From Candidatus Bathyarchaeota archaeon (lineage in GTDB: Archaea; Thermoproteota; Bathyarchaeia; Bathyarchaeales; Bathycorpusculaceae), in the NCBI GenBank assembly GCA_029881805.1, contig JAOULW010000002.1:62001-126000 (forward strand): 64,000 bases of DNA, read 5' to 3'. Of the stretch, positions 1-64,000 are shown one piece after another. The stretch's first letter is position 1. Each line of letters begins with the position of its first letter. Made by a program: the position numbers and the translations under genes. The notes beneath the pieces were generated by a model that did not search any database, was not told the DNA's origin, and was given only the letters and a program-made list of their open reading frames with translations.

Positions 1-1478
1 CGCTCCGTCATCGACAAGTGCTCGTCTGAGTGTGGTCCTATTGCCCAGCCCGTTATGTTTTCTATCCAGCCTTCAATCCACCAGCCGTCTAGGACACTGA
101 AGTTTATCACTCCATTGTGGGCTGCCTTCATCCCGCTTGTACCTGAGGCCTCTAGGGGTGGCAGAGGCGTATTTAACCAAACATCAACTCCTGAAACCAG
201 TTTTGCCGCAAGATTCATGTCATAATTCGTTAAATAAACAATCTTGACCTCGTTTTTCAACTTCTCAATGTAGCCAAAGACCTGCTCAATCATTTTTTTC
301 CCTGATTCATCTCGGGGATGGGCTTTTCCAGCAAAGATTACCTGGACATTGCCCCTACTATTTACTCTTTTTAGTTTTTCCAAGTCTGAGAACAGTAGGT
401 TAGTCCTTTTGTATTCGGTGGCTCTTCGTGCAAATCCAAGAGTCAACGTATCATAGTCCATACCGATGTTCGTTACCTTATTAACGTAATCAATCAACAT
501 CTTTTTTGATTCTCTATGTGCTTGCCAAATTTCTTCATCGGGAATTGTCTCCACCCTTACAAGTAAATCGGGCTCGTGCGCCCATCCTGGAAGATACTTG
601 TCATATAATTTTTTGAAACTTGCGCAGGTCCACGTACATGAGTGAATGCCATTGGTAATTGCGTGAATTTCGTAGCCTGGAAACATTTCTCTAGAAAAGT
701 CTCCATGTCTCTTGGCTACACCATTAACATAATTGCTTAAGTTGAGAGCAAGAAGCGTCATATTCAATCTATCTTGCCCACCTAAGTTCTTCAAAATGTC
801 GAACGGGATAACTTCTCCCAAAATTTCTTGAATGATACCGTAGGAGAATTTGTCATGTCCTGCCTCAACAGGAGTGTGCGTAGTAAAAACACATAAATTT
901 CTGACCTTGTCGATGTTCATTTCATGCTTTTTTAGCAATTCGAGGGCCAGGAAACTGGAATGTCCTTCATTCATGTGATATTTGCGGACATCAAGACCGA
1001 GTTTTTCCAGCATCCTCACGCCGCCAATTCCCAAAACAATCTCTTGCTTAATTCGGTATCCTTCATCGCCACCATACAAAAAGGAAGTAATCTCTCTGTC
1101 CTCAGGGCTGTTTCCTTCTACATCTGTGTCGAGAAAGTAGACATGAACAACCCCGCCCGTTTGGCTCTCAATGGTGTAGAGCCAAGCTTTAACATGAACA
1201 TCCCTTCCTTGAATTTGTACTTTAACCTCTGCAGGAAGTGGTTGCATGAAATCTGAAGGATTCCACGGATCTTGATGCTCTATTTGTCTTCCTTCACGGG
1301 TTAATTCTTGTCTGAAGTATCCTTTTTTGCTGGCTAGCGTAGCTCCTACTAAAGGAATGTTCAGATCCGCACTAGATTTTATGGTGTCGCCTGCAAGAAC
1401 TCCAAGTCCTCCGCTGTAGGTGTGGATGTTATTCGATAATGCAATTTCCATGGAGAAGTAGGCGACTTTTTGTTTCAT
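1..1478 (-). CDS. glgP: Alpha-glucan (glycogen) phosphorylase, N-terminal part, cut by window edge
   Basis: Releases glucose-1-phosphate from glycogen-like glucan by phosphorolysis with a PLP cofactor (GT35 family), in the cytoplasm. About 490 residues are visible and the C-terminus lies left of base 1. Translation begins with an AYFSMEIAL stretch, then a TYSGGLGVLAGD segment near residue 25, and near the cut a PPLEASGTSGMK segment, all hallmarks of the family. ATG at 1478 is the conservative start; in-frame TTG codons at 1502 and 1511 would add 8 or 11 residues. It follows the phosphofructokinase gene closely on the same strand, so glucan breakdown and sugar phosphorylation are probably co-transcribed. 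Confidence 0.93.
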   Translation of the reverse strand, partial: MKQKVAYFSMEIALSNNIHTYSGGLGVLAGDTIKSSADLNIPLVGATLASKKGYFRQELTREGRQIEHQDPWNPSDFMQPLPAEVKVQIQGRDVHVKAWLYTIESQTGGVVHVYFLDTDVEGNSPEDREITSFLYGGDEGYRIKQEIVLGIGGVRMLEKLGLDVRKYHMNEGHSSFLALELLKKHEMNIDKVRNLCVFTTHTPVEAGHDKFSYGIIQEILGEVIPFDILKNLGGQDRLNMTLLALNLSNYVNGVAKRHGDFSREMFPGYEIHAITNGIHSCTWTCASFKKLYDKYLPGWAHEPDLLVRVETIPDEEIWQAHRESKKMLIDYVNKVTNIGMDYDTLTLGFARRATEYKRTNLLFSDLEKLKRVNSRGNVQVIFAGKAHPRDESGKKMIEQVFGYIEKLKNEVKIVYLTNYDMNLAAKLVSGVDVWLNTPLPPLEASGTSGMKAAHNGVINFSVLDGWWIEGWIENITGWAIGPHSDEHLSMTE

Positions 1479-1515
1479 CAAGCTTTCTTTTGATTTAATC
1501 AACTTTTTCAACCCT

Positions 1516-2478
1516 TTAAGACGATAGGATTTCAGCTAAGCGATAGAGATGTTGGTTCAAATCTTTCTTCTGTTTCCACGAATAGTCTAGGTCAACCCAC
1601 GTCAATTTTTGTCCTCTGATTCCAACCATTTTCTTCTTTGCGCCTTTTAAGAGGAGTTCTACAGCTAGTGCTCCAAATTGATTTGCGAGAATCCTACTGT
1701 GCGCTGTAGGTGGTCCTCCCCTCAACGCGTGGCCGAGGATTGTCAAGCGGACGTCGTAGCCTGTTCGCTTTCTTATTTCTTCAGCTATTAGAGAAGAATC
1801 TCCCACACCTTCAGCCATAACTATTATTTCTGAGGTTTTTCCTTTCTTCCGTCCTTGCTCAAGTTTTTTGCAGATGGATTCTACATCAAGTTTGATTTCT
1901 GGAACAAGGATAAATTCAGCTCCTTCAGCGAATCCCACAGCAAGGGCCAGAAAACCTCTTTTTCGCCCCATGACTTCAACGACGAATACTCGTTCATGAG
2001 AAGTGGCAGTGTCGCGGATTCGGTCAATTGTGAATAGGGCAGTGTTGACGGCGGTGTCGAAACCTATGGTGGTGTCTGTGCCAGCGACATCATTATCTAT
2101 TGTTGCAGGCACTCCTATAACTGGTATCCCGCTAGCTTCGTAGAGTTCGCTTGCTCCTCTGAAAGAGCCGTCTCCTCCGATTACAATGAGCCCGTCAATT
2201 TTGTAATTTTTTAAAGTATGAACGGCTTTCTGAATTCCCTTTTCAGTTTTTATTTCTTCGCATCGCGCGGTTCTTAGTATGGTTCCTCCATGATTGATTA
2301 TTCCACTAACTGAACGAATATCTAAAGAATGAATCTTTTCTTCAATGAGCCCTGCATAACCTCTTTCGACTCCCACAACTTCCAATTCGTTAAATATTGC
2401 AGTTCGAACTATTGAGCGGATTGCAGCATTCATTCCTGGGGCGTCGCCGCCCGCTGTTACCACACCAATTCTTTTCAC
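1516..2478 (-). CDS. pfkA: 6-phosphofructokinase, PfkA family, ATP-type
   Basis: Phosphorylates fructose-6-phosphate to fructose-1,6-bisphosphate in glycolysis. The 320 residues match the short bacterial PfkA length. Visible motifs are TAGGDAPGMNAA at 8-19, IGGDGSFRGA at 100-109, PATIDND at 124-130 with the catalytic Asp, and VMGRKRGF near 160. The glycine in GGDGS and the absence of the PxKTIDND lysine favour ATP over pyrophosphate as donor, by family knowledge. Many archaea instead use ADP-dependent ribokinase-fold sugar kinases, so a PfkA enzyme is notable. It lies 27 bp after the HPr-kinase-like gene and just before glgP, in an apparent operon. Confidence 0.93.
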   Translation of the reverse strand: MKRIGVVTAGGDAPGMNAAIRSIVRTAIFNELEVVGVERGYAGLIEEKIHSLDIRSVSGIINHGGTILRTARCEEIKTEKGIQKAVHTLKNYKIDGLIVIGGDGSFRGASELYEASGIPVIGVPATIDNDVAGTDTTIGFDTAVNTALFTIDRIRDTATSHERVFVVEVMGRKRGFLALAVGFAEGAEFILVPEIKLDVESICKKLEQGRKKGKTSEIIVMAEGVGDSSLIAEEIRKRTGYDVRLTILGHALRGGPPTAHSRILANQFGALAVELLLKGAKKKMVGIRGQKLTWVDLDYSWKQKKDLNQHLYRLAEILSS

Positions 2479-2505
2479 GTCACTCCCTCTGCAAAAAAGT
2501 ATTGT

Positions 2506-3462
2506 TTACATCTCTAAAATTTCTTCTTTTATTGCTCTGTGGGTTTCGAGAACTGGAGCAGTTGTATTGACAATATAGACTTTCAATGGAGCAAAGAGTT
2601 CTTTGAAAAATTGTCTTCTCAACTTAGTTTTCCTTTCGTCTTTCACAAGCATGTGGGGGTTGCAGAAGCCCACAGTTTCTATGTAGTTGGTCGCTTCTGC
2701 AGGTGATAGTTTTCTTACGATCTCTTTGTCTTTAACGTCTCGCTTCAGCAACATAGCTTTCTTTAACGTAGTCATCGGCAAAATTTTCCCCTTACCAACA
2801 ACCCATCTAACATTGACAACCCCTCTACCTTTCAAATCAAATTCAGCTTTGTCTACAAGCTTTTGGTATTCGCCCCAGTTGTCAGCGATATCGGCTTGGA
2901 TGTAGAAATTTTTCTCAGAACTGAATGCGAGAGCTTGATCTGCCATCAGGCGAACGAAGAACCAATCGTCTGATATGACGCGAACGCCAGAAAGTCTAAG
3001 AAGGCCATAAGTATGTGTTGTTTTGCCTGTTCCGGAGGGAGCAATTAAACAGACTCCCTGTCCATCGATGTCCACGCAAGCACCGTGAACTGAATTTATG
3101 TCATGGCTGTCCTCGAGAATGTCGCTGGCGATGCTTAAAGCAATGGATTTTATCCAACCATAATAGTCTACGTTAATCAGAAATGCAGTTTTTGAAAGCT
3201 GATCGTAGAATACGCGTTGTCTCCCGCTATTTTCTTCTGTCACCACCATTCTTCCGTGAGAACGAACATGTGCAGACATGGGGTAGAAGTTTTCTTCCCA
3301 GCGTTCCTTGACATACTTTATGTCGGTTAAGAGTTTGATGCAGCACCCATATACGTCGGCTCTTTCTTCATAGAGAATACGTTCGCCGTATTTCTTCATT
3401 AACTCGTTCTTTTCATTGATGGAAATAAGTTCAACTTCATATTTTGATGTTATAGCAATCAC
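2506..3462 (-). CDS. HPr kinase/PEPCK-like P-loop ATPase
   Basis: A 318-residue protein with a Walker A motif APSGTGKTTHT at 141-151 preceded by VHGACV, and an ISDDW segment at 163-167 that fits Walker B. This arrangement (a histidine-containing strand, GxSGxGKT, then DD) is typical of the HPr-kinase/PEP-carboxykinase-like fold. The N-terminal 110 residues are not recognised. It overlaps the upstream ATPase gene by 4 bp and lies 27 bp from pfkA, so it is probably translationally coupled. HPr itself is not in view, so the substrate is unknown. A regulatory kinase for sugar use is an inference from context only. Confidence 0.72.
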   Translation of the reverse strand: MIAITSKYEVELISINEKNELMKKYGERILYEERADVYGCCIKLLTDIKYVKERWEENFYPMSAHVRSHGRMVVTEENSGRQRVFYDQLSKTAFLINVDYYGWIKSIALSIASDILEDSHDINSVHGACVDIDGQGVCLIAPSGTGKTTHTYGLLRLSGVRVISDDWFFVRLMADQALAFSSEKNFYIQADIADNWGEYQKLVDKAEFDLKGRGVVNVRWVVGKGKILPMTTLKKAMLLKRDVKDKEIVRKLSPAEATNYIETVGFCNPHMLVKDERKTKLRRQFFKELFAPLKVYIVNTTAPVLETHRAIKEEILEM

Positions 3463-6191
3463 CTCTTTATCCTGCTTCTCACGAGTTTTCTTACTTCGTC
3501 AGCAAAGAAGACTGAACTTGAAACGATAACTATTGTTAGCCAATCCCAAATCGAGAGAACCGACGTGCCCAGGGCAACTTGAAAGAAGGGAAGAATAGTT
3601 GCCAACACCAGCAATGAAACCGAGGCAATAATGGCGGCAAACAGATATTTGTTTGCGAAGAAGCCTAATCTGAAAACTGATTTGGTTCGTGATCTGCAGT
3701 TCAGTGAACTAAACACTTGGAACATTGCCATGGTGGTGAATCCGAGTGTCTGTGCTCTAATAAGGTTTCCATCGTTCCATTCGTTCGTGAAAATCCATAG
3801 TGTCCCAATCATCATGAATATGCCGACGTAGATGGTGTTCATTACGATTTCTCGGTTTATTATTTTCGCGGTGGGTTTTCTTGGGGGTTGATCCATAACG
3901 TCTTCTTCTTTTGGCTCCATTGCCAATGTTACGTCAAGCAGACCGTCGGTTACAAGGTTGACCCACAATATTTGAACGGGAGTAAAGATAAGCGGTGCAT
4001 GGGGCAAGAGAATCAATGCGGCTAGTATTGTGAGGATTTCACCAGTGTTGGTGGTTACCAAAAATTTCACGACTTTTCTTATGTTTTCAAACACCACACG
4101 TCCTTCTTCAACTGCATTAACAATGCTGGCGAAATTGTCATCAGCCAAAACCATGTCGGCCGTTTCTTTTGTGACATCTGTTCCCGTGATTCCCATTGAA
4201 ACGCCGATTTCGGCCGCTTTCAAAGCAGGCGCATCGTTAACGCCGTCACCTGTCATCGCCACTATGTGTCCCTTTCGCCTAAGAGATTCAACAATCCTGA
4301 ACTTATGGGTTGGAGACACTCTGGCAAAAACCGATGTTTCTTCTGTAACAGCGTCTAACTCGTCGTCATTCATGCTATCCAGATCCTCTCCGGTGAGAAC
4401 TTTTGAGCTTGGTTCAAGGATTCCGATTTCTTTTGCAATAGCCTCTGCTGTTAGCTTGTGGTCTCCCGTGGCCATGACAACTTTTATTCCTGCTCTTTTG
4501 CAGAGTTGAACCGCGTTTTTCGCCTCGGGTCTAGGCGGGTCAATCATTCCGGCAAGTCCGACAAAAACTAGAGCGGCGCTTTTATGGCGTATTTTTTCTT
4601 TGAAATCGTCAGGCGTTTCTTCCTCTATTGTTTGGTACGCAAAGGCGAGGACCCTTAGTGCCTCACTAGCCATTTGAGTGCCAACTTTCAAAATCTCTTC
4701 TTTCTTTCGCTGTGTCAGTCGCCTTGTCTCCCCGTCTTCTAGAATTTCTGAACAAATTTCTAAGACAGTTTCAGGCGCACCCTTTACATAAATTTGCAGA
4801 AACTTTGCGGAGCTCCTATGGAAGGTAGCCATGTATCTCTCCTTTGGGTTAAACGGAATCTCATCGACTCGTGGAAACTTTTCTTCTAATTCGTGCTTTT
4901 CGAGTTTCGCCTTTTGCGCCGCAACCACCAATGCTCCTTCTGTTGGATCGCCGTAAATTTCCCAGCGGTATCCATCCTTGACTTCATGTTGCCTGAGTCG
5001 AGCGTCGTTGCAGAGAGCAGCGATCTGGAGCAACAGGCTAAGCTCTTCATCCTTGATTGTGTCTACTGCGTTGCCCTCTACCTCGAAATGCCCTTCTGGA
5101 GCATAGCCAGCACCAGTAACCTTGACCATTCTGTTGTCCACGAATATTTTTTGCGCCGTCATTTGGTTGGTTGTGAGAGTTCCAGTTTTGTCTGTGCAAA
5201 TCGCTGTTGCAGATCCTAGGGTGTCAACTGCTTGTAGTTTTCTGATTATGGCGTTGCGTTTAGCCATTCTGTTTACGCCAACTGCCAACGTGATCGTCAT
5301 TACTGCTGGCAATCCTTCAGGGATGGCTGAGACTGCAGTTGCCAAGGCGAATAGAAACACTTCGTAGAAATCGAATCCACGAAGCAGACTAACTGCAAGT
5401 ACTAAACCGCTTGCTAGAAGGGCAAAGAGCCCAAGTTTTCTGCCAAGGTCTGTAGTTCGCTTTTGAATGGGAGTTTCGGCTTTTTCGGTCTCTTTTATTA
5501 GCTTAGCGATTTTCCCTATTTCGGTTTTCATTCCAGTGGCTACAACAACTGCTTTTCCTCTTCCCTGCGTGACTATCGTGCCCGAGAACGCCATGTTTGT
5601 TCTGTCAGCTACTGGTAAATCTTTGTTCAGAGTGTCGATTGTTTTTCTCACCGGGGTTGACTCGCCAGTCAACATGGACTCATCTATTTCAAGGTTTGCA
5701 ACTTCAAAAATGCGGGCGTCTGCGGGAACTTTATCTCCAGCTGCTAAGAGTATGATGTCTCCAGGAACTATTTCCCTTGCCTTAACCCGCATTTCTAGGC
5801 AAGCTCCTCGTTCAGGGCAGCCTCGGATTACTTCGGCTTCCGATGCAGCCATCGATTTCAAGGCTTGAAGAGCAGCTTCTGCTTTGAACTCTTGAAAAAA
5901 TCCTACAGTGGTGTTGAAGACTATAACGACGGCAACAACCATCGTGTCAATGAGCTTGCCGACGAGAAATGAAATTAATGCTGCTGCGACAAGCACTCCA
6001 ACAAGCGGGTTCTTCAGTTGGTTCACAAGCAGGGCAAATTTGCTTATTCTTTTCTCTTCTTCTAGCTCGTTGACTCCATATTTAAGGAGTCGCTTCTCAG
6101 CCTCGGCACTTGTTAATCCCCTTTCGCTCGTCTCAAGCGTTTTGAATGCTTCTTCAATTTTAGAAGCGTGCCAAACATTTTCTTCAGCCAA
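3459..6191 (-). CDS. Cation-transporting P-type ATPase (P2A, calcium-pump-like)
   Basis: A 910-residue ion pump of the cytoplasmic membrane. Visible in order: N-terminal cation-ATPase domain, TGES at 175-178 (actuator), PEGLP at 291-295 in transmembrane helix M4, DKTGTLTTNQ with phosphorylated Asp334, and MTGDGVNDAPALK near 650. M5 contains TNTGE and M6 contains WVNLVTDGLLD. The Glu of PEGLP, the Asn and Glu in M5 and the Asn, Thr and Asp in M6 match the ligands of SERCA-type calcium pumps, so calcium export is the best guess; other divalent or monovalent cations are possible. It is the first gene of the minus-strand run and overlaps the next by 4 bp. Confidence 0.92.
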   Translation of the reverse strand: MAEENVWHASKIEEAFKTLETSERGLTSAEAEKRLLKYGVNELEEEKRISKFALLVNQLKNPLVGVLVAAALISFLVGKLIDTMVVAVVIVFNTTVGFFQEFKAEAALQALKSMAASEAEVIRGCPERGACLEMRVKAREIVPGDIILLAAGDKVPADARIFEVANLEIDESMLTGESTPVRKTIDTLNKDLPVADRTNMAFSGTIVTQGRGKAVVVATGMKTEIGKIAKLIKETEKAETPIQKRTTDLGRKLGLFALLASGLVLAVSLLRGFDFYEVFLFALATAVSAIPEGLPAVMTITLAVGVNRMAKRNAIIRKLQAVDTLGSATAICTDKTGTLTTNQMTAQKIFVDNRMVKVTGAGYAPEGHFEVEGNAVDTIKDEELSLLLQIAALCNDARLRQHEVKDGYRWEIYGDPTEGALVVAAQKAKLEKHELEEKFPRVDEIPFNPKERYMATFHRSSAKFLQIYVKGAPETVLEICSEILEDGETRRLTQRKKEEILKVGTQMASEALRVLAFAYQTIEEETPDDFKEKIRHKSAALVFVGLAGMIDPPRPEAKNAVQLCKRAGIKVVMATGDHKLTAEAIAKEIGILEPSSKVLTGEDLDSMNDDELDAVTEETSVFARVSPTHKFRIVESLRRKGHIVAMTGDGVNDAPALKAAEIGVSMGITGTDVTKETADMVLADDNFASIVNAVEEGRVVFENIRKVVKFLVTTNTGEILTILAALILLPHAPLIFTPVQILWVNLVTDGLLDVTLAMEPKEEDVMDQPPRKPTAKIINREIVMNTIYVGIFMMIGTLWIFTNEWNDGNLIRAQTLGFTTMAMFQVFSSLNCRSRTKSVFRLGFFANKYLFAAIIASVSLLVLATILPFFQVALGTSVLSIWDWLTIVIVSSSVFFADEVRKLVRSRIKR

Positions 6192-6580
6192 GTCTCTAAT
6201 CTCCAGACATTATTTTGGAGCAATTATAATTAAGCATCATACTTATATGATTCTTTGATCTGGGGACGAATTGCATGCTTGAGGAAAGCATTTTTCATGG
6301 GGAATTTGAACGGGGATTTACATATTCTGCAATAAATTAGAGAATTGCAGAGAGTGAATTTGCCACATGATCGACAGCGATTAGCGAAATTAGAAATGCC
6401 TTTTGGAAATGCCTGTTTATAACTCTTTAAACTCTAATTGGATCAATGCGAATGGCAAGAAGAATTCTTCTCATTGTTGTGTTTGATTTCTCTGATGATT
6501 TCGCCAGATGGTTTCTCAATCCATCGACAGAATCGGTTATAATCTAGTTCTTAAAATTACTATAAAGAGAGGCAACAGGA
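6192..6580. promoter_or_regulatory. Divergent intergenic region, P-type ATPase / catalase
   Basis: A 389-bp AT-rich gap between divergent genes. Candidate TATA-like stretches occur near 6231-6247 for the minus-strand run and near 6550-6567 (TTAAAATTACTATAAAG) for the catalase. No open frame with a convincing start, and no strong inverted repeat, was seen. Confidence 0.4.
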
Positions 6581-8029
6581 ATGGAAAAAAAGAGAGTTTT
6601 GACAACAAACCAAGGAGTACCGATCACTGACAACCAAAACTCATTAACCGTCGGCGAACGCGGGCCAGTTCTTCTGCAAGATGTCCAGTTCATCGAGAAG
6701 ATGGCTCACTTCGACAGAGAGCGCATCCCAGAAAGAGTTGTTCACGCAAAGGGAGCAGGAGCACACGGCTACTTTCAGGTCTACAAGAGTATGGCACCCT
6801 ACACGAAGGCGAAATTCCTCCAAGACCCGGAGAAGAAGACCCCTGTTTTTGTAAGGTTTTCAACCGTGACTGGGGGAAGAGGATCCGCTGACACAGTACG
6901 AGATCCACGAGGATTTGCTGTGAAATTCTACACTGAAGAAGGAAACTACGACTTAGTTGGCAACAATCTTCCTGTCTTCTTCATCAGAGACGCAATCAAA
7001 TTTCCAGATATGGTTCATGCATTCAAGGGTGCCCCTGATAGCAACATACCATCCGCTTCCTCCTCACACGACAGCTTTTGGGATTTCATATCCTTAACCC
7101 CTGAATCGACTCACATGATTATATGGCTCTTCTCAGACCGTGGGACACCGAAAAGCTACCGGATGACTGAGGGCTTTGGCGTCAATACATATGTCTGGGT
7201 GAACTCAGAAGGAAAACGGCGATATGTGAAATACCACTGGAAGCCAAAATTGGGGGTGCACAATCTTGACCGACATGAAGCCACTCGCCTAGCAGGTGTC
7301 GACCCAGACTATCTCACCCGCGATCTCTGGGACACCATAGCCAAAGGTGAAGAGGTTGAGTATGAACTGTATGTCCAGCTGATGGAAATCGAGGATGAGC
7401 TGAAACAGGATTTTGATCCACTGGATCCCACAAAGACATGGCCTGAGGACAAATTCCCGCTGATGCCAGTTGGGAAGATGATACTGAATCGCAATCCTAA
7501 GAACTTTTTCGCTGAAGTTGAACAGGCAGCTTTCTGTCCAGCAAGCATTGTTCAAGGAGTAGAATTCTCAGCGGACAAGTTGCTTCAAGGTCGAACATTC
7601 TCGTATGCTGATACGCAGCGTCATAGATTGGGACCAAACTACCTACAAATTCCTGTGAACCGCCCCGTGGTGGAGGTCAATAACAGCCAGCGCGATGGGT
7701 CAATGCAATTGGGAGAATACAGTGGTCCGGTGAATTATGAGCCGGCAAGCATTGCTGGCGGTTCACCCGTGGAGGCTCCATCAGAAACTCCATCCGTATA
7801 CCGCGTTGAGGGAGAGGTCACTAAGAAGAAGATTAGTAAAACCAACGACTTCCAACAGGCTGGGGAGAAATATCGTTCCTTAAGCCAGATGGACAAAGAG
7901 CATTTAGTGGATAATCTCATCGCAGATCTTATGCCCATAGATAAGCAGATCCAGCAACGAGTGATAGCGAATCTGACCAAAGCTGACCAAGAGTTAGGCA
8001 GATCCGTAGCTGAAGGACTAAAACTCTAA
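6581..8029 (+). CDS. katA: Heme catalase (monofunctional, small-subunit clade)
   Basis: Converts hydrogen peroxide to water and oxygen. The 482 residues match small-subunit clade-3 catalases. Visible are RIPERVVHAKGAGAHG near residues 45-60 with the distal His, GNNLPVFFIRDAIKFPD with the distal Asn, and RTFSYADTQRHRLGPNY, which holds the proximal heme Tyr. The start is ATG 6581 after a GAGAGG stretch. It is followed by a cupin gene 37 bp downstream on the same strand. In a predicted anaerobic archaeon it suggests defence against oxygen exposure. The protein looks bacterial in character and may have been acquired laterally, but that was not tested. Confidence 0.96.
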   Translation: MEKKRVLTTNQGVPITDNQNSLTVGERGPVLLQDVQFIEKMAHFDRERIPERVVHAKGAGAHGYFQVYKSMAPYTKAKFLQDPEKKTPVFVRFSTVTGGRGSADTVRDPRGFAVKFYTEEGNYDLVGNNLPVFFIRDAIKFPDMVHAFKGAPDSNIPSASSSHDSFWDFISLTPESTHMIIWLFSDRGTPKSYRMTEGFGVNTYVWVNSEGKRRYVKYHWKPKLGVHNLDRHEATRLAGVDPDYLTRDLWDTIAKGEEVEYELYVQLMEIEDELKQDFDPLDPTKTWPEDKFPLMPVGKMILNRNPKNFFAEVEQAAFCPASIVQGVEFSADKLLQGRTFSYADTQRHRLGPNYLQIPVNRPVVEVNNSQRDGSMQLGEYSGPVNYEPASIAGGSPVEAPSETPSVYRVEGEVTKKKISKTNDFQQAGEKYRSLSQMDKEHLVDNLIADLMPIDKQIQQRVIANLTKADQELGRSVAEGLKL

Positions 8030-8066
8030 AACAGATGAACTATTGAGAGATGTCAAGGTGATAAAT

Positions 8067-8465
8067 ATGAAAGGGTACGTGACAGCTATTGAGAAAGAGA
8101 CAGAGAAGAATAATGATTTCCGTCGTGTGTTGTACACTGGGAAGTACAGTCAGCTGGTTCTCATGAGTCTCAGACCTGGGGAAGAGATAGGTGAAGAAAC
8201 ACATGGGGATGTCGATCAATTCTTCAGATTTGAGAGAGGAGAAGGAAAAGTGATCATCGACGGCATAGAACACCCCGTCAAAGACGGGGATGCGGTTATA
8301 GTCCCTGCGGGCGCCAGACACAATGTAATCAATAAATCTAAGCGTGCGAACCTTAAACTTTACACGATTTACTCACCACCTGAGCACCAAGACGGCGTAG
8401 TACGCCATACTAGAAAAGAAGCGATGGCTAGCGAGGAGCACTTCGACGGTCGCACAACAGAATAA
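8067..8465 (+). CDS. Cupin-domain protein
   Basis: A 132-residue single-domain cupin. The first cupin motif is seen around GEETHGDVDQFFRFERGEG and the second around VPAGARHNVIN, giving the usual His/Glu metal ligands of a beta-barrel metalloprotein. The start is placed at ATG 8067 because AAGGTGAT lies 5 bases upstream; an in-frame TTG at 8043 has no SD. It lies just downstream of the catalase, so an oxidative-stress role or co-transcription is plausible. The enzymatic function cannot be told from sequence alone. Confidence 0.85.
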   Translation: MKGYVTAIEKETEKNNDFRRVLYTGKYSQLVLMSLRPGEEIGEETHGDVDQFFRFERGEGKVIIDGIEHPVKDGDAVIVPAGARHNVINKSKRANLKLYTIYSPPEHQDGVVRHTRKEAMASEEHFDGRTTE

Positions 8466-8645
8466 CAATTCTCAGTATAGTTGATGTCCAACCCCGCAAT
8501 ATCTTCCTTATCTTTTTTTACAGCAAATCATTTTTAATATTCAATTTTTGAATTTGTAGCGGTTTTGGTAGCCCGGGATACGTGACATATCTCATGCATG
8601 AAGTGATAGCAAAATTAAACAAGTCCGAAAGCATGATATGTTTTT

Positions 8646-9071
8646 ATGAACCAACCTGAGGGCAGACGCAGACCAAGCAGTCTTAAGAAGGCGATATTCA
8701 TAGTAGCTGGAACTATTTCTTTAGGATTGGGGGCTGCAGGCATATTTCTGCCCATTCTGCCCACCACTCCCTTTCTCCTACTCTCAGCTGCATGTTATTA
8801 CAAAGGTTCAGAGCGGATGCATCGATGGCTGCTTAACAACAAATTGTTTGGAAGCTACATAAGAAACTACAAAGAGGGAAAGGGGATCTCACAAGCGGGC
8901 AAAGTCTTCACGATATTCTTGCTATGGATAGCAATTTGCTTTTCAACGCTTTTAATGGTGAATAATTACATTGTGCAGATAGTTCTTTTCTCAATAGCGA
9001 TTGCCGTGACAATCCATGTCATTACTTTGCCAACGTTTAGAAAAACGCAATCCCTAGAACAAAAAGGCTAA
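8646..9071 (+). CDS. DUF454 (YbaN-like) inner-membrane protein
   Basis: A 141-residue membrane protein. It opens with a basic stretch, then a hydrophobic helix, the family signature LPILPTTPFLLLSA near residues 37-50, a WLLNNKLFG segment, and two further hydrophobic helices near the C-terminus. These features match the DUF454/YbaN family, whose biochemical role is not established. It stands alone between the cupin gene and a non-coding stretch holding tRNA T-arm-like words. Confidence 0.85.
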   Translation: MNQPEGRRRPSSLKKAIFIVAGTISLGLGAAGIFLPILPTTPFLLLSAACYYKGSERMHRWLLNNKLFGSYIRNYKEGKGISQAGKVFTIFLLWIAICFSTLLMVNNYIVQIVLFSIAIAVTIHVITLPTFRKTQSLEQKG

Positions 9072-9432
9072 AGAAGTATTGAAAGAATCTGGGGACAAAT
9101 GTCAAAAAGAGGAATTACGCGGGTGACACATCCACTGTGAGGATGGTTCAAATCCCACCCATGCCTTGAAAACTATTCTTCATTTGAGTTATGGAGTTAA
9201 CACAAATTCCGAGAATTTAAACCGAAGTTTAAACCTAACCCCCCGCACTGGATCTTGATTAAGGGTTTAAAACTGTCAACTTCATAAAAATAGTATCCAA
9301 ATTATGTGGGGGTTTGTTGTTCAAATCCCATTTTCAGCTTCCAAGCATAAGTTCCCATAATTTTTTCCACAAGTCATAAGAACTGAAGCATTGAACATAG
9401 CAGAAATTGAGACTCAGCGGTGGGGAAAAAAT
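9072..9432. other. Intergenic region with two tRNA T-arm-like words
   Basis: About 360 bp without a credible gene. GGTTCAAATCCCACCC near 9155-9170 and GTTCAAATCCCA near 9322-9333 resemble TpsiC arms of tRNA genes, but neither has a matching acceptor or anticodon stem, so they are not working tRNAs. They may be remnants of tRNA 3' ends left by past integration events. GTTTAAAC-like and TTTAAA stretches near 9220-9270 are AT-rich promoter-like sequence. Confidence 0.35.
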
Positions 9433-10137
9433 ATGGAACATGAGCCCGAGTGGAGGGCTAAACTAGCGTTGGCTTGTTATTTTGCCTTGGCCATTGGACT
9501 TTTGATAGGATCTGTCATAGTGGCGTTCGTATTGGTTGGCATGAGAATAGACTACCTAGATTTGCCTTTTCCGCTTGCATTTATATCAACACCCGTCAAT
9601 GAGATTGTTATTCTAGCGGTCACCCTTTTATTCGCCAGTCATAAACGCGCGAGTTTGAAGGAACTGGGGTTAAAAACGGTAAGTTTAAGAATCTTACTGA
9701 TTTTTTCCGTTGCCACAGTGTTCCTTTATCTAACAGGCTTGGGAATTTCTGTTAGTGAAGAAATTGTTTTCGGTCCTGACCCTATGGGAGAACTCTTTGC
9801 GGAGTCGGTGATGCCCAGGGACTTTTTTCAGCTGATTGCCATGATTATTCTATCTTTAGTTCTGGTTGCACCCTGTGAAGAGTTGGCTTTTAGAGGTTTT
9901 ATTCAGAAAGGTTTTGAGAACTCCTTTGGGAAGACAAAGGGTCTGTTGATTGCTTCTGTTTTGTGGGGGCTTTTTCACGGTCTCAATACATTATATGCGA
10001 TTATCCCAGCCTTTGCTGCTGGTTTGATTCTTGGCTACGTTTGGCAGCGGACTGGTGGAAATACTATCGCTTCAGCTTTGATGCATGGAATAAACAACTC
10101 AATATCTTTTGCACTAGCGTATTTTCTTACTGTCTGA
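9433..10137 (+). CDS. CPBP-family intramembrane metalloprotease
   Basis: A 234-residue membrane protein with about seven hydrophobic helices. The CPBP/Abi (CAAX-processing Rce1-like) signatures are present: EELAFRG at about 149-155 with the paired glutamates, FHGLN at about 181-185, and HGINNS near residue 222. The family contains proteases that process prenylated or small membrane peptides; the substrate here is unknown. ATG 9433 is preferred because GGTGGGG lies 8-14 bases upstream; an in-frame TTG at 9391 has no SD. No bacteriocin-like neighbour is seen. Confidence 0.85.
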   Translation: MEHEPEWRAKLALACYFALAIGLLIGSVIVAFVLVGMRIDYLDLPFPLAFISTPVNEIVILAVTLLFASHKRASLKELGLKTVSLRILLIFSVATVFLYLTGLGISVSEEIVFGPDPMGELFAESVMPRDFFQLIAMIILSLVLVAPCEELAFRGFIQKGFENSFGKTKGLLIASVLWGLFHGLNTLYAIIPAFAAGLILGYVWQRTGGNTIASALMHGINNSISFALAYFLTV

Positions 10138-10439
10138 AGACCTCGCGGTGCCTCTCTAAAAAAAGAGTTGCACGGTTGGCGATATCGCTATCGGTCACAT
10201 GAACAAACAATGCCCACCACCGCTTGGTCAGAGGAACTCTGCGAAGAAGCGAGTAAATTTAAGGAGAAATAACAGTGCGGGGGGCATGCATTCATACCAT
10301 GCAGGGAATGTCGCAATTCACCCCATTAGTAAGATTTGAGCTTCTTCTGATCGAAAAAGAGCGACGCATTCGCATATGTATGCTAAGAGTTAATAATAAC
10401 ATTGAAATACAATCGTTGACAATTTTGGAGGTAACCAAG

Positions 10440-10862
10440 ATGGCTAGGACAGAAAAGTGGATTGCTTGCTTGGTAAGCGGACTAAACGAGTATGTTGATG
10501 AAGAGACGCGCATTAAGATACTAGAACAGTGTGGCCGACAATGCCAATCGCAAAGCTTCATCAAGAAGGCAAAAAACATATTCCAGAAATCCAAAAACAT
10601 CGACGAATTCCTTGACAATTTTGAGCAAGTCTACAAACACCTTCACAGAGAAGGAAACAAAATCTACATAACATATCCCAAGTGCTACTGTTCCCAAGTA
10701 AATAAAATCCCCAAAGGGCAGCTCTCAGGAACATATTGCAATTGCTCTCGCGGATGGGCTAAAGCGCTTTTCGAGGGAGCATTAGGAAGACCAGTTGAAG
10801 TTTTGATGGAGGAATCAATAATCAACGGAGACAAACAATGCAAATTCCGAGTAGTCCTCTAA
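10440..10862 (+). CDS. Cysteine-rich conserved protein (DUF6144-like)
   Basis: A 140-residue soluble protein. The start is fixed by GGAGGT at 10427-10432, 7 bases before the ATG. The N-terminal half is helical with a CGRQC pair. The C-terminal half has a CYCSQ...KIPKGQLSGTYCNCSRGWAK block, then FEGALGRPVEV and a final NGDKQCKF segment. The late part resembles the ligand-binding end of V4R/DUF6144-type proteins, where several cysteines could bind a metal or FeS centre. That assignment is from memory and moderate. The gene lies 19 bp before threonine synthase on the same strand, so they are likely co-transcribed. Confidence 0.65.
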   Translation: MARTEKWIACLVSGLNEYVDEETRIKILEQCGRQCQSQSFIKKAKNIFQKSKNIDEFLDNFEQVYKHLHREGNKIYITYPKCYCSQVNKIPKGQLSGTYCNCSRGWAKALFEGALGRPVEVLMEESIINGDKQCKFRVVL

Positions 10863-10881
10863 CGGTTACCAGGTGAAACTC

Positions 10882-12111
10882 ATGTTCACCAACGCAGCTA
10901 AATGCAGCAAATGCGGAGAAATCTATCCGTCCAACAAAATTTTGACAGTATGTACAAAATGTGGCGGAGCGCTATTGCTTCAATGCAATCTTGCACTAGC
11001 CGCTGAGACGATTTCTAAAAAAGCTTTGAAAAAAAGAGAAAACACATTCTGGAAGTTCATAGAGTTCCTTCCTCTCTCATCGCCTGAAAGCATAATTTCG
11101 CTTTGTGAGCCTTATACGCCTGTGTTTCGGCTGCCAAATAGTTGTGATACGACCTTCAAAAATGTGTATTTGAAGGACGATGGGCGGCTTCCTACTGGAA
11201 CGTTTAAAGCTAGAGGAATGGCTGTTGCCGTTTCTAGGCTAAAAGAATTAGGTGTCAAGCGTGTTGCAGTACCGTCCGCTGGAAATGCAGCTGCAGCACT
11301 AGCTGCTTACGGGGCAAAGGCAGGAATGGAAGTGTACGCGTTCATGCCAAAAGACGCGTCTGAAAACATCGTTAAAGAATGCATCTATACGGGAGCCAAA
11401 GTGTATCTAGTCGACGGGTTGATAAACGATGCAGCCGAGGTTGTCAAAAGGTTTAAGGAAAAATACGGATGGTTTGATGCTTCGACCAATAAGCAACCTT
11501 ACCGATTTGAAGGATACAAAGTCATGGCGTTTGAAATTGCGGAACAATTTAATTGGGATCCACCGGACACAATAGTTTTTCCCACTGGCGGAGGAGAGGG
11601 AATTATAGGTCTTTGGAAAGGGTTCAAAGAACTAATTGAGTTGGAATGGACAGACAAAATTCCACGCTTCGTAGTGGTTCAGTCTTCGGGGTGCGCCCCC
11701 ATTGTCGAAGCCTACGAGAAAAATGAAACGGAAATTAAGGAAGCATGGAAAACCGCTCAGACTGTTGCCTCTGGTTTAAGAGTGCCTAAACCATACGCGG
11801 GCTATCTCATACTGCGTGCGATAAGAGAAACCAATGGAATGGCAGTTGCGGTAGATGACAAAGAAATAATCTCCTCAATGAAAGATTTCCTTAGGATGGG
11901 CATATATGCATGTCCTGAAGCCTCCTCTACACTATCATCATTAAGCAAAATCGAAAACGCAGGGATAGTTGACCCGCATGGGAAGATTCTTCTATACTTG
12001 ACTGGGAATGCGATGAAATATTTTGATGTACTTGCTTTAAAAAGCGAAGAGACCCCGGTGCTGAAAAAAGGTGCAGACCCATTGCTAACCATGGGTGCTA
12101 GAATCACATAA
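10882..12111 (+). CDS. thrC: Threonine synthase (PLP, with N-terminal zinc ribbon)
   Basis: Converts O-phosphohomoserine to threonine. The 409-residue protein starts with a CxxC...CxxC ribbon (Cys 8, 11, 24, 27), then a fold-type II PLP enzyme: LPTGTFKARG with PLP-binding Lys near 109, PSAGNAAAAL, and PTGGGEGIIGLW as the phosphate-binding loop. ATG 10882 is chosen since AGGTGA at 10871-10876 is correctly spaced; a GTG at 10873 lies within that SD. Other threonine-synthase-like fold-II enzymes (such as cysteate synthase) cannot be excluded by eye. Confidence 0.85.
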   Translation: MFTNAAKCSKCGEIYPSNKILTVCTKCGGALLLQCNLALAAETISKKALKKRENTFWKFIEFLPLSSPESIISLCEPYTPVFRLPNSCDTTFKNVYLKDDGRLPTGTFKARGMAVAVSRLKELGVKRVAVPSAGNAAAALAAYGAKAGMEVYAFMPKDASENIVKECIYTGAKVYLVDGLINDAAEVVKRFKEKYGWFDASTNKQPYRFEGYKVMAFEIAEQFNWDPPDTIVFPTGGGEGIIGLWKGFKELIELEWTDKIPRFVVVQSSGCAPIVEAYEKNETEIKEAWKTAQTVASGLRVPKPYAGYLILRAIRETNGMAVAVDDKEIISSMKDFLRMGIYACPEASSTLSSLSKIENAGIVDPHGKILLYLTGNAMKYFDVLALKSEETPVLKKGADPLLTMGARIT

Positions 12112-12132
12112 GCCTCAATTTAAGCAAGTTTC

Positions 12133-12564
12133 TCATGTTTTTGGACCGTGCCATGTCCAGTCTGGTACTCGCGCACTTGGAATAGAGTCAGCTCTGGGGA
12201 TGTATGGTTTAATATCGACTATCGGCGACTCAACAAAGGCGTCAAGCTCTTTCACCGTTAGAACACATCCTTCGATTTTCAATAGCTCCACGACGCACAA
12301 ACCTATTGGGTTAGGTCGAGAAGGACTTCGGCAAGCGAAAACACCCGTCTCCACATGGACTTCGTGTTTTCTTGGAAAGACCCTCAGAGTTCGCCTTTCC
12401 TCTTCATTGTCGCGAAGATGAATCCAATAAAGAATAATCAAGTGAGAGAAGCCATCTATGCCTTTGAGTCCAGCGCAGAATTCAGGAAAAATACGTATTT
12501 TGCCCTCTTCTTCTCCAGCTTTTTCAACGACTCCGATGAAGCGTAATTCGCCCTTTACGTCCAT
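12133..12564 (-). CDS. trmO: TrmO-like tRNA N6-threonylcarbamoyladenosine methyltransferase
   Basis: A 143-residue protein of the TsaA/UPF0066/TrmO beta-barrel family, which methylates t6A37 of some tRNAs using SAM. Visible are the N-terminal FIGVVE strand, FSHLIILYWIHL, and the family hallmark FACRSPSRPNPIGL at about residues 76-89. The C-terminus (DIKPYIPRADSIP) also matches the family. The length is typical of the single-domain archaeal form. It is convergent with the threonine synthase gene, with 21 bp between the stops. Confidence 0.9.
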   Translation of the reverse strand: MDVKGELRFIGVVEKAGEEEGKIRIFPEFCAGLKGIDGFSHLIILYWIHLRDNEEERRTLRVFPRKHEVHVETGVFACRSPSRPNPIGLCVVELLKIEGCVLTVKELDAFVESPIVDIKPYIPRADSIPSARVPDWTWHGPKT

Positions 12565-12796
12565 ATAATCATCCTTGACCCTTAATTGTTGTATCTACCT
12601 TATTTTTCTGCGCTTTTAGAAACTTACTTTCCACATTTTTGAAGATTTTTATCTTCAATCAAGTAAGTTAACAGCGTTCTCTCTTGAAGAAATGGAAGTT
12701 TTACATGATTCAATGTTGATTTTTAATTCTGTTTGTAAATTCATAAGAGTTTTAATGTTTCAGAGTTAAGATACTTAATTGCAAGGTGGAATTGCG

Positions 12797-13015
12797 TTGA
12801 ACGCACAAATTCTTCAAGCTTGCAAAGAATTAATTGATGACGCAAAAATGGGCTGCGCTGACCTAGTTTTTAAAGAAATATGCCTAGAAATTTTGTCTAG
12901 AGCACGCCAAGTCTTGACAGAAAAGCAGTTTAAGCAGCTGGTTACTTATGCTTCCGTGAAAATGAAAGAGAAAATTCCTTTCGAACTACAGCAAGAGTTG
13001 ATGGCGCCTAGGTAG
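12797..13015 (+). CDS. Small hypothetical protein (helical)
   Basis: A 72-residue protein of unknown function, predicted helical, with two spaced cysteines near the N-terminus. TTG 12797 is favoured because AAGGTGGA lies about 6 bases upstream; an alternative TTG at 12779 would place the SD inside the gene. Reasonable archaeal codon use and the SD argue that it is real. No domain is recognised and no operon partner is evident. Confidence 0.5.
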   Translation: MNAQILQACKELIDDAKMGCADLVFKEICLEILSRARQVLTEKQFKQLVTYASVKMKEKIPFELQQELMAPR

Positions 13016-13128
13016 AATATAAAATCAGAAGTTTATGTTATACCATTCTCGGGACAATAATCCTTCAAGGACAACGCAACACCCAAAATAATTCCACCTT
13101 GCACCGTCTATTTTTTTGACTATCTCCC

Positions 13129-13617
13129 TTAGCCGAGCTTGTAGCCTATCTTGCGGAGAAACTCTTTCCTCGCTCTCGTATCCTCCTCAGTTTCTATTCC
13201 CTTGCTGCTTAATCCATCAACAACGCCTAGGATCCCTCTACCTTGCTCAGTCTCTATGACTATGACTTCTAAAGGGTTTGCGGTGGCAGCATAGATTGTG
13301 CAGACTTCAGGCACTTTCTTAATCTTGTCTAACACATTTATGGGATAAGCATTTCTGAGGAAGACTATGAAGCTGTGACCGCAAGCAATTTCGAAGGCTT
13401 TTTCCGATGCTAAGCATCTCAATTCGCTATCATTTCCTTCTTGTCTCACTAGGCATGGGCCAGAGCTTTCGCAGAAGCCGATGCCAAATTTTATGTTTGG
13501 AACAGCATTTACCAAGGCCTCATAAAGGTCTTCAACGGTTTTTATGAAATGTGCCATACCCAGAATCACGTTACAATCGGTTGGCACTTCAATTTTTACT
13601 GTTTTGAACTCAAGCAT
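13129..13617 (-). CDS. Adenosine-specific kinase family protein
   Basis: A 162-residue protein matching the adenosine-specific kinase family (PF04008, known from the Pyrobaculum structure PAE2307). Visible conserved segments are the N-terminal [19 protein letters not shown], then [17 protein letters not shown], a [17 protein letters not shown] stretch, [15 protein letters not shown] and RGILGVVDG. The family binds adenosine or AMP; its physiological role is poorly defined. It lies 38 bp downstream of the MFS gene on the same strand, so the two may form an operon. Confidence 0.9.
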
Positions 13618-13655
13618 TTTGAATACCTGTGAAAATTTCTAGTGTGAACTTGTTT

Positions 13656-14948
13656 TTAAGATTTGGTCGACTTTGCACTCAGCTTTGCAACCTTTAGGGC
13701 AAACACTATTGTGCCAATCGCTACGATTCCTGAGGAAATGTAGAAAGTGTTTACATATGCTCTGGCGAGTGGTATGCCAAAGTTCCGGGTCTGAATGTCC
13801 GTAAGCGGTCCGCCCACGAGAAACCCAGCTGGACCCCAGCCTAAAGCCATCACAGTATTGTATCTGCCGAAAAGCCGACCTCTTCTATTTTCGGCTATTA
13901 TGTCTCCAGCAAATGCGAATCCAACAGTCTGCATCATCCAGAAAGCCACGCCGTTAAATCCGTAAGCTAAGGCCATGGTGGACACGTTATACATTGAACC
14001 GTAAAGCAGAGGTGTCAGTATTGCCAGGCCGAGCCCAGTGAAAATAACCTTGATTCTTCCAATTTTGTCAGCAAGCCATCCGCATGACAGGCTCGTCAAC
14101 ATTCCGCCAAGAGTCCATGCTGTTAATATGAAGCTCCTTTCTGGGTCACTTGCATTCAATCCTTCCTGATGTTCAAGGAACAATAGGAAAACCTGATTTA
14201 TGCAGGCAGCTCCGATGACTATTATGATGAGCGAGATGAGAAACCATTTGTAGATTTCCTCGTTGTTGCTTGCAGAACTCTTTTCTAACGTAGCTTTGGA
14301 CATCGCTTTTCCGGCTTTCATGTTGACTTTCTGTCTAAACCTTGAAGTTGCCCACATTATTGCTGCGCTTGCAAATAACATTGCTATGACTATGTAAAAT
14401 ATCGTTCCTTGTCGAAATCCTTCGCCGCCATTGTAAAGGAAACCAGCAAAAAATATCCCAATCATTCTGCCCAGTGAGGCTATGAAATTAAGTGCGCCAA
14501 CTATGCCGCCACGCGTTTTGCTTGTAGTAACATCTGTCAACAATGCCGCCCACCCAACGTCTGACATAGACCAGAAGAATTCGAGAAACGAGAGACCACC
14601 AACTATCGCCAATCCTGCGGAGAGGCTTGCTTGCATGTCTAGTAGGGATCTGTGAATTAGAAAAACAATGAAGTACGCAATTGCAGCTATGGATTCGCCT
14701 GCAATTATCAGTTTTGCCCTAGACTTGTAGCGATCTGCGATTTTTCCCCACAACAGATTTTGACCCAGTGACGAAGCTATCATATTAAGCGTACCAAGCA
14801 ATGTTGTTAGAGTCACGAAAGGCATTAGCTTGAAAAGGTAGTTTATCATGAAAGTGTAGAAGATTCCTCTTCTGACGAAAGATAGGAATTGGAATAAACT
14901 GAGGTTTAGAAATATGCTCTTTCCAATTGTTGGAAGCCTTATATTCAA
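13656..14948 (-). CDS. Major facilitator superfamily transporter
   Basis: A 430-residue membrane protein with about 12 hydrophobic helices and a basic central loop near residues 205-225. A GKIADRYKSRAKL segment near residue 70 and GWLADKIGRIKV near 290 are the paired MFS loop 2-3 and 8-9 signatures. The substrate cannot be predicted; the drug/sugar MFS class fits best. It is upstream of the adenosine-specific kinase gene on the same strand. Confidence 0.88.
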   Translation of the reverse strand: MNIRLPTIGKSIFLNLSLFQFLSFVRRGIFYTFMINYLFKLMPFVTLTTLLGTLNMIASSLGQNLLWGKIADRYKSRAKLIIAGESIAAIAYFIVFLIHRSLLDMQASLSAGLAIVGGLSFLEFFWSMSDVGWAALLTDVTTSKTRGGIVGALNFIASLGRMIGIFFAGFLYNGGEGFRQGTIFYIVIAMLFASAAIMWATSRFRQKVNMKAGKAMSKATLEKSSASNNEEIYKWFLISLIIIVIGAACINQVFLLFLEHQEGLNASDPERSFILTAWTLGGMLTSLSCGWLADKIGRIKVIFTGLGLAILTPLLYGSMYNVSTMALAYGFNGVAFWMMQTVGFAFAGDIIAENRRGRLFGRYNTVMALGWGPAGFLVGGPLTDIQTRNFGIPLARAYVNTFYISSGIVAIGTIVFALKVAKLSAKSTKS

Positions 14949-15109
14949 TTTATCTGCATCCGTTTGGAGCCTAAACTACAAGCATTTGGTCCTCTAAAGC
15001 ATTTTTGCTGCTTTTTTGACATATCACATCATCAATTATATTGAAAAGGCAAAGTTAGATTTTTTTGTAGGCAAGTTTTATAAGCGACTAGGTCGTGGAT
15101 AGTTGCATC

Positions 15110-15131
15110 GTGCAAAAATCGCTTTTTGCAC
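15110..15131 (+). promoter_or_regulatory. Leader hairpin upstream of small CxxC protein
   Basis: GTGCAAAAA and TTTTTGCAC form a perfect 9-bp stem around a TCGC loop. A TATA-like GTTTTATAAGC lies at about 15075-15085 and the SD AAGGAG begins at 15141, so the stem would sit in the 5' untranslated leader. It could be a regulatory hairpin or an operator; which is unknown. Confidence 0.5.
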
Positions 15132-15158
15132 ATAAAGTGTAAGGAGTTGAAATAGTAG

Positions 15159-15299
15159 ATGTCTGAGAGAGATATGCATAAGGCAGTTTGTGCTGATTGT
15201 GGTAAGGAATGTGAAGTTCCCTTCAAACCTGACCCGAGCAGGCCTGTTTACTGCCGAGAATGCTGGTCAAAAAGAAGAGGCCAACGAAGACGATATTAG
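15159..15299 (+). CDS. CxxC-x17-CxxC zinc-binding small protein, copy 1
   Basis: A 46-residue protein with CADC near the N-terminus and CREC 17 residues later, separated by an EVPFKPDPSRPVY stretch, then a basic KRR tail. This is the CxxC-x17-CxxC zinc-ribbon family common in archaea and some bacteria; a nucleic-acid-binding role is plausible but unproven. AAGGAGTTGA at 15141-15150 lies upstream of the ATG. A paralogue with nearly the same core occurs on the minus strand at 53334-53471 with the same SD word at the same distance. Confidence 0.8.
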   Translation: MSERDMHKAVCADCGKECEVPFKPDPSRPVYCRECWSKRRGQRRRY

Positions 15300-15887
15300 A
15301 TTGATCTAACAACGTCGACTAAAGACCAGATTTTCCGAATTTTTTCTGCCTTAGTGTAAACGTTGCGAATTGTTAATTTTGCTGCGGTGGCTAGATGGGA
15401 AGAAAGAGGAAGCCTAAAAGACTATGAGGTAGCTCTTTTTGGATCATTAATTATAGAGACTATGGCGAATTCAATTCTTTCGGAATAAATAAATTCTTTT
15501 TTGGTTTTTTCTCTCATTCGCAGATTCCCACGAAGTATATATCGCATATCTTAATAAACTGGTTATTTCGGTTTTCGATATATGTCGAAAAATGGAACCT
15601 AGGTCCGCGTTTTGTAGTTTCTTTTACGTCAAATCTTGTTATCTTGATTAGACTTGTTTTCTTTGTGAAGAGAGAAAGGAGAGAGGGTTCGGCCTAGATG
15701 GTTTCGAATTCACTTTTTTTCTCCCTCCTCCTTTTCTGTTTTTTCCTTTCAGTTATCGCAGCTTAACTGTTCTTAGTAAAGGCGTTCACTTTTGCACAAT
15801 CTTGGAGCTTACTTGACTTTTCTTCGGGACATTTGTTATATTGGTGAAATCAGATTCGAAAAACAAAAAGTGAGGGAAGCAAGTAGG
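15300..15887. other. Intergenic region, pyrimidine-rich
   Basis: Nearly 590 bp without a convincing gene. A purine-rich run near 15668-15687 and a pyrimidine-rich run near 15710-15750 are roughly complementary and could fold, or the T-rich part could act as a terminator for convergent transcripts. No tRNA, repeat array or SD-led open frame was seen. Confidence 0.3.
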
Positions 15888-16646
15888 CTAGAGTGAATGT
15901 CTTCTCTTGTGGGTTGCAATTGCAATTAGCGTTGCTATCAAGAATAGTGATAGAATGCCGAGTGACGAGAACTCTGGTATCACATGATACTGATACGTGT
16001 ATCCCATTTCCACAGTTGTAATAGCATTGCGAACGTTGTCTTCGGCCATAATCGCGTATGTCACGTTTGTGCAGTATGGAAATGCTGGTATAGGGGTCGT
16101 GGTTTTCCAAATGTTTCCTTCAATGTTTGCCATCTCTACGGTTGTCCAGGTTGTGTTGTCATTAGGATAAGCGTAATAGTATAGAACCACTTGCCTTACT
16201 CCGCTTACTTCATCAGTGACTGTGGCGTTGACTTCGACCTCGTCTTCTTGTGAGACGTTGTCTGCTGGTGGCGTTTGAGATACGTCAGTTATGTTTGGGG
16301 GAGTGGTGTCAACTGCGAAATTAACAATTTCTGATGCGCCTATGGCTCCACATTTGTCTCTAGCGTACACAATAACACAATGTGCTCCGTCTTCCAGATC
16401 GGTCAGAGTCACGTTTCCAGGAATCGTAACGTTTTCTTGCTCATCTAAAGAGTAGCCGATCCATGAAGTTGCTCTATTGACAGTGAAGCACAACGGAACG
16501 GAATCTGTGGAATATATCATATTTGTCGGTGACAATATCTCAATCACAAACGGCGTCCCACAACCGTTCACGTAACTGATTGCACTAGTCGCACAGATTG
16601 CAATAATCAACACTAAGAAAACCCTATGTTGAATATTTACCTTCAT
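15888..16646 (-). CDS. Secreted surface protein with Ig-like domains and PEF-CTERM-like tail
   Basis: A 252-residue protein with a signal peptide (basic start, hydrophobic stretch to about residue 28), two beta-rich Ig/bacterial-type domains (a DTTPPNITDVSQTPPADN segment near 113-130 is a typical linker start) and a C-terminal IPEFSS motif followed by a hydrophobic helix and a basic KRRHS end. The tail resembles archaeal PEF-CTERM sorting signals recognised by archaeosortases. The same tail is found on the protein at 53660-55153. The protein probably sits on the cell surface; ligand and role are unknown. Confidence 0.75.
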   Translation of the reverse strand: MKVNIQHRVFLVLIIAICATSAISYVNGCGTPFVIEILSPTNMIYSTDSVPLCFTVNRATSWIGYSLDEQENVTIPGNVTLTDLEDGAHCVIVYARDKCGAIGASEIVNFAVDTTPPNITDVSQTPPADNVSQEDEVEVNATVTDEVSGVRQVVLYYYAYPNDNTTWTTVEMANIEGNIWKTTTPIPAFPYCTNVTYAIMAEDNVRNAITTVEMGYTYQYHVIPEFSSLGILSLFLIATLIAIATHKRRHSL

Positions 16647-16792
16647 CCTTTCAGCCTCATGCTATACTGGAAAACGTGCGTTTTTAAGGGATGTTCTTGA
16701 AAAAATCATATTACGATTAAGGAAAGCCTTGTACATAAAAACCGAAAGCTCTAAATTTCTTACCGTCCGTTCTTTTTTGAACGAAAAGTCTT

Positions 16793-16867
16793 GGGCCGGT
16801 AGTTCAGTTTGGTATGAACGCCTGACTTGCACTCAGGAGGCCGGGGGTTCAAATCCCCCCCGGTCCA
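16793..16867 (+). tRNA. tRNA-Ala (anticodon TGC)
   Basis: A full cloverleaf can be drawn: acceptor GGGCCGG with CCGGTCC (one G-T pair), D arm, anticodon stem CCTGA/TCAGG with loop CTTGCAC giving anticodon TGC, and T arm GGGGG-TTCAAAT-CCCCC. The discriminator base is A at 16867 and CCA is not encoded. A TATA-like CTCTAAATTTCTT lies about 40 bases upstream. No intron is seen. Confidence 0.95.
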
Positions 16868-17524
16868 CTTAACTTCTTACTAGAGACATGAGCTCTTGGA
16901 TTTCAATTGAAGTAATGCGTATTCAAGAGTGTGCGGTTATGCATGCTGTATCAAGTGACTATTTTGTTGGTCAGTTTAAAAGAAACCGTCAGACATATAA
17001 TATTAAGTTTGGTTAACTTATATCAGTGATTGAGGAGAGTGGCTTGGAAATTTTTGTCTTCTCCCCTTCTCCATAAGGCAGATCTGCCATTCTCCTCATG
17101 AAAAACCTTGTAGAGCTAAACCACTTATAGTTTATGGAAGAATCTTCTATCGAGTTGCATTAGATTCTACTGAAGATTAATCTAAGCAGATTCAGTTAAA
17201 ACATCGTATTCGTGAATAGAGTTAAATGTGACAAACAGTGTGTTGAGAAAATTCAATCGCGATTATACTTTTGGTACTGACTTTAGTTGTCATTTTCTAT
17301 TTGTTATACTAGTCAAAGTCTTAGCATTCATAGTGGTGTACACTGTGAAGTCAGGTAAAAAAGGGGCAAGAGCACAAACTCTTCATTGTTCTGGTCTGTT
17401 TGCAGCAGCTCCAAAGTAGCCAAGCTTACAAGGCCGCTGAAACACAGGGACATAGAAATTGCTGAGTAGACTGATTACTTAGGGCGCTTTATGAAAACGT
17501 GGTAGTTCTCTGGATTGAAACATA
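16868..17524. other. Long intergenic region with hairpin candidate
   Basis: Some 650 bp after tRNA-Ala contain no convincing protein gene; a 63-codon frame near 17228-17419 lacks an SD and any family resemblance. The region holds a long-range inverted repeat (17031-17098) and a GGAAGAATCTTC word at about 17134-17146 that matches the promoter-like P repeat found in the 52-61 kb zone. Confidence 0.35.
17031..17098. ncRNA. Candidate structured RNA / inverted repeat
   Basis: TGAGGAGAGTGG at 17031-17042 pairs with CCATTCTCCTCA at 17087-17098 (12 bp with one wobble). The 3' arm overlaps a perfect 12-bp palindrome GGCAGATCTGCC at 17077-17088, so two alternative folds exist. This could be an untranslated leader, small RNA or DNA operator; there is no family match. 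Confidence 0.3.
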
Positions 17525-17986
17525 ATGTTTTTGTTAAAGGATTTTAAGATAACTTTGCCTGAGATACGACATGTTCGAGGGGATATGATTATGCCAATAA
17601 GATATTATGAAGCCTCTGACGTCAAGAAATGCGTCGATGATATTGCTGCTAACCTAGACCTTTTCCACGTCGTGCCACAGTTTGTCTTTTGCATTAGAAG
17701 TAGGGGCTCTAAATCTAAGCGAACAATTGCCCGCATTCATGGCTTAGGCAGAATCTGGCAGGAGGCTCTTAATCTTCCACCATCATACATAATCGAGGTC
17801 ATTTCTGAACGCTATGATGGACTACCTGAAGAAGAAAAAGAGAAGACCCTAATTCACGAACTTCTACATATTCCCCATGGCTTTTCAGGGGGCTTTCGCC
17901 CGCATAGGGGATACGTGGACAGAAAGACTGTGGAACAACTGTATAGGAAATTGCAAAGAAACAGAAGTCAAGACTTTAATTCATAA
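17525..17986 (+). CDS. Putative phage-type metallopeptidase
   Basis: A 153-residue protein whose HELLHIPHGFSGGFRPH segment at about 116-132 gives an HExxH zinc site with a further His, as in the putative phage metallopeptidase family. A central IARIHGLGRIWQEAL segment also fits that family. The start could be ATG 17525 or internal ATGs at about 17585 and 17591. It stands alone upstream of topoisomerase IB. The function of archaeal members is unknown; SprT-like proteolysis is a possible analogy. Confidence 0.7.
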   Translation: MFLLKDFKITLPEIRHVRGDMIMPIRYYEASDVKKCVDDIAANLDLFHVVPQFVFCIRSRGSKSKRTIARIHGLGRIWQEALNLPPSYIIEVISERYDGLPEEEKEKTLIHELLHIPHGFSGGFRPHRGYVDRKTVEQLYRKLQRNRSQDFNS

Positions 17987-18133
17987 CGCACTTAAAAGAC
18001 AATGACGTTTGGCTTGAATAAGACTGATTTCGAGAAACTTTAGTCAAAGTTTTTAAGGAAGTAAGAAGTAAAAAAAAGGAAACTTGACGCGGTATTTGGC
18101 GCGTTCTTCACAAGTGTTGATTGGGTCGATCTA

Positions 18134-19720
18134 ATGAAACACACATTGAAAAGCCTTAAGCACAATGGCATTTATGTTCCTCCCTATGATTACAAAGGTT
18201 TTTCTATAAGAATTCAAGGGCTTACCATAAAGTTGGCTCCCAAGACTGAGCAGATGGCTACCGCTTGGGTCAGAAAGACGCAATCAGCATCTCCCCCAGA
18301 CGAAGTTTTCCGCAAGAATTTCATGAAAATTTTCTTAGAAAAGCTGAAACTGGAAAACCCAAATTTTGAAATGCCTAATGGCAAAAATGATGTCCAAATG
18401 TCGGAAATTGACTTTTCCAAAATTTCCAATTATCTAGAACAAGAGAAACTAAAGAAATTGAATATGACCAAAAGTGAGAAAAAAGAACTGGCACAACAAC
18501 GGAAAGCTCGGAGAGAAGCGCTAAAGGAAAAGTTTGGTTACGCAATTGTTGATGGGAGAAAAATAGAGGTAGCCAACTGGACAGCCGAGCCTTCATGCAT
18601 TTTCGCTGGCAGAGGTGAGCATCCGAAAAGAGGACAATGGAAAGAAGGACCAAAAGAAGAAGACATAATCCTTAACCTATCTCCAGACGCCCCTAAGCCT
18701 TCTGGCAATTGGAAAGACATAATTTGGGAACCGAATAAAATGTACTTAGCTAAATGGGAAGACAAGCTCGGTGGGAAAATTAAGTATGTATGGTTCTCGG
18801 ATTCTGCTTTCCTTAAGCAGAGAAGAGAAAAGGAGAAGTATAAAAAAGCGGAAAAACTGAGCAAGCTTATACCAACAATTGAAGAGCACATAACAAAGAA
18901 TCTGGATGCAAAGAAAGAGAAAAGAAGAAAAATCGCAACGGTGTGCTGGCTTATCTTTGGAATAAACATGAGAGTAGGAGATGAAAAAGACCCAGGCGAA
19001 GCTGACACGGTCGGAGCCATAACCTTAAGACCCGAACATATCAAAGTAGACAGCGATATCTTGTATTTTGATTTCTTGGGAAAAGACTCTGTGAGATGGG
19101 TCAAGAGAGTAAATGCACCGCCAATCGTGGTTAGAAACATCAAAGAATTTTCCAAAACATGCAAAGAATACCTTTTCGAAGGGATAGACTCAAAGAAAGT
19201 CTCCAGATTCCTTTCAGAAAAAATGGACGGACTGACAGCTAAAGTCTTCAGAACATGGAGAACGACCCAAGTCGTAGAAGAATATCTAAGAAAATGCAAA
19301 GTGAAGAAAAAAGATCCGGAATATCTTAAGAAGTTTTACGCGAAGATGGCTAATCTGAGGGGGGCGGAAGTCGCCAACCATAAAAGAAAGATTCCCGCAA
19401 ACTTCGACGAAAGACTGGCCAAAAAAGAAGAAAACCTCAGAGAACTTGAAGTCAAACTAGAAGAAAAGAAGAAACAAGGAAAGAAAATAGACTCTTTACT
19501 AGCTAGAATCGAAAAGAAAAGACTAGATACAGAGCTAGTAAAGAATACTAAAGAATACAACTTAGGAACCTCTCTCAAATCCTACATCGATCCGAAAGTA
19601 TACGTGAAATGGGCTAAGTCGATAGATTTCTCTTTAAACAAATTCTATTCAAAAACACTAATAAAGAAGTTCAGCTGGGCTTTAAGAGAGCTAGAAGCGT
19701 CAGATTTCAAAGAGCAATGA
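18134..19720 (+). CDS. topIB: DNA topoisomerase IB, eukaryotic type
   Basis: A 528-residue enzyme that relaxes supercoils through a 3'-phosphotyrosyl intermediate. Visible in order: N-terminal DNA-binding core (GRGEHPKRGQWK, a WKDIIWEPNKMYLAKW block), the catalytic core with INMRVGDEKD, DFLGKDSVRW and a KVFRTWRTT Arg segment, a charged coiled-coil linker at about 400-470, and the active site SYIDP with Tyr484 in GTSLKSYIDPK. The short linker and lack of a long N-terminal tail match archaeal members. In archaea this enzyme is known mainly from Thaumarchaeota and relatives, so it is a useful lineage marker. Confidence 0.95.
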   Translation: MKHTLKSLKHNGIYVPPYDYKGFSIRIQGLTIKLAPKTEQMATAWVRKTQSASPPDEVFRKNFMKIFLEKLKLENPNFEMPNGKNDVQMSEIDFSKISNYLEQEKLKKLNMTKSEKKELAQQRKARREALKEKFGYAIVDGRKIEVANWTAEPSCIFAGRGEHPKRGQWKEGPKEEDIILNLSPDAPKPSGNWKDIIWEPNKMYLAKWEDKLGGKIKYVWFSDSAFLKQRREKEKYKKAEKLSKLIPTIEEHITKNLDAKKEKRRKIATVCWLIFGINMRVGDEKDPGEADTVGAITLRPEHIKVDSDILYFDFLGKDSVRWVKRVNAPPIVVRNIKEFSKTCKEYLFEGIDSKKVSRFLSEKMDGLTAKVFRTWRTTQVVEEYLRKCKVKKKDPEYLKKFYAKMANLRGAEVANHKRKIPANFDERLAKKEENLRELEVKLEEKKKQGKKIDSLLARIEKKRLDTELVKNTKEYNLGTSLKSYIDPKVYVKWAKSIDFSLNKFYSKTLIKKFSWALRELEASDFKEQ

Positions 19721-19725
19721 ACATT

Positions 19726-20832
19726 CTAGCAGGTTCTCATGGCTTTTTCTAATGTTTCAAGAGCCTCTCTCAAGTTCGATTTGTCTGGGTTTATGCCACC
19801 GAGACCCAGTCTTATCATGTCTGTTCTTTCCAGTTTGTAATTGTTTTTGAAGAGAAAGAATGTTCCTGGGACGGGGGCCAATCTGTAGCGCGGTATCGTA
19901 TGTTCATTTATCCACTTGTAAGTGTCTTTTATTGGAAGCTTAATCCAATAGGTTACGCCGACTTTGTTTGGAAAATGTTTTATGTCTTTTTTATTTAGCC
20001 AGTTTTCAGCTTCATTTCTGATGGCTACCCATTTTTGCTTGTGGCTTTCAAGTTTTTCTCTACCATTAGATAATAGTTGTACTGCGATAAGTTGTACAAC
20101 GTTTGGGCTGTTACCCACAGTATTTATCACGTCTTTGTAGAGTTCGTCTACAATGTCCTTTTCGGCCAGTGCTGTGCCAAGTTTTAATCCGCCGAGACCG
20201 TATGCCTTTGTGAAACTCGTTGTGACTATGCCGTATTTTTGGTCTACGGAAAAAATTGTAGGCACTGCATCCCGACTAAATTCTGCGTATATTTCGTCGC
20301 ATAAGACGTAGAAGCCGTATTCACGCGCTATAGTCATTATTTCTCTTAACTCGCTTTTATCAGATAGGGCTCCGCTTGGTGCATGAGGATTTGTCAATAC
20401 AAGTAACTCGGTTTTTTCTGAAACAATTCTTCGAAGCGCATCCGCATTGAGTCTGTAAGCTTCCTTGGCTTTTCTTTCAAGTCTTTTCACGGATGGAAAA
20501 TGCTCTTGCACTTGCCGCAATAGCGGTTCATAGGTTGGATACTCCACTATTGCTTCTTTCTTCTCCTTGTTCCTTTCTGCCAGACATCTAATAACACGTA
20601 CATTTTGTCCAGAGGCGCCTTCACTTGAGATGAAAACATTTTCAGGTTGAACATGATATCTACGAGCCAGCAGTTTAGCTGCATCAGGATTGCCATGCGC
20701 ATAGTTTATACTTAAGTCTACGTCACCTATCCTTAAATCATATTTGAAGTAGGCTATGCCACTGGAGCGGAGATCGTATTTTAATTTTGACACGTTGATA
20801 TACCAATCTAGATACGCCGAATTGTGCTTCAT
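19726..20832 (-). CDS. PLP-dependent aminotransferase, class I/II
   Basis: A 368-residue fold-type I aminotransferase. Visible are INYAHGNPDAAKLLARRY near the start, VLTNPHAPSG near 146-155, CDEIYAEF, and TSFTKAYGLGGLKLG with the PLP-binding Lys. It resembles the archaeal aspartate/histidinol-phosphate aminotransferase group; the amino-acid substrate is not certain. It is convergent with topoisomerase IB (5 bp between stops). Confidence 0.88.
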   Translation of the reverse strand: MKHNSAYLDWYINVSKLKYDLRSSGIAYFKYDLRIGDVDLSINYAHGNPDAAKLLARRYHVQPENVFISSEGASGQNVRVIRCLAERNKEKKEAIVEYPTYEPLLRQVQEHFPSVKRLERKAKEAYRLNADALRRIVSEKTELLVLTNPHAPSGALSDKSELREIMTIAREYGFYVLCDEIYAEFSRDAVPTIFSVDQKYGIVTTSFTKAYGLGGLKLGTALAEKDIVDELYKDVINTVGNSPNVVQLIAVQLLSNGREKLESHKQKWVAIRNEAENWLNKKDIKHFPNKVGVTYWIKLPIKDTYKWINEHTIPRYRLAPVPGTFFLFKNNYKLERTDMIRLGLGGINPDKSNLREALETLEKAMRTC

Positions 20833-20947
20833 TCTTACAGCAACCTAAACATCTTAAGAACTTGTTTCTGATTGACTTTTTCTTTTTTCAGCTCTCTTAC
20901 TTAAATACGCTTTTATTTAATTATGAGAACCTTTGAATGGGAGCTTT

Positions 20948-21223
20948 ATGAAGATTCTTGAAGTGAAAGAGGGTCTAATCTTAGAGGTGTATGTTAAACC
21001 AAGTTCTAAGGAATTCAGACTCACAGTTGAGGGAAATGAAATCGTAGTTTTTTGCAGAGAAGAGCCGACCAAGGGAAGGGTTAACAAAGAACTGGTAAAA
21101 GAGCTATCAAAGCTTTTCCATAACAAAATAGAGCTCGTTTCTGGCTTTAGTTCTAAACAAAAGAGGCTTCTTATACGTGGCGTTGAAAAATCCGAATTAG
21201 AACGCGTGTTACTTGATAAGTGA
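20948..21223 (+). CDS. DUF167 (UPF0235) protein
   Basis: A 91-residue protein with the DUF167 pattern: LEVYVKPSSKEFRL, then EIVVFCREEPTKGRVNKELVKELSKLF, and a final KRLLIRGV strand. It is a small alpha/beta protein of unknown biochemical role, widespread in archaea and bacteria. ATG 20948 is preferred, with GGGAG just upstream; a TTG at 20933 is possible. It is convergent with the aRF1 gene 9 bp away. Confidence 0.88.
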   Translation: MKILEVKEGLILEVYVKPSSKEFRLTVEGNEIVVFCREEPTKGRVNKELVKELSKLFHNKIELVSGFSSKQKRLLIRGVEKSELERVLLDK

Positions 21224-21232
21224 TGTTTCTCA

Positions 21233-22495
21233 TTATGTTTGAAGTCTGAAGCGTAATATTGCGGCTATTCCGCCGAAAGAGTTTTTCAGCATTTGTCCTT
21301 CTTCTGTTTCGCCAGATATTATTTCCACTTCTGTATTCGCGTATTCTGCAAGTTGGGCAAAATTCTCTATAAGGTCTTGCGTTTCGGCAATTCCTAAGGC
21401 TGGCGCCTTGCATTTTGGGCAAGGCTTTCCAGAGAGACCCTGTTCAAAACTTGTTAGCATTTGGTTTTTCATGGTGTGTTGTTCTTCGTAGCCACAAGCG
21501 CTACATTTTACTTTGACTCGTACGATGTCTAGTCCGTCAGAAAGTAGCAGGGTTCTGACCGAGCCAGCCTCAAGAGTCTTTCTGACTTCCTCTTCTCCGT
21601 AAGTGACCATTCCTGTGTCGTGTCCGATTTCGTAGAGAAACTGCTGCATTAATTGCTTTTCTTCTATGTACCGTATTTTCCGCATTATTTCCGGAGCCTT
21701 GTCCATGACTTCTTTCACGCCCTGCTCATCAACGTAACCCGTGTCAATCATGTCTATGATTTTCTCTTTTAGCATATAATTAAGATACTCGCCCTTTTCA
21801 AAGTCATATTTTGTCGGTCCAGGGCCTGCAATTATCAAGCCTTTGAAGTTCTCAATTGGCAAAAATATATCACTAGCATGTTCGCCCAGTCGCCTAAAAT
21901 ATTCTTGAAGTCGCATTTCCCTGAGCCTTTCGTATCTTCTGGCTGATTGTCCGCCGGCACGAGTTTTTCCAGGCACTCCTGAGGTTACTTTCCTAACTAT
22001 TTCAAGTCTTCTGCCTTGAATTGTCGCAAGCGTGGATGCCGAGGAGTCTATGAGGAGTATGCCATAAGTTTCCTTTTCTCTCAAAAGTTCTTGCAAGTGC
22101 TCCGTGTGAAATCTTGCGTCACATCTGTAGAGGTATATGTTTATTGGTTCAGGCGGTATGATAACGTAGGTTTCGATTTTTTCGCTTCCCGCCCCGTTTT
22201 GTGGCACTGCTCCACAGAATATCACCAATCCTTTTTCAGGGACTTCTTTGAAAAGTTTTAAGCGTTGTTGAACCTTTACTATTGCGTCTTGAACGTTCTT
22301 GCGGGTGGTTGTGGATTTTATGTTTGAGGCTGTACCGTACTCGTCTCTAAGCATGTTTATGACGTCGCTTATCTGCTTTCCAGGGGGAGCATACAGCGAA
22401 ATTAGCTCAGTTCCGCGTCCTTCTTTGCTGGCTAGAATACTGAGTGTTTTCCTAAGTCTGAATAGTTCTAATGAAGTTTTTTTCCTGTCGCTCAA
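21233..22495 (-). CDS. prf1: Peptide chain release factor aRF1
   Basis: A 420-residue archaeal release factor that reads all stop codons and hydrolyses peptidyl-tRNA. The NIKS motif sits at 58-61 in domain 1, the GGQ motif at 181-183 within RAGGQSARRY in domain 2, and domain 3 carries a CSACGYEE...CPKCKAP minidomain typical of archaeal eRF1-like factors. Length and motif spacing match the family. It is followed 72 bp upstream by the ftr gene on the same strand. Confidence 0.97.
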   Translation of the reverse strand: MSDRKKTSLELFRLRKTLSILASKEGRGTELISLYAPPGKQISDVINMLRDEYGTASNIKSTTTRKNVQDAIVKVQQRLKLFKEVPEKGLVIFCGAVPQNGAGSEKIETYVIIPPEPINIYLYRCDARFHTEHLQELLREKETYGILLIDSSASTLATIQGRRLEIVRKVTSGVPGKTRAGGQSARRYERLREMRLQEYFRRLGEHASDIFLPIENFKGLIIAGPGPTKYDFEKGEYLNYMLKEKIIDMIDTGYVDEQGVKEVMDKAPEIMRKIRYIEEKQLMQQFLYEIGHDTGMVTYGEEEVRKTLEAGSVRTLLLSDGLDIVRVKVKCSACGYEEQHTMKNQMLTSFEQGLSGKPCPKCKAPALGIAETQDLIENFAQLAEYANTEVEIISGETEEGQMLKNSFGGIAAILRFRLQT

Positions 22496-22567
22496 TTATC
22501 TCTCACTATGAATCGTTTAGCGGTAAAGCTACATTGTAAGGCGTCAAATAAGAGTTTGGGAAAAATG

Positions 22568-23500
22568 TTAAGTTATTTCTAAAGCTTCTTTCAAAAAAGT
22601 CTTGTATGGACCTAGTTTTCCGCCGTAGTTGCCAGCGGAAATCCTGACAACACCTGACACGCTTGTGGCTGCTCTTAGCCCCTCTTTCATAGCTTTTTTC
22701 ACGGCTTCGACGGTCAAGCCGTTTATGACAATTTCGTAAACGCAGTTGACGTTTGCCGGTAGTTGCGAATCTGGCGTAACCGTTTTCAATCCTGGGCAAA
22801 AAGGATGATTTGTTGATGCTCTAAGTTTATATTTTAGGGAGCCGGCCTTTGAGCCAGAGCGGCAAATTCCTCCTGGGAAGGGTAAAATGACCTCGCTCGC
22901 CCTAGTTTTGATGGCGCTGGTTGCTTCTTCAGCTGCTTTAAGCCCGGAAGTTTTGTCTTTGGCTAGGATCAGGAAATTTCCGCCAGCTATTGCTTCTGCT
23001 GCGCCAAAAGCGTCTTCTACAATGAAGTCGCCTTCCATCACGGGGATTTTCCAAACCTTTCTGTTACCGACTATTCCCTTTCTTTGGAATCCATCACCAA
23101 ACAGTCGTATGCTCCTGCCAACCTTTAGTCTTCTTTTGGCGTTATACATGGCATCGAAGGCTGAAGCCGTTGGACATGTCATTATGCATTGCCCTATGCG
23201 CAGTATCAACTGATTTTTCAATTCAAATCTGTTACGATTATATATCTGGATCAGAACGCCTACACGGTTGTCTGGAGTTTTGTCTGCTGGCACGATACCT
23301 TCTATGCCGGCTTCTGCAGGCGACATTATTACGCTTGTTGCATAACCAGTTGCGACGGCTGCTGCAGTTAAAGCCCATTTCTCATTGTCAGCTGTAATCA
23401 ACACACGGCCAGCCCATAGACGGAACATTTCGGCGAAAGTGTCCATAATCTCGCAAGTGTTTCCGTTGTCAGCCTTATACGTGAATGTTTTTTCGCTCAT
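22568..23500 (-). CDS. ftr: Formylmethanofuran--tetrahydromethanopterin formyltransferase
   Basis: Transfers a formyl group between formylmethanofuran and tetrahydromethanopterin, the second step of the methyl branch of the archaeal Wood-Ljungdahl pathway. The 310 residues are close to the family length of about 297. Visible are TFAEMFRLWAGRVLITA near residue 20-36, GIQ-type repeats around IRLFGDGFQRKG, the FIVEDAFG segment, and GGICRSGSKAGSLKYK near 205-220, as in Methanopyrus Ftr. It is divergent from mtd, with 238 bp between the start codons that could hold a shared control region. Confidence 0.96.
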   Translation of the reverse strand: MSEKTFTYKADNGNTCEIMDTFAEMFRLWAGRVLITADNEKWALTAAAVATGYATSVIMSPAEAGIEGIVPADKTPDNRVGVLIQIYNRNRFELKNQLILRIGQCIMTCPTASAFDAMYNAKRRLKVGRSIRLFGDGFQRKGIVGNRKVWKIPVMEGDFIVEDAFGAAEAIAGGNFLILAKDKTSGLKAAEEATSAIKTRASEVILPFPGGICRSGSKAGSLKYKLRASTNHPFCPGLKTVTPDSQLPANVNCVYEIVINGLTVEAVKKAMKEGLRAATSVSGVVRISAGNYGGKLGPYKTFLKEALEIT

Positions 23501-23738
23501 TTAGTCATCTTCCCTTGTCTAGACTTTATTATACAAACTGCAAAATAGCTTTAAATTCTTTGGCATTCACCGGTGTTCTATTAGCATAAATTACCCCTTA
23601 GACTTCGTTTCAACTCCAAAAAGGAGAAAGGAGGGTGCTTTCTCTTAATGTCGCTTCACTTGTGTTGAATCTACTTTGTGAAATCCTTATAAACATCATT
23701 TTCTAAATACGGCTTCTAGTTTCTATTTGGTGGTTTCC

Positions 23739-24614
23739 TTGGAAAAGATCAAGATTGGCATTGTTAAATGTGGGAACATAGGTACCGCCCCTCTCCTTGA
23801 ACTTCTTTTGGATGAATTGGCCGATAGGGAAGACATCAGTGTACGCTGTGTAACAACAGGATCGAAAATGGTTGCCGAAGATGTTGAAGATGCTTTAGCA
23901 AAGATTTTTGATTATAATCCTTACTTTTTGATATTTATCTCTCCAAATCCTGCTGTTCAAGGGCCTACAAGAGCCAGAGAGATACTTCTAGAGAAAAGAA
24001 TTCCCAGTATTTTCATATCAGATGCTCCTGGAAAACGTCTTAAGGAAGAATTTGAGAAGCACGGTTTTGGTTACGTCATAATCATGGGCGACCCGCTTAT
24101 TGGAGCCCGAAAGGAATTTTTAGACCCCACTGAAATGGCTATTTTCAATTCCAATATCATCAAGGTGCTGGCAATCACAGGCGTTTATCGCATGGTGTAT
24201 CAAGAGATTGATAGGCTTATACACGGCTACAAAGGGGGGCTGAGCCCGGAACTGCCAAAGCTAGTGATAGATACTGAGAACATCAGGGATCAATCAGACT
24301 TCAGAAACCCATATGCTAAGGTGAAAGCTATGGCAGCCTACGAACTGACCAAGAGAATCGCCGAAGTTAATGCACGAGCTTGTTTTGTGGAGAAAGAAAA
24401 GGAAAAATATATCCCTCTCGTTGCGTGTGCCCACGAAATCGCTCAAGCAGCTGCAGATTTGGCCGAGGAAGCAAGAGAAATCGAAAAGTATGCCGATACT
24501 TTAGTCAGAAGGCCACATGCAAAGGATGGTAGACCAAAAATCAAAGACAAGTTGATGCTTCCTCCAGCTTTTGATGAGGAAAGCTATCAAGAATGGCTTA
24601 AAACCGCTAAGTAA
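23739..24614 (+). CDS. mtd: F420-dependent methylenetetrahydromethanopterin dehydrogenase
   Basis: Reversibly reduces methenyl- to methylene-H4MPT with reduced F420. The protein of about 291 residues begins EKIKIGIVKCGNIGTAPLLEL, matching Mtd, and contains FISPNPAVQGPTRARE and FIVIMGDP-like (YVIIMGDPLIGARKEFLDP) segments. TTG 23739 is chosen because GGTGG at 23729-23733 is well spaced; TTG 23727 and GTG 23730 are alternatives. A C-terminal RPHAKDGRP segment matches the family end. It is followed 163 bp later by an NAD(P)-type MtdB-like gene, giving two enzymes for the same step. Confidence 0.95.
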   Translation: MEKIKIGIVKCGNIGTAPLLELLLDELADREDISVRCVTTGSKMVAEDVEDALAKIFDYNPYFLIFISPNPAVQGPTRAREILLEKRIPSIFISDAPGKRLKEEFEKHGFGYVIIMGDPLIGARKEFLDPTEMAIFNSNIIKVLAITGVYRMVYQEIDRLIHGYKGGLSPELPKLVIDTENIRDQSDFRNPYAKVKAMAAYELTKRIAEVNARACFVEKEKEKYIPLVACAHEIAQAAADLAEEAREIEKYADTLVRRPHAKDGRPKIKDKLMLPPAFDEESYQEWLKTAK

Positions 24615-24624
24615 ATCAAAGAAA

Positions 24625-24777
24625 TTGGAAGAAGATTAGTCTATTTCTTGGGAACGGCGATTGCCAACAAAAATGGCATGGTGAATCAAGTGTATATACT
24701 CCACTAATGCGTATATATGATATTTCGAATAGGTATATATGTTTTGCAGAAGTTCGTGTATCTGAGGGTGGTAAAAA
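24625..24777. promoter_or_regulatory. TATATA-rich upstream region of mtdB-like gene
   Basis: Three related words, GTGTATATAC (about 24689), GCGTATATATG (about 24709) and GGTATATATG (about 24731), are spaced about 20 bases apart before the TTG start at 24778. They could be TATA boxes or repeated operator half-sites. A similar ATATATAC...TATATATCGTATAC cluster lies upstream of the AbrB-PhoU gene (about 27570-27592). Confidence 0.35.
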
Positions 24778-26514
24778 TTGAAATCGTTGGAAATTGCTCC
24801 GTTAGAAGGAAAAATTTTGAAGGTTATAATTGTTGAGAAAGAATACAATGAACCTTTCTGGGTTATAGAACCCCAAAACAATGGTTCACCTAAAAACATG
24901 CTATCCTCACTGTTTAGGCCATCAATTGCCTTCTGCAACTTTCTTGAGAAGCTTATAGATGAAACTAATCCTGACTTCGCAACGGAAGAGCAAGGAAACC
25001 GTTCTGTAGCCAAGTTCAAAGAGAACAATGCTCTCGTCCAAATCTTCCAAAAGAAGGGCATTTCTCTCTTCCTAGTTGATGTTGACGAAAACGCCAGAGG
25101 CTATTTGTTCTCCTCCTTAGAAGAGAAGAAGCAACTGAGAGACAGCGTAGTTCAGGCGCTAGAGGAATTATCGTCCAAGAAAAGTGACGCAAGGAGCATG
25201 GAAGAAGAGTACTTGGTAGCTTACGGTCAATGCTTGCAACAAGAGCTTGAAGAAGCGGAACGTGAGATAAAGTTCTCAGTCCGAGAAAGCTGGATCGCTA
25301 TGGAGATTTTGGAAAATGCCAGAAAACTCGAAAAAGAAGAGGTAACATGCCTCCATATATCCAGTCCAGAACACATAAGTGGCGTCAAAAAACTGCTAGA
25401 AGCAATAGATGTTGAAGTGGAGACGATTCAGCCTACAAAAAAGTTGCTTTTTACCAACAAGAAGGCGCCTCCAGAAGGGCTTGTGGATCTTCTGAGGTCC
25501 ATGCAGATTCAAGTTAAACCAGCAATAAAAAGGACAGCGGAAGAAGCGCCAAGTATACTTTTTTTCTTGGACACGGGCAGAAGAGCAAGTCCTTTTGACA
25601 TTTGCATGGCGTATGACGCTGGATTTAGCGTTGTTATACCATACGAAAACGTGACCGTTGACGACAGTAAGAGAATAGTTCAGGACGCCATATTTTCCAG
25701 AGATGCAAAAGGGATCAAGCGTACTTGTTTTTTCATTGGTGGGAAAGACATGGAGAAAGCTGAAGAGGTCTTAAAGATCGCACGCGATTCGATGTTTCCA
25801 CCGTTTGAGACTGCCGCAATAATCGATCCCGGCGGAGCATATACTACTGCTGCTGCTATGATCGCAAAGGTCGAGGACGCTTTGGCGCGTTCTAAGTTGG
25901 GAAACATGAGAGACAAACGGTGTGCAATTTTCGGAACAGGTGCTATCGGAAGGGTTGTAGCTATTCTCTCGGCACGACTTGGGTGCGATGTCGTGATTGT
26001 GAGCCCGAATCCAGAGCGGTCGAACGGGGAAGAATATATCGCGAACCTGACGAATTCGCTTCGTAATAAATATGGAGTGAGTGTAGAAGGAGTCTTTGCT
26101 CCAACACTAAAAAAGAGGATTGAAGTTGTAGAGAAGGCTGATGTAATCTTCTGCGCCTCTGTGGCTGGCGTTAGGATAATTAGTAAAGAGATGTTGAGCG
26201 AGACAAAACTTGCTAAGGTCATGGCTGACGTAAATGCTGTTCCGCCACTGGGAGTGGAAGGAATGAAGCTTGAGGATGACATGAGAGAAATAGTTCCCGG
26301 AATCTTCGGCATAGGCGCTTTGACAATCGGTAGGTTGAAATACAAACTCGAAAGAGAAATTCTTAAAGAAGCACGAAGAAATGGCAAAGGCGTGGTATAC
26401 AACTACAATCATGCGTTTAAATTAGCGAGAAAAATCTTGAAAGGAGAAATATCAGCCGTTAAACTTGCGGTAACCGTAAACTATCCCTCCAAGGAACGGA
26501 AGAATCCTAGTTGA
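24778..26514 (+). CDS. MtdB-like NAD(P)-dependent methylene-H4MPT dehydrogenase with extra N-terminal domain
   Basis: A 578-residue protein in two parts. Residues about 257-578 match bacterial MtdB: RRASPFDICMAYDAGF, VVIPYENVTVDD, VQDAIFSR, SMFPPFETAAIIDPGGAYTTA, and a Rossmann motif GTGAIGRVVA at 386-395. Known MtdB is about 300 residues and uses NAD(P). The N-terminal 250 residues are unrecognised: a beta-rich start, a long charged helix at about 110-175 and a CLHISSPEHISGVKKLLEAI segment at 191-210. The start is TTG 24778, with GGGTGGT 6-7 bases upstream. It sits beside mtd and ftr, so a role in C1 oxidation or reduction is very likely. Confidence 0.82.
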   Translation: MKSLEIAPLEGKILKVIIVEKEYNEPFWVIEPQNNGSPKNMLSSLFRPSIAFCNFLEKLIDETNPDFATEEQGNRSVAKFKENNALVQIFQKKGISLFLVDVDENARGYLFSSLEEKKQLRDSVVQALEELSSKKSDARSMEEEYLVAYGQCLQQELEEAEREIKFSVRESWIAMEILENARKLEKEEVTCLHISSPEHISGVKKLLEAIDVEVETIQPTKKLLFTNKKAPPEGLVDLLRSMQIQVKPAIKRTAEEAPSILFFLDTGRRASPFDICMAYDAGFSVVIPYENVTVDDSKRIVQDAIFSRDAKGIKRTCFFIGGKDMEKAEEVLKIARDSMFPPFETAAIIDPGGAYTTAAAMIAKVEDALARSKLGNMRDKRCAIFGTGAIGRVVAILSARLGCDVVIVSPNPERSNGEEYIANLTNSLRNKYGVSVEGVFAPTLKKRIEVVEKADVIFCASVAGVRIISKEMLSETKLAKVMADVNAVPPLGVEGMKLEDDMREIVPGIFGIGALTIGRLKYKLEREILKEARRNGKGVVYNYNHAFKLARKILKGEISAVKLAVTVNYPSKERKNPS

Positions 26515-26515
26515 A

Positions 26516-27529
26516 TCAAGATGGCTTATAGGAGCGATTAATAGTAATCTCTGCGATGTCAGCTGCATATTCTGCTATCCGTTGTATACTATCCCGTATG
26601 GAACAGCAAGCACATATGACTTCCGTGCTTTTCTCTTTTGAGAAAGCTAAAGATGCTATCTCCTGATCCAATTTCTCTATTCGGATTTGATCTTCAATGG
26701 TTTCATCGGAACGCTTAACATCGCTCGTGAGTAGGGCGCTTACGGCCTTGTCATACGAAGCGAGAGCATCACAACCAGTAGCGTACATTTTTTCCAAAAG
26801 AATCTTGGAAACTTTCTTAAGCCTTCCTTCAAGCATTATGATGTGCTTTGCTGTATTGGCTGCTTGGTCTGCAACCTGTTCTATACGGTGGACGAGAGTT
26901 TGATAATCGAGGCAGTCGATGGGTTCAAGGTCAAGCTGATTGGCTAAAGCTGGATCGACAACTGCCCTGCGGACTAGCCGCAAAAGGAAGAATGAAAAAT
27001 GGTCCACCTCATCGTCGAGAGTGTAAACAGCTTTTGCAAGAGCTGAATCCTGATTTTTAAGGGCTGCAAAGGCGTCACGGCACATGGAGCTGGAAATCTT
27101 GTACATCCTGCTGATTCCTGCTTGTATGGAGGCTTTGGATTCGTCTATAAGAGTTGCAATTTGAATTTCTTTTGTGTCGGCTTCCATAATGCGCATGTAA
27201 AGCATTCGAACAATGTTGCGGATGGCTTTTTGTTGAGGAACTGTGAAAAATTTCTTTGAGACCAATTTTATGTTTGAGTAGCCGTTTAGATAACAAGCGA
27301 TTATGCTGCGAACCACGAAGATGTTTCTTTCTTCTGGTCCTACGTGAAGAGTTATTTTGCTTGTTTCTCTTTCCTTCCTTGCACCTGGGAAAACGGCCAA
27401 GGAACGGTCACGGTTTATAGCCATTGAAACAGCATCTCCTTGTTTTAGCTCATTTAGTTGTGTCCAATGCTTTGGAAGAGAAATAACAAGAGATGAACGC
27501 CCCAACGACATAATCTTTCGCTGTTCCAT
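26516..27529 (-). CDS. AbrB-PhoU family regulator
   Basis: A 337-residue protein with an N-terminal SpoVT/AbrB-type DNA-binding domain (RKIMSLGRSSLVISLPKHW, then LKQGDAVSM) and two C-terminal PhoU helical repeats containing paired acidic/hydrophobic segments (LDDEVDHFSFFLLRLV; RDSIQRIAEYAADIAE). Such fusions are archaeal phosphate-uptake or phosphate-signalling regulators. ATG 27529 has GGGTGA 7 bases upstream; ATGs at 27544 and 27547 are alternatives. No Pst transporter genes are nearby. It is convergent with the MtdB-like gene, the stops lying next to each other. Confidence 0.85.
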   Translation of the reverse strand: MEQRKIMSLGRSSLVISLPKHWTQLNELKQGDAVSMAINRDRSLAVFPGARKERETSKITLHVGPEERNIFVVRSIIACYLNGYSNIKLVSKKFFTVPQQKAIRNIVRMLYMRIMEADTKEIQIATLIDESKASIQAGISRMYKISSSMCRDAFAALKNQDSALAKAVYTLDDEVDHFSFFLLRLVRRAVVDPALANQLDLEPIDCLDYQTLVHRIEQVADQAANTAKHIIMLEGRLKKVSKILLEKMYATGCDALASYDKAVSALLTSDVKRSDETIEDQIRIEKLDQEIASLAFSKEKSTEVICACCSIRDSIQRIAEYAADIAEITINRSYKPS

Positions 27530-27694
27530 ACAATCTTCACCCATCATTGTATTAACACAGAAGATAGAAATATATACTTTTATATATCGTATACCCCATC
27601 AAAATGTGCGGCGCATGGAGGATTAAGTTTCATTTGCTCAAGGTTTCGAATGATTTAAATATTGACTGAGTATTTATGGGTCTATCAATGATTA

Positions 27695-27898
27695 ATGTGG
27701 AGACTGAGCAATTTGACAGAAGCTGTTGAGAAAGGATTGAAGAAAATTGGCATAACAATCTCTAAACCATTATTGGCAATATTGTGCATAATCTTCGGCA
27801 TAGTATTATTTGTAGTACCAGCCCTTGTCGGATTCATAGTGGGCATCTTTCTTATAATCGAAGGCGTTTTATTACTGATAGAATACTTGGAGCTTTAA
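27695..27898 (+). CDS. Small membrane protein
   Basis: A 67-residue protein with an amphipathic N-terminus (MWRLSNLTEAVEKGLKKIG) and two adjacent hydrophobic helices joined by VVPALVG. It resembles small hypothetical membrane proteins of archaea; the function is unknown. It precedes the ATP-grasp gene by about 100 bp on the same strand. Confidence 0.55.
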   Translation: MWRLSNLTEAVEKGLKKIGITISKPLLAILCIIFGIVLFVVPALVGFIVGIFLIIEGVLLLIEYLEL

Positions 27899-28004
27899 AG
27901 GCAACAGCAATCACCGTCACCACCTTAGCCATCTTGAAATTATCTATATCTTTCCTTTTTTATTCAATACTTTCCAACAAGTTAGAGATAGAGGCGATTG
28001 CTGA

Positions 28005-29216
28005 ATGAGTGGCGTTAAGAACCTTTTGGTGGTTGGAATTGATGTGGTTTCTATTGCCAATTCAGCAAAAGAGGCTGGTTACAAAATTTATGCAGCAGAT
28101 TATTTTGGTGATATGGACCTTCGTCGTGTTTGCGATGGATATGTATCTATAATTGAACAGAAACCTGGAAAAAGCTGTGGAAGAATAGAAGTAGAATTCA
28201 AGCCAGAGGCTTTTATCGAAATGGCAAGGTTTTTTCTGGAACAATATGAAATAGACGCGATATTACTTTCTTCCGGCTTAGATGACTATTTCGATATTCT
28301 TAGTAAGTTGAACAATATGGTTTCAATATTGGGTAACTCTCCAAAAATCATCAGAAGAGTTCGTGAAAAGCTAGGATTTTTTGAGCAACTTGACCGTTTA
28401 GGAATACAACATCCAAAAACAGCAATTGTGAAAGATTCTGTTGAAGCAAAGGCTGTATCCATGGATATAGGGTATCCAGTTGTGTTGAAACCTGCCAGAG
28501 GTTTTGGAGGGTTAGGGTCAAGGATGGTACGGAGTTCTAGGGAAATGGAAGAAACATTTTTTGAGGTTTCTTCGGCTGGCGAAGGGGTCTTAATTCAAGA
28601 GTACATTGATGGTGTCCATGCGAGCGTATCTTTTCTTGCTGCAAATGGAAATCTTCAAGTTCTATCGATAAATGAACAATTGTTAGGACTGCTTTCCGTT
28701 TCTCAGCGGGAAGCCTTCGGATATTGTGGCAACATTGTTCCTTTACGTCTTGCAGGGCCAATTTTTGAGAAATGCAATGATATCGCTGAGAAAATTGCTT
28801 TACATTTTGGTCTTAAAGGTTCAAACGGTATTGACTTGGTGATTTCTAAAAATAGTGTGCCCTATGTGATGGAAGTAAATCCACGATTTCAAGGGACTCT
28901 AGAATGTGTGGAAGAAGTTATGCGGATAAATTTAGTGGAATCACACATCAACTCGTGTGTACGTGGTTCTCTGCCAACTATAAAAGAAAAAGCATCAATC
29001 TTCTCCACTAGGTTAATCCTATATGCCAATAAACGTGTCACGGCTCCTGATCTAACCGTTTTTCAAGAAGTCAGGGATGTTCCACTCCCAGAGACTATTA
29101 TCGAAAAAGGAGAACCTTTATGCTCAGTTATCACCAAAGGAAACAGTAGAGACTCTTCTCTCCAAAAGGCTAAAAAACTTGCCAAATCGATCTATGACCT
29201 GATTCGTCCAGTTTAA
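28005..29216 (+). CDS. ATP-grasp carboligase-like protein
   Basis: A 403-residue protein of the ATP-grasp superfamily, which joins a carboxylate to an amine or thiol via an acylphosphate. Visible are an N-terminal Rossmann-like LVVGIDVVSIANSA, LGNSPKIIRRVREK, the ATP-binding GYPVVLKPARGFGGLGSRMV near 165-184, VLIQEYIDGVHASVS, and the metal-binding YVMEVNPRFQGTLE near 288-301. It fits the COG2232 type (biotin-carboxylase-related), members of which cluster with tetrahydromethanopterin C1 genes in methylotrophs. A cofactor-modification role is therefore an inference. Confidence 0.85.
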   Translation: MSGVKNLLVVGIDVVSIANSAKEAGYKIYAADYFGDMDLRRVCDGYVSIIEQKPGKSCGRIEVEFKPEAFIEMARFFLEQYEIDAILLSSGLDDYFDILSKLNNMVSILGNSPKIIRRVREKLGFFEQLDRLGIQHPKTAIVKDSVEAKAVSMDIGYPVVLKPARGFGGLGSRMVRSSREMEETFFEVSSAGEGVLIQEYIDGVHASVSFLAANGNLQVLSINEQLLGLLSVSQREAFGYCGNIVPLRLAGPIFEKCNDIAEKIALHFGLKGSNGIDLVISKNSVPYVMEVNPRFQGTLECVEEVMRINLVESHINSCVRGSLPTIKEKASIFSTRLILYANKRVTAPDLTVFQEVRDVPLPETIIEKGEPLCSVITKGNSRDSSLQKAKKLAKSIYDLIRPV

Positions 29217-29944
29217 TCTTCTGAAGGAATCAAACCCATTTTTCGAGATACGTTAATTATGGGCAACCCTATAATTACAGTCATCACCGTGGACAACGCA
29301 GCTTTTGTCGGCGTTTCAAAAGCACCTAAAACCCATATGGCTTGAAGGGCGTTCAAGTCAAAACCATAAAACAACTGATATGTTTGGCAAGGCACAAATA
29401 TGAAGATGCGAAAAAGCACGTCAGCTTCTAGTCCGATGAAAGCGCTTAATGCAAGGATGTAAAAAAGACGAGCGCTTGATTTCACATTCCATAAATTCTT
29501 CTTTCTCTTCATTACGACGATAACAGCTAATAGACATCCTAACGCAAGATAAACATCCCACATGCCCCAAAAAGGAAGTTGCCACGCGATTGGCATGGCA
29601 AAGAAGGTTCCTAACAAAGCCAAATAATAGATCAAAACTATTCTCCATTTTCCTCTGTAAAGGAAGCCGGAAATCATGGCTCCAATCGGGGCGCCGAGCA
29701 TGAAAAGGAATTCTTCAGCCCCCCGAAAGTAGATGAAGTGACCAATCATCACTCCAATTAAGTTTGAAAAGAAGCCGGACCATGGTCCTAAAATGATTCC
29801 TGTAAGAGGTTCTGACATGAAAACCCAACTATACCAAACGCCAGAAGAGAATAAGGGCGGTCCTATCAATGAATCGCACACTACATTAAGTGATGCGAAA
29901 ACTGCAATTATTGAAACGGAGGCTGAATCCTTTAATCTCCTCAT
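29213..29944 (-). CDS. ECF-transporter S-component-like membrane protein
   Basis: A 243-residue membrane protein with about six hydrophobic helices. The segment PLTGIILGPWSGFFSNLIGVMIGHFI near residues 44-69 resembles the substrate-binding region of energy-coupling-factor S components. The vitamin or metal substrate is unknown, and no ECF ATPase or T component is in the window. ATG 29944 has AGGTGT just upstream; ATG 29971 is alternative. It overlaps the end of the convergent ATP-grasp gene by 4 bp. Confidence 0.6.
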   Translation of the reverse strand: MRRLKDSASVSIIAVFASLNVVCDSLIGPPLFSSGVWYSWVFMSEPLTGIILGPWSGFFSNLIGVMIGHFIYFRGAEEFLFMLGAPIGAMISGFLYRGKWRIVLIYYLALLGTFFAMPIAWQLPFWGMWDVYLALGCLLAVIVVMKRKKNLWNVKSSARLFYILALSAFIGLEADVLFRIFIFVPCQTYQLFYGFDLNALQAIWVLGAFETPTKAALSTVMTVIIGLPIINVSRKMGLIPSED

Positions 29945-30108
29945 TAAGACACCTAGGTCTTTACTGCACATCGTTTTTTCGAGTTAGAAACATCATTTGT
30001 TAAACGTTTTATGTTTTGCTACTGACTCTAAACACTCCAAAGGGCGTTTGAGAAATATTATTGGCATTGTGAAGTAGCCAACTAAGTACCATTACGAAGA
30101 AAGGGTTT

Positions 30109-30948
30109 TTACATGCCGCCTATTATTAACGAAGCGACAACTGCAATGGCAATGATCACTATTGTCTCTGCTAGGGTTATTCGCCAGGGCACTTTAGTTC
30201 GTCCAGAGCGATAACGAACGAGAAAGACGCCTGCAATTATTCCAACTAAAACCAAGGATAAGACAATGCCAAAAGGTTCTGGCAACATCAAATAAGTAAT
30301 CATTGGTATAATACCCGCCAGAAATGTGGTTGTACTGCAGACCAAGGCAGCGTAAAGATTGGACCTTCCTATTTCCCTACGCAGCAGAATAAACAATTGT
30401 TTAACGAGCCTCAGCGACTTGTCTCTTTCAATTCTGTCTGGAATGTCGCTTAAACTGTAATCCATCAAACTCTTGAGGGTAAGCAGGTCCGCCGTGTCTT
30501 CTGTCTCACCACCCATGAGAAAACTGGAGAAGTTAGTTATTGCGACTGCTGAAAGGCTTAAGATAGCCGCGAAGGTTGCCATTTTCAGGGTTAAGCCCGC
30601 CATGAAGGCAGAGAGAATGACCACAAGTCCTGTGATGGAACCATCCGTTAAGCCAGCGACAACTTCCATTATTGGTTCTCGTTTTAATAGCAAGTTTCGC
30701 CATTCTCGGCCTAGTTGAAGCCCTCTTTCTGTTAGTTTGACCTTTCCACGTTCGTCTATGACCAAGCCCTCATTGCTCATTTCGTCCAAAGCTTCGTCCA
30801 TATCACTCATTTCTACGCAGACATGCCCTGCGCAGTACTTGTCTATTCGCCGTTTGAGCATAGGCTTTTCTAGCGTGCTTCTTTTGCGTACGCTCAAGAG
30901 CACAATTACCCTTATGATGTCCGGCAATTCTTGGATTTCAAAGGACAA
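30109..30948 (-). CDS. Winged-helix / VIT1-CCC1-like membrane fusion protein
   Basis: A 279-residue fusion. Residues 1-90 look like a winged-helix domain (a segment with MDEALDEMSNEGLVIDERGKVKLTERG is a typical wing). Residues 95-279 have five hydrophobic helices with VAGLTDGSITGLVVILSAFMAGL, matching the VIT1/CCC1 iron-manganese transporter family. The acidic cytosolic loop GGETEDTADLLT lies where VIT proteins bind metal. A metal-sensing transporter is a reasonable guess. The gene stands alone. Confidence 0.75.
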   Translation of the reverse strand: MSFEIQELPDIIRVIVLLSVRKRSTLEKPMLKRRIDKYCAGHVCVEMSDMDEALDEMSNEGLVIDERGKVKLTERGLQLGREWRNLLLKREPIMEVVAGLTDGSITGLVVILSAFMAGLTLKMATFAAILSLSAVAITNFSSFLMGGETEDTADLLTLKSLMDYSLSDIPDRIERDKSLRLVKQLFILLRREIGRSNLYAALVCSTTTFLAGIIPMITYLMLPEPFGIVLSLVLVGIIAGVFLVRYRSGRTKVPWRITLAETIVIIAIAVVASLIIGGM

Positions 30949-31331
30949 ATTTATTAATCACCTTTTGGAGTGTTTTGTCCTTCCACAAGCGTAAAATTAT
31001 GGAAAGATTTGTTATGGTAGTGTTGAATTGGTTCTTCAGAAAGTATCTTCTAATTCCGTGTATTATCTTAGCTAGGTAAAGGCAAGACCTATCTTTTTTG
31101 GCGAATCTCGTAAAAGACCTACACAATTGGTATCTCTTCACCGTGGAGGGGCAAAATGTTAGAGCCCATACTAAATTCGGGTTCTACTACCACAAGCGCT
31201 TAATATAAATCTTTATGATTTTGCGTTCATCTCTTAAATGGAATTTATTACGGTAGTTATTGAAATCTAGAAAAGTTTATCAAACTCTCCGAAGAATAGG
31301 CTGAACCAAAGCTGAATGGATTGTAGAAAAT
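30949..31331. promoter_or_regulatory. Intergenic region, divergent promoters
   Basis: About 380 bp of AT-rich DNA between divergent genes. TATA-like stretches are seen near 30950-30965 and 31200-31215. No SD-led small open frame, tRNA or strong inverted repeat was found. Confidence 0.3.
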
Positions 31332-31775
31332 ATGGATGATAGGAATGTTTTGTGTGAGAAGGCTGTCAAGCTATTTCTTGAAGGTTACAATTGTGCTCAA
31401 AGCGTTTTATTAACAATGTTTGGATATTGGAACGGGGAGAACGAATTGGTTCCTAAGATCGCTACAGCTTTTGGCGGAGGGATAGGAAGATGTGGCTCGG
31501 TTTGTGGGGCCTTGACTGGTGGAATTATGGCCTTGGGAATTAAGTATGGGACTAATGAGCCATCACTGGAAAAACGACTGAAAGCCTACAAGCTTGCAGA
31601 AAGACTGTACAAACAATTTGAAACGAAGCATAAAAGCGTCTTATGCCGAGAGCTAATAGGATATGAGCTTTCTAATCCTGAAGAATTAGAGAAGGCTCGA
31701 AAAACCAAGGTGTTTGAAGAGAAATGCACGAATATTGTGAGAACTGTTGTTGAGAAACTAGTAGAGCTTAGTTGA
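31332..31775 (+). CDS. C_GCAxxG_C_C family protein
   Basis: A 147-residue protein of the C_GCAxxG_C_C redox family. Visible are GYNCAQSVLLTMFGYW near residues 19-34, the family core FGGGIGRCGSVCGALTGGIMALG at about 58-80, and later single cysteines in VLCRELIGYELS and EEKCTNIV. The family is predicted to carry a redox-active or metal site; its biological role is unknown. It lies 63 bp before the archease gene on the same strand. Confidence 0.9.
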   Translation: MDDRNVLCEKAVKLFLEGYNCAQSVLLTMFGYWNGENELVPKIATAFGGGIGRCGSVCGALTGGIMALGIKYGTNEPSLEKRLKAYKLAERLYKQFETKHKSVLCRELIGYELSNPEELEKARKTKVFEEKCTNIVRTVVEKLVELS

Positions 31776-31838
31776 TATTGAATCTCAGGATTTTGTTAGA
31801 AGCAAAACGGTTTTAAATTGTAGGTTTTTATCATTTAT

Positions 31839-32288
31839 ATGGCTGAAGTCATGGATGATAGAAGAGATTTTGAGTTTCTAGAGCACACGGCAGATGCGTA
31901 CATCGCTGCCTACGGAAAGGATTTGACAGAAGCTTTTGAGAATGCTGCCCTCGCCATGTTTCACGTTATGACAGAAGTAGAAAAGGTCAACCCCAAAATC
32001 GAGGATTATGTTGAAGTTGAAGCTCACGATGAGTATGCACTTCTCTACAATTGGCTTGAGGCTTTACTTGTGAAATTCGAAATCAAGAGGACACTGTTTT
32101 CTAAATTCGAAGTCTCAGATTTGAGGAAGACCTCGAATGGTTTCAGGCTTAAAGCAAAGATTTTCGGAGAAAAGTATGACCCGAAGAAGCACCCACAGAA
32201 AGTCGGGGTCAAAGCGGTTACATACCATAGAATGGAAATCATCAGAGAACCAAGCAAGGTTACGCTAAGATTTATTCTTGACATATGA
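31839..32288 (+). CDS. Archease, RtcB ligase cofactor
   Basis: A 149-residue archease that promotes guanylylation and turnover of RNA ligase RtcB. The family opening FEFLEHTADAYIAAYGKDL and the ending GVKAVTYHRMEI are both present, along with the acidic metal-binding residues. The length is standard. RtcB itself is 2.4 kb downstream at 34696, so the pair is in the same neighbourhood though not adjacent. The start may be ATG 31839 or ATG 31851. Confidence 0.93.
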   Translation: MAEVMDDRRDFEFLEHTADAYIAAYGKDLTEAFENAALAMFHVMTEVEKVNPKIEDYVEVEAHDEYALLYNWLEALLVKFEIKRTLFSKFEVSDLRKTSNGFRLKAKIFGEKYDPKKHPQKVGVKAVTYHRMEIIREPSKVTLRFILDI

Positions 32289-32335
32289 ATGTCTTTTATT
32301 TTCTGGTAGCAGTGGCATTGCGTTTGAAAGACCAT

Positions 32336-32992
32336 CTAGGCTAGCTCTAATTTTTTTAATCCTTTCTGTATTTCTTCCACAGCCACTTCAGGAGGTATGT
32401 CCAGTCTTTCGCATTTGAATTCTACGAATGGAACGCCTTTTTCCTTATAGTATTGCAGAATCGGTCGAGTTTGATGCTCATAGACGTCAATACGTTTCTT
32501 TATTACTTCTGGCGTGTCGTCTGAACGTTGATAGAGGTCACCACCACATTTATCGCATACCATGTCCCTTTTGGGTTTCAAGTAGCGTATGTTGTAGACA
32601 TCCCCACAGTTCTTGCAGATTCGTCTCGTAGATAAGCGTTCAATGATTATCCAATCTGGCACCGTCAATAGGATGACAACTTCAATTTTAGTGATCTTTT
32701 CTAAAGCTTTAGTCTGGTCAAGAGTACGCGGATAGCCGTCTAAGATGAAACCCTTTTCACTAGTCGTTTTGGCTAGGCGTTGCTTCAAGACCTGTACCAC
32801 AACGTCATCTGGAACGAGTAAACCTCTTTCAACATATTCTTTCACTTTTTTCCCCAGCGCCGTATTTTCTTTCAGGATTTCTCTCAAAATGTCACCCATG
32901 GCTATTACATCTATGCCCAGCTTGAACTGCAATCGCGAAGCGTAAGTACCCTTTCCTGAACCTGGTGGACCGAAAATAACAGCGTTCACCAT
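32336..32992 (-). CDS. adk: Adenylate kinase with zinc lid
   Basis: A 218-residue enzyme interconverting ATP + AMP and 2 ADP. P-loop FGPPGSGKGTYASRL is at 7-21, the NMP-binding MGDILREILKE near 38, and FILDGYPRTLDQ near 82. The lid carries CKNCG and CDKCG pairs, the zinc form. The length matches the long bacterial-type Adk rather than the short archaeal AdkA. It is convergent with archease. Confidence 0.95.
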   Translation of the reverse strand: MVNAVIFGPPGSGKGTYASRLQFKLGIDVIAMGDILREILKENTALGKKVKEYVERGLLVPDDVVVQVLKQRLAKTTSEKGFILDGYPRTLDQTKALEKITKIEVVILLTVPDWIIIERLSTRRICKNCGDVYNIRYLKPKRDMVCDKCGGDLYQRSDDTPEVIKKRIDVYEHQTRPILQYYKEKGVPFVEFKCERLDIPPEVAVEEIQKGLKKLELA

Positions 32993-33123
32993 TTTTTGAC
33001 ATCTCTTGGCTTCATTAGAGCCATTGTTTCCGTAAGAAGATATTCAGTGCATAATTAAGTATTGCTGTGTTGGTTATTGAATCCGTCAAAAGTGGCTTAG
33101 GAAGCATCCATTTTCAGAGGGGT

Positions 33124-33597
33124 TCAGCGTATTGAAAATGTGATTTCCTTTACTAGGGTTTCCGGGATGAGAGCTCTTCCTCTCTGCTTGCTCAGTCTAA
33201 CGAAACCGAGTTGGCTCAGCACTTGTAAGTCTTGATGTACGTTTTTCACGTTTCGTCTAGCTTTTTGAGCCAAATCATTTATTGACTCCACTCGTAAAGC
33301 AGCGATCAGAAACAACAATTCTATTCTTCTAGGTGTTAGCAAAGCGACTTGCTTAGGGGTGAGGTCTCTAACTTCTTCTACTGTATAGTCAAGGGTTCCC
33401 TCTTCAATGTATCCCCTGTAACTATCCACAAGCTCAGCCCATTCAAAATAGACTCTCGAGTATTTTCCGTCTAGCTTTTGATTGAGAAAAAGCTCCTCAA
33501 ACTTTTCAAAAGACATACAAAACTCTTTCTCAAAGTCCTTGATTTTCTGCTCCACCTCCTCGGATGTTAAATTCCTGACTATCCTGAGAAGCAACAA
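33124..33597 (-). CDS. Winged-helix transcriptional regulator
   Basis: A 157-residue protein. The C-terminal half (LTPRRIELLFLIAALRVESINDLAQKARRN, then VHQDLQVLSQLGFVRL) forms a clear winged-helix DNA-binding domain of the HVO_A0114-like or MarR/ArsR type. The N-terminal half is helical and may dimerise. It is divergent from the MBL hydrolase with 100 bp between starts, so it may regulate that gene or itself. The ligand is unknown. Confidence 0.75.
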   Translation of the reverse strand: MLLLRIVRNLTSEEVEQKIKDFEKEFCMSFEKFEELFLNQKLDGKYSRVYFEWAELVDSYRGYIEEGTLDYTVEEVRDLTPKQVALLTPRRIELLFLIAALRVESINDLAQKARRNVKNVHQDLQVLSQLGFVRLSKQRGRALIPETLVKEITFSIR

Positions 33598-33697
33598 GAT
33601 TCACAATTAAAAAGTATATTGATATGCTTAAAACGTTCACGATGAAAACGCTTAAAGCATTTGATATCGACTTTAAAATCCTATTCACAAGTGTAGT

Positions 33698-34621
33698 GTG
33701 GCTAACATGCGTACAACAAAGATTGAAGATCACATCTATCTGGTCGATGTCGAAACAGCTGGAATCAAGAATTCTATCGCCAGCTACATCTTAAAAGGAA
33801 AGCAGGTTGCAATCATCGAAACAGGTCCCTCATCATCAATTCCTAACATACTTACTAGTCTAGAAGAATTGCATGTGAGACGCGAAGACGTAGCCTATGT
33901 TGCTGTTTCTCACATTCACTTAGACCATGGAGGAGGGGTCGGAACATTATTCAAATACTTACCTAAAGCCAAAGCCATAGTTCATCAAAGAGGAGCACCT
34001 CACCTGGCAAATCCGGAGAAGCTCTGGCAACAGTCAAGGGAGGCTCTCGGAAGCATTACTGAGATGTATGGAAAACCAGAACCTGTTCCAGAAGAAAGGA
34101 TAATCGCGGCAACTGACGGCATGAACTTTGACATCGGAAACGACATCAGATTAACAGCTATAGAAACTCTTGGCCACGCCTCACACCACTTAAGCTACTA
34201 CGAGACTTTAAGTGAAGCTATATTCCCTGGCGATGCCGCCGGCGTCTACTTGAACGAAATCGACGTTATCGTGCCGACTACGCCTTCACCATTCCGTCTA
34301 GACATTGCCTTAGACTCTTTAGATAAGTTGATTAGTTTTAAGCCCAAAGTTATGTTCTACAGTCACTTCGGCAAAGCACTCGACGCTGAGGAAAAGCTTC
34401 GAACCTATGCAAGACAGCTTAAGCTCTGGGCAGAAATCGCCAAACAAGGATTAGAAAACAAAGAAAGCTTAGAGTCGATAAGCAGAAGAATACTTGAAAA
34501 AGACCCGGCAATGCAGAAAGCCGCAGAGCATCTTAAGAATCATCCAATTTTGAGTGAAACTGTACTTAATGATAGCGTGCAAGGTCTTATTGGTTCTGTG
34601 GAAAAATTCGGATTCGCCTAA
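33698..34621 (+). CDS. MBL-fold metallo-hydrolase
   Basis: A 307-residue metallo-beta-lactamase-fold protein with the zinc motif SHIHLDHGGG near residues 70-79, ETLGHASHHLSYY near 157-169, and a FPGDAAGVY segment with the bridging Asp. The C-terminal third is helical. Family members include glyoxalase-II-like hydrolases and nucleases; a small-molecule hydrolase fits best here because no beta-CASP domain is seen. The rtcB promoter region begins at its stop codon. Confidence 0.9.
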   Translation: MANMRTTKIEDHIYLVDVETAGIKNSIASYILKGKQVAIIETGPSSSIPNILTSLEELHVRREDVAYVAVSHIHLDHGGGVGTLFKYLPKAKAIVHQRGAPHLANPEKLWQQSREALGSITEMYGKPEPVPEERIIAATDGMNFDIGNDIRLTAIETLGHASHHLSYYETLSEAIFPGDAAGVYLNEIDVIVPTTPSPFRLDIALDSLDKLISFKPKVMFYSHFGKALDAEEKLRTYARQLKLWAEIAKQGLENKESLESISRRILEKDPAMQKAAEHLKNHPILSETVLNDSVQGLIGSVEKFGFA

Positions 34622-34631
34622 GCGTTATGTG

Positions 34632-34651
34632 TTTTGGTGTATACACCAAAA
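34632..34651. promoter_or_regulatory. Perfect 20-bp palindrome upstream of rtcB
   Basis: TTTTGGTGTATACACCAAAA is a perfect 20-base palindrome directly before a TATA-like TTTATAT at 34654-34660, with the rtcB start at 34696. Position and symmetry are those of an operator or activator site overlapping the promoter. It lies 10 bp after the MBL gene stop, so it could also serve as a terminator-like hairpin. Confidence 0.65.
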
Positions 34652-34695
34652 TAGTTTATATCGGCTCTTTTCTCTTGTCTCTAATTGGTGAGAGA

Positions 34696-36177
34696 ATGAG
34701 CGAAGGAAGAGAAGGACGATTTTCTTCAGAAAGAATTCCACTTGAAAAGGTGGATGACTATACTTGGTGTATTCCAAAATATAAGCCAGGCATGAGGGTC
34801 AAAGGTCTAGTCTTCGCCGACAAGAGTTTGTTGGAGAAAATGCAAACGGATCGTACTCTTTGGCAATGTGTAAATGTTGCGCATTTACCCGGCATTTACA
34901 AGTATGCCATAACTTTGCCGGACGGACATGAAGGTTATGGCTTTCCAATAGGCGGCGTGGCTGCAACGGACTACAACGAAGGCGTGATCAGTCCTGGCGG
35001 AGTAGGTTACGACATAAACTGTGGTGTTCGTTTGTTGAGTACAAATCTTACAGAAAAAGACATTCGACCAAAACTTACTCAACTAGCAAATACTATTTTC
35101 GATAATGTTCCCTGCGGACTGGGGAGCCGCCGAAAAGACTTAAGGATGTCACATAGTGAATTAGTTAGACTTACTACCGAAGGTGTTCCATGGGTTATCA
35201 GTCAAGGTCTAGGCTGGCCTGAAGATGCTGAACACTGCGAAGAACGCGGATGCATGAAAAACGCAGATTCAGACAAGGTTTCAACAACAGCAAAGAATAG
35301 AGGTTTAACACAAATTGGCACATTAGGTTCAGGAAATCATTTCTTAGAAATACAAAAGGTTGACGAAATTTGCGACACTGAGACTGCTAGAACCTTTGGA
35401 ATAGAACATGAAGGACAAGTCACAGTTATGATTCACTGCGGCTCTAGAGGCTTTGGTCATCAGATATGCTCGGATTATCTGCGAGTCATGGAAAGAGCAG
35501 TGCACAAATACAAGATCACATTACCAGATCGGGAGCTCTCTTGTGCACCCGGAAACAGCAATGAAGCAGAAGACTACTATCAGGCCATGGCTTGCGCTGT
35601 CAATTACGCCTTTGCGAATCGCCAAGCGATAATGCACTGGATTAGACAAAGCTTCCAACAGGTTTTCAAAGAAGACCCCGAAAGATTTGGACTAAAACTT
35701 GTTTACGATGTAGCTCACAACATTGCAAAGATAGAAAACCACAACGTTAACGGAGAACGAAAGAAGGTTTATGTTCACAGGAAAGGTGCAACGCGCGCTT
35801 TTCCACCTAAGCATCCGGAAATTCCCCCAGACTACAGCTCTGCAGGACAGCCGGTGCTTATCCCAGGGAGCATGGGGACAAGTTCGTGGCTACTAGTAGG
35901 CACGGAAAAAGCCATGCAAATAAGTTTTGGTTCAACAGCGCATGGAGCTGGGAGAATGTTGAGTCGTACTGCTGCCAAAAGAAGATTCTGGGGTGCAGAC
36001 ATTAAGAAGGCTTTGGGGCAGCGTGGAATCTATGTTAGGTCTGCTAGTTCTGTTGTTTTGGCTGAGGAGGCAGACTCCGCCTACAAGAACGTGGACATAG
36101 TTGCAGATGTAAGCGATAAAGTTGGAATAGCCACAAAGGTTGCTAGGATGGTTCCGTTAGCCGTGGTGAAAGGCTAG
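34696..36177 (+). CDS. rtcB: RNA-splicing ligase RtcB
   Basis: A 493-residue GTP-dependent ligase joining 2',3'-cyclic phosphate and 5'-OH ends, used in tRNA splicing and RNA repair. Visible are SPGGVGYDINCGVRL with the metal-binding Cys109, LGSGNHFLEIQ, HCGSRGFGHQ, and STAHGAGRMLSR containing the guanylylated His. No intein is present. The start is ATG 34696, since GGTGAG lies 3-9 bases upstream; an in-frame ATG at 34627 would place the palindrome and TATA box inside the gene. It works with archease (31839-32288). Confidence 0.97.
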   Translation: MSEGREGRFSSERIPLEKVDDYTWCIPKYKPGMRVKGLVFADKSLLEKMQTDRTLWQCVNVAHLPGIYKYAITLPDGHEGYGFPIGGVAATDYNEGVISPGGVGYDINCGVRLLSTNLTEKDIRPKLTQLANTIFDNVPCGLGSRRKDLRMSHSELVRLTTEGVPWVISQGLGWPEDAEHCEERGCMKNADSDKVSTTAKNRGLTQIGTLGSGNHFLEIQKVDEICDTETARTFGIEHEGQVTVMIHCGSRGFGHQICSDYLRVMERAVHKYKITLPDRELSCAPGNSNEAEDYYQAMACAVNYAFANRQAIMHWIRQSFQQVFKEDPERFGLKLVYDVAHNIAKIENHNVNGERKKVYVHRKGATRAFPPKHPEIPPDYSSAGQPVLIPGSMGTSSWLLVGTEKAMQISFGSTAHGAGRMLSRTAAKRRFWGADIKKALGQRGIYVRSASSVVLAEEADSAYKNVDIVADVSDKVGIATKVARMVPLAVVKG

Positions 36178-36253
36178 AGCTAAGCGAAGTTTATATCGAA
36201 AGTTTCTGCTATAAACTAGTGAAAGCACTGATTACGCTCGTTAGTGATTTGAG

Positions 36254-36919
36254 ATGCCGGTGAAGGACGAATGTGGAATATGCGGTAGAGTTCTTCCCTA
36301 TAGGTATCTTAGGCGATGCCAGAGATGCGGGCAGCTTTACTGCAGGGACTGCATGGTTCCAGATGTCGCGACAGGCGATCATACAAGAATGTTGTGTCTT
36401 CATTGTGCGAGAAGAATTGTCTCACCTAGGCATGTTTCCAAATACAGTGGACTTACTGGTTATTTGAAATTTCGAGGGTCTTTCACAAATCTTGTCAAGC
36501 TTCCTTTTGCGAAGATTGATGGAATAATCGGCGATAATTTGCCCATGAGTGCCTATCGTAGTGAAAGATGGTGGGATAATTCGCCAAGCAGTCAGCATGC
36601 CAAAGGCTGGTTGGATGCAGGTTGGGAAACGCAAGAAGTGAATTTGAAAGATGGTTACGTGGTTTTCAGAAAAGTAAAGGTTGAACAAGCCAGAAGAGTT
36701 AGGAGAAGGCGCTCTCGAGTCAAAATTGAGAAGCCGTTCACGCCTGTTCGTGTCCGTATTCCGAGGTCTAAACAGCCGTCTAAGACGAAGGTGTCGAAGC
36801 TTTATGCTAGAATTAAGAATTTGGAGAGGCAAAGAGCAGCCATGCCTCGTCATCCTGGAAGTTTTAAACCGAAGCCTAAGCACGAGAAAAGACTGTTTAA
36901 ACCAAACGAGAAGCCGTGA
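36254..36919 (+). CDS. Treble-clef zinc-finger protein with DUF7662-like domain
   Basis: A 221-residue protein. Residues 8-52 form a Cys-rich finger (CGICG, CQRCGQLYCRDC, CLHCARR) like FYVE/RING treble clefs. Residues about 60-140 show YSGLTGYLKF, LPMSAYRSERWWDN, and GWLDAGWETQEVNLKDGYVVFRK, which match the bacterial DUF7662 pattern. The last 80 residues are very basic with a helical stretch and probably bind nucleic acid. It lies 67 bp before tRNA-Gly at the border of the integrated element. The function is unknown. Confidence 0.65.
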   Translation: MPVKDECGICGRVLPYRYLRRCQRCGQLYCRDCMVPDVATGDHTRMLCLHCARRIVSPRHVSKYSGLTGYLKFRGSFTNLVKLPFAKIDGIIGDNLPMSAYRSERWWDNSPSSQHAKGWLDAGWETQEVNLKDGYVVFRKVKVEQARRVRRRRSRVKIEKPFTPVRVRIPRSKQPSKTKVSKLYARIKNLERQRAAMPRHPGSFKPKPKHEKRLFKPNEKP

Positions 36920-36986
36920 CTGGTTCGGAAAAGAATTTTATCCAGCACACTTTTTATAGAAAATAAAGTAATGCATTAAGGCAAAG

Positions 36987-37065
36987 GCGGTCGTCGTCTA
37001 GTCTGGTTTAGGACACAAGCCTTCCAAGCTTGCGATCCCGGGTTCAAATCCCGGCGACCGCACCA
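36987..37065 (+). tRNA. tRNA-Gly (anticodon TCC), integration target
   Basis: A full cloverleaf: acceptor GCGGTCG/CGACCGC, D arm GTCT/GGAC, anticodon stem CAAGC/GCTTG with loop CTTCCAA giving TCC, and T arm CCGGG-TTCAAAT-CCCGG. The discriminator A is at 37062 and CCA is encoded (37063-37065). A TATA-like TTTTTATAG lies about 33 bases upstream. Its 3' 17 bases recur at 51392-51408, marking it as the attachment site of the following element. Confidence 0.95.
37049..37065 (+). repeat. attL: 3' end of tRNA-Gly
   Basis: TCCCGGCGACCGCACCA forms the tRNA 3' T-stem strand, acceptor strand and CCA. The same 17 bases are at 51392-51408 in direct orientation, which is the expected product of tyrosine-integrase insertion into a tRNA gene. 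Confidence 0.85.
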
Positions 37066-37094
37066 TAATTCGGGTTCAAAACCACAAATCTTTT

Positions 37095-38432
37095 ATGTCG
37101 CACTACATGTTATTTTACATGAGGCGAAGAGACTTGTCTAATTCTCTTCATCCCCGCTCCAAGTACCGGCATCTGTTCGAGGATAAGGATGTGAGGCGCT
37201 GGTACGAGAACCTCGTCCGCGGTTCCCCAGCCTGCGCCGAAATCTACCTGCGCAACCTTGGGAACTTCTGCCAGCTCAACGGCATAACGCCCCAAGAACT
37301 CGCGCGAAAGCCGATCGCGGAAATAGAAGACCTCCTCATGGACTACGTCACCTCCGCACAGAAGAAACATGCAGGCAGCTACATCCACAACACGACCAAG
37401 GTCGTCAAGTCCTGGCTTGCCCACAACGGAATCCAGCTTAAACGCAAGATAAAGATCACGGGCGCCCACGAGACGCCGACCCTCAAGGACGAACGCGTCC
37501 CCACGAAAGAAGAGCTGAAACGCATTTTCTTGTCAGGAAGCAAGCAGGCCCGCACAGCCTGCGCCATAGTCGCCCATGCAGGCCTAAGACTGCAAGGCCT
37601 CGGCAGCTATACCGGTTATGACGGCCTGAGAATGCGCGACTTACCCGAACTCAAGATCAAAGGATCCGAGGTAAGCTTTGAGAAGATCCCCACCATGGTT
37701 GTTGTTCGCTCGGCCCTAAGCAAGGCCCGCCATCAGTACTTCACTTTCCTAGCAGAAGAAGCCTGCAGCTACCTGAAAGACTACCTGGAAGAGCGCCTGA
37801 GAGACGGCGAACAGTTGACACCCGACTCCGCAATTGTTAAGCCGAAGGTTGCTCAAAAACCCTTCATACGCACAGTAAACATTGGAGACATGATGAGGCT
37901 AGCCATCAGAAGCGCTGGGCTTCCTTGGCGACCGTACGTTTTAAGGTGTTATTTTGACACGATGTTAATGCTTGCCGAGTCAAAGGGTTTGATGCTTAGG
38001 GATTACCGGCAGTTCTGGATGGGCCATAAAGGCGACATTGAAAACCGGTATACGACCAACAAGCAGAGATTGCCAGAGTCTGTTATTGAGGATATGCGGG
38101 CAGCCTACGAGAGAAGCCAAGAATTTCTGCAAACCAAGGAGAAAGAAGAGACGAGCGAGGAAAAGCTCAGAGACAGCTTCAGAAAGCAACTTTTGCTTGT
38201 GGCTGGTTTTAACCAAGAAGAAGTAGATAAGATGGATTTGCCCTCGATGAGCGACGAGGAACTGCAAAGCCTCGTTAAGAAGAAGCTCCTAGGTGCGCCA
38301 ACATCTGACAGCAGCAAACAGAAAGTGGTCAGCATCGACGAAGCCAATGGCTACTTGGCTAAAGGCTGGGAATACGTTGCGAAACTCTCAAACAACAAAG
38401 TTGTCATCAAAATGAACTCCTTAAGCCCTTGA
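37095..38432 (+). CDS. int: Tyrosine recombinase / integrase
   Basis: A 445-residue site-specific integrase. The N-terminal SAM-like core-binding region spans about 30-115. Catalytic residues: Arg165 in HAGLRLQGLG, Arg284 in YVLRCYFDT, His311 in MGHKGDIENRY and nucleophile Tyr319. The usual first His of the second box is replaced by Tyr281. A charged C-terminal extension (about 340-445) ends in a GYLAKGWEYVAKLSNNKVVIK segment. A TATA-like TCTTTTATG lies just upstream. It integrates the element at tRNA-Gly. A second copy of its C-terminal segment is found at 38587-38715. Confidence 0.95.
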   Translation: MSHYMLFYMRRRDLSNSLHPRSKYRHLFEDKDVRRWYENLVRGSPACAEIYLRNLGNFCQLNGITPQELARKPIAEIEDLLMDYVTSAQKKHAGSYIHNTTKVVKSWLAHNGIQLKRKIKITGAHETPTLKDERVPTKEELKRIFLSGSKQARTACAIVAHAGLRLQGLGSYTGYDGLRMRDLPELKIKGSEVSFEKIPTMVVVRSALSKARHQYFTFLAEEACSYLKDYLEERLRDGEQLTPDSAIVKPKVAQKPFIRTVNIGDMMRLAIRSAGLPWRPYVLRCYFDTMLMLAESKGLMLRDYRQFWMGHKGDIENRYTTNKQRLPESVIEDMRAAYERSQEFLQTKEKEETSEEKLRDSFRKQLLLVAGFNQEEVDKMDLPSMSDEELQSLVKKKLLGAPTSDSSKQKVVSIDEANGYLAKGWEYVAKLSNNKVVIKMNSLSP

Positions 38433-38470
38433 CTTAAACATGGTACTTGGAAAATCCGCAACTCAAAAAC

Positions 38471-38497
38471 CGTAGGTTCGAATCCCACCCCCGCACC
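38471..38497 (+). pseudogene. tRNA 3'-end relic, Leu-like
   Basis: CGTAGGTTCGAATCCCACCC followed by CCGCACC looks like a T arm plus acceptor strand of a tRNA with GCGGGGG acceptor, as in archaeal tRNA-Leu. The T stem has one A-C mismatch and no 5' half is present next to it. It is best read as an attachment-site remnant. A GCGGGGG word at about 38559-38565 may be an unrelated coincidence. Confidence 0.5.
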
Positions 38498-38586
38498 TGA
38501 ATTTCAGCCACGATTTGAGCTTATTTAGGCAAGATAAACCCAATTTATGGCGTTTTCAGCGGGGGCGTGCGGGGGTCATGAATTAA

Positions 38587-38715
38587 ACATGTCAAATTGT
38601 ATCTTCTAGCGCGCGCTCTCTCAATATTGACGAGGTTGAATGCTATCTATCGCAAGGCTGGGAGTACGTCGCGAACCTCCCGAACAAGAAGGTCATCATC
38701 AAACTGAATGAGTGA
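38587..38715 (+). pseudogene. C-terminal relic of a second integrase
   Basis: About 42 codons ending at TGA 38713-38715 encode a tail containing NIDEVECYLSQGWEYVANL and KKVIIKLNE, closely similar to the end of the intact integrase (SIDEANGYLAKGWEYVAKL...). An in-frame TAA at 38584 closes the frame upstream, and the catalytic domain is missing. It lies 90 bp after a Leu-like tRNA 3' end, so it mirrors the tRNA-then-integrase order of the intact element. Confidence 0.75.
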
Positions 38716-38780
38716 GGCCCGCTCAGAGCGCGCTATTTTGTCGCCGGGTTGGGGTCGAGGATACTAGATCAAATAACCCG

Positions 38781-39518
38781 CTAATTTTTGAAAGTTACAT
38801 CTTCGTAATTTTTTTGACCTCGCAAAACATCTTCGAGTTCCTTGATTTCTTCAGGAAAGATTTGTTCTAATATGCTCTTGAGCTTTGAGATTTCTTCCTT
38901 TTTTGGTAACTCATCAACTTTTGGAACGTAAATCAGACCTACGTCCCCATCGACTTCGAATATTCTTTTCTGGGGCGCTGAAGGGGTAGTTTCATTCCTT
39001 GATAGATCAAGCGAATTCCAAACAAAGGGGTTACCTCCTCTTATGAGTTTTCCCGCCTCTGCCAGCCAATCGGAATTATTCTCCTCCAATGCCTTCAGAA
39101 GAACGAAAAGGTGGAAAACACCTAATCTTCTTCCTACAGCCTCCATTCTTTCTTTCAAGTCTTCCTTCTCTTTCCCAATGGTTATAAGCAATCTGTCAGA
39201 ATCTAGTTGTTCCCAGTGCATCTTCAAACCAAGAATGTAAGGCAAAGCATTCACAGCGAATAATACTGGTTCAACGCTTTTCTTCCCTTCAACTGATAAT
39301 CTTTCGCGGGGCTGCAACACGTTTAAGATTCTTCCTTCAACGTATTCTTTCTTTATTATCCCCTCTTCCTCCAGTTTCTTCAAGTGCTGATTTACAACGG
39401 CCCGGCTTAACCTAGATTCTCGAATCAACTCGGTGAATGTCAAATGCCTTTGGTTGAGTATGCCGATTATTCTGTTTCTATTGCTTTTCCAAGTTTGCTT
39501 TTGATAAGGTTCTATCGT
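38781..39518 (-). CDS. Winged-helix transcriptional regulator
   Basis: About 245 residues. The N-terminal domain (RNRIIGILNQRHLTFTELIRESR, then VVNQHLKKLEEEGIIKKEYVEG) is an ArsR/MarR-like winged helix. The rest is alpha/beta and unrecognised. The start could be ATG 39518 or the in-frame ATG 39545. It is divergent from a small open frame at 39596, and CGGAGTATGGTGA-like words on both sides of their shared promoter (near 39531 and 39592) could be operators. Confidence 0.7.
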   Translation of the reverse strand, partial: TIEPYQKQTWKSNRNRIIGILNQRHLTFTELIRESRLSRAVVNQHLKKLEEEGIIKKEYVEGRILNVLQPRERLSVEGKKSVEPVLFAVNALPYILGLKMHWEQLDSDRLLITIGKEKEDLKERMEAVGRRLGVFHLFVLLKALEENNSDWLAEAGKLIRGGNPFVWNSLDLSRNETTPSAPQKRIFEVDGDVGLIYVPKVDELPKKEEISKLKSILEQIFPEEIKELEDVLRGQKNYEDVTFKN

Positions 39519-39595
39519 CATCACCGAACCGCAGTATGGTGACAAGACTATTTAAATATTGGTACCGTGTAAAAGACTAAAAGAGTGAACGGAGT

Positions 39596-39829
39596 ATGGT
39601 GAGCATACCGTTGCAGGAAGCAAGGTCAAACAGAAATTCAGAGACAGTCATCATCACTAGGAAAATAAACATTAAGCAACTGAAGGAATTTGTCTTCACT
39701 GAAATCCATCGTGACTCACCGCTGTATGCTGTTTTCTTAGCCGAGTCGGCAGATGAGATAGACGCCGCAGAATTCATAATCAAGGCAAGATTGTGGCTCA
39801 GATTAGCAAAAGGGAAGCTCATACGATAA
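39596..39829 (+). CDS. Small hypothetical protein
   Basis: A 77-residue open frame divergent from the winged-helix regulator. It has a central KINIKQLKEFVFTEIHRDS segment and an amphipathic C-terminal helix. No family is recognised. Its position opposite a regulator suggests it may be controlled by it. The start codon has only a weak SD, so the call is tentative. Confidence 0.45.
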   Translation: MVSIPLQEARSNRNSETVIITRKINIKQLKEFVFTEIHRDSPLYAVFLAESADEIDAAEFIIKARLWLRLAKGKLIR

Positions 39830-39971
39830 ACGCTCATTTTGCACCTGCAACACTGCTTCCCTCCCAATTAATGTGAAAGAGAGAAAACAAGTGTCCAACG
39901 GTCTCGAGACTCCGGCAAAGAGAGCCTATCTGGAAGCCGAAGAGGAAATTGTACCAAGGTGAAACTACAAC

Positions 39972-41357
39972 GTGGATGGCCAACCTAAACCTCCCTGTCC
40001 TAAATGCGGGTCAAGAGATACCATCCGAAAATACATCAGACATAACAAGCGTATTCCTCCCGTGAGGGTATTCCACTGCAAGTCATGCGATAGAAGCTTC
40101 AGCGAAAACAGCTTGATAACAAGGGAATTACCCCATCACACAGCAGAAAAATACTTCACAGGTTTTACGTCTTTGAAATCGATGGTGGAGAACATGGCCC
40201 TTGACATATCCAAGACCACTCTTCACAGGAGAATTATTGCCCTATCAAAGAAAGCTCCGGACTGGTATGAAGTCTCAAAGTCGATGAAAGAAGAAGGTAA
40301 ATGGGGATTCGTCATGGGTATCGACACTTCCGGTCTTAAAATTAAAGGCAAAAATTATGTGTATCTTCATGTTGCAGATATCCCATCAAAGGACGACATC
40401 GCCTACGCTGTATGCAACAAGGAAGATGCAGCTACCGTGAAACCAATTCTACGCCAGCTCAGGAACATAGGATACATGCCGAAAATTGTTGTTCTAGATC
40501 TTGCACAAGAGTTACTTACCAGTGTCAAAGAAGTTTTCCCTTGTGCAATAATACAGGGCTGCGTTTTTCACGTACGTCTGTGGCTCGAAAAGGAATTACC
40601 GACAAGGAAAACCACTAAAAAATTCGGCAGAGAGAAAGTAGAGCTTTACGCAAAGGTAAAGGAATTAATCAACTATGCTTGCATATCGAAAGATGAGGAT
40701 ACAAGACAGCAATTGTTGCGGAAATTCAAGTGTTTGAATTTGGATGAAAAAGCAAAAAAAGTTGTCGAGTTGTTCTTAGCAAACCTGAAATATTATCACA
40801 CGCTGGACGAGGAAGATTTCAAGCGCTATGGAACCTTTATCTTGTACAACAACTTGTGTGAACGCCATATCGGGCTTGTCAAAGATCTCAAGAACAAAAT
40901 GAAGGGTTTCAAGAGCCTCGACTCCGCCCGAAACATCATAAAACTCTTCTGGTATTATGCAAGAAGAGATTCTGCATGGCTTGCAGAACAGAAAGAAGAT
41001 ACCTCGGCGTATTGTATACCCGAAAAGGAAGATATTTCGAGGTACAATATTCCATTGTCTTTTTACTTTGACGATCCGGCGAACTTAGCCCTGTTTTCAA
41101 AAGTGAGCGGTGTGCCCAGAGAGATTCTATACAAAGCCGCCCAGGCAATGGGACGCATAACTATTGGTGACTACGCTTTTACAGGAACTAAACTGGGCGA
41201 TATACAAGACAGAATTTCAAAAATGACTGAAAAATCATTCAAATTAATTATGCAGGAAGTAGGGTGTGATCAGGCGGCCACGGTGGAACTCTTGCTTAAA
41301 TTCGGATTTAAAGTTATGTACAAGTCGTTTGATGCTTCAGGTATGATAATTTCTTAG
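39972..41357 (+). CDS. Mutator/IS256-like DDE transposase
   Basis: A 461-residue transposase. The N-terminus has a zinc ribbon (CPKCGSRD... FHCKSCDRSF) and an HTH-like segment. An RNase-H-type DDE core follows: VMGIDTSG (first Asp), VVLDLAQELL (second Asp), a QGCVFHVRLWLEKEL Cys-His element typical of mutator-like transposases, and YNNLCERHIGLVKDL containing the probable catalytic Glu. The GTG start has AAGGTGA upstream. Clear terminal inverted repeats were not found by eye. It appears intact but its element ends are not defined. Confidence 0.8.
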   Translation: MDGQPKPPCPKCGSRDTIRKYIRHNKRIPPVRVFHCKSCDRSFSENSLITRELPHHTAEKYFTGFTSLKSMVENMALDISKTTLHRRIIALSKKAPDWYEVSKSMKEEGKWGFVMGIDTSGLKIKGKNYVYLHVADIPSKDDIAYAVCNKEDAATVKPILRQLRNIGYMPKIVVLDLAQELLTSVKEVFPCAIIQGCVFHVRLWLEKELPTRKTTKKFGREKVELYAKVKELINYACISKDEDTRQQLLRKFKCLNLDEKAKKVVELFLANLKYYHTLDEEDFKRYGTFILYNNLCERHIGLVKDLKNKMKGFKSLDSARNIIKLFWYYARRDSAWLAEQKEDTSAYCIPEKEDISRYNIPLSFYFDDPANLALFSKVSGVPREILYKAAQAMGRITIGDYAFTGTKLGDIQDRISKMTEKSFKLIMQEVGCDQAATVELLLKFGFKVMYKSFDASGMIIS

Positions 41358-41508
41358 GACTCGAATGGAACAGAAACAAAAAAATCTGTATTCATATCGA
41401 GTATAGGTCACGAATGGAACAGACTTAAGAAGGACTCGATTATGGGATAGAACCATAAAATCATATAAGGGGGCAATTCGATTAGCTCCCATAATCCCAT
41501 CCTCTCAT
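41358..41508. repeat. Repeats downstream of transposase
   Basis: CGAATGGAACAGA occurs twice (about 41363 and 41412), and GATTATGGGAT (about 41438) pairs with CCCATAATC (about 41490) to give an imperfect inverted repeat with a loop of about 45 bases. These may be the right-end structure of the transposon or a terminator. Confidence 0.4.
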
Positions 41509-41919
41509 ATGTGCACTCTTCTGGTACATGTTAGTGAGCTTCTTAGCCTTGAAATGAAAGGCCCTCAAGAATATGCTGGCTTTCAATACTCTGATATCTA
41601 TAATATACTTCAACGAGAAATGGGAACTTTTACAGCTCTAACTGATGAGGAACGTGCAGCTCTATGTGCGAGGGCAATCGAGATTGGGCTGAAAAAGGAA
41701 ATTCTTCGTGATTTGACAGAGGATATTACAGAGCTAAATCGAAAAGTGTTTCAGTTCAGCATTAAACGCCGAAAAGCGTTGGCACAAAATGCAGAAAAGA
41801 CTTACATAAAAAGAAATGCGCGGAAACTAGCTGAAAAAAATGTGGTTGAACGTTTCAGAAGAGAGACAGGGTTCACAAATTTAACTGCTTTCGGAGAGGA
41901 GGCAGGTAAGGCTAAATAA
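41509..41919 (+). CDS. Hypothetical protein, helical
   Basis: A 136-residue protein, mostly charged helices, with an N-terminal hydrophobic start and a KKEILRDLTEDITELNRKVFQFSIKRR stretch. The real start may be an internal ATG near 41554. No domain is recognised. The position behind the transposase suggests accessory cargo. Confidence 0.5.
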   Translation: MCTLLVHVSELLSLEMKGPQEYAGFQYSDIYNILQREMGTFTALTDEERAALCARAIEIGLKKEILRDLTEDITELNRKVFQFSIKRRKALAQNAEKTYIKRNARKLAEKNVVERFRRETGFTNLTAFGEEAGKAK

Positions 41920-41978
41920 ATGGAAAATGCCTAGGATATCCATTCAACTCTCTCTAATAGTTCTTAGACAAAGGGGAA

Positions 41979-43265
41979 TTAACGATAAAGTGGAGACGAT
42001 TGCCTCTTGGCGTAAATGTCGTCTAGTTCTGTCCTTTTAATCTGTCTGTCCGAGGATCCTCTCCTTACGAAAATGCCTCTATCTTTCAGAGTGTAAGGCT
42101 TATTTGTACCCTCTGGAACTTTCACCAGAGTGATTGGTATGCCTTGTACCAAAACCTCTGAATCTATCTGAACTTCAATTGAAGGGTCACAGTGGTCCGC
42201 AATCAAGTCCACTATCTTGGCCTTCGCATCTTCCTTGAAACCTTTGACTCGACAATTATCATCGACTCCAAGAAAAATAATTCCCCCACTAGTGTTAGCA
42301 AACGCCACAACCGTCTCCAAAAACTCTGCATTGCCCAGTTCCTTTTTGAATTCGACGTTGACGTTTTCACCTTTGTCAATCATATCCAGCAATTGAGCTT
42401 CAATATTTTCTATTATTATCCCTTCTTCTCTTGAAGGATACCGATAATCAAATCTCTTTTTGTCGATTGCCTCTCCATCTAGACCCGAAACTATATGGGC
42501 TTCGACTTGAAATGGTTCCTCATCAGCCACAAAACTTGCTTGCCCTCCTTCAAGGCTCAAGTCGTCAGATGTGTAACTTTTGTTTTCGCCTTTACAATAA
42601 AACTTAACTCGCACATCTGGAGAAGCAACTTCTTTTGTCTCTACATCAACAGTCACTCTATTTCCTGCTAATCGCAGATTCTTGATGCGAGCGCTATAAT
42701 CGGGTACAAGCAATTCGATGCGGCTTTCCAGCGAGTACCAATCTTTTGGAAGGCGCAACGCAAAAAAGACATTTATGGCCTCCACTCCGCTTGGAAACAA
42801 GGGCAAACTCAACTTTGACATAGAATCTGAGGGAATGTTTCCTCGAATGTCATCACCTATGCTGCTGTAAGCATAAAGCATTGGCCATTCGCAAGAAATA
42901 TATCCATAAGAACTACGGCTCGGTATAAATCTCGTCCCAGTCAAGTGGACTTTCAGAGGGATTTCTGGCCAGCCGGGAAGCTTCAAAACTTGATTTTCAA
43001 AAATTGATTGAAGAAGATTGATGGCATCTTGCACCTCTACCAATCTTTTAGTGAGAATAAAATCTCCGTAGTCATACGTTTCCTCCTTAAAAGGGGCTTC
43101 TCCTTTACCTAGAAAATTCACAAGACCAAAACTAACTTTCAACTCATTTTTACTGTCTCTAGAGAAAGCAAAGCCCACCAGAGCTTTCTCAAAGGTTCCC
43201 TTACGCTTCTCAATTGTTTCAAATATTTTCTCCAAGTTCCTACGAGTTCGTTCATCCATAGTCAT
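41979..43265 (-). CDS. AlbA_2 / Schlafen-like domain protein
   Basis: A 428-residue protein. The C-terminal 130 residues form an AlbA_2 (Schlafen) domain: GENVNVEFKKELGNAEFLETVVAFANTSGG, then IIFLGVDDNCRVKGF, and PYTLKDRGIFVRRGSS. Such domains occur in DNA/RNA-binding regulators and several defence proteins. The N-terminal 280 residues are beta-rich and unrecognised. The catalytic Glu pair typical of RNase-active Schlafens cannot be judged by eye. It is inside the integrated element. Confidence 0.8.
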   Translation of the reverse strand: MTMDERTRRNLEKIFETIEKRKGTFEKALVGFAFSRDSKNELKVSFGLVNFLGKGEAPFKEETYDYGDFILTKRLVEVQDAINLLQSIFENQVLKLPGWPEIPLKVHLTGTRFIPSRSSYGYISCEWPMLYAYSSIGDDIRGNIPSDSMSKLSLPLFPSGVEAINVFFALRLPKDWYSLESRIELLVPDYSARIKNLRLAGNRVTVDVETKEVASPDVRVKFYCKGENKSYTSDDLSLEGGQASFVADEEPFQVEAHIVSGLDGEAIDKKRFDYRYPSREEGIIIENIEAQLLDMIDKGENVNVEFKKELGNAEFLETVVAFANTSGGIIFLGVDDNCRVKGFKEDAKAKIVDLIADHCDPSIEVQIDSEVLVQGIPITLVKVPEGTNKPYTLKDRGIFVRRGSSDRQIKRTELDDIYAKRQSSPLYR

Positions 43266-43332
43266 TATATCGCCTAATCCAAATACTTCTTAAACAATTA
43301 TAAACCTACTGCGCACTCTTCCAAACGTTTTT

Positions 43333-43572
43333 TCATTTCCAAGCATCTATCAGAAAAATTGTTGGCGCCAACTGATGTCCTCTTTTTTCAGCTATTTTTT
43401 GACCTAATTCCTTCGTCAGTTTCTTGTTCATTCGTTGGAGCCTACGAGTAACATCCCACCTTTTCAATCCGTATTCAGACAATTCCGCAGCAATGGCTTA
43501 AGGCAATAAACCCCCAACACCCTTCTGCATCAAACACGTGATAATTTCAACGTCTACTTCATCCTCACACAT
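43333..43572 (-). pseudogene. HTH protein with in-frame stop
   Basis: An 80-codon frame interrupted by TAA at codon 25 (43498-43500). Before it: CEDEVDVEIITCLMQKGVGG; after it: AIAAELSEYGLKRWDVTRRL and a basic end with RMNKKLTKELGQKIAEKRG. The continuity of helix-turn-helix-like sequence across the stop argues for a nonsense mutation rather than chance. Its ATG overlaps the stop of the 79-residue gene upstream (ATGTGTGA), a normal coupled-operon layout. Confidence 0.6.
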
Positions 43573-43804
43573 GTACGTTTGCTAGTTTCAATATTTCTTG
43601 GATTACATTTCTCTTGTTCTTTCTTAGCTCGATTGGTGCAAATGCATAGAAAGTGATTAACTCCTCAGCTTTATCATACTGATTTGTTCTTCTATCCAAT
43701 GATTTCGTGCTATCTGCCTTGTTCGCATTTTCAATCCAAACTTCAAACTTCACATGCCTTTCCTTAGCAAGTTTCCTTGTCAGATCTTCAAAGAGCAGTC
43801 TCAT
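43565..43804 (-). CDS. Small hypothetical protein, coupled to HTH gene
   Basis: A 79-residue charged protein with no recognised family. Its stop overlaps the ATG of the broken HTH gene by an ATGTGTGA arrangement, so both were probably one operon. An N-terminal LLFEDLTRKLAKERHVKFEVWIENA segment is alpha/beta. The function is unknown; a toxin-antitoxin or plasmid-control pair is one possibility. Confidence 0.5.
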   Translation of the reverse strand: MRLLFEDLTRKLAKERHVKFEVWIENANKADSTKSLDRRTNQYDKAEELITFYAFAPIELRKNKRNVIQEILKLANVHV

Positions 43805-44211
43805 TTAAACACCATTCCATTGATAAGATGGCCTTGGTGAGGAATATTGATTTATCTGCGTCTTGACTCTTAATATATCAAAGCTTACACCTGTCTTTAG
43901 ACCTTCTAGCACATTCAGATTCTCCCTTGTCAAGCTATAGTGAACAGTCTTCTACTTGGGCGGGAAGTGGTATAGAACCTAAAAGGGTTCAAGTCCATAG
44001 AAGCCTAAACCCTTTGCGGTGTAGGGCTAATTGAATACGGATCTGCCAAACGCGCATTTTTCGCTAGACGAAAACGGTCTTCTTGTTATTGCGATACCAA
44101 TCGGAACAGTTTTGCTGTACGTAAATCGACGGCCTTAAGATCAAAAAGAAAATGGAAATACTCATATCTCACTTGACGCATACATTCGCCCGCGCGCTGG
44201 TTTGTTCACGT
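43805..44211. other. Intergenic, T-arm-like word
   Basis: About 400 bp without a convincing gene. GGGTTCAAGTCCA at 43985-43997 is a tRNA T-arm-like word lacking partner stems. A 61-codon plus-strand frame at 44152-44337 is rejected because the opposite strand encodes a better zinc-ribbon gene. Confidence 0.35.
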
Positions 44212-44367
44212 TCAAGAGCGGGCTTTGGCCTTGTAGGTTATCCTCATTATAGGCTGTTTGTCAGGGTGACAAACGAATATGACAGAGCACGCGCTATTTT
44301 CACAGTAATACTTGGAGCTGCCCTTATTTTTCTTTAATGGCTTTCCGCATTCTGGACAATCAACCAT
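44212..44367 (-). CDS. Small zinc-ribbon protein
   Basis: A 51-residue protein starting MVDCPECGKPLKKNK, with a second Cys pair in YYCENSACSVIFVC. The CxxC...CxxxxxC pattern and compact size fit the tiny zinc-ribbon proteins common in archaea, probably nucleic-acid or protein binding. The start is ATG 44367 and the SD is weak. No operon partner. Confidence 0.65.
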   Translation of the reverse strand: MVDCPECGKPLKKNKGSSKYYCENSACSVIFVCHPDKQPIMRITYKAKARS

Positions 44368-44945
44368 CTTCAAATTCCCATTTCAAGAATAGGAAGAGAC
44401 TATGTAAAACTGTTGTGAATCTCGGATAGTGATGTAAGCTCTGTTTCCTCCAATCTGTTTCCCAATATTCAGGAAGAGAGAAAAAGGGGTGTTGCGGGAG
44501 ATGTCACCACGCTTATGGGGGTCAGCTATAATCCTCGAAGTGTTTCATATGAATTAGGGCCTAGAGAAATTGCGACTAGGTGGTGGGGCACAAAATATTA
44601 TGGTCTGATTTTTTCGAATTTTGTTTCCCATATTTAGGGAGAGTTGAACTGCGTAGTTTTATTGTGCTTAAAACGTCAATTATGAAATTTTCTACAGCCA
44701 ATCTGATTTTGGTTTGTTCTAGAATTTTGAGGTCAGGACTTCGCGTTAAGGACCTGAACCCACGAAATCATTAAGATAGATAGTTGCCGCAGAGCAGAAA
44801 TTGGACTTGAACCTATTTATGTGGACGAAAACCCACCCCACGAAAACAGAACCTGAGAGCTATCCGACAACCTATATATTGCCTATCCTAACTACGTTGT
44901 CTTAGCATTCAATAATCCTCGTCCGAAATACAAAGGTGGGCAGAT
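44368..44945. other. Intergenic region with T-arm-like word
   Basis: Nearly 580 bp with no gene that can be supported. Imperfect repeats of a CCCA(A)TATT(C/T)AGG(A/G)AGAG word occur near 44461 and 44625. TGGACTTGAACC at 44802-44813 is a minus-strand T-arm-like word. The last 60 bases hold the promoter of the next gene, including a CCTATATATTGCC stretch near 44870. Confidence 0.35.
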
Positions 44946-45977
44946 ATGCATCCTAAGGTACGAAATTACCCTGCGCTGTTTCACAATTTTCGCAGACGCG
45001 TTTTCCTGAATTACGAAGAATATGGTTATGACAAGACAGATGATTTCATTCAAAATTCTGGAGTTCCCGCTCACATAAAGGCAGGTCTGAAAGCTGAGGT
45101 TTTGTTTTATGACAGATATTTCAGAAAGTTCAAACTAGAACCTCTATTGGATGCAAGAGTGAAAGCGGACTTCTCAGGAGATAAGAGTGGTAAGTTCGTC
45201 AATTTCGATGTGACGACAAATGTCAAGTACAAGGATATAGATGACTATCTCGAGGTAGTCCAAAAGAGAGGAAAGCCTTACGAAATTGTTCTAGTAGATC
45301 TGAAGAACGAAGACTTCGAGTTTTTTCCTCTAAAATTCCCAATATGTCCTAAATGCGGAAAATTTAGTCATTACATAATTTACTTAGACCCTCCGAGCAC
45401 GACTTTTTACCAAGCAATGCATGCTTCAGACGGGCAGACTCTCGTGCAATATTGTGGCAAGTGCAAGTACTTCAAAAATATCGACGTCTATACATACGAA
45501 GTCCATTCAGTGCACTCGACTATAGAAACGTTATCTTCAGAGACAGATGTGGATGGCTCACGGAGATACTCTGACAGCGAGATACAGAAAGTAGTCGATT
45601 CAGATTCCATCTCAATAAGGAAATTTTTCGAGAAAACGAGCAACTTCATCGTTTCCGGAGTCGCAGAAAATGACTACGTAATTACTGACCCAAGAGACGG
45701 CGATGGATATTATTCAGGTTTATTACACTGGAAACATCCGCTTGCGCATGATTTGAGCAAATATATTGATATTTATTCAGGCACACCAGAAATTCCTGCA
45801 CATGTCGCTAAGCAAATGTTTGACGATTTCAAATGTAAACTATGTGGCAATACCTCGATGCGGTTCAATTCCAAAAAAAAGACTCTGACGTGCCGACGCT
45901 GTGGGCTTATACATGATGTTTCGGGTGTTATTCACACACATGGCTATGAAGTGAAACGTGTTGAAAAGCCCAAGTAG
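44946..45977 (+). CDS. Zinc-ribbon protein of unknown function, possible nuclease
   Basis: A 343-residue protein. AAGGTGGG lies 6 bases before ATG 44946. Two zinc ribbons are seen: CPKCGKF with a partner YCGKCKYF (about residues 133-180), and CKLCG...LTCRRCG (about 297-320). The N-terminal third (GLKAEVLFYDRYF, then KADFSGDKSGKFVNFDVTTNVKY) has a helix-Glu then Asp pattern that might be a PD-(D/E)XK-like fold, but this is a weak guess. No known family is recognised. It lies inside the element, 0.85 kb before a UvrD-type helicase-nuclease, and might be part of the same system. Confidence 0.6.
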   Translation: MHPKVRNYPALFHNFRRRVFLNYEEYGYDKTDDFIQNSGVPAHIKAGLKAEVLFYDRYFRKFKLEPLLDARVKADFSGDKSGKFVNFDVTTNVKYKDIDDYLEVVQKRGKPYEIVLVDLKNEDFEFFPLKFPICPKCGKFSHYIIYLDPPSTTFYQAMHASDGQTLVQYCGKCKYFKNIDVYTYEVHSVHSTIETLSSETDVDGSRRYSDSEIQKVVDSDSISIRKFFEKTSNFIVSGVAENDYVITDPRDGDGYYSGLLHWKHPLAHDLSKYIDIYSGTPEIPAHVAKQMFDDFKCKLCGNTSMRFNSKKKTLTCRRCGLIHDVSGVIHTHGYEVKRVEKPK

Positions 45978-46080
45978 CGCGCTGTTTGATGGCGAAAAAT
46001 CCAGAAGAATCAACCTGTTGCATGGATGTTTTCGGATATAGTTCTAAAAAACAGGTTATTTCAGGAAAAGTAGCTTTTGG

Positions 46081-46208
46081 TGGGGTCGGAGAGATTTGAA
46101 CCGACAATTCAAATAAAGGCAATTATATTTGACCCAGTTCCTCATCTCTTGTCAGAAATATGCACGATCTGGACTTGAACCCGGGCTGTAACATCATCGC
46201 GCGTGCAT
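46081..46208 (-). pseudogene. Two tRNA-like relics, minus strand
   Basis: Read on the minus strand, one piece has ATGCACG/CGTGCAT arms (46160-46166 and 46202-46208) around a CCCGGGTTCAAGTCC T-arm-like loop, but only about 35 bases of loop, too short for a tRNA. The second ends CTCTCCGACCCCA after GGTTCAAAT. Both lack anticodon arms. They are interpreted as remnants of tRNA ends. Confidence 0.4.
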
Positions 46209-46273
46209 ACTAATGATTTCTGATTCATAAGTCTTTTTAACTTGTGGTTAAATCTTAAGGTTCAGATTGCAGC

Positions 46274-46423
46274 ATGACGAAAGATAATGAAGTGCGAAAT
46301 TGCTCGGTATGTGGACGAGAGATCAGTGAAGAGGACTATGAAGACTATGATGGCATGTGCTGGGAATGTTGGGACGACCAGCTGACTGAAGAATCAGAAG
46401 ACATGTTTGGCGACGTCATGTAG
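46274..46423 (+). CDS. Small acidic zinc-finger protein
   Basis: A 49-residue protein with CSVCGREI, then DYEDYDGMCWECWDDQL, giving two Cys pairs in an acidic context. This pattern recurs in small archaeal proteins, as far as I recall. The start is ATG 46274, with AAGG upstream at some distance. Role unknown; a regulatory zinc finger is plausible. It lies 300 bp after the 343-residue zinc protein. Confidence 0.65.
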   Translation: MTKDNEVRNCSVCGREISEEDYEDYDGMCWECWDDQLTEESEDMFGDVM

Positions 46424-46591
46424 TCTGGCACAACGCTGTATTCAACGATTAGAATTGGAGTCATGGAGTGTGTGAGAAATGCTTTCAGATGCTCGATTGT
46501 TAGCGCGTGATTGAAAAACTGAATTTGTGGTGCACATCTTAGGTTAACAAAGTTCAAGCTTGAATTCGCCCAATCCTCCAAACGACAAGAT

Positions 46592-46744
46592 ATGGTAATG
46601 CCGTGCTTAATCTGTGAACTGGAACTCGGTGAAGATGAAACCCCAAGTCCAGTATACGTGAGCCATGCAGAGGAGCCGAATAAGATTCAGTGGCAGATGA
46701 AGACGACCGGGCGAGTAGATCGGAATAGCGGAGTATGTCCATGA
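46592..46744 (+). CDS. Possible tiny Cys protein (may be frameshifted)
   Basis: A 50-residue open frame with CLIC near the start and a RNSGVCP end. In the +1 frame the sequence continues as VHEDVKVHEEFL before a stop, so a single-base shift may have cut a longer zinc protein. There is no SD. It lies 78 bp before the helicase-nuclease gene. Support is weak. Confidence 0.3.
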   Translation: MVMPCLICELELGEDETPSPVYVSHAEEPNKIQWQMKTTGRVDRNSGVCP

Positions 46745-46822
46745 AGATGTCAAAGTCCACGAGGAATTCTTGTGAGTACGGATTAGTCGTGACGGAATTG
46801 TACGCTCTGCGAGGTTGAAACA

Positions 46823-49555
46823 ATGACGGACCCCGATCTGATCAAGAAAATCCTTGAAGGCCCTCCAAAGTTATCAGTCGACCAGGTTAAAGCAGTCCTT
46901 TCTGAACGTAGATACAACCGAATTGTCGCTGGTGCAGGAGCTGGCAAGACTGAGACTCTCACTAGGCGAATAGTCTACCTGTTGTCAGCGGAAGCTGTGA
47001 GGCCGGAGTCGATTGTGGCTTTCACTTTCACCGAGAAGGCAGCCCAGAGTATGAAGAGTCGTATCTATCAACGGGTTGGACAGATCTGCGGACAGGAAGC
47101 AACTGCAAATCTCGGCGAAATGTATGTTGGCACCATCCACGCATATGCGAAGAGGATTCTTGAAGACTACTTCAAGTATGGAAATTACACCGTTCTTGAT
47201 GACAACCAAGAAGTTGCTTTTCTCATGAGACACGGTTGGAATGTAGGCATCGACAAATATCGAGGTCCTTACGCTGATTGTTGTCGCAATTTTCTCAGAA
47301 CAGTTAATATGGTTTGGGATGAGTTGCTCGATGTGAAAGAGCTCGAGGACCGGGCTCCGGATTTCTATACAAAAATGAAGGGTTTTGAGAAGATACTTGT
47401 GGATCACAGATTGTTGACTTTTGGCAGAATGATTTACGAGGCCGTGATGAATCTGAGAGAGAATCCTGAAAAACTCGGCCGCATTAAGCACCTTGTTGTT
47501 GATGAGTACCAGGACATAAACACGGCACAAGCTGAGCTAATAGCGCTTGTCGGACGGAACGGAAACATATTCGTTGTTGGTGATCCTCGGCAGAGCATAT
47601 ACCAATGGAGGGGATCAGATGAGAGATTCTTCGATGAGTTCTCTAAGACATTTTCTGGTACCGATGAGATAGCGATTCGGGAGAACAGACGAAGTGGCAG
47701 GAAAATTGTGGAGAACGCTAACAAATTCGCGACGACTTTTTCGAAAAGGCATTATGAAGAGATGGATTCGACTAGGCCAGTGGATGGGTTCGTCGGTGTA
47801 TCAAGTCATGAAACTGCTGAAGATGAAGCAAGGTGGATTGCTGATCAGATACAAACATTGATGAAAAACAATAGGGAGCTGAAGCTGTCTGACTTTGGGA
47901 TCTTGACAAGAAGTGTAAGCACTTCTGCCGGGCCACTCATTGATGAATTCAAAGAAAGAGGAATCGTCTATATCGTAGGGGGAACGGTCGGTCTTTTCAA
48001 GAGAGATGAAGCGCAGGCACTCGGCAGAATCTTCTCTTGGTTCTGGGAAAATGGATTCTGGCTTCCTAATCCTTGGAACTGGCATGAAGAAATCTCTGGC
48101 GACGCGTTGTTGATTACTGCACTAACCTGTTGGGATGCTGCACACAGGCGAGGACACCCAAATGATACAGAGACTCGATTACGACAGATAAAGGCAGATC
48201 TTAACTCGTCCAAGTCCTCGTACAGGAATTTCACGAAAGTATACTATGACGTTTTGAACGCTTTGGGATTTGAGAGGCTAGATTACACTGACACAAACGA
48301 TGCTGCCGTGATGGCTAACCTTGGACGTTTCAACAACCTGTTGACCGATTACGAGACCGCAAATAGAATTGGAGGCAGGACACCTTACTGGAAGAGCGAC
48401 CTTAAAGGACTATGCTGGTTTATGGCAACGTATGGGCTCAAAGCCTACGAGGAGCAGCCTTCAGACGATATTCGGGGAGTTAAAGCAGTCCAGCTCATGA
48501 CTGTTCATCAGGCTAAGGGGCTTGAATGGCCTTTCGTCTTTCTTTTCGCTACGGTTGATTCGAGGTTTCCAGCAAGTAGAATAGGTTCAGTACAGAACTG
48601 GTGTGGCGTCCCTAGAGACATGTTCGATGTGAAAAGATACGAAGGAGATCTTGAAGACGAGAGAAGACTCTTTTACGTTGCAGTGACGAGAGCGAAAGAT
48701 TGCCTCGCGGTCAGCCACTTTAGAAAGATAACAAAAGCTTCTAAACCAAGCAGGTTCATTGAGGACATGAAGCCTAGCGTTGTCACAAAATTGAATGACG
48801 CTGCGATCCCTGACATCAGCGTCAAACCTGTTGAGTCTTCTGAAGAGATTGAGACTTTCTCGGCCAGCGAAATTGTCACCTATAATATTTGTCCACATAT
48901 GTATCTCCTGAGGGAGCTTTGGGGTTATCAGCCGGAGCTTGACATAGCCATTGGGTATGGCAATGGGCTTCATTATTGTCTTAGAAGAGCTGGCGAATTG
49001 ATCACAGAAGCGGGCTATGATCCGGTGACTGCCGTGGCGACTTCTGTCGATGTGGGTTTTCACATGCCATTTGTGGGGGGACCAGTGCTCCGGAACTTCA
49101 AAAATAGTGCTAGGACAAGGCTGATAAATTTCGCTAAGAAATATGGAGGTGATTTGAAGCGGATTCAGGAAGTGGAATATCGACTTGAGTATCCTATTCA
49201 GAATGCAACGATTATGGGAAAAGTTGACGTCATCTTAAGGGATGGTGGGGAAATGGAGGTTAGAGACTATAAGACTTCTCAGGAGGTTAGGACTTTTGAA
49301 GAGGTTTCTGCACAGGTCAGGTTATATGCTGCTGGATTAAAAAGTATGGGACGACCTGTGACAAGTGGATCGGTTGCCTACCTCGAAAATCCAGATGTGA
49401 AAATGGTCGATATCCTTGAACCTGTGCTTGCTGAGGAGAAGAAGAGAGCTGAGGAAACAGTAGCGAATATCATGCAAAGTAAATTTGTGCCTAATCCAGG
49501 CGAAAGCTGCAAGCGGTGCGACCAAAAAGCAATTTGCAGATGGAAGAAGAACTAA
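46823..49555 (+). CDS. UvrD/Rep-type helicase with FeS PD-(D/E)XK nuclease domain
   Basis: A 910-residue superfamily 1 helicase-nuclease. Helicase motifs: GAGAGKTETLTRR at 37-49, LVVDEYQDIN near 220 with VVGDPRQSIYQWRGSD, VQLMTVHQAKGLEWPFVF, and RRLFYVAVTRAKDCLAV. The C-terminal nuclease has YNICPHMYLLREL, GKVDVILRDGG, and EVRDYKTS (the Asp...DYK catalytic set), then Cys896, Cys899 and Cys905 that with the earlier Cys form an FeS cluster as in AddB/Cas4-like enzymes. It probably unwinds and degrades DNA ends in repair or anti-phage defence. It is on the integrated element. Confidence 0.92.
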   Translation: MTDPDLIKKILEGPPKLSVDQVKAVLSERRYNRIVAGAGAGKTETLTRRIVYLLSAEAVRPESIVAFTFTEKAAQSMKSRIYQRVGQICGQEATANLGEMYVGTIHAYAKRILEDYFKYGNYTVLDDNQEVAFLMRHGWNVGIDKYRGPYADCCRNFLRTVNMVWDELLDVKELEDRAPDFYTKMKGFEKILVDHRLLTFGRMIYEAVMNLRENPEKLGRIKHLVVDEYQDINTAQAELIALVGRNGNIFVVGDPRQSIYQWRGSDERFFDEFSKTFSGTDEIAIRENRRSGRKIVENANKFATTFSKRHYEEMDSTRPVDGFVGVSSHETAEDEARWIADQIQTLMKNNRELKLSDFGILTRSVSTSAGPLIDEFKERGIVYIVGGTVGLFKRDEAQALGRIFSWFWENGFWLPNPWNWHEEISGDALLITALTCWDAAHRRGHPNDTETRLRQIKADLNSSKSSYRNFTKVYYDVLNALGFERLDYTDTNDAAVMANLGRFNNLLTDYETANRIGGRTPYWKSDLKGLCWFMATYGLKAYEEQPSDDIRGVKAVQLMTVHQAKGLEWPFVFLFATVDSRFPASRIGSVQNWCGVPRDMFDVKRYEGDLEDERRLFYVAVTRAKDCLAVSHFRKITKASKPSRFIEDMKPSVVTKLNDAAIPDISVKPVESSEEIETFSASEIVTYNICPHMYLLRELWGYQPELDIAIGYGNGLHYCLRRAGELITEAGYDPVTAVATSVDVGFHMPFVGGPVLRNFKNSARTRLINFAKKYGGDLKRIQEVEYRLEYPIQNATIMGKVDVILRDGGEMEVRDYKTSQEVRTFEEVSAQVRLYAAGLKSMGRPVTSGSVAYLENPDVKMVDILEPVLAEEKKRAEETVANIMQSKFVPNPGESCKRCDQKAICRWKKN

Positions 49556-49600
49556 ATCGACTCAGACAGTTGCCAGCGGAGTCCGCAAGAGTTGAAGAGT

Positions 49601-49795
49601 ATGAACACAAAAAAGAAAACCCGTTGTCCAATTTGCGACGCAGAGATAGACAAAGATGAAACGAGTCTCTCCAGTTTTGCTGTTGAAAAGTATCGCTTTG
49701 CAGAAAAGAACCGCAGAAGGATACTATCATTTTCGCACAAATCCTTCTATGTCTTTTTCAGTCATATCCTCAACAGCTTTCCAAACGTAGCTTAG
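49601..49795 (+). pseudogene. Truncated small zinc-type open frame
   Basis: Begins MNTKKKTRCPICDAEIDK and reads to about residue 45 as plausible protein, then runs into sequence that is antisense to an epimerase fragment. The join near 49730 suggests a recombination scar. It starts 45 bases after the helicase stop and has no clear SD. Only one Cys pair is present. Confidence 0.35.
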
Positions 49796-49972
49796 TCTCT
49801 CATTGCGTGCGACATCTCTTAACCTCCAAGCGCAATTCTGTGGCAATCTGTCTATTGCAGTCACTCGATAACCTCGAGCCAACAACATACCTGTAAGTGA
49901 GGAACTCAGAGCACCCGCCCCTCCAGTCACCAAAATGTTACGCGTTATGCCCGAATCTTCACGATATTTCAT
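49727..49972 (-). pseudogene. N-terminal fragment of NAD-dependent epimerase
   Basis: Eighty-one codons encode ILVTGGAGALSSSLTGML, then GYRVTAIDRLPQNCA, the Rossmann start of an extended SDR (UDP-sugar epimerase-like) protein. Normal length is about 300 residues; this ends at 81 and no downstream remainder is found. The catalytic YxxxK is missing. It is a gene remnant inside the element. Confidence 0.7.
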
Positions 49973-50519
49973 AATGTTCTTTCCCCATAACTAAATACAC
50001 TGACTGCCCGCCTACTTGCTACTAGAGTATGGTGCTCCTATTTGTTTTTCTATGTTGTTGAAATCATAATGCCTGTTCTGGTTAAGGAAATCCTTTTTGG
50101 TGGAGCTCTACGTGTGCAATCTCATGCTTAAGAGACAGACGTGCATTGGACTTGAACCCGTTTGGGTTTAAATCCCGTAGAGACTGAAACCCGAAGGTTG
50201 GCAAATCCATCAATTTTTTTGCGAGCATCGCTCTCTTGATGGTGTCGGTCAGATCTCTTGGGTCAATGCCTATGTTTGGACCTGATTATCTCCATGGATT
50301 ACCGTACTGCTTATTTGGAACAGTTTTCTAATACTGATCCACTGGAGGCTACAAAGAATAAGCGAAAGCAGAAAATGCTCTGAGCATGGTTGAGGTATGG
50401 ATTATGGGCGGGATTTGATGACAACATACGCTCCGTGCTATGCCCATAATCTCCGCAAGAAAAACGACTGGTGCGATGACGCCGTTTGTTCTCTATGGAA
50501 AAAACCAAAGTGTTAACTC
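49973..50519. other. Intergenic region with T-arm-like repeat and coding relic
   Basis: About 550 bp. TGGACTTGAACCC at 50147-50159 continues into GTTTGGGTTTAAATCCCG, a word set that recurs in degraded form at 51372-51396 beside the right attachment site. On the minus strand 50191-50285 reads IGIDPRDLTDTIKRAMLAKK, a plausible coding relic without start. No intact gene. Confidence 0.4.
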
Positions 50520-50696
50520 ATGAAAAGAATCAAGAAGAGCCCTAAGTGCTGGAGAGAAATGAAGACAGGGTCTCAGAGATGTGACTCATTGAGGAAAGGC
50601 ACTCACTTGCTGAGCATTGGCTTTATAGTAACAGTATTCGTCTACAGATACATAAGCTGTGGCTACATTGAGCTTTTTGCAGAAAAGAAGGAATAA
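50520..50696 (+). CDS. Possible small membrane protein
   Basis: A 58-residue frame: a basic N-terminus with two cysteines and one hydrophobic helix (THLLSIGFIVTVFVYRYI). It ends 3 bp before the next gene, whose SD lies in its last codons, suggesting coupling. It has no SD of its own, so the call is weak. Confidence 0.35.
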   Translation: MKRIKKSPKCWREMKTGSQRCDSLRKGTHLLSIGFIVTVFVYRYISCGYIELFAEKKE

Positions 50697-50699
50697 TCT

Positions 50700-51374
50700 A
50701 TGAGTGAAACCGTAAGGACTCAGGGTATCGGCATTCATGAGTTACTGCGATACGTCATTCCGGGCTATGCCTTCCTGCTAGTTCTGCTTCTTCCATTCAT
50801 GTTGAGCGGAACTCTGTCTACTCTAATCCCTGATTGGGAACAAGTCATGGTTCCTCTGTTTCTTGTTGGAGGGCTATTGGCTGGTTACCTTATGTATCAA
50901 TTCTATTACGTGTTGTTTAGGAACATAGTCTATACTTCCAAGACTAGGAGGAGTCTGAAGAAGGCAATGGAACTAACGGGCAACAAGGCTTGTTCTTTTC
51001 AAGTTTTGGCAGTCCACCAAAGGGCTATGTCGAAAGTTGAAAAAGCTGATAAAGAGACCTATGGTGTGATAATCTTTCATTTTTCCATTTTCCATTCCAT
51101 TGGAACTACGTTTCTCTCAGTGTGGTTTGGCTGGCTTGGCTCAATTCTCATAGCAGTACAGCTCTGGCTTTCAGGAATGCCTAGTATAAGCACGCACTTC
51201 TGGGCATTTGAAGTTGAAATCCTCGTGTTACTGTTAACTTTTTCTGTTTTTCTGTGCAGCGAATACAAATATCGAACAAGGTTGGCAATTGAGATGGAAG
51301 ACCAAGTGGCCGTCAAGTATCTCGAAGAAGTCGTCGAGGAATGGAAGAAGACACAGGAACAGCGCACATCATGA
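50700..51374 (+). CDS. Membrane protein of unknown function
   Basis: A 224-residue protein with four hydrophobic helices (about 17-37, 48-75, 120-155, 168-188) and a charged C-terminal tail. AAGGA lies 7 bases before ATG 50700. No family is recognised. It is the last gene of the integrated element: its stop is 17 bp before the attR repeat. Confidence 0.7.
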   Translation: MSETVRTQGIGIHELLRYVIPGYAFLLVLLLPFMLSGTLSTLIPDWEQVMVPLFLVGGLLAGYLMYQFYYVLFRNIVYTSKTRRSLKKAMELTGNKACSFQVLAVHQRAMSKVEKADKETYGVIIFHFSIFHSIGTTFLSVWFGWLGSILIAVQLWLSGMPSISTHFWAFEVEILVLLLTFSVFLCSEYKYRTRLAIEMEDQVAVKYLEEVVEEWKKTQEQRTS

Positions 51375-51387
51375 ACCCGTTTGGGTA

Positions 51388-51582
51388 TTAGTCCCGGCGA
51401 CCGCACCAAACACTACCAACCAAACAGTTTTCACCGTTGTCCACTGAATTACAGCTTGAAAATTGATTCAATAACTGTTTCAAGTGGGTCTCAAAGGTTT
51501 TACTAAGATTAAAGCCGAGATTACGCGTCTTCTCAACAAGTTCTTTATCTAGATACAACACGACGTTTCGTTTGTTTGACAT
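51388..51582 (-). CDS. Ribbon-helix-helix antitoxin-like protein reading into attR
   Basis: A 64-residue protein starting MSNKRNVVLYLDKELVEKTR, then LGFNLSKTFETHLKQLLNQF, a CcdA/RHH-type DNA-binding domain. Its last 12 codons (from about VGSVWCGRRD) are read from the attachment-site repeat, so the C-terminus was replaced when the element joined the tRNA end. In related archaea RHH domains of this kind often accompany integrases; that link is from memory. The start is ATG 51582. Confidence 0.65.
   Translation of the reverse strand: MSNKRNVVLYLDKELVEKTRNLGFNLSKTFETHLKQLLNQFSSCNSVDNGENCLVGSVWCGRRD
51392..51408 (+). repeat. attR: 17-bp copy of tRNA-Gly 3' end
   Basis: TCCCGGCGACCGCACCA matches 37049-37065 exactly. 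The preceding GGGT plus degraded bases also resemble the tRNA T loop, but weakly. No tRNA 5' part is present, as expected for the distal junction of an integrated element. Confidence 0.85.
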
Positions 51583-51676
51583 TTTGCGTTTGCACCCGAG
51601 GGCATGCGAGGGCACTTTCAGTGTTATAAGTTTGGTGATTCGAGTTTCAGTAGAAAAGAATGAAGTTAGAAAGAGT

Positions 51677-51735
51677 GTTTTCTTCTGTAGACTATGCCCT
51701 GCTAGTAGTGTTGCCAACATGAATAGGGCATTACT
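51677..51735 (-). pseudogene. Orphan relic of a PEF-CTERM-like tail
   Basis: On the minus strand a MLATLLAGHSLQKK stretch corresponds, with a base lost, to the MIATLLAVIAYRRK end of the surface protein at 53660-55153. No protein body precedes it. It is evidence for a lost or recombined surface-protein gene. Confidence 0.55.
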
Positions 51736-51750
51736 ATGTTCTGGCTCTTC

Positions 51751-52215
51751 TCAGCTTTTCTTTGGCTTTCTAAGCATCGAACCAACATACAGCCCAACGA
51801 AACCAAACACCAAATCAAAGACAACAGTCAACACCACCACCATAGCCATCAGCAGTTGCGAATAAGCGACCCAATCCCACGTTGTCCACCCACTCGTAGA
51901 GAACATGCTCTCCAAACTCTCCTGAACCGAAGTGCCGATGTATGGATTGGCGAAGTAAGCCATGGTGTAGAACGTCAGCACAAGCGTAGACAAAACAACA
52001 ATCCTGCCAATCGCTCCTATCTTCGAATCCTCCTTAATCTTCCCTGCAAACATATAACCGACAATCAATGAAGCCACCAAAACTGAAACAATAGTAGAAA
52101 TATCAGGTCCCCAATAAGTATTCACATTAATCACTACCGCAAACAACGCAAAATCAAGCACTATATAGATCACAGCCAAAGAAGCCACAGCCGTTATTAT
52201 ATCACCAAACTTCAA
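51751..52215 (-). CDS. Four-helix membrane protein
   Basis: A 154-residue protein with four hydrophobic helices and a long extracellular-type loop ending SGWTTWDWVAY before the last helix. The start TTG 52215 is fixed by GGGAGGTGAT 6-7 bases upstream. A basic KPKKS end suggests a cytoplasmic C-terminus. No family is recognised. Confidence 0.7.
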   Translation of the reverse strand: MKFGDIITAVASLAVIYIVLDFALFAVVINVNTYWGPDISTIVSVLVASLIVGYMFAGKIKEDSKIGAIGRIVVLSTLVLTFYTMAYFANPYIGTSVQESLESMFSTSGWTTWDWVAYSQLLMAMVVVLTVVFDLVFGFVGLYVGSMLRKPKKS

Positions 52216-52279
52216 CCTATCACCTCCCTTGAAATCAAAATAGACAGTTATTTTTATCCGCCACTCAGTTTTTATGACT

Positions 52280-52365
52280 TATGGAAGAAACTTGATTCAA
52301 TTTCTCTAGACCACTATCTTTTGAAAAATCCTTATAATAATATAATATAAGAAAAAAATCCAAAG
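52280..52365 (+). repeat. P repeat, copy 1 (promoter-like)
   Basis: About 86 bp nearly identical to 55199-55284: GGAAGAA(A/T)CTT then GATTCAATT(T/C)CTCTAGACC, ACTATCTTTTGAAAAAT, and a TATA-rich CTTATAATAATATNATATA. It precedes the 52389 gene by 24 bp, so it likely carries its promoter. Confidence 0.75.
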
Positions 52366-52388
52366 ATAACAATCTTAGGGTGATAGGA

Positions 52389-52970
52389 ATGTTAAATGAT
52401 GACTGGTCTGTGGTGGTTTTCAAATGCAAGCCTGAAAACATAAGGAAGATTTTAATTGATTTCTACAAGTTTGTTGAAGACCTTGATGGAGTGAAAAGTC
52501 TTCACTTCCTTATTAGAGACCGTGTAAAAGATGAGGTTGTTTTCAGTTTTCGCGTTTCAACGGAAAAAGAAAAAAAGCAAATCGTTCGGAGCAAGATGAC
52601 TTACAAACTCAAAACGTTGATTTCTGAAAAAAAGTTCGCTGTTGACCCAGACATTAATAACTCACTTGGGAAATATGCTGCATGGTCTTATGAAGATAGA
52701 ATCGCAAAGTTTGGTCCAAAGAAGTTCGCTGAATTCTGCAATCTTCTAGAAAAGATGAGCAAACTTGTTCTACAAATGCTCAAGGACAGATATTTTGGCT
52801 CAGATGAAAGAGTCGAGGTTGCGCATGTCATGTCTTGGATGCTCGGCTGTACAGAATATGGTCTTTTAAGCACCACACACATGGAAGTCGGCTACTATGA
52901 TCGAATAGAAGACAAATACTTCCTATACCTCAAACAAAACTTTCCTAAACAGCAAGAGGCATCAAAGTAG
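52389..52970 (+). CDS. Hypothetical protein, alpha/beta
   Basis: A 193-residue soluble protein of unknown family. The N-terminal half is beta-strand rich (WSVVVFKCKPENIRKILIDF), the C-terminal half is helical with an EDRIAKFGPKKFAEFCNLLEKM segment. ATG 52389 has AGGGTGAT about 5 bases upstream; GTG 52380 is inside that SD. It sits between the P repeat and the R repeat, both of which also occur elsewhere without this gene. Confidence 0.65.
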   Translation: MLNDDWSVVVFKCKPENIRKILIDFYKFVEDLDGVKSLHFLIRDRVKDEVVFSFRVSTEKEKKQIVRSKMTYKLKTLISEKKFAVDPDINNSLGKYAAWSYEDRIAKFGPKKFAEFCNLLEKMSKLVLQMLKDRYFGSDERVEVAHVMSWMLGCTEYGLLSTTHMEVGYYDRIEDKYFLYLKQNFPKQQEASK

Positions 52971-52971
52971 C

Positions 52972-53260
52972 GGGCACTTCGTGCACGCCTATCTCTTTGT
53001 AACCTCTTAGTTCTCTCCAGCCTCTCTGTTGAGTATCCATCACTCAACTGCTACTACCAATCATACTGTTGATATTCATCAGCTATTGTTCATCCATCAA
53101 GAATACAGGCAATTTCTAATTTTCTAAATTATAAGCATAACAAAAAATAGAATTTCTAAAAAATTAGCCAATTTAGAAATTGTAAAATTAGAAAATCTCA
53201 TGTGTAAATACACAATACTGACAGGTCTAGAGGTTATTTACAACGAGGTTAATCATGAAA
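52972..53260 (+). repeat. R repeat, copy A (about 290 bp)
   Basis: Begins right after the stop of the preceding gene. It shares with 56019-56318 the words CTCTCTGTTGAGTATC-like, TACTA(C)CAATCAT..TGTTGATATT, and AAAAAATTAGCCAATTTAG. It contains GTTGAGT/ACTCAAC able to form a 7-bp hairpin. The opening GGGCACTTCGTGCACGCC is also nearly palindromic. Confidence 0.75.
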
Positions 53261-53333
53261 TAACGTGCTAGGATAAATCTGAAAAACTAAAAAATTGGAA
53301 GAATTGATTTCAAATCAAAGCTGTTAGCTTAAC

Positions 53334-53471
53334 CTAAAATCTTCTTGGGGGTCTTCTTTTTGAGTAGCACTCTCGACAGTAAACAGGTCTGCTTCCGTCA
53401 GGTTTGAATGGTACTTCACATTCTTGGCCACAATCAGCGCAGACTGCTTTGTGCATTTCTTTCTCGTACAT
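53334..53471 (-). CDS. CxxC-x17-CxxC zinc-binding small protein, copy 2
   Basis: A 45-residue paralogue of the gene at 15159-15299: the CADCGQECEVPFKPDGSRPVYC core is nearly the same, ending in PPRRF. ATG 53471 is chosen because AAGGAGTTGA is placed 12 bases upstream exactly as in copy 1; a longer frame opening at 53546 would put that SD inside the gene. A zinc-ribbon nucleic-acid-binding role is plausible. Confidence 0.75.
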   Translation of the reverse strand: MYEKEMHKAVCADCGQECEVPFKPDGSRPVYCRECYSKRRPPRRF

Positions 53472-53659
53472 TAACTCTTTCAACTCCTTATAGTCGCTAT
53501 GCAAAAATCGCTTCTTACACGCTTCATCTACCCTTAACTTCGACACTTATAAACTATGTGCTTGCAATCGCGAAAATACTATTGACCAGATTCCATCTAT
53601 CACGAGTCTAAAGTAAGTCTCATAGCGTGCCCACATTTTCCTTAACGCGCGCGCTTTGA

Positions 53660-55153
53660 CTATTTTGGACTACATTTTCTTCTGTAGGCTATGACTGCTA
53701 GTAGTGTCGCTATCATGAATAATGGTAGAATGAGCAATGATGGAAACTCTGGGATTATGAATTGGATCACAAGTGGATATCTGTCAATATTGTTCGCATC
53801 AACAACATATGGTGTGTTCCATATCCCTGATTCATCTATCTCTGTTGCATATGGGTATTTTTCTTCATAATCACTCCAATAGTTACCTGCGCCAAGACCA
53901 TCATCCCAACTATTAACTGACCCTTGAACATCCACTTGTTTACCGTTGTTCACTAAATTGTTATTGTAGATAATGTTGTTGAATGAGCTGTATATCCACA
54001 TGCCATGTTGTTTACAGTTTACTATGTTATTGTCAACAATAGTGTTGTCATTTGAATAAAAGAGAGAGATGCCGTTCTCATTACTTGTAAGGTTGTTTCC
54101 TATTATGGTGTTTGATTCCCCGTCTATGAAGATACCATCCATTTCGTTGTTCATTATCACGTTGTAGGAGACGTTGTTTTTGGAGCCACTTATTATGACT
54201 CTGCTTCCGTTCAAGATTACATTGCCTTGTATAATGTTGTTGGAAGACCAGATGTTCATTGGAATCTCGTACGTAGGCCCCTCATAGGTTATCCTGTGCG
54301 CGAATATTGTATTTTCTATGTACGTATTTCCACCGGATTCGTCTAATATGCCAGCAGTTTGGTTTATTTGATTGCGGCAGATCAGATTGTTCCTAGAATT
54401 GGATAAAAGCAGACCATACTGTGAAATATTCAGCAAAAGATTATCACTAACAGTGTTGTTATTCGAATCTGAGAAAGAGATGCCATACATGCTTATGTTG
54501 GCGATAATATTATTGCTAATGTTACTATTGCTTGAGTAGTATAGTAGAATGCCTGTAGAACCATTCCGGACAGTAAATCCTGCTAAGGTCGTGTCGTTCT
54601 CTCTTATTTCTATGATCTGTGTACCGTTTCCATCTATTATGGTGTTGTACTTGTTTTCTCCAACAAGCGATACTGACTTATTCACAACTATGTCTTCATA
54701 GTATACCCCTGAAGAAACGAAAATCGTATTTCCTTCATTTGCATTGTTTAGTGCCTCTTGGATAGAAGAGTATTTGACATATATTGGGTATCCCTCACTG
54801 ATCCACGCAGTTATTCCTTCGAGCATATTGTAAACATTCGAAAAGCCATTGTCTACTAGAATCTGGCTTGCGATGCTACTCCTTACACCTGTTCTACAAT
54901 ACACTAGGATTGCATCGGCTTCGTTTAGTTCATTCAGTCTTCCTACCAATTCAGTATGGGGAATTAACTTTGCATTTCTAATGTGACCCTCATCATATTC
55001 ACTCTGAGTCCTGACATCCAAGATTACCAAAGAAGGATTAGAGTCAATCATAGTCTTCGCTTCTGAAACCGTAACGTCAGTATAGCTGTCAGCTCCCAGA
55101 ACTGGTATAACAAGCAAAAATACAATGATTGAAAAGACATATTTCTTGCCCAT
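53660..55153 (-). CDS. Secreted rhodanese-NosD beta-helix fusion with PEF-CTERM-like tail
   Basis: A 497-residue surface protein. A signal peptide spans residues 1-20. Residues about 25-115 are a rhodanese domain (SLVILDVRTQSEYDEGHI; active-site loop VYCRTGVRSS with Cys86). Residues 120-440 are a right-handed beta-helix of NosD/parallel-helix type with repeated N-I-I/N-N-T turns. After a GAGNYWSDY segment the C-terminus has a NosD-like dangling part, then IIPEFPS, a hydrophobic helix and a basic YRRK end, a sorting signal shared with 15888-16646. A sulfur-transfer site displayed outside the cell on a beta-helix is unusual. Confidence 0.85.
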   Translation of the reverse strand: MGKKYVFSIIVFLLVIPVLGADSYTDVTVSEAKTMIDSNPSLVILDVRTQSEYDEGHIRNAKLIPHTELVGRLNELNEADAILVYCRTGVRSSIASQILVDNGFSNVYNMLEGITAWISEGYPIYVKYSSIQEALNNANEGNTIFVSSGVYYEDIVVNKSVSLVGENKYNTIIDGNGTQIIEIRENDTTLAGFTVRNGSTGILLYYSSNSNISNNIIANISMYGISFSDSNNNTVSDNLLLNISQYGLLLSNSRNNLICRNQINQTAGILDESGGNTYIENTIFAHRITYEGPTYEIPMNIWSSNNIIQGNVILNGSRVIISGSKNNVSYNVIMNNEMDGIFIDGESNTIIGNNLTSNENGISLFYSNDNTIVDNNIVNCKQHGMWIYSSFNNIIYNNNLVNNGKQVDVQGSVNSWDDGLGAGNYWSDYEEKYPYATEIDESGIWNTPYVVDANNIDRYPLVIQFIIPEFPSLLILPLFMIATLLAVIAYRRKCSPK

Positions 55154-55198
55154 GGCTATCGTTTGTTTAAGTATTCTGTTTCAGTTTCTTATTGCTTG

Positions 55199-55284
55199 TG
55201 GAAGAATCTTCGATTCAATTCCTCTAGACCACTATCTTTTGAAAAATTCTTATAATAATATCATATAGGAAAAAATCCAAAAAT
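55199..55284 (+). repeat. P repeat, copy 2, without gene
   Basis: Nearly identical to 52280-52365. Instead of leading into a 196-codon gene it runs within 6 bp into R repeat copy B. Only a 24-codon frame follows (from ATG 55283), which looks fortuitous. Confidence 0.75.
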
Positions 55285-55289
55285 GGATC

Positions 55290-55350
55290 TCATTGAACGC
55301 GCTAAAGCGCACTTAGCCTGTTTCTTGAAATCTCCTAGTTCCTTCCAACA
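55290..55350 (+). repeat. R repeat, copy B (short)
   Basis: GCGCTAAAGCGCACTTAGCC then TGTTTCTTGAAATCTCCTAG and TTCCTTCCAA: the first 60 bases of the R repeat. The rest of the repeat is missing. Confidence 0.7.
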
Positions 55351-55411
55351 CTTGCTTTGACCAAATGATTTAAAACATCAGTGACCGTATTTTGATTTGT
55401 TGGTGTCTTGA

Positions 55412-56014
55412 GTGACTGTGGAAAAGGAGTTTGGGGCTGACCCAAAATTGAAGAAGCTCTACCGAGCTTATCTTGCGCTTGTTACTATTGGTGTCTTTCT
55501 TTGGTGGATGATTCCAGTTGTAGCTGTAGCGTTTTCATTTGAGATGTTGACTGGAGTTGTAGCTGCTTTAGTGTCTTTTGTTCCGCTTCTTATTGCTGTC
55601 GCAATCGCCCTGTATTGGATTCCGAATTTTCATTCTTCAATAAACTATGTTCTTGAGGATGACGAGATTATAGTTACAAAAGGAGTGTGGTGGAAGACAA
55701 AAAGTGTCGTGCCCTACAATCGCATTACTAATGTCAACATTTATCAAGGTCCAATTTCCAGGCATTTTGGACTAGGGAGGCTTTCAATACAAACTGCGGG
55801 CTTTTCAGGAGTAAGTAGCTCTGGTCACAAAACAGCAGAAGCAGAGATTTTTGGAGTAGAAAACTTTGAAGAAATCAAAGACATGGTTATGAAATTTGTT
55901 AAAGGAATTAAACCTGTAGCTGTAGAGGCAGAAGCTGAAGCCAGACCTTCGAAAGATATAAACGAGCAGATTCTCCAAGAACTAAGAAGAATAAGGAAAG
56001 CTGCAGAAAAGTAA
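55412..56014 (+). CDS. Bacterial-type PH domain membrane protein
   Basis: A 200-residue protein. Two hydrophobic helices (about residues 20-45 and 50-75) are followed by a bPH2/DUF304 domain: INYVLEDDEIIVTKGVWW, KSVVPYNRITNVNIYQGP and GRLSIQTAGFSG, then a charged helical tail. Family members of the YdbT type sit in membranes; the function is not established. The start is GTG 55412; other starts are possible. R repeat copy C begins just after its stop. Confidence 0.85.
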   Translation: MTVEKEFGADPKLKKLYRAYLALVTIGVFLWWMIPVVAVAFSFEMLTGVVAALVSFVPLLIAVAIALYWIPNFHSSINYVLEDDEIIVTKGVWWKTKSVVPYNRITNVNIYQGPISRHFGLGRLSIQTAGFSGVSSSGHKTAEAEIFGVENFEEIKDMVMKFVKGIKPVAVEAEAEARPSKDINEQILQELRRIRKAAEK

Positions 56015-56018
56015 AATG

Positions 56019-56318
56019 TTCGACATGCGCTGAAGTGCACGTAGCCTATTTCTTTCAAATCTCCTAGTTCTTCGCAATCTCTCTATTGTGGTATCACTTC
56101 TCAGCAGTTACTACTAATCATGCCATTGATATTGATTGACTGTTGCTCATCTGTCAAGAATTTAGACAATTTCTAAGCAGAACAAAAAAGTAAATGTCTA
56201 AAAAATTAGCCAATTTAGAAATTATATAATAGCGCGCAAATTTCCTCTAGTTTAGAATAGAAAGTTGGAAAACCAAAATGTAAATAGGCGTTAGAACAGT
56301 TCTGAAGTTTGTGTACAA
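56019..56318 (+). repeat. R repeat, copy C (about 300 bp)
   Basis: Matches copy A over most of its length, including TCTAAAAAATTAGCCAATTT at about 56191, and copy B at its start (TGCGCTGAAGTGCAC, a changed form of the GCGC palindrome). It begins within 5 bp of the preceding stop codon, as copy A does. Confidence 0.75.
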
Positions 56319-56324
56319 AGGGTC

Positions 56325-56528
56325 ATGAAGAAAATGAGTGAATGTCCAAATTTGCAGAAGAATCTGGAAGAATGCACCTGCACATACAATTGCAGTCTAA
56401 AAGGCAAATGTTGCGAGTGTATAAGGGGCCACAGAGAACATAATGAACTTCCAGCCTGCTATTTTCCACAAGAAGTCGAGAAAACCTATGACAGATCAAT
56501 CAGAAAATTTGTATCCCTTCATAAATGA
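56325..56528 (+). CDS. DUF6485-like Cys-rich small protein
   Basis: A 67-residue protein with [20 protein letters not shown] at about 17-36 and [17 protein letters not shown] at about 44-60. This matches the DUF6485 pattern of small archaeal and bacterial proteins with six or more cysteines, probably metal binding. The start is ATG 56325, with AAAGGG upstream. The function is unknown. Confidence 0.75.
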
Positions 56529-56705
56529 TTAAAAATTTGTAATGCGCTACTACATCTTCTTTGTTACTCAATTCACTAGCAACTTCAGAATCGACACACT
56601 CTTCAAACTTGCCGATGTTGCTGCAACTTATACACTTCTCACAGTTCAAACAGGCTTCGACCCTTTCACACTATCATGTGTCGTGGGCTGAATAATCACA
56701 GGGGT

Positions 56706-57473
56706 CTATTCCATGATCTTAATGTCTTCAAGTTTTTGAAGACCCATCGATGCTGCCGTTTTCACGATGCCGAAATTTATCTTTTCCGATGGTAGCAGAA
56801 TCATTGTTTCTATCGAGTCTAATCCTAATTCTTTGGCTCGGAGCGATCTCGCGTGTCCATCTAGAATGTAGTATTTGCCTCCGCCACGAATGCAGACTAT
56901 TGGCACTAGCAACTTCTTTATCGAGTCAATCTGTGTTTTTCCGACATGCGACTGTGTGGGAATCAGATCCTTTAAGTTAACATGCTCTTTACTGAGGTAG
57001 AATGGCACATTGTAGATCGCTTCATAATGTTCAACGACAAAAAGGATACGCTGCCAAGCCTTCAGAATAGGGTCTTCTATGGGGCTTACGTCTTTTATGC
57101 GGAGGTCTTCGAGTGGAAGCCTCAAGATTTCTCTGTAAGTCTTGCCTTCGGGAAAGCTCAGTACATGCGCCTTGATGGTTCTATGCATGAGCTTTTTGCG
57201 GATGAATGCACGGTGATGACCATCCAGAACAAAATAGTCTTCGCCACTGTTCACAACTGTTATTGGTACGTCATAATTCTCTTTGACGATTTTTTTGAAG
57301 ACAAGAGCAAGTTTATCGTTCTCTAGAAAATCTTCTGTTGGATATAGTCGTTCAAGGGGGATTTCCTCAAGATCAACGCGAAGCTTGACTTTGTAGATGG
57401 TTTCAAAGCTTTTGACTATGCCGTCAACTCGGTTCGAAAGATCCTTCCAATTTGCCAGTTCAATTTCTCGCAT
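56706..57473 (-). CDS. Two ParB/Srx-like domain protein (SerK-like)
   Basis: A 255-residue protein with two related ParB/Srx-like repeats: one with YFVLDGHHRAFIRKKL near 76-91, the other with YYILDGHARSLRAKELG near 202-218. The DGHHR/DGHAR motif is the phosphate-binding box of ParB/Srx folds. Thermococcus free-serine kinase SerK has a related fold and motif, so an ADP- or ATP-dependent kinase is possible; a DNA-binding ParB role is less likely here because no HTH is seen. The start is ATG 57473. Confidence 0.6.
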   Translation of the reverse strand: MREIELANWKDLSNRVDGIVKSFETIYKVKLRVDLEEIPLERLYPTEDFLENDKLALVFKKIVKENYDVPITVVNSGEDYFVLDGHHRAFIRKKLMHRTIKAHVLSFPEGKTYREILRLPLEDLRIKDVSPIEDPILKAWQRILFVVEHYEAIYNVPFYLSKEHVNLKDLIPTQSHVGKTQIDSIKKLLVPIVCIRGGGKYYILDGHARSLRAKELGLDSIETMILLPSEKINFGIVKTAASMGLQKLEDIKIME

Positions 57474-57634
57474 TGTTCCTCCATATCTTCAAGCATTTGC
57501 AGCCTCTTTTTCTTTTTGGAATTTCTAATATATTATTCTGAATAGGAAGAAATTCAAGGGGATTTAACTCTAGAATATTCTGAAAGAACTCTTCGAACTC
57601 TTTGATCTAGCTATTTGTAAACTCAATTCCGCTT

Positions 57635-57847
57635 TTATGCCGATTCGGGTTCTTTCCACTTTTCTATCAGTAGTTTGTCGTCTTCAAGTTTGAAGGTTAC
57701 TTTGACAGCAATTGAGTCGGCCCCTCTTTTTGTCCTTTCATAATCTTTGAAAGGGAACATGCTGTCTTCCGCTAAATCTACTGGTAGATAAATCAGGTAT
57801 TTTCCGTCTTTCCTTCTGAACAAGCGTCCTCTTCCTTCATTGACCAT
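57635..57847 (-). CDS. Small conserved archaeal protein
   Basis: A 70-residue protein with a strong SD GAGGTGA about 6 bases before ATG 57847. It has a basic RGRLFRRKDGKYLIYLPVDL start and a VKVTFKLEDDKLLIEKW end, consistent with a small beta-rich fold like AbrB-type or ribosome-linked proteins. The family is not identified with confidence. Confidence 0.7.
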   Translation of the reverse strand: MVNEGRGRLFRRKDGKYLIYLPVDLAEDSMFPFKDYERTKRGADSIAVKVTFKLEDDKLLIEKWKEPESA

Positions 57848-58142
57848 TTGTTATCACCTCGAATAAATCTATGATTTAATATATAGGCTCATAGCTAGAG
57901 GTTATTTAACTATTGTCTCCAATTGCACCAATAAAACATCAATTGATTCTCAAAAATGGTCCAAAAAAGAATTATCTGCAACAATGTGCGCGAAGCGACC
58001 TTGGTCTACCTCCTTTCGAGCTTGCTGTTGTGTTGCTGTATGTCTGTAGTACATGGCTACAAAACAGAATCTGAAATCCAGAACATTTAATTTTGGACTT
58101 TGAATAGAGTCTACAAACAAACCCTAAAGTGACAAACAAAAA

Positions 58143-58262
58143 ATGAAAACACTACCTTCCTTGAGAATTTTGCTGAATCAAAAAGGATACTCCGAGAAAG
58201 CCATTAAAGAAATCTGGAAATGGTATGATTTCTCAGAAAGAAAAGGAGTTGCCAGCTTCTGA
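58143..58262 (+). CDS. Small conserved archaeal protein ending KGVASF
   Basis: A 39-residue protein, MKTLPSLRILLNQKGYSEK through an IWKWYDFSERKGVASF end. Short archaeal proteins with this closing motif are recalled from methanogens and other archaea, so it is probably a real gene. There is no strong SD. R repeat copy D begins 30 bp after its stop, as with other R copies. Confidence 0.55.
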   Translation: MKTLPSLRILLNQKGYSEKAIKEIWKWYDFSERKGVASF

Positions 58263-58291
58263 TTCTTAACTTTACGAAACAACGCCCTATA

Positions 58292-58425
58292 GATTAAGCG
58301 CTAAAGCGCACTTAGCCTGTCTCATTGAAATCTCCTAGTTCTTTCAAACCCCTCTGTTTGAAGTATCACTTCTCAACTGCTACTATTAATAATACTATTG
58401 ATATTCGTCAAACATTGTCCATTTT
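58292..58425 (+). repeat. R repeat, copy D
   Basis: GCGCTAAAGCGCACTTAGCC then ATCTCCTAGTTCTTTC, TATCACTTCTCAACTGCTAC and ATACTATTGATATTC. It includes the TGAAGT-ATC-ACTTC hairpin which replaces the GTTGAGT/ACTCAAC hairpin of copy A, so pairing is kept while the bases differ. Confidence 0.75.
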
Positions 58426-58559
58426 GCATTTGCGCTTGGGCGCTTGCGAGGGGTTGTTGTTTGCTATGAGTTTGGTGAACAGAATTAAGAAATAGAAGAT
58501 TTCTCCGAAAGTGTTATGTAAAAGTTAAATTGCTAAAATATTAGGAGAGACGGAGATTA

Positions 58560-59849
58560 TTGAAGAGAACAATTTCTAGAACTACGTTGATTCTGATTCT
58601 CTTATTTGTGTCTGCGCAAGCGTCAAAACTAATGCCAACGAGGGGGGCTTTACCTACTCAAGTTCGAAGTTTCAGATTCCTTGGAATAGAATATGAAGCA
58701 GGATATCATGCTCGACTTGATGATGCTCAGCACTTAATCAGAGAGTTACTGGTATATCCGAACTGGAATAACAGTACGGATCAGTATGTAAGTTACATTC
58801 GTTTCTTGTCAATGTACAATTATAGTGAAGTTGCAGATGACGTTAAGGCTTTTTGGTGTGGTGACCTCAATTTCAGCAATATAAAGAATCAAATCGTAAA
58901 TTTCTTATGCGAAGCATCTCCAGGTGAGATTGTAGTGTTTTTTTATGGTGGACATGACTTTTTTATAGATTGGTTTCTAATTCAGATGGAACTAATTGAT
59001 TGGTTCAATTCGGAGGCACTACAACAGGCGTATGTAACAGTCATACTGGATACTTGTGGCGCCGGCTGCTTCATTAATTTTCTACCTGATCACATAGTGT
59101 TAGCTTCAAGTGGAATAGAAACTACATATTGTGGGATTTTCCCTTTTGGATTGATAACAGGTTTCGAGTTAGCAGATGATTCTAATAATGATGGCTGGAT
59201 CTCTGCAGCGGAAGTTTTCTCTTACGCAAAAAACTATACAGAGGCAATAGTTTCTGAGGGGGGAGGATATCAAAGCCCAAAGAGCCATTATGGAAAAGTA
59301 GAGGGCGATCTTCCTCTTGTTCCTAGAGATATGTCCAAACCATTTCCTACATGGGACGTTGCAATTACAAGGGTAACAGCAAACCCCTTCAACGTGAAGC
59401 CAGACTCTTCTATGACCATCATTGTGAGCATTGAAAATCAAGGAGAAAAGCTCGCAACTTGTAAACTCTATTTATATGCCAATACAAGTCTAATATCACT
59501 TGAGCAAACAACCTCGTCTTCAGGGAAAACCGTGAACGTAACTTTAACATGGTTTCCTATAGATGCATATGGCCTTTATACACTAAGCTGCAGTGTGAGC
59601 ATATGCCCAGGCGAATTAAACATATCTAATAACAACCTTACTGACGGCACAGTTTACGTAAGTATTCCAGGTGATGTAGATGGCAATGGCAAGGTTCAAA
59701 TTGAAGACATAGTTGCTATAGCAGAAGCTTATGGAAGCTTTTCAAGCCATCCTAAATATGATGCAAAACTAGATGTTGATTGTAACGAATTCATAGAAGT
59801 CAAAGATCTTCTAACAGCAGCACTAAACTACGGGCAACACTACCCATAA
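58560..59849 (+). CDS. Secreted caspase-like protease with CARDB and dockerin domains
   Basis: A 429-residue protein. A signal peptide spans residues 1-21. The caspase-like (clan CD) domain has IVVFFYGGHD with catalytic His132 and VTVILDTCGAGC with catalytic Cys166, and an EF-hand-like DSNNDGWISAAEVFSYA segment near 212-228 seen in related archaeal proteins. Residues about 275-370 are a CARDB Ig-like domain (ANPFNVKPDSSMTIIVSIEN). Residues 373-429 are a dockerin-like pair of calcium loops (GDVDGNGKVQIED; DVDCNEFIEVKD). The start is TTG 58560. It is probably exported and could bind a cohesin-type partner; no cohesin is in the window. Confidence 0.85.
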   Translation: MKRTISRTTLILILLFVSAQASKLMPTRGALPTQVRSFRFLGIEYEAGYHARLDDAQHLIRELLVYPNWNNSTDQYVSYIRFLSMYNYSEVADDVKAFWCGDLNFSNIKNQIVNFLCEASPGEIVVFFYGGHDFFIDWFLIQMELIDWFNSEALQQAYVTVILDTCGAGCFINFLPDHIVLASSGIETTYCGIFPFGLITGFELADDSNNDGWISAAEVFSYAKNYTEAIVSEGGGYQSPKSHYGKVEGDLPLVPRDMSKPFPTWDVAITRVTANPFNVKPDSSMTIIVSIENQGEKLATCKLYLYANTSLISLEQTTSSSGKTVNVTLTWFPIDAYGLYTLSCSVSICPGELNISNNNLTDGTVYVSIPGDVDGNGKVQIEDIVAIAEAYGSFSSHPKYDAKLDVDCNEFIEVKDLLTAALNYGQHYP

Positions 59850-59868
59850 ACACGCATTTTGGGTGGCT

Positions 59869-59923
59869 GTTTTTCTTCTGTAGAATATGGCTGCGAGTAA
59901 CGTTGACATCATGAATAGCGCTA
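59869..59923 (-). pseudogene. Orphan relic of a PEF-CTERM-like tail
   Basis: On the minus strand ALFMMSTLLAAIFYRRK resembles the LFMIATLLAVIAYRRK tail of the NosD fusion. No body precedes it; upstream is a small membrane gene. It is the second orphan tail in the region. Confidence 0.5.
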
Positions 59924-59934
59924 ATGAGGCTTAA

Positions 59935-60120
59935 TCATATGAAAGAAACTCGTTTCATTTTAGGTCTCCAAAGGCCGAAATAGAAAAGGAGCATAAAAAC
60001 AGTTGCCAAAGCAGAAGAGGTAAGACCTAGATAAATCAGGTTACGAGCAAAAAACAGTAGCACAATCGAGACTAACCACAAAAAGATGCCTAAAACCAAA
60101 AATGTGTTCACAACTTTCAT
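59935..60120 (-). CDS. Small membrane protein
   Basis: A 61-residue protein with two hydrophobic helices and a basic end (WRPKMKRVSFI). ATG 60120 follows the stop of a start-less membrane frame (60122-60376) by 1 bp, suggesting translational coupling. A TTG at 60144 is an alternative start. The function is unknown. Confidence 0.5.
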   Translation of the reverse strand: MKVVNTFLVLGIFLWLVSIVLLFFARNLIYLGLTSSALATVFMLLFYFGLWRPKMKRVSFI

Positions 60121-60121
60121 T

Positions 60122-60376
60122 CTAAAGGGCACTTTTCCTTCCAATAAACCCTATTCTGAACGAAAATCTCGACCAACAGTCAAAATAAGCAAATATGCTA
60201 CCAATAAAGAGCAAGAATGTGAGAAACAACGTGAGAAGAGCGATCTGGGCAAAATTGTTGATCGCGTCAAAACTCAACATGAAAACGATTCCTCCAAAGA
60301 CAAAGCTAGCAAGAATTCCTAAAATCCCAGCAGAATCCCGTAATATTGCAGAACATCTGACATCAAAGCTTGACCG
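60122..60376 (-). pseudogene. Start-less membrane-protein frame
   Basis: An 84-codon frame with two hydrophobic helices (GILGILASFVFGGIVFML; IALLTLFLTFLLFIGSIFAY), closed upstream by TAG at 60377-60379. There is no ATG, GTG or TTG before the first helix. It probably is the tail of a decayed membrane protein, or starts from a rare codon. Confidence 0.4.
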
Positions 60377-60573
60377 CTACTCACTCACGACACCTACACT
60401 ATGCTGTTTCATTCACACTTATTCAGTTTTTATGACTTTTGACAGAATCTTCGATTGAATCTGCTTTCTCAGGCTTTTTGTCTAGTAACATTTTGTGACT
60501 ACAACTCGTGTTTTCAACATGTGCGTCGATATTTAAAGAGTCTTCATCGTTATCGATATTTGAGGTGAAAAAA

Positions 60574-60648
60574 ATGCAAGATGAATATGAACTGAAAAAG
60601 AGCAAAGCGATGTACTACCAAAGTCTGTATCACTCCAAACCACTCTAA
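60574..60648 (+). CDS. Tiny SD-led open frame (24 residues)
   Basis: MQDEYELKKSKAMYYQSLYH plus four residues, with GAGGTGAA 5 bases before the ATG and a TATA-like ATATTTAAAG near 60528-60537 suggest a real short peptide. A pyrimidine-rich stretch downstream (60650-60671) could be a terminator. The function is unknown. Confidence 0.4.
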   Translation: MQDEYELKKSKAMYYQSLYHSKPL

Positions 60649-60746
60649 ACGATCTTTTCCTTTTTTCTTCGTCTTCGGTCAGAAAGAAAGACCAAAGCCG
60701 AATTGTTTGTTTTCATTTGCACATAAGGCAACTACTTGTGTTGCTG

Positions 60747-61283
60747 CTACATCGAAGTTGCCTTTGTTAGTATCTTTGGTTCTCTCCAATCTTCTCTGAG
60801 GATACTGTATAGATAGGTGTCAGTCCACTTACCTCTGACGAACAGTGCTTTTCGCATAATTCCTTCTTTATTGAACCCAGCCTTTTCCAAAACTTTTTGT
60901 GACGCCTTGTTTTCCACGTTAGTTCCGGCTTGTATTCGGACAATATCTTTAGACAAGAATAGATAATCCACCATAACCTTAACAGCTTCAGTACAGTAGC
61001 CATGGTCTCTCTCACTTGGGATCAAGGCGTAACCTATTTCAAATATTTCTCCCACGGCAAAATGTCCTATGAACCCAATTTTACTGCCGTCTTTTTTCTC
61101 TATGATAAACCACTTCTCTTTCGGAGCAAGCTTATCATATTTCTTCTCAATCTCCGCTCTGGATAGCTGTTCATTTAAGGGATCGTATATGCCGCTGAAA
61201 TCGGGATTATTGAACCATTCAGCAACAATTAGTGCGTCTTCTTTTTCAACTATTCTCAGATTGACCTTTCTGCCCTCAAGCAA
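60747..61283 (-). CDS. GNAT-family acetyltransferase (RimJ/RimL type)
   Basis: A 178-residue acetyltransferase. Visible are LRIVEKEDALIVAEWFNNP, EIGYALIPSERDHGYCTEAV (acetyl-CoA pyrophosphate loop) and RIQAGTNVENKASQKVLEKAGF near 117-138, typical of RimJ/RimL-like N-acetyltransferases. The substrate could be a protein N-terminus, an amino acid or an antibiotic. The gene stands alone. Confidence 0.92.
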   Translation of the reverse strand: MLEGRKVNLRIVEKEDALIVAEWFNNPDFSGIYDPLNEQLSRAEIEKKYDKLAPKEKWFIIEKKDGSKIGFIGHFAVGEIFEIGYALIPSERDHGYCTEAVKVMVDYLFLSKDIVRIQAGTNVENKASQKVLEKAGFNKEGIMRKALFVRGKWTDTYLYSILREDWREPKILTKATSM

Positions 61284-61390
61284 AGTTTAAACCCGTCAAC
61301 CGAATCTACTGTCTAGGTTTTTATTATTTGTGGAAGAAAATTTTGCTCATTTTTTCGAATTTTTTTTCTCGTCTAGGACTTCAATGAAGA

Positions 61391-62311
61391 CTATGGAGAA
61401 TCTCCTCTTGAAAACAACGGCATGCGGGCATATACTGGTCTTGTTCCTTCGATTCTGATTTCATGCGCACTGTGACTATACATGAAACAAATGTATACGT
61501 TACTACTTGCATTGGTCATTTGATGTTCTACTCGGTTATCATCGATATAGACTTGATATGGATATGTCATCAAGTTACTTGGAAATGTGATGTAGAAGTA
61601 ACCGCTAGTGTTTTCGGAATCAGTTACATTGAAGGTCATCCGTCCATCCAGATCAAAATCGAAATAATCTATCGATGAATTGCTCAGAACCTGCACAGCG
61701 CATTCGTCTAATTCAGTTACATTGAAGGTTCTTACAGGTGGGGTTGTGGAAGGCAAGGTGCAGTTTGGCATGATTGCCTCATCTGAAAACCCAACTTGCT
61801 CATAATGTCCTTTATAATCATAGTCAACAACGACAATTTGATCGATCCACTTGACCCATTTATATCCCCATCTGCAGGGGACAGCAACACGGTATCCACC
61901 TCCAAAACCTAATATCGTTTCCAAGTTTGTTCCATTGGCTTCCAAAGCTAAAATTGTAGTTGGATGCATAGCAGTTTCCAACAGAATACTGCTTGAAAAG
62001 TTGTCAGTAGCCTTAAAAACAACCTCTCGATAATCGCCAGGCGTCACTTTAGCCATGCCAAGAAGATAGAAAAGCGGCACGCCTGTCCAATTATAGGTAA
62101 TACCATACCCACCTGTTCCACCGCCCACACATTCCAGCCTAGTTACTTCCGACACTAAAGGGAAATTCCACAGTTCGGCGTATGTCAGGTTAATCGGATT
62201 TTCTACTAATCCTTCTATTTGAAACCATTCAGGACCGCTCGTGGATTGAACCTCTTCGATTTGATAATAACCCATCAAGAATAAAGGAAAAACCAGTGCT
62301 GCACATAGCAC
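61391..62311 (-). CDS. Membrane-anchored sulfite-oxidase-like molybdopterin-domain protein
   Basis: About 306 residues from GTG 62311. An N-terminal hydrophobic helix is followed by FQIEGLVENPINLTYAEL and LECVGGGTGG, with Cys61 where sulfite-oxidase-fold proteins coordinate molybdenum, and PCRWGYKWVKWIDQIVVVD later. It is probably anchored outside the cell. The true start is unclear: the frame is open upstream with another 9 hydrophobic residues but no ATG, GTG or TTG, so an unusual start codon (for example ATC after GAGGGA) is possible. No Moco-synthesis genes are near. Confidence 0.75.
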   Translation of the reverse strand: MLCAALVFPLFLMGYYQIEEVQSTSGPEWFQIEGLVENPINLTYAELWNFPLVSEVTRLECVGGGTGGYGITYNWTGVPLFYLLGMAKVTPGDYREVVFKATDNFSSSILLETAMHPTTILALEANGTNLETILGFGGGYRVAVPCRWGYKWVKWIDQIVVVDYDYKGHYEQVGFSDEAIMPNCTLPSTTPPVRTFNVTELDECAVQVLSNSSIDYFDFDLDGRMTFNVTDSENTSGYFYITFPSNLMTYPYQVYIDDNRVEHQMTNASSNVYICFMYSHSAHEIRIEGTRPVYARMPLFSRGDSP

Positions 62312-62670
62312 TGTTGATATGAGCAGAATTGAACTTTTGATTAAACATCCCTCGCTAAGCTTTGAAGAGAAACTTCCATCAGACGCTATTTAAAGATACC
62401 GAGAGACATACATGCTACGAGTTTTCTCTTCACCAAGCTTGAAACAATGGTCAGGCAATTGGAGCGTTTGGTTTTGCGTTAATAACTCGATCTCTTCCGT
62501 CTTCTGTATCAGTTATTCATTAAAATGAAAGATATCTTGTATGTTTGAAATAATATTTCTGAATGTACGCTGGGCATAAGTATTTTCATGCTCTGTATTC
62601 TGTGCTCTGCGATGTGCAGTATTAGACGAGTTTCTGTCCCCTAAGCATTTTCTTTCCAGTCTTCGCAGTC
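62312..62670. other. Intergenic region
   Basis: About 360 bp between two minus-strand genes; its left end is the upstream region of the Moco-domain gene. It is T-rich with a GAGGGATG word at about 62349-62356. No gene, tRNA or repeat recognised. Confidence 0.3.
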
Positions 62671-63411
62671 TTATGCTCTGCTAGTTTGAAAATTTCTGTA
62701 AAGTTCCAAGATATCGCTAAAAATGAAATCCGGTTGCTGCTTGCTCTCATACAAGTCATCAAGTGAATAGAATTGAGAAGAAATGAATATTGTTTTCATG
62801 CCGACCTTTTTTGCGCCTTTTATGTCTTCTAGAGGGCTGTCGCCTACGTAAATCGTTTCTTTCGCGTTTACTCCAAGTTTCCTTAAGGTCTCCTGAAAGA
62901 TTTTTGTGTTAGGCTTGCGCCAGCCAGCATCCTCCGAGACTTGAACAACACTGAAAAATTGGCTTATGCTCAGCTTTCTGAGAGAGGCGTAGATTACTGG
63001 AGCATATGTAAAGTTTGAAACTAGACCTAACTTATGATTTTTTGAAAGCTCTCTTAGCATCTTTTTTACGTGTGGTCTGAGCTCAAGTGAATTCAAATAG
63101 TCTTCAAAGAACATGTTAACTGCAGTTTTTATCCGTGTGTCTTCCGGGGTTGTTTTGAATCCGAGCATGTTTAAGGCCTCGGAAATCCAGACGGCGTTTG
63201 TCACCTCGACTAGTTTTTCGTAGCGTATGATTCTGTACTTCTCATGTGCCTGATCGTAAGCTTCTGAAAAGCTTTCAATGTCAACATTGAAGCCTGCGTC
63301 TACAATAGCCCTATACAACTTCATTTTCGAGATTCCCAGATTGTAGTTCTTAACGTTCGCTAGCGTACCTATGAAATCGAATATTACAGCTTTTGCAGGC
63401 AACAAGTACAT
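62671..63411 (-). CDS. HAD-superfamily hydrolase
   Basis: A 246-residue HAD hydrolase. Motif I is FDFIGTL with Asp12 but Ile14 in place of the usual second Asp; motif II is LVSNFTYA; motif III Lys is in GWRKPNTKIF; motif IV is YVGDSPLEDIKGAKKVG. An alpha-helical cap spans about 20-100. The Ile at the acid/base position is also seen in some archaeal HAD proteins (FVGT-type), so catalysis may differ from normal phosphatases. The substrate is unknown. Confidence 0.88.
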   Translation of the reverse strand: MYLLPAKAVIFDFIGTLANVKNYNLGISKMKLYRAIVDAGFNVDIESFSEAYDQAHEKYRIIRYEKLVEVTNAVWISEALNMLGFKTTPEDTRIKTAVNMFFEDYLNSLELRPHVKKMLRELSKNHKLGLVSNFTYAPVIYASLRKLSISQFFSVVQVSEDAGWRKPNTKIFQETLRKLGVNAKETIYVGDSPLEDIKGAKKVGMKTIFISSQFYSLDDLYESKQQPDFIFSDILELYRNFQTSRA

Positions 63412-63511
63412 GCACTCATTTTTTGGTTATTTCTGATTCATTTTTGCAATTTTGATTTGTGCATAATAAGACTTACGTACGTGTTCAAATACTTGGAATA
63501 TTTGAACGTTC

Positions 63512-63895
63512 ATGTCTTTCCGAGATTATTTGCATGAAAAGGCTGAAGAGTCAAGGCATAATGAGACCCGGGCGTATCTAATATTCTTAGCTGGAGCCAT
63601 ATTTTTTGTGGGTGGCATAATTGAGACTCTAAGCTTGACCAGTAGTCCGGAATGGTTGCTTTTCATCCCCTACTTCGCTGAGTCGCATGCAGGAGCTGTC
63701 TTGGGCCTAGTGCTGGTGATAAGTGGAGTTTCTCTGATGGTTTTTGGAATTGCTTCTGGGATTCGCCGTTCTCGTGATAGAAGCTGGTACATGCAGGAAC
63801 TAGGGAAGGCAAATTCCGTAGAAGAGACTTTGATGGTTAACAAAGTGACGAAAAATACGCGCAAAAGAAAAAGCAAACAAGCTAAGGAAGCTTAA
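63512..63895 (+). CDS. Two-helix membrane protein
   Basis: A 127-residue protein: charged N-terminus, two hydrophobic helices (about 21-43 and 58-82), a basic C-terminal tail rich in Lys (TRKRKSKQAKE). No family is recognised. It is divergent from the HAD hydrolase, with 100 bp between the starts. Confidence 0.65.
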   Translation: MSFRDYLHEKAEESRHNETRAYLIFLAGAIFFVGGIIETLSLTSSPEWLLFIPYFAESHAGAVLGLVLVISGVSLMVFGIASGIRRSRDRSWYMQELGKANSVEETLMVNKVTKNTRKRKSKQAKEA

Positions 63896-64000
63896 TTACA
63901 CATCAGATAAAGTAGCAATCAAAGTCACTTTGAGAATATGTTTTAGCACGCGGGCATCTTTTATTAGGTGAATACTTAACATTAATTATTGGATCCTTAG

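Follow-up and report, generated by a model that had tools for sequence, protein, structure and literature searches.

Gene content of the locus

The window, by which we mean the whole stretch of 64,000 nucleotides that was analysed, carries a two-domain fused C1 enzyme encoded by a deep-branching archaeon. The gene lies between genes of tetrahydromethanopterin (H4MPT)-linked C1 metabolism and a gene for a MazE/AbrB-PhoU-like protein, and the features are as follows.

22568..23500, minus strand: ftr, formylmethanofuran:H4MPT formyltransferase (PF01913/PF02741; TIGR03119 over cut-off), divergent from mtd
23727..24614, plus strand: mtd, F420-dependent methylene-H4MPT dehydrogenase (PF01993, 384 bits, E 4e-115; NF002162 over cut-off)
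24700-24745, upstream of GAGGGTGGT and the fused gene: two TATA-like GTATATATG repeats, read from the sequence
24764..24772, plus strand: putative SD-like GAGGGTGGT, 5 nt upstream of the TTG, read from the sequence
24778..26514, plus strand: fused gene, N-terminal TraB/TIKI-like domain and MtdA/MtdB-type dehydrogenase (578 aa, a length shared by some 40 homologues)
24778..25530, plus strand: N-terminal domain, residues 1-251 (alignment, AlphaFold2 model and profile link to TraB)
25546..26457, plus strand: MtdA/MtdB-type dehydrogenase domain, residues 257-560 (Pfam Mpt_N, MtdA structures and shared residues)
26516..27547, minus strand: gene for the MazE/AbrB-PhoU-like protein (PF01895), tail-to-tail with the fused gene

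The reading frame of 578 codons is intact within the window and begins with TTG, a start supported by homologues of the fused protein, which align from the identical start Met. The GTATATATG repeats indicate that the fused gene may have its own promoter, apart from that of mtd. The first-pass annotation, made from the letters of the window and their translations, had named Mtd and Ftr as neighbours, and the profile matches listed above bear this out. Both in the window and in most loci of the family (f1), mtd lies immediately upstream of the fused gene on the same strand. Across nearly all homologous loci (L031-L066, L063, L064 and L068) the MazE/AbrB-PhoU-like gene and the fused gene stand tail-to-tail, and in Jordarchaeia the former keeps this place though mtd is elsewhere; it may belong to the fused-gene unit. 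In two Jordarchaeia loci (L107 and L108) ftr and mtd diverge as they do in the window, and the fused gene is elsewhere. An ATP-grasp ligase gene (28005-29216) lies two genes downstream of the fused gene, and bacterial plasmid genes of the mtdB type also often precede an ATP-grasp gene.

The C-terminal half as a probable methylene-H4MPT dehydrogenase

An MtdB-like dehydrogenase behind an unrecognised N-terminal half of about 250 residues had been proposed for this gene, and this architecture was recovered. Pfam Mpt_N (PF09176) matches residues 272-351 with 98.6 bits against a cut-off of 27, and residues 259-560 align with the solved MtdA structures (6tlk, 6tge and 1lu9) at E values of about 1e-34 in a PDB sequence search. 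Non-C1 dehydrogenases score about 100 bits below MtdA in the PDB search with this half, and by these scores, as well as by a C-domain tree that took in C1 homologues only, the C-terminal half groups with C1 dehydrogenases and not with other Rossmann enzymes; clustering with non-C1 dehydrogenases was one outcome that the first-pass annotation had named as speaking against its reading. The narrower assignment of residues 257-578 to MtdB stood in part: the domain is of the MtdA/MtdB type, but MtdA is the closest relative by solved structures, and in the tree the protein falls into an archaeal clade of its own that is neither MtdA nor MtdB-type.

The family hallmarks are intact. The Rossmann GTGxxG motif is kept at residues 386-391, and Lys521 of the fused protein corresponds to MtdA Lys256, which we take to be the catalytic residue. 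Altogether 34 positions, Lys256 included, have the MtdA residue in 97% or more of the archaeal forms, both long (fused) and short. Because these positions are kept, the same chemistry as in MtdA is argued for, and the C-terminal half is probably an NADP-type methylene-H4MPT dehydrogenase, both the activity and the NADP preference being predictions from conserved residues. MtdA Arg152 and Lys156, presumably the NADP-phosphate residues, are replaced in the fused protein by S-x-N-P-x-R, which closes beta-2, the second Rossmann strand, where no acidic residue is found in Bathyarchaeia. Such an acid-free strand end with S-x-N-P-x-R suggests NADP as the cofactor. The Jordarchaeia proteins (L063, L064 and L068) have Glu in place of this pattern at the cofactor site, which would point to NAD and hints at a switch towards it.

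Three groups of known enzymes resemble the C-terminal half. MtdA of Methylorubrum extorquens (NADP-dependent methylene-H4MPT/H4F dehydrogenase; 1lu9, 6tge and 6tlk) is homologous over the full length of residues 259-560 and shares Lys256 and the other conserved residues, but has no counterpart of the N-terminal 250 residues, and the fused protein sits in a separate, long-branched clade. Proteins annotated as bacterial NAD(P)-dependent methylene-H4MPT dehydrogenases (MtdB type) are 34-40% identical over the C-domain, but are single-domain enzymes of a separate clade whose genes cluster with those for beta-RFAP synthase, ATP-grasp proteins or mch. The short MtdB-like enzymes of Bathyarchaeia come from the same archaeal class and are 35-44% identical over the C-domain; they differ in having no N-domain, in forming a separate clade and in occurring in genomes without Mtd. 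Bathyarchaeia from termite guts have been reported to possess a methylene-H4MPT dehydrogenase akin to the NADH-dependent one known from methylotrophs (PMC7886697), and an archaeal NAD(P)-type enzyme for this step is already known and not new. For the fused form, no report was found in the open-licence literature.

Some residues, among them Cys276, Ser307, Cys403 and Met502, are invariant in the long clade and set it apart from the short one. Together with the fact that fused forms accompany Mtd while short forms stand alone, these residues could mean that the C-terminal half has drifted to a substrate other than methylene-H4MPT, the association with Mtd then reflecting release from the ancestral role once Mtd does the step. 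The retention of the 34 positions in both long and short forms, Lys256 among them, makes such a drift improbable in our judgement.

A remote TraB/TIKI-like domain at the N-terminus

Residues 1-253 had no meaningful Pfam match across 35 homologues and no sequence match in PDB; weak Pfam matches to WTAP, ELP1, RdRP and glutaredoxin were dismissed because they were inconsistent from member to member. With no significant Pfam or PDB match by sequence or fold, the N-terminal half did not turn out to be a known C1 enzyme domain, the other outcome that the first-pass annotation had envisaged as counting against it. An AlphaFold2 model computed with 35 homologues gave a confident alpha/beta domain (pLDDT 86), in which the long helix noticed earlier appears as two (residues 104-133 and 141-182), followed by a strand-helix unit that bears CLHISSPEH. 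This segment, singled out earlier as well, is a conserved motif among the homologues (consensus CLHICSPEH) and contributes His193, Ser196, Pro197 and His199. In a 19-row alignment Glu20, Glu22, Tyr23, Glu71, Arg75, Arg169 and Ser196-Pro197 are invariant, and His193 and His199 are nearly so among the homologues.

The lead to a superfamily came from profiles. A profile of the N-domain matched one Bathyarchaeia protein (E 0.115) at the same place as the Pfam TraB match. Profile-profile comparison by hhalign gave a probability of 70% against Bathyarchaeia TraB proteins and of 12% against a wider TraB set, the latter with a second, colinear but non-significant match at the Glu motif. The N-domain/TraB profile score was 38.6 against a shuffled mean of 14.4, with 0 of 400 column shuffles as high, and TraB was the best of 22 real families (21 others from the same loci), the next scoring 20.9. 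PF01963 (TraB) was absent among the Pfam matches listed for the 35 N-domains, with none in G000, and the model had no PDB or viral-model fold match below E 0.001, with an order of elements compatible with the TIKI fold.

TIKI enzymes are hydrolases whose site comprises two His and two Glu (2His/2Glu) and a basic residue (PMC6254334). Counterparts occur in matching order in the N-domain, namely an N-terminal Glu, Glu71 for the second Glu, Arg169 and His199 for the last His, and the helix R-E-S-W-I-A-M-E-I-L resembles R-D-E-Y-M-A-N-N-I-L of TraB. The domain thus resembles the TraB/PrgY/GumN family (PF01963) and the TIKI/ChaN/Ere superfamily in profile at the last His motif, in a weak colinear match at the second Glu motif, in a compatible helix and strand order and in the Arg ahead of the last-His strand; it differs in falling below every Pfam threshold, in having no significant PDB fold match and in missing the first His, where Glu22/Tyr23 stand (Glu-Lys-Glu-Tyr), so that the 2His/2Glu set is incomplete. 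The N-domain is probably a remote, non-canonical relative of the superfamily and, with Glu22/Tyr23 in place of the first His, we term it TraB/TIKI-like rather than a member.

This kinship raises the possibility that the N-domain has a catalytic activity of its own, as a TIKI-like hydrolase or by modifying a ligand, towards some compound related to pterins or to F420, and is merely fused to the dehydrogenase. The polar set of Glu20, Glu22, Tyr23, Glu71, Arg75, Arg169, Ser196-Pro197, His193 and His199 does resemble an active or binding site, and the TIKI relatives are hydrolases. We nevertheless consider it unlikely: the first catalytic His is replaced and the site incomplete, Mch, Mtd and Ftr are present and therefore no known C1 step is missing, and neither the 151 relatives nor the 398-genome sample showed the domain on its own.

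Distribution and phylogeny of the fused form

Homologues with both domains turned up in about 40 genomes of Bathyarchaeia and also in Jordarchaeia. No N-domain was found alone or in other fusions in the 151 relatives or the 398-genome phylum sample; a weak match in G198 was a chance match to a glycosyltransferase-like ORF. Some apparent exceptions to the fusion lie at contig ends (G045 and G142) or at 100-N runs resembling scaffold gaps (G118 and G127). Genome G075, of isolate DVMM_5, carries the fused gene twice, on separate contigs (L058 and L059), and one copy adjoins mtd.

In the C-domain tree the fused forms make up one clade (97/93); short archaeal forms, MtdA and the NAD(P)-dependent enzymes of bacteria all branch outside it. 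The fused forms of Jordarchaeia (Asgard; L063 and L064) nest within the Bathyarchaeia clade, which suggests acquisition of the fused gene by transfer. L067, without an N-domain, sits inside the fused-form clade, a position that suggests loss of the domain.

The N-domain accompanies Mtd

Across the 151 genomes, Mtd was present in 35 of the 38 with an N-domain but in only 3 of the 69 that have an MtdA/B-like gene and in which the N-domain was not detected (Fisher's exact test, 3e-21, a value that counts related genomes as independent). Strong as it is, the association reflects a small number of independent events, since the lineages are related and the long forms belong to a single clade. Among the three Mtd-positive genomes without a detected N-domain, G118 has an N run at the expected site of the domain, and in G025 Mtd runs straight into the C-domain. 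The G025 fusion is a 603-aa ORF (L065:2400-4208, the same as L020 and L079) in which Mtd, minus its last residues, continues as the MtdB-like domain without an intervening N-domain; it stands on a single MAG contig with a broken phoU adjoining and could have arisen artificially, by misassembly or deletion. G138 likewise has no N-domain, and its Mtd is in two pieces. All three Jordarchaeia genomes with the fusion have Mtd. G125 and G148 carry C-domains of the long-clade type (53% identical to that of the window) without the N-domain, in genomes without Mtd. Some fused genes are far from mtd, and G022, G080 and G150 keep the N-domain with no mtd detected.

That the N-domain is kept almost only alongside Mtd points to a partnership of the two enzymes, and on the strength of this association the domain may regulate or couple the dehydrogenase, as the first-pass annotation had supposed. 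An extension that only stabilises or oligomerises the enzyme, with shared ancestry producing the association, would accord with the few independent evolutionary events and with the three fused genes lacking a detected mtd. We find this doubtful, as the strongly conserved residues are polar ones and not just those of the core, and G125 and G148, long-clade members in genomes without Mtd, are without the domain.

FolD combines dehydrogenase and cyclohydrolase in one enzyme, and by analogy the N-domain might replace methenyl-H4MPT cyclohydrolase in a FolD-like bifunctional protein. Mch, though, is present in the genome of the window and in 131 of 151 relatives, those with the fused form included, and we rejected this reading as having next to no probability.

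No recognisable F420:NADP oxidoreductase (Fno, TIGR01915) was found in the N-domain genomes tested. Just two of 61 genomes scored above the cut-off of this model, and these have the short form and no Mtd. Most Bathyarchaeia are without Fno whatever their MtdB type, so its absence is general in the class and not specific to the fused form, which weakens a specific link between the two. The source of F420H2 has been called unclear (PMC7886697).

A possible link between F420 and NADP

The earlier proposal that this archaeon can pass methylene-H4MPT electrons to either F420 or NAD(P), here predicted to run to F420 through Mtd and to NADP through the fused enzyme, gains support from the intact family hallmarks and the gene content. 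The two-domain architecture, the conserved family residues, the conservation of the fusion, the association with Mtd and the lack of a recognised Fno are directly supported. The reading we prefer, and hold tentatively at somewhat less than even confidence, is that an NADP-type dehydrogenase with a non-canonical TraB/TIKI-like N-domain acts with Mtd to equilibrate the F420 and NADP(H) pools, the N-domain coupling or gating the reaction. The two dehydrogenases, Mtd using F420 and the fused enzyme using NADP, would run on one methenyl/methylene-H4MPT pair, and electrons would pass between the two carriers by way of methylene-H4MPT, a presumed transhydrogenation that could equilibrate both pools where no F420:NADP oxidoreductase is recognisable. 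Speaking against this reading are the small number of independent events, the fused genes that are distant from mtd or have none detected in their genome, the general lack of Fno in Bathyarchaeia and the possible separate promoter. The N-domain would most likely dock to Mtd or bind a ligand, and thereby couple or gate the NADP reaction; it is the natural candidate because two adjacent dehydrogenases need coordination and the domain is retained where Mtd is. A more specific version makes the N-domain a coupling module of a new kind that attaches to Mtd, the complex an H4MPT-linked F420H2:NADP+ transhydrogenase passing substrate between sites, and the G025 fusion a natural shortcut of the same complex; this seems to us possible though somewhat unlikely.

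Beyond the first-pass annotation, the fused form is widespread with a clade of its own, its N-domain has a remote TraB/TIKI kinship, and the N-domain tracks Mtd. An unrecognised domain of TraB/TIKI type would thereby be added to central C1 metabolism. For the electron flow among F420, NADP and the Wood-Ljungdahl pathway in Bathyarchaeia, archaea that abound in anoxic sediments, a conserved fusion found almost only beside Mtd is a concrete candidate for the missing link between F420 and NADP.
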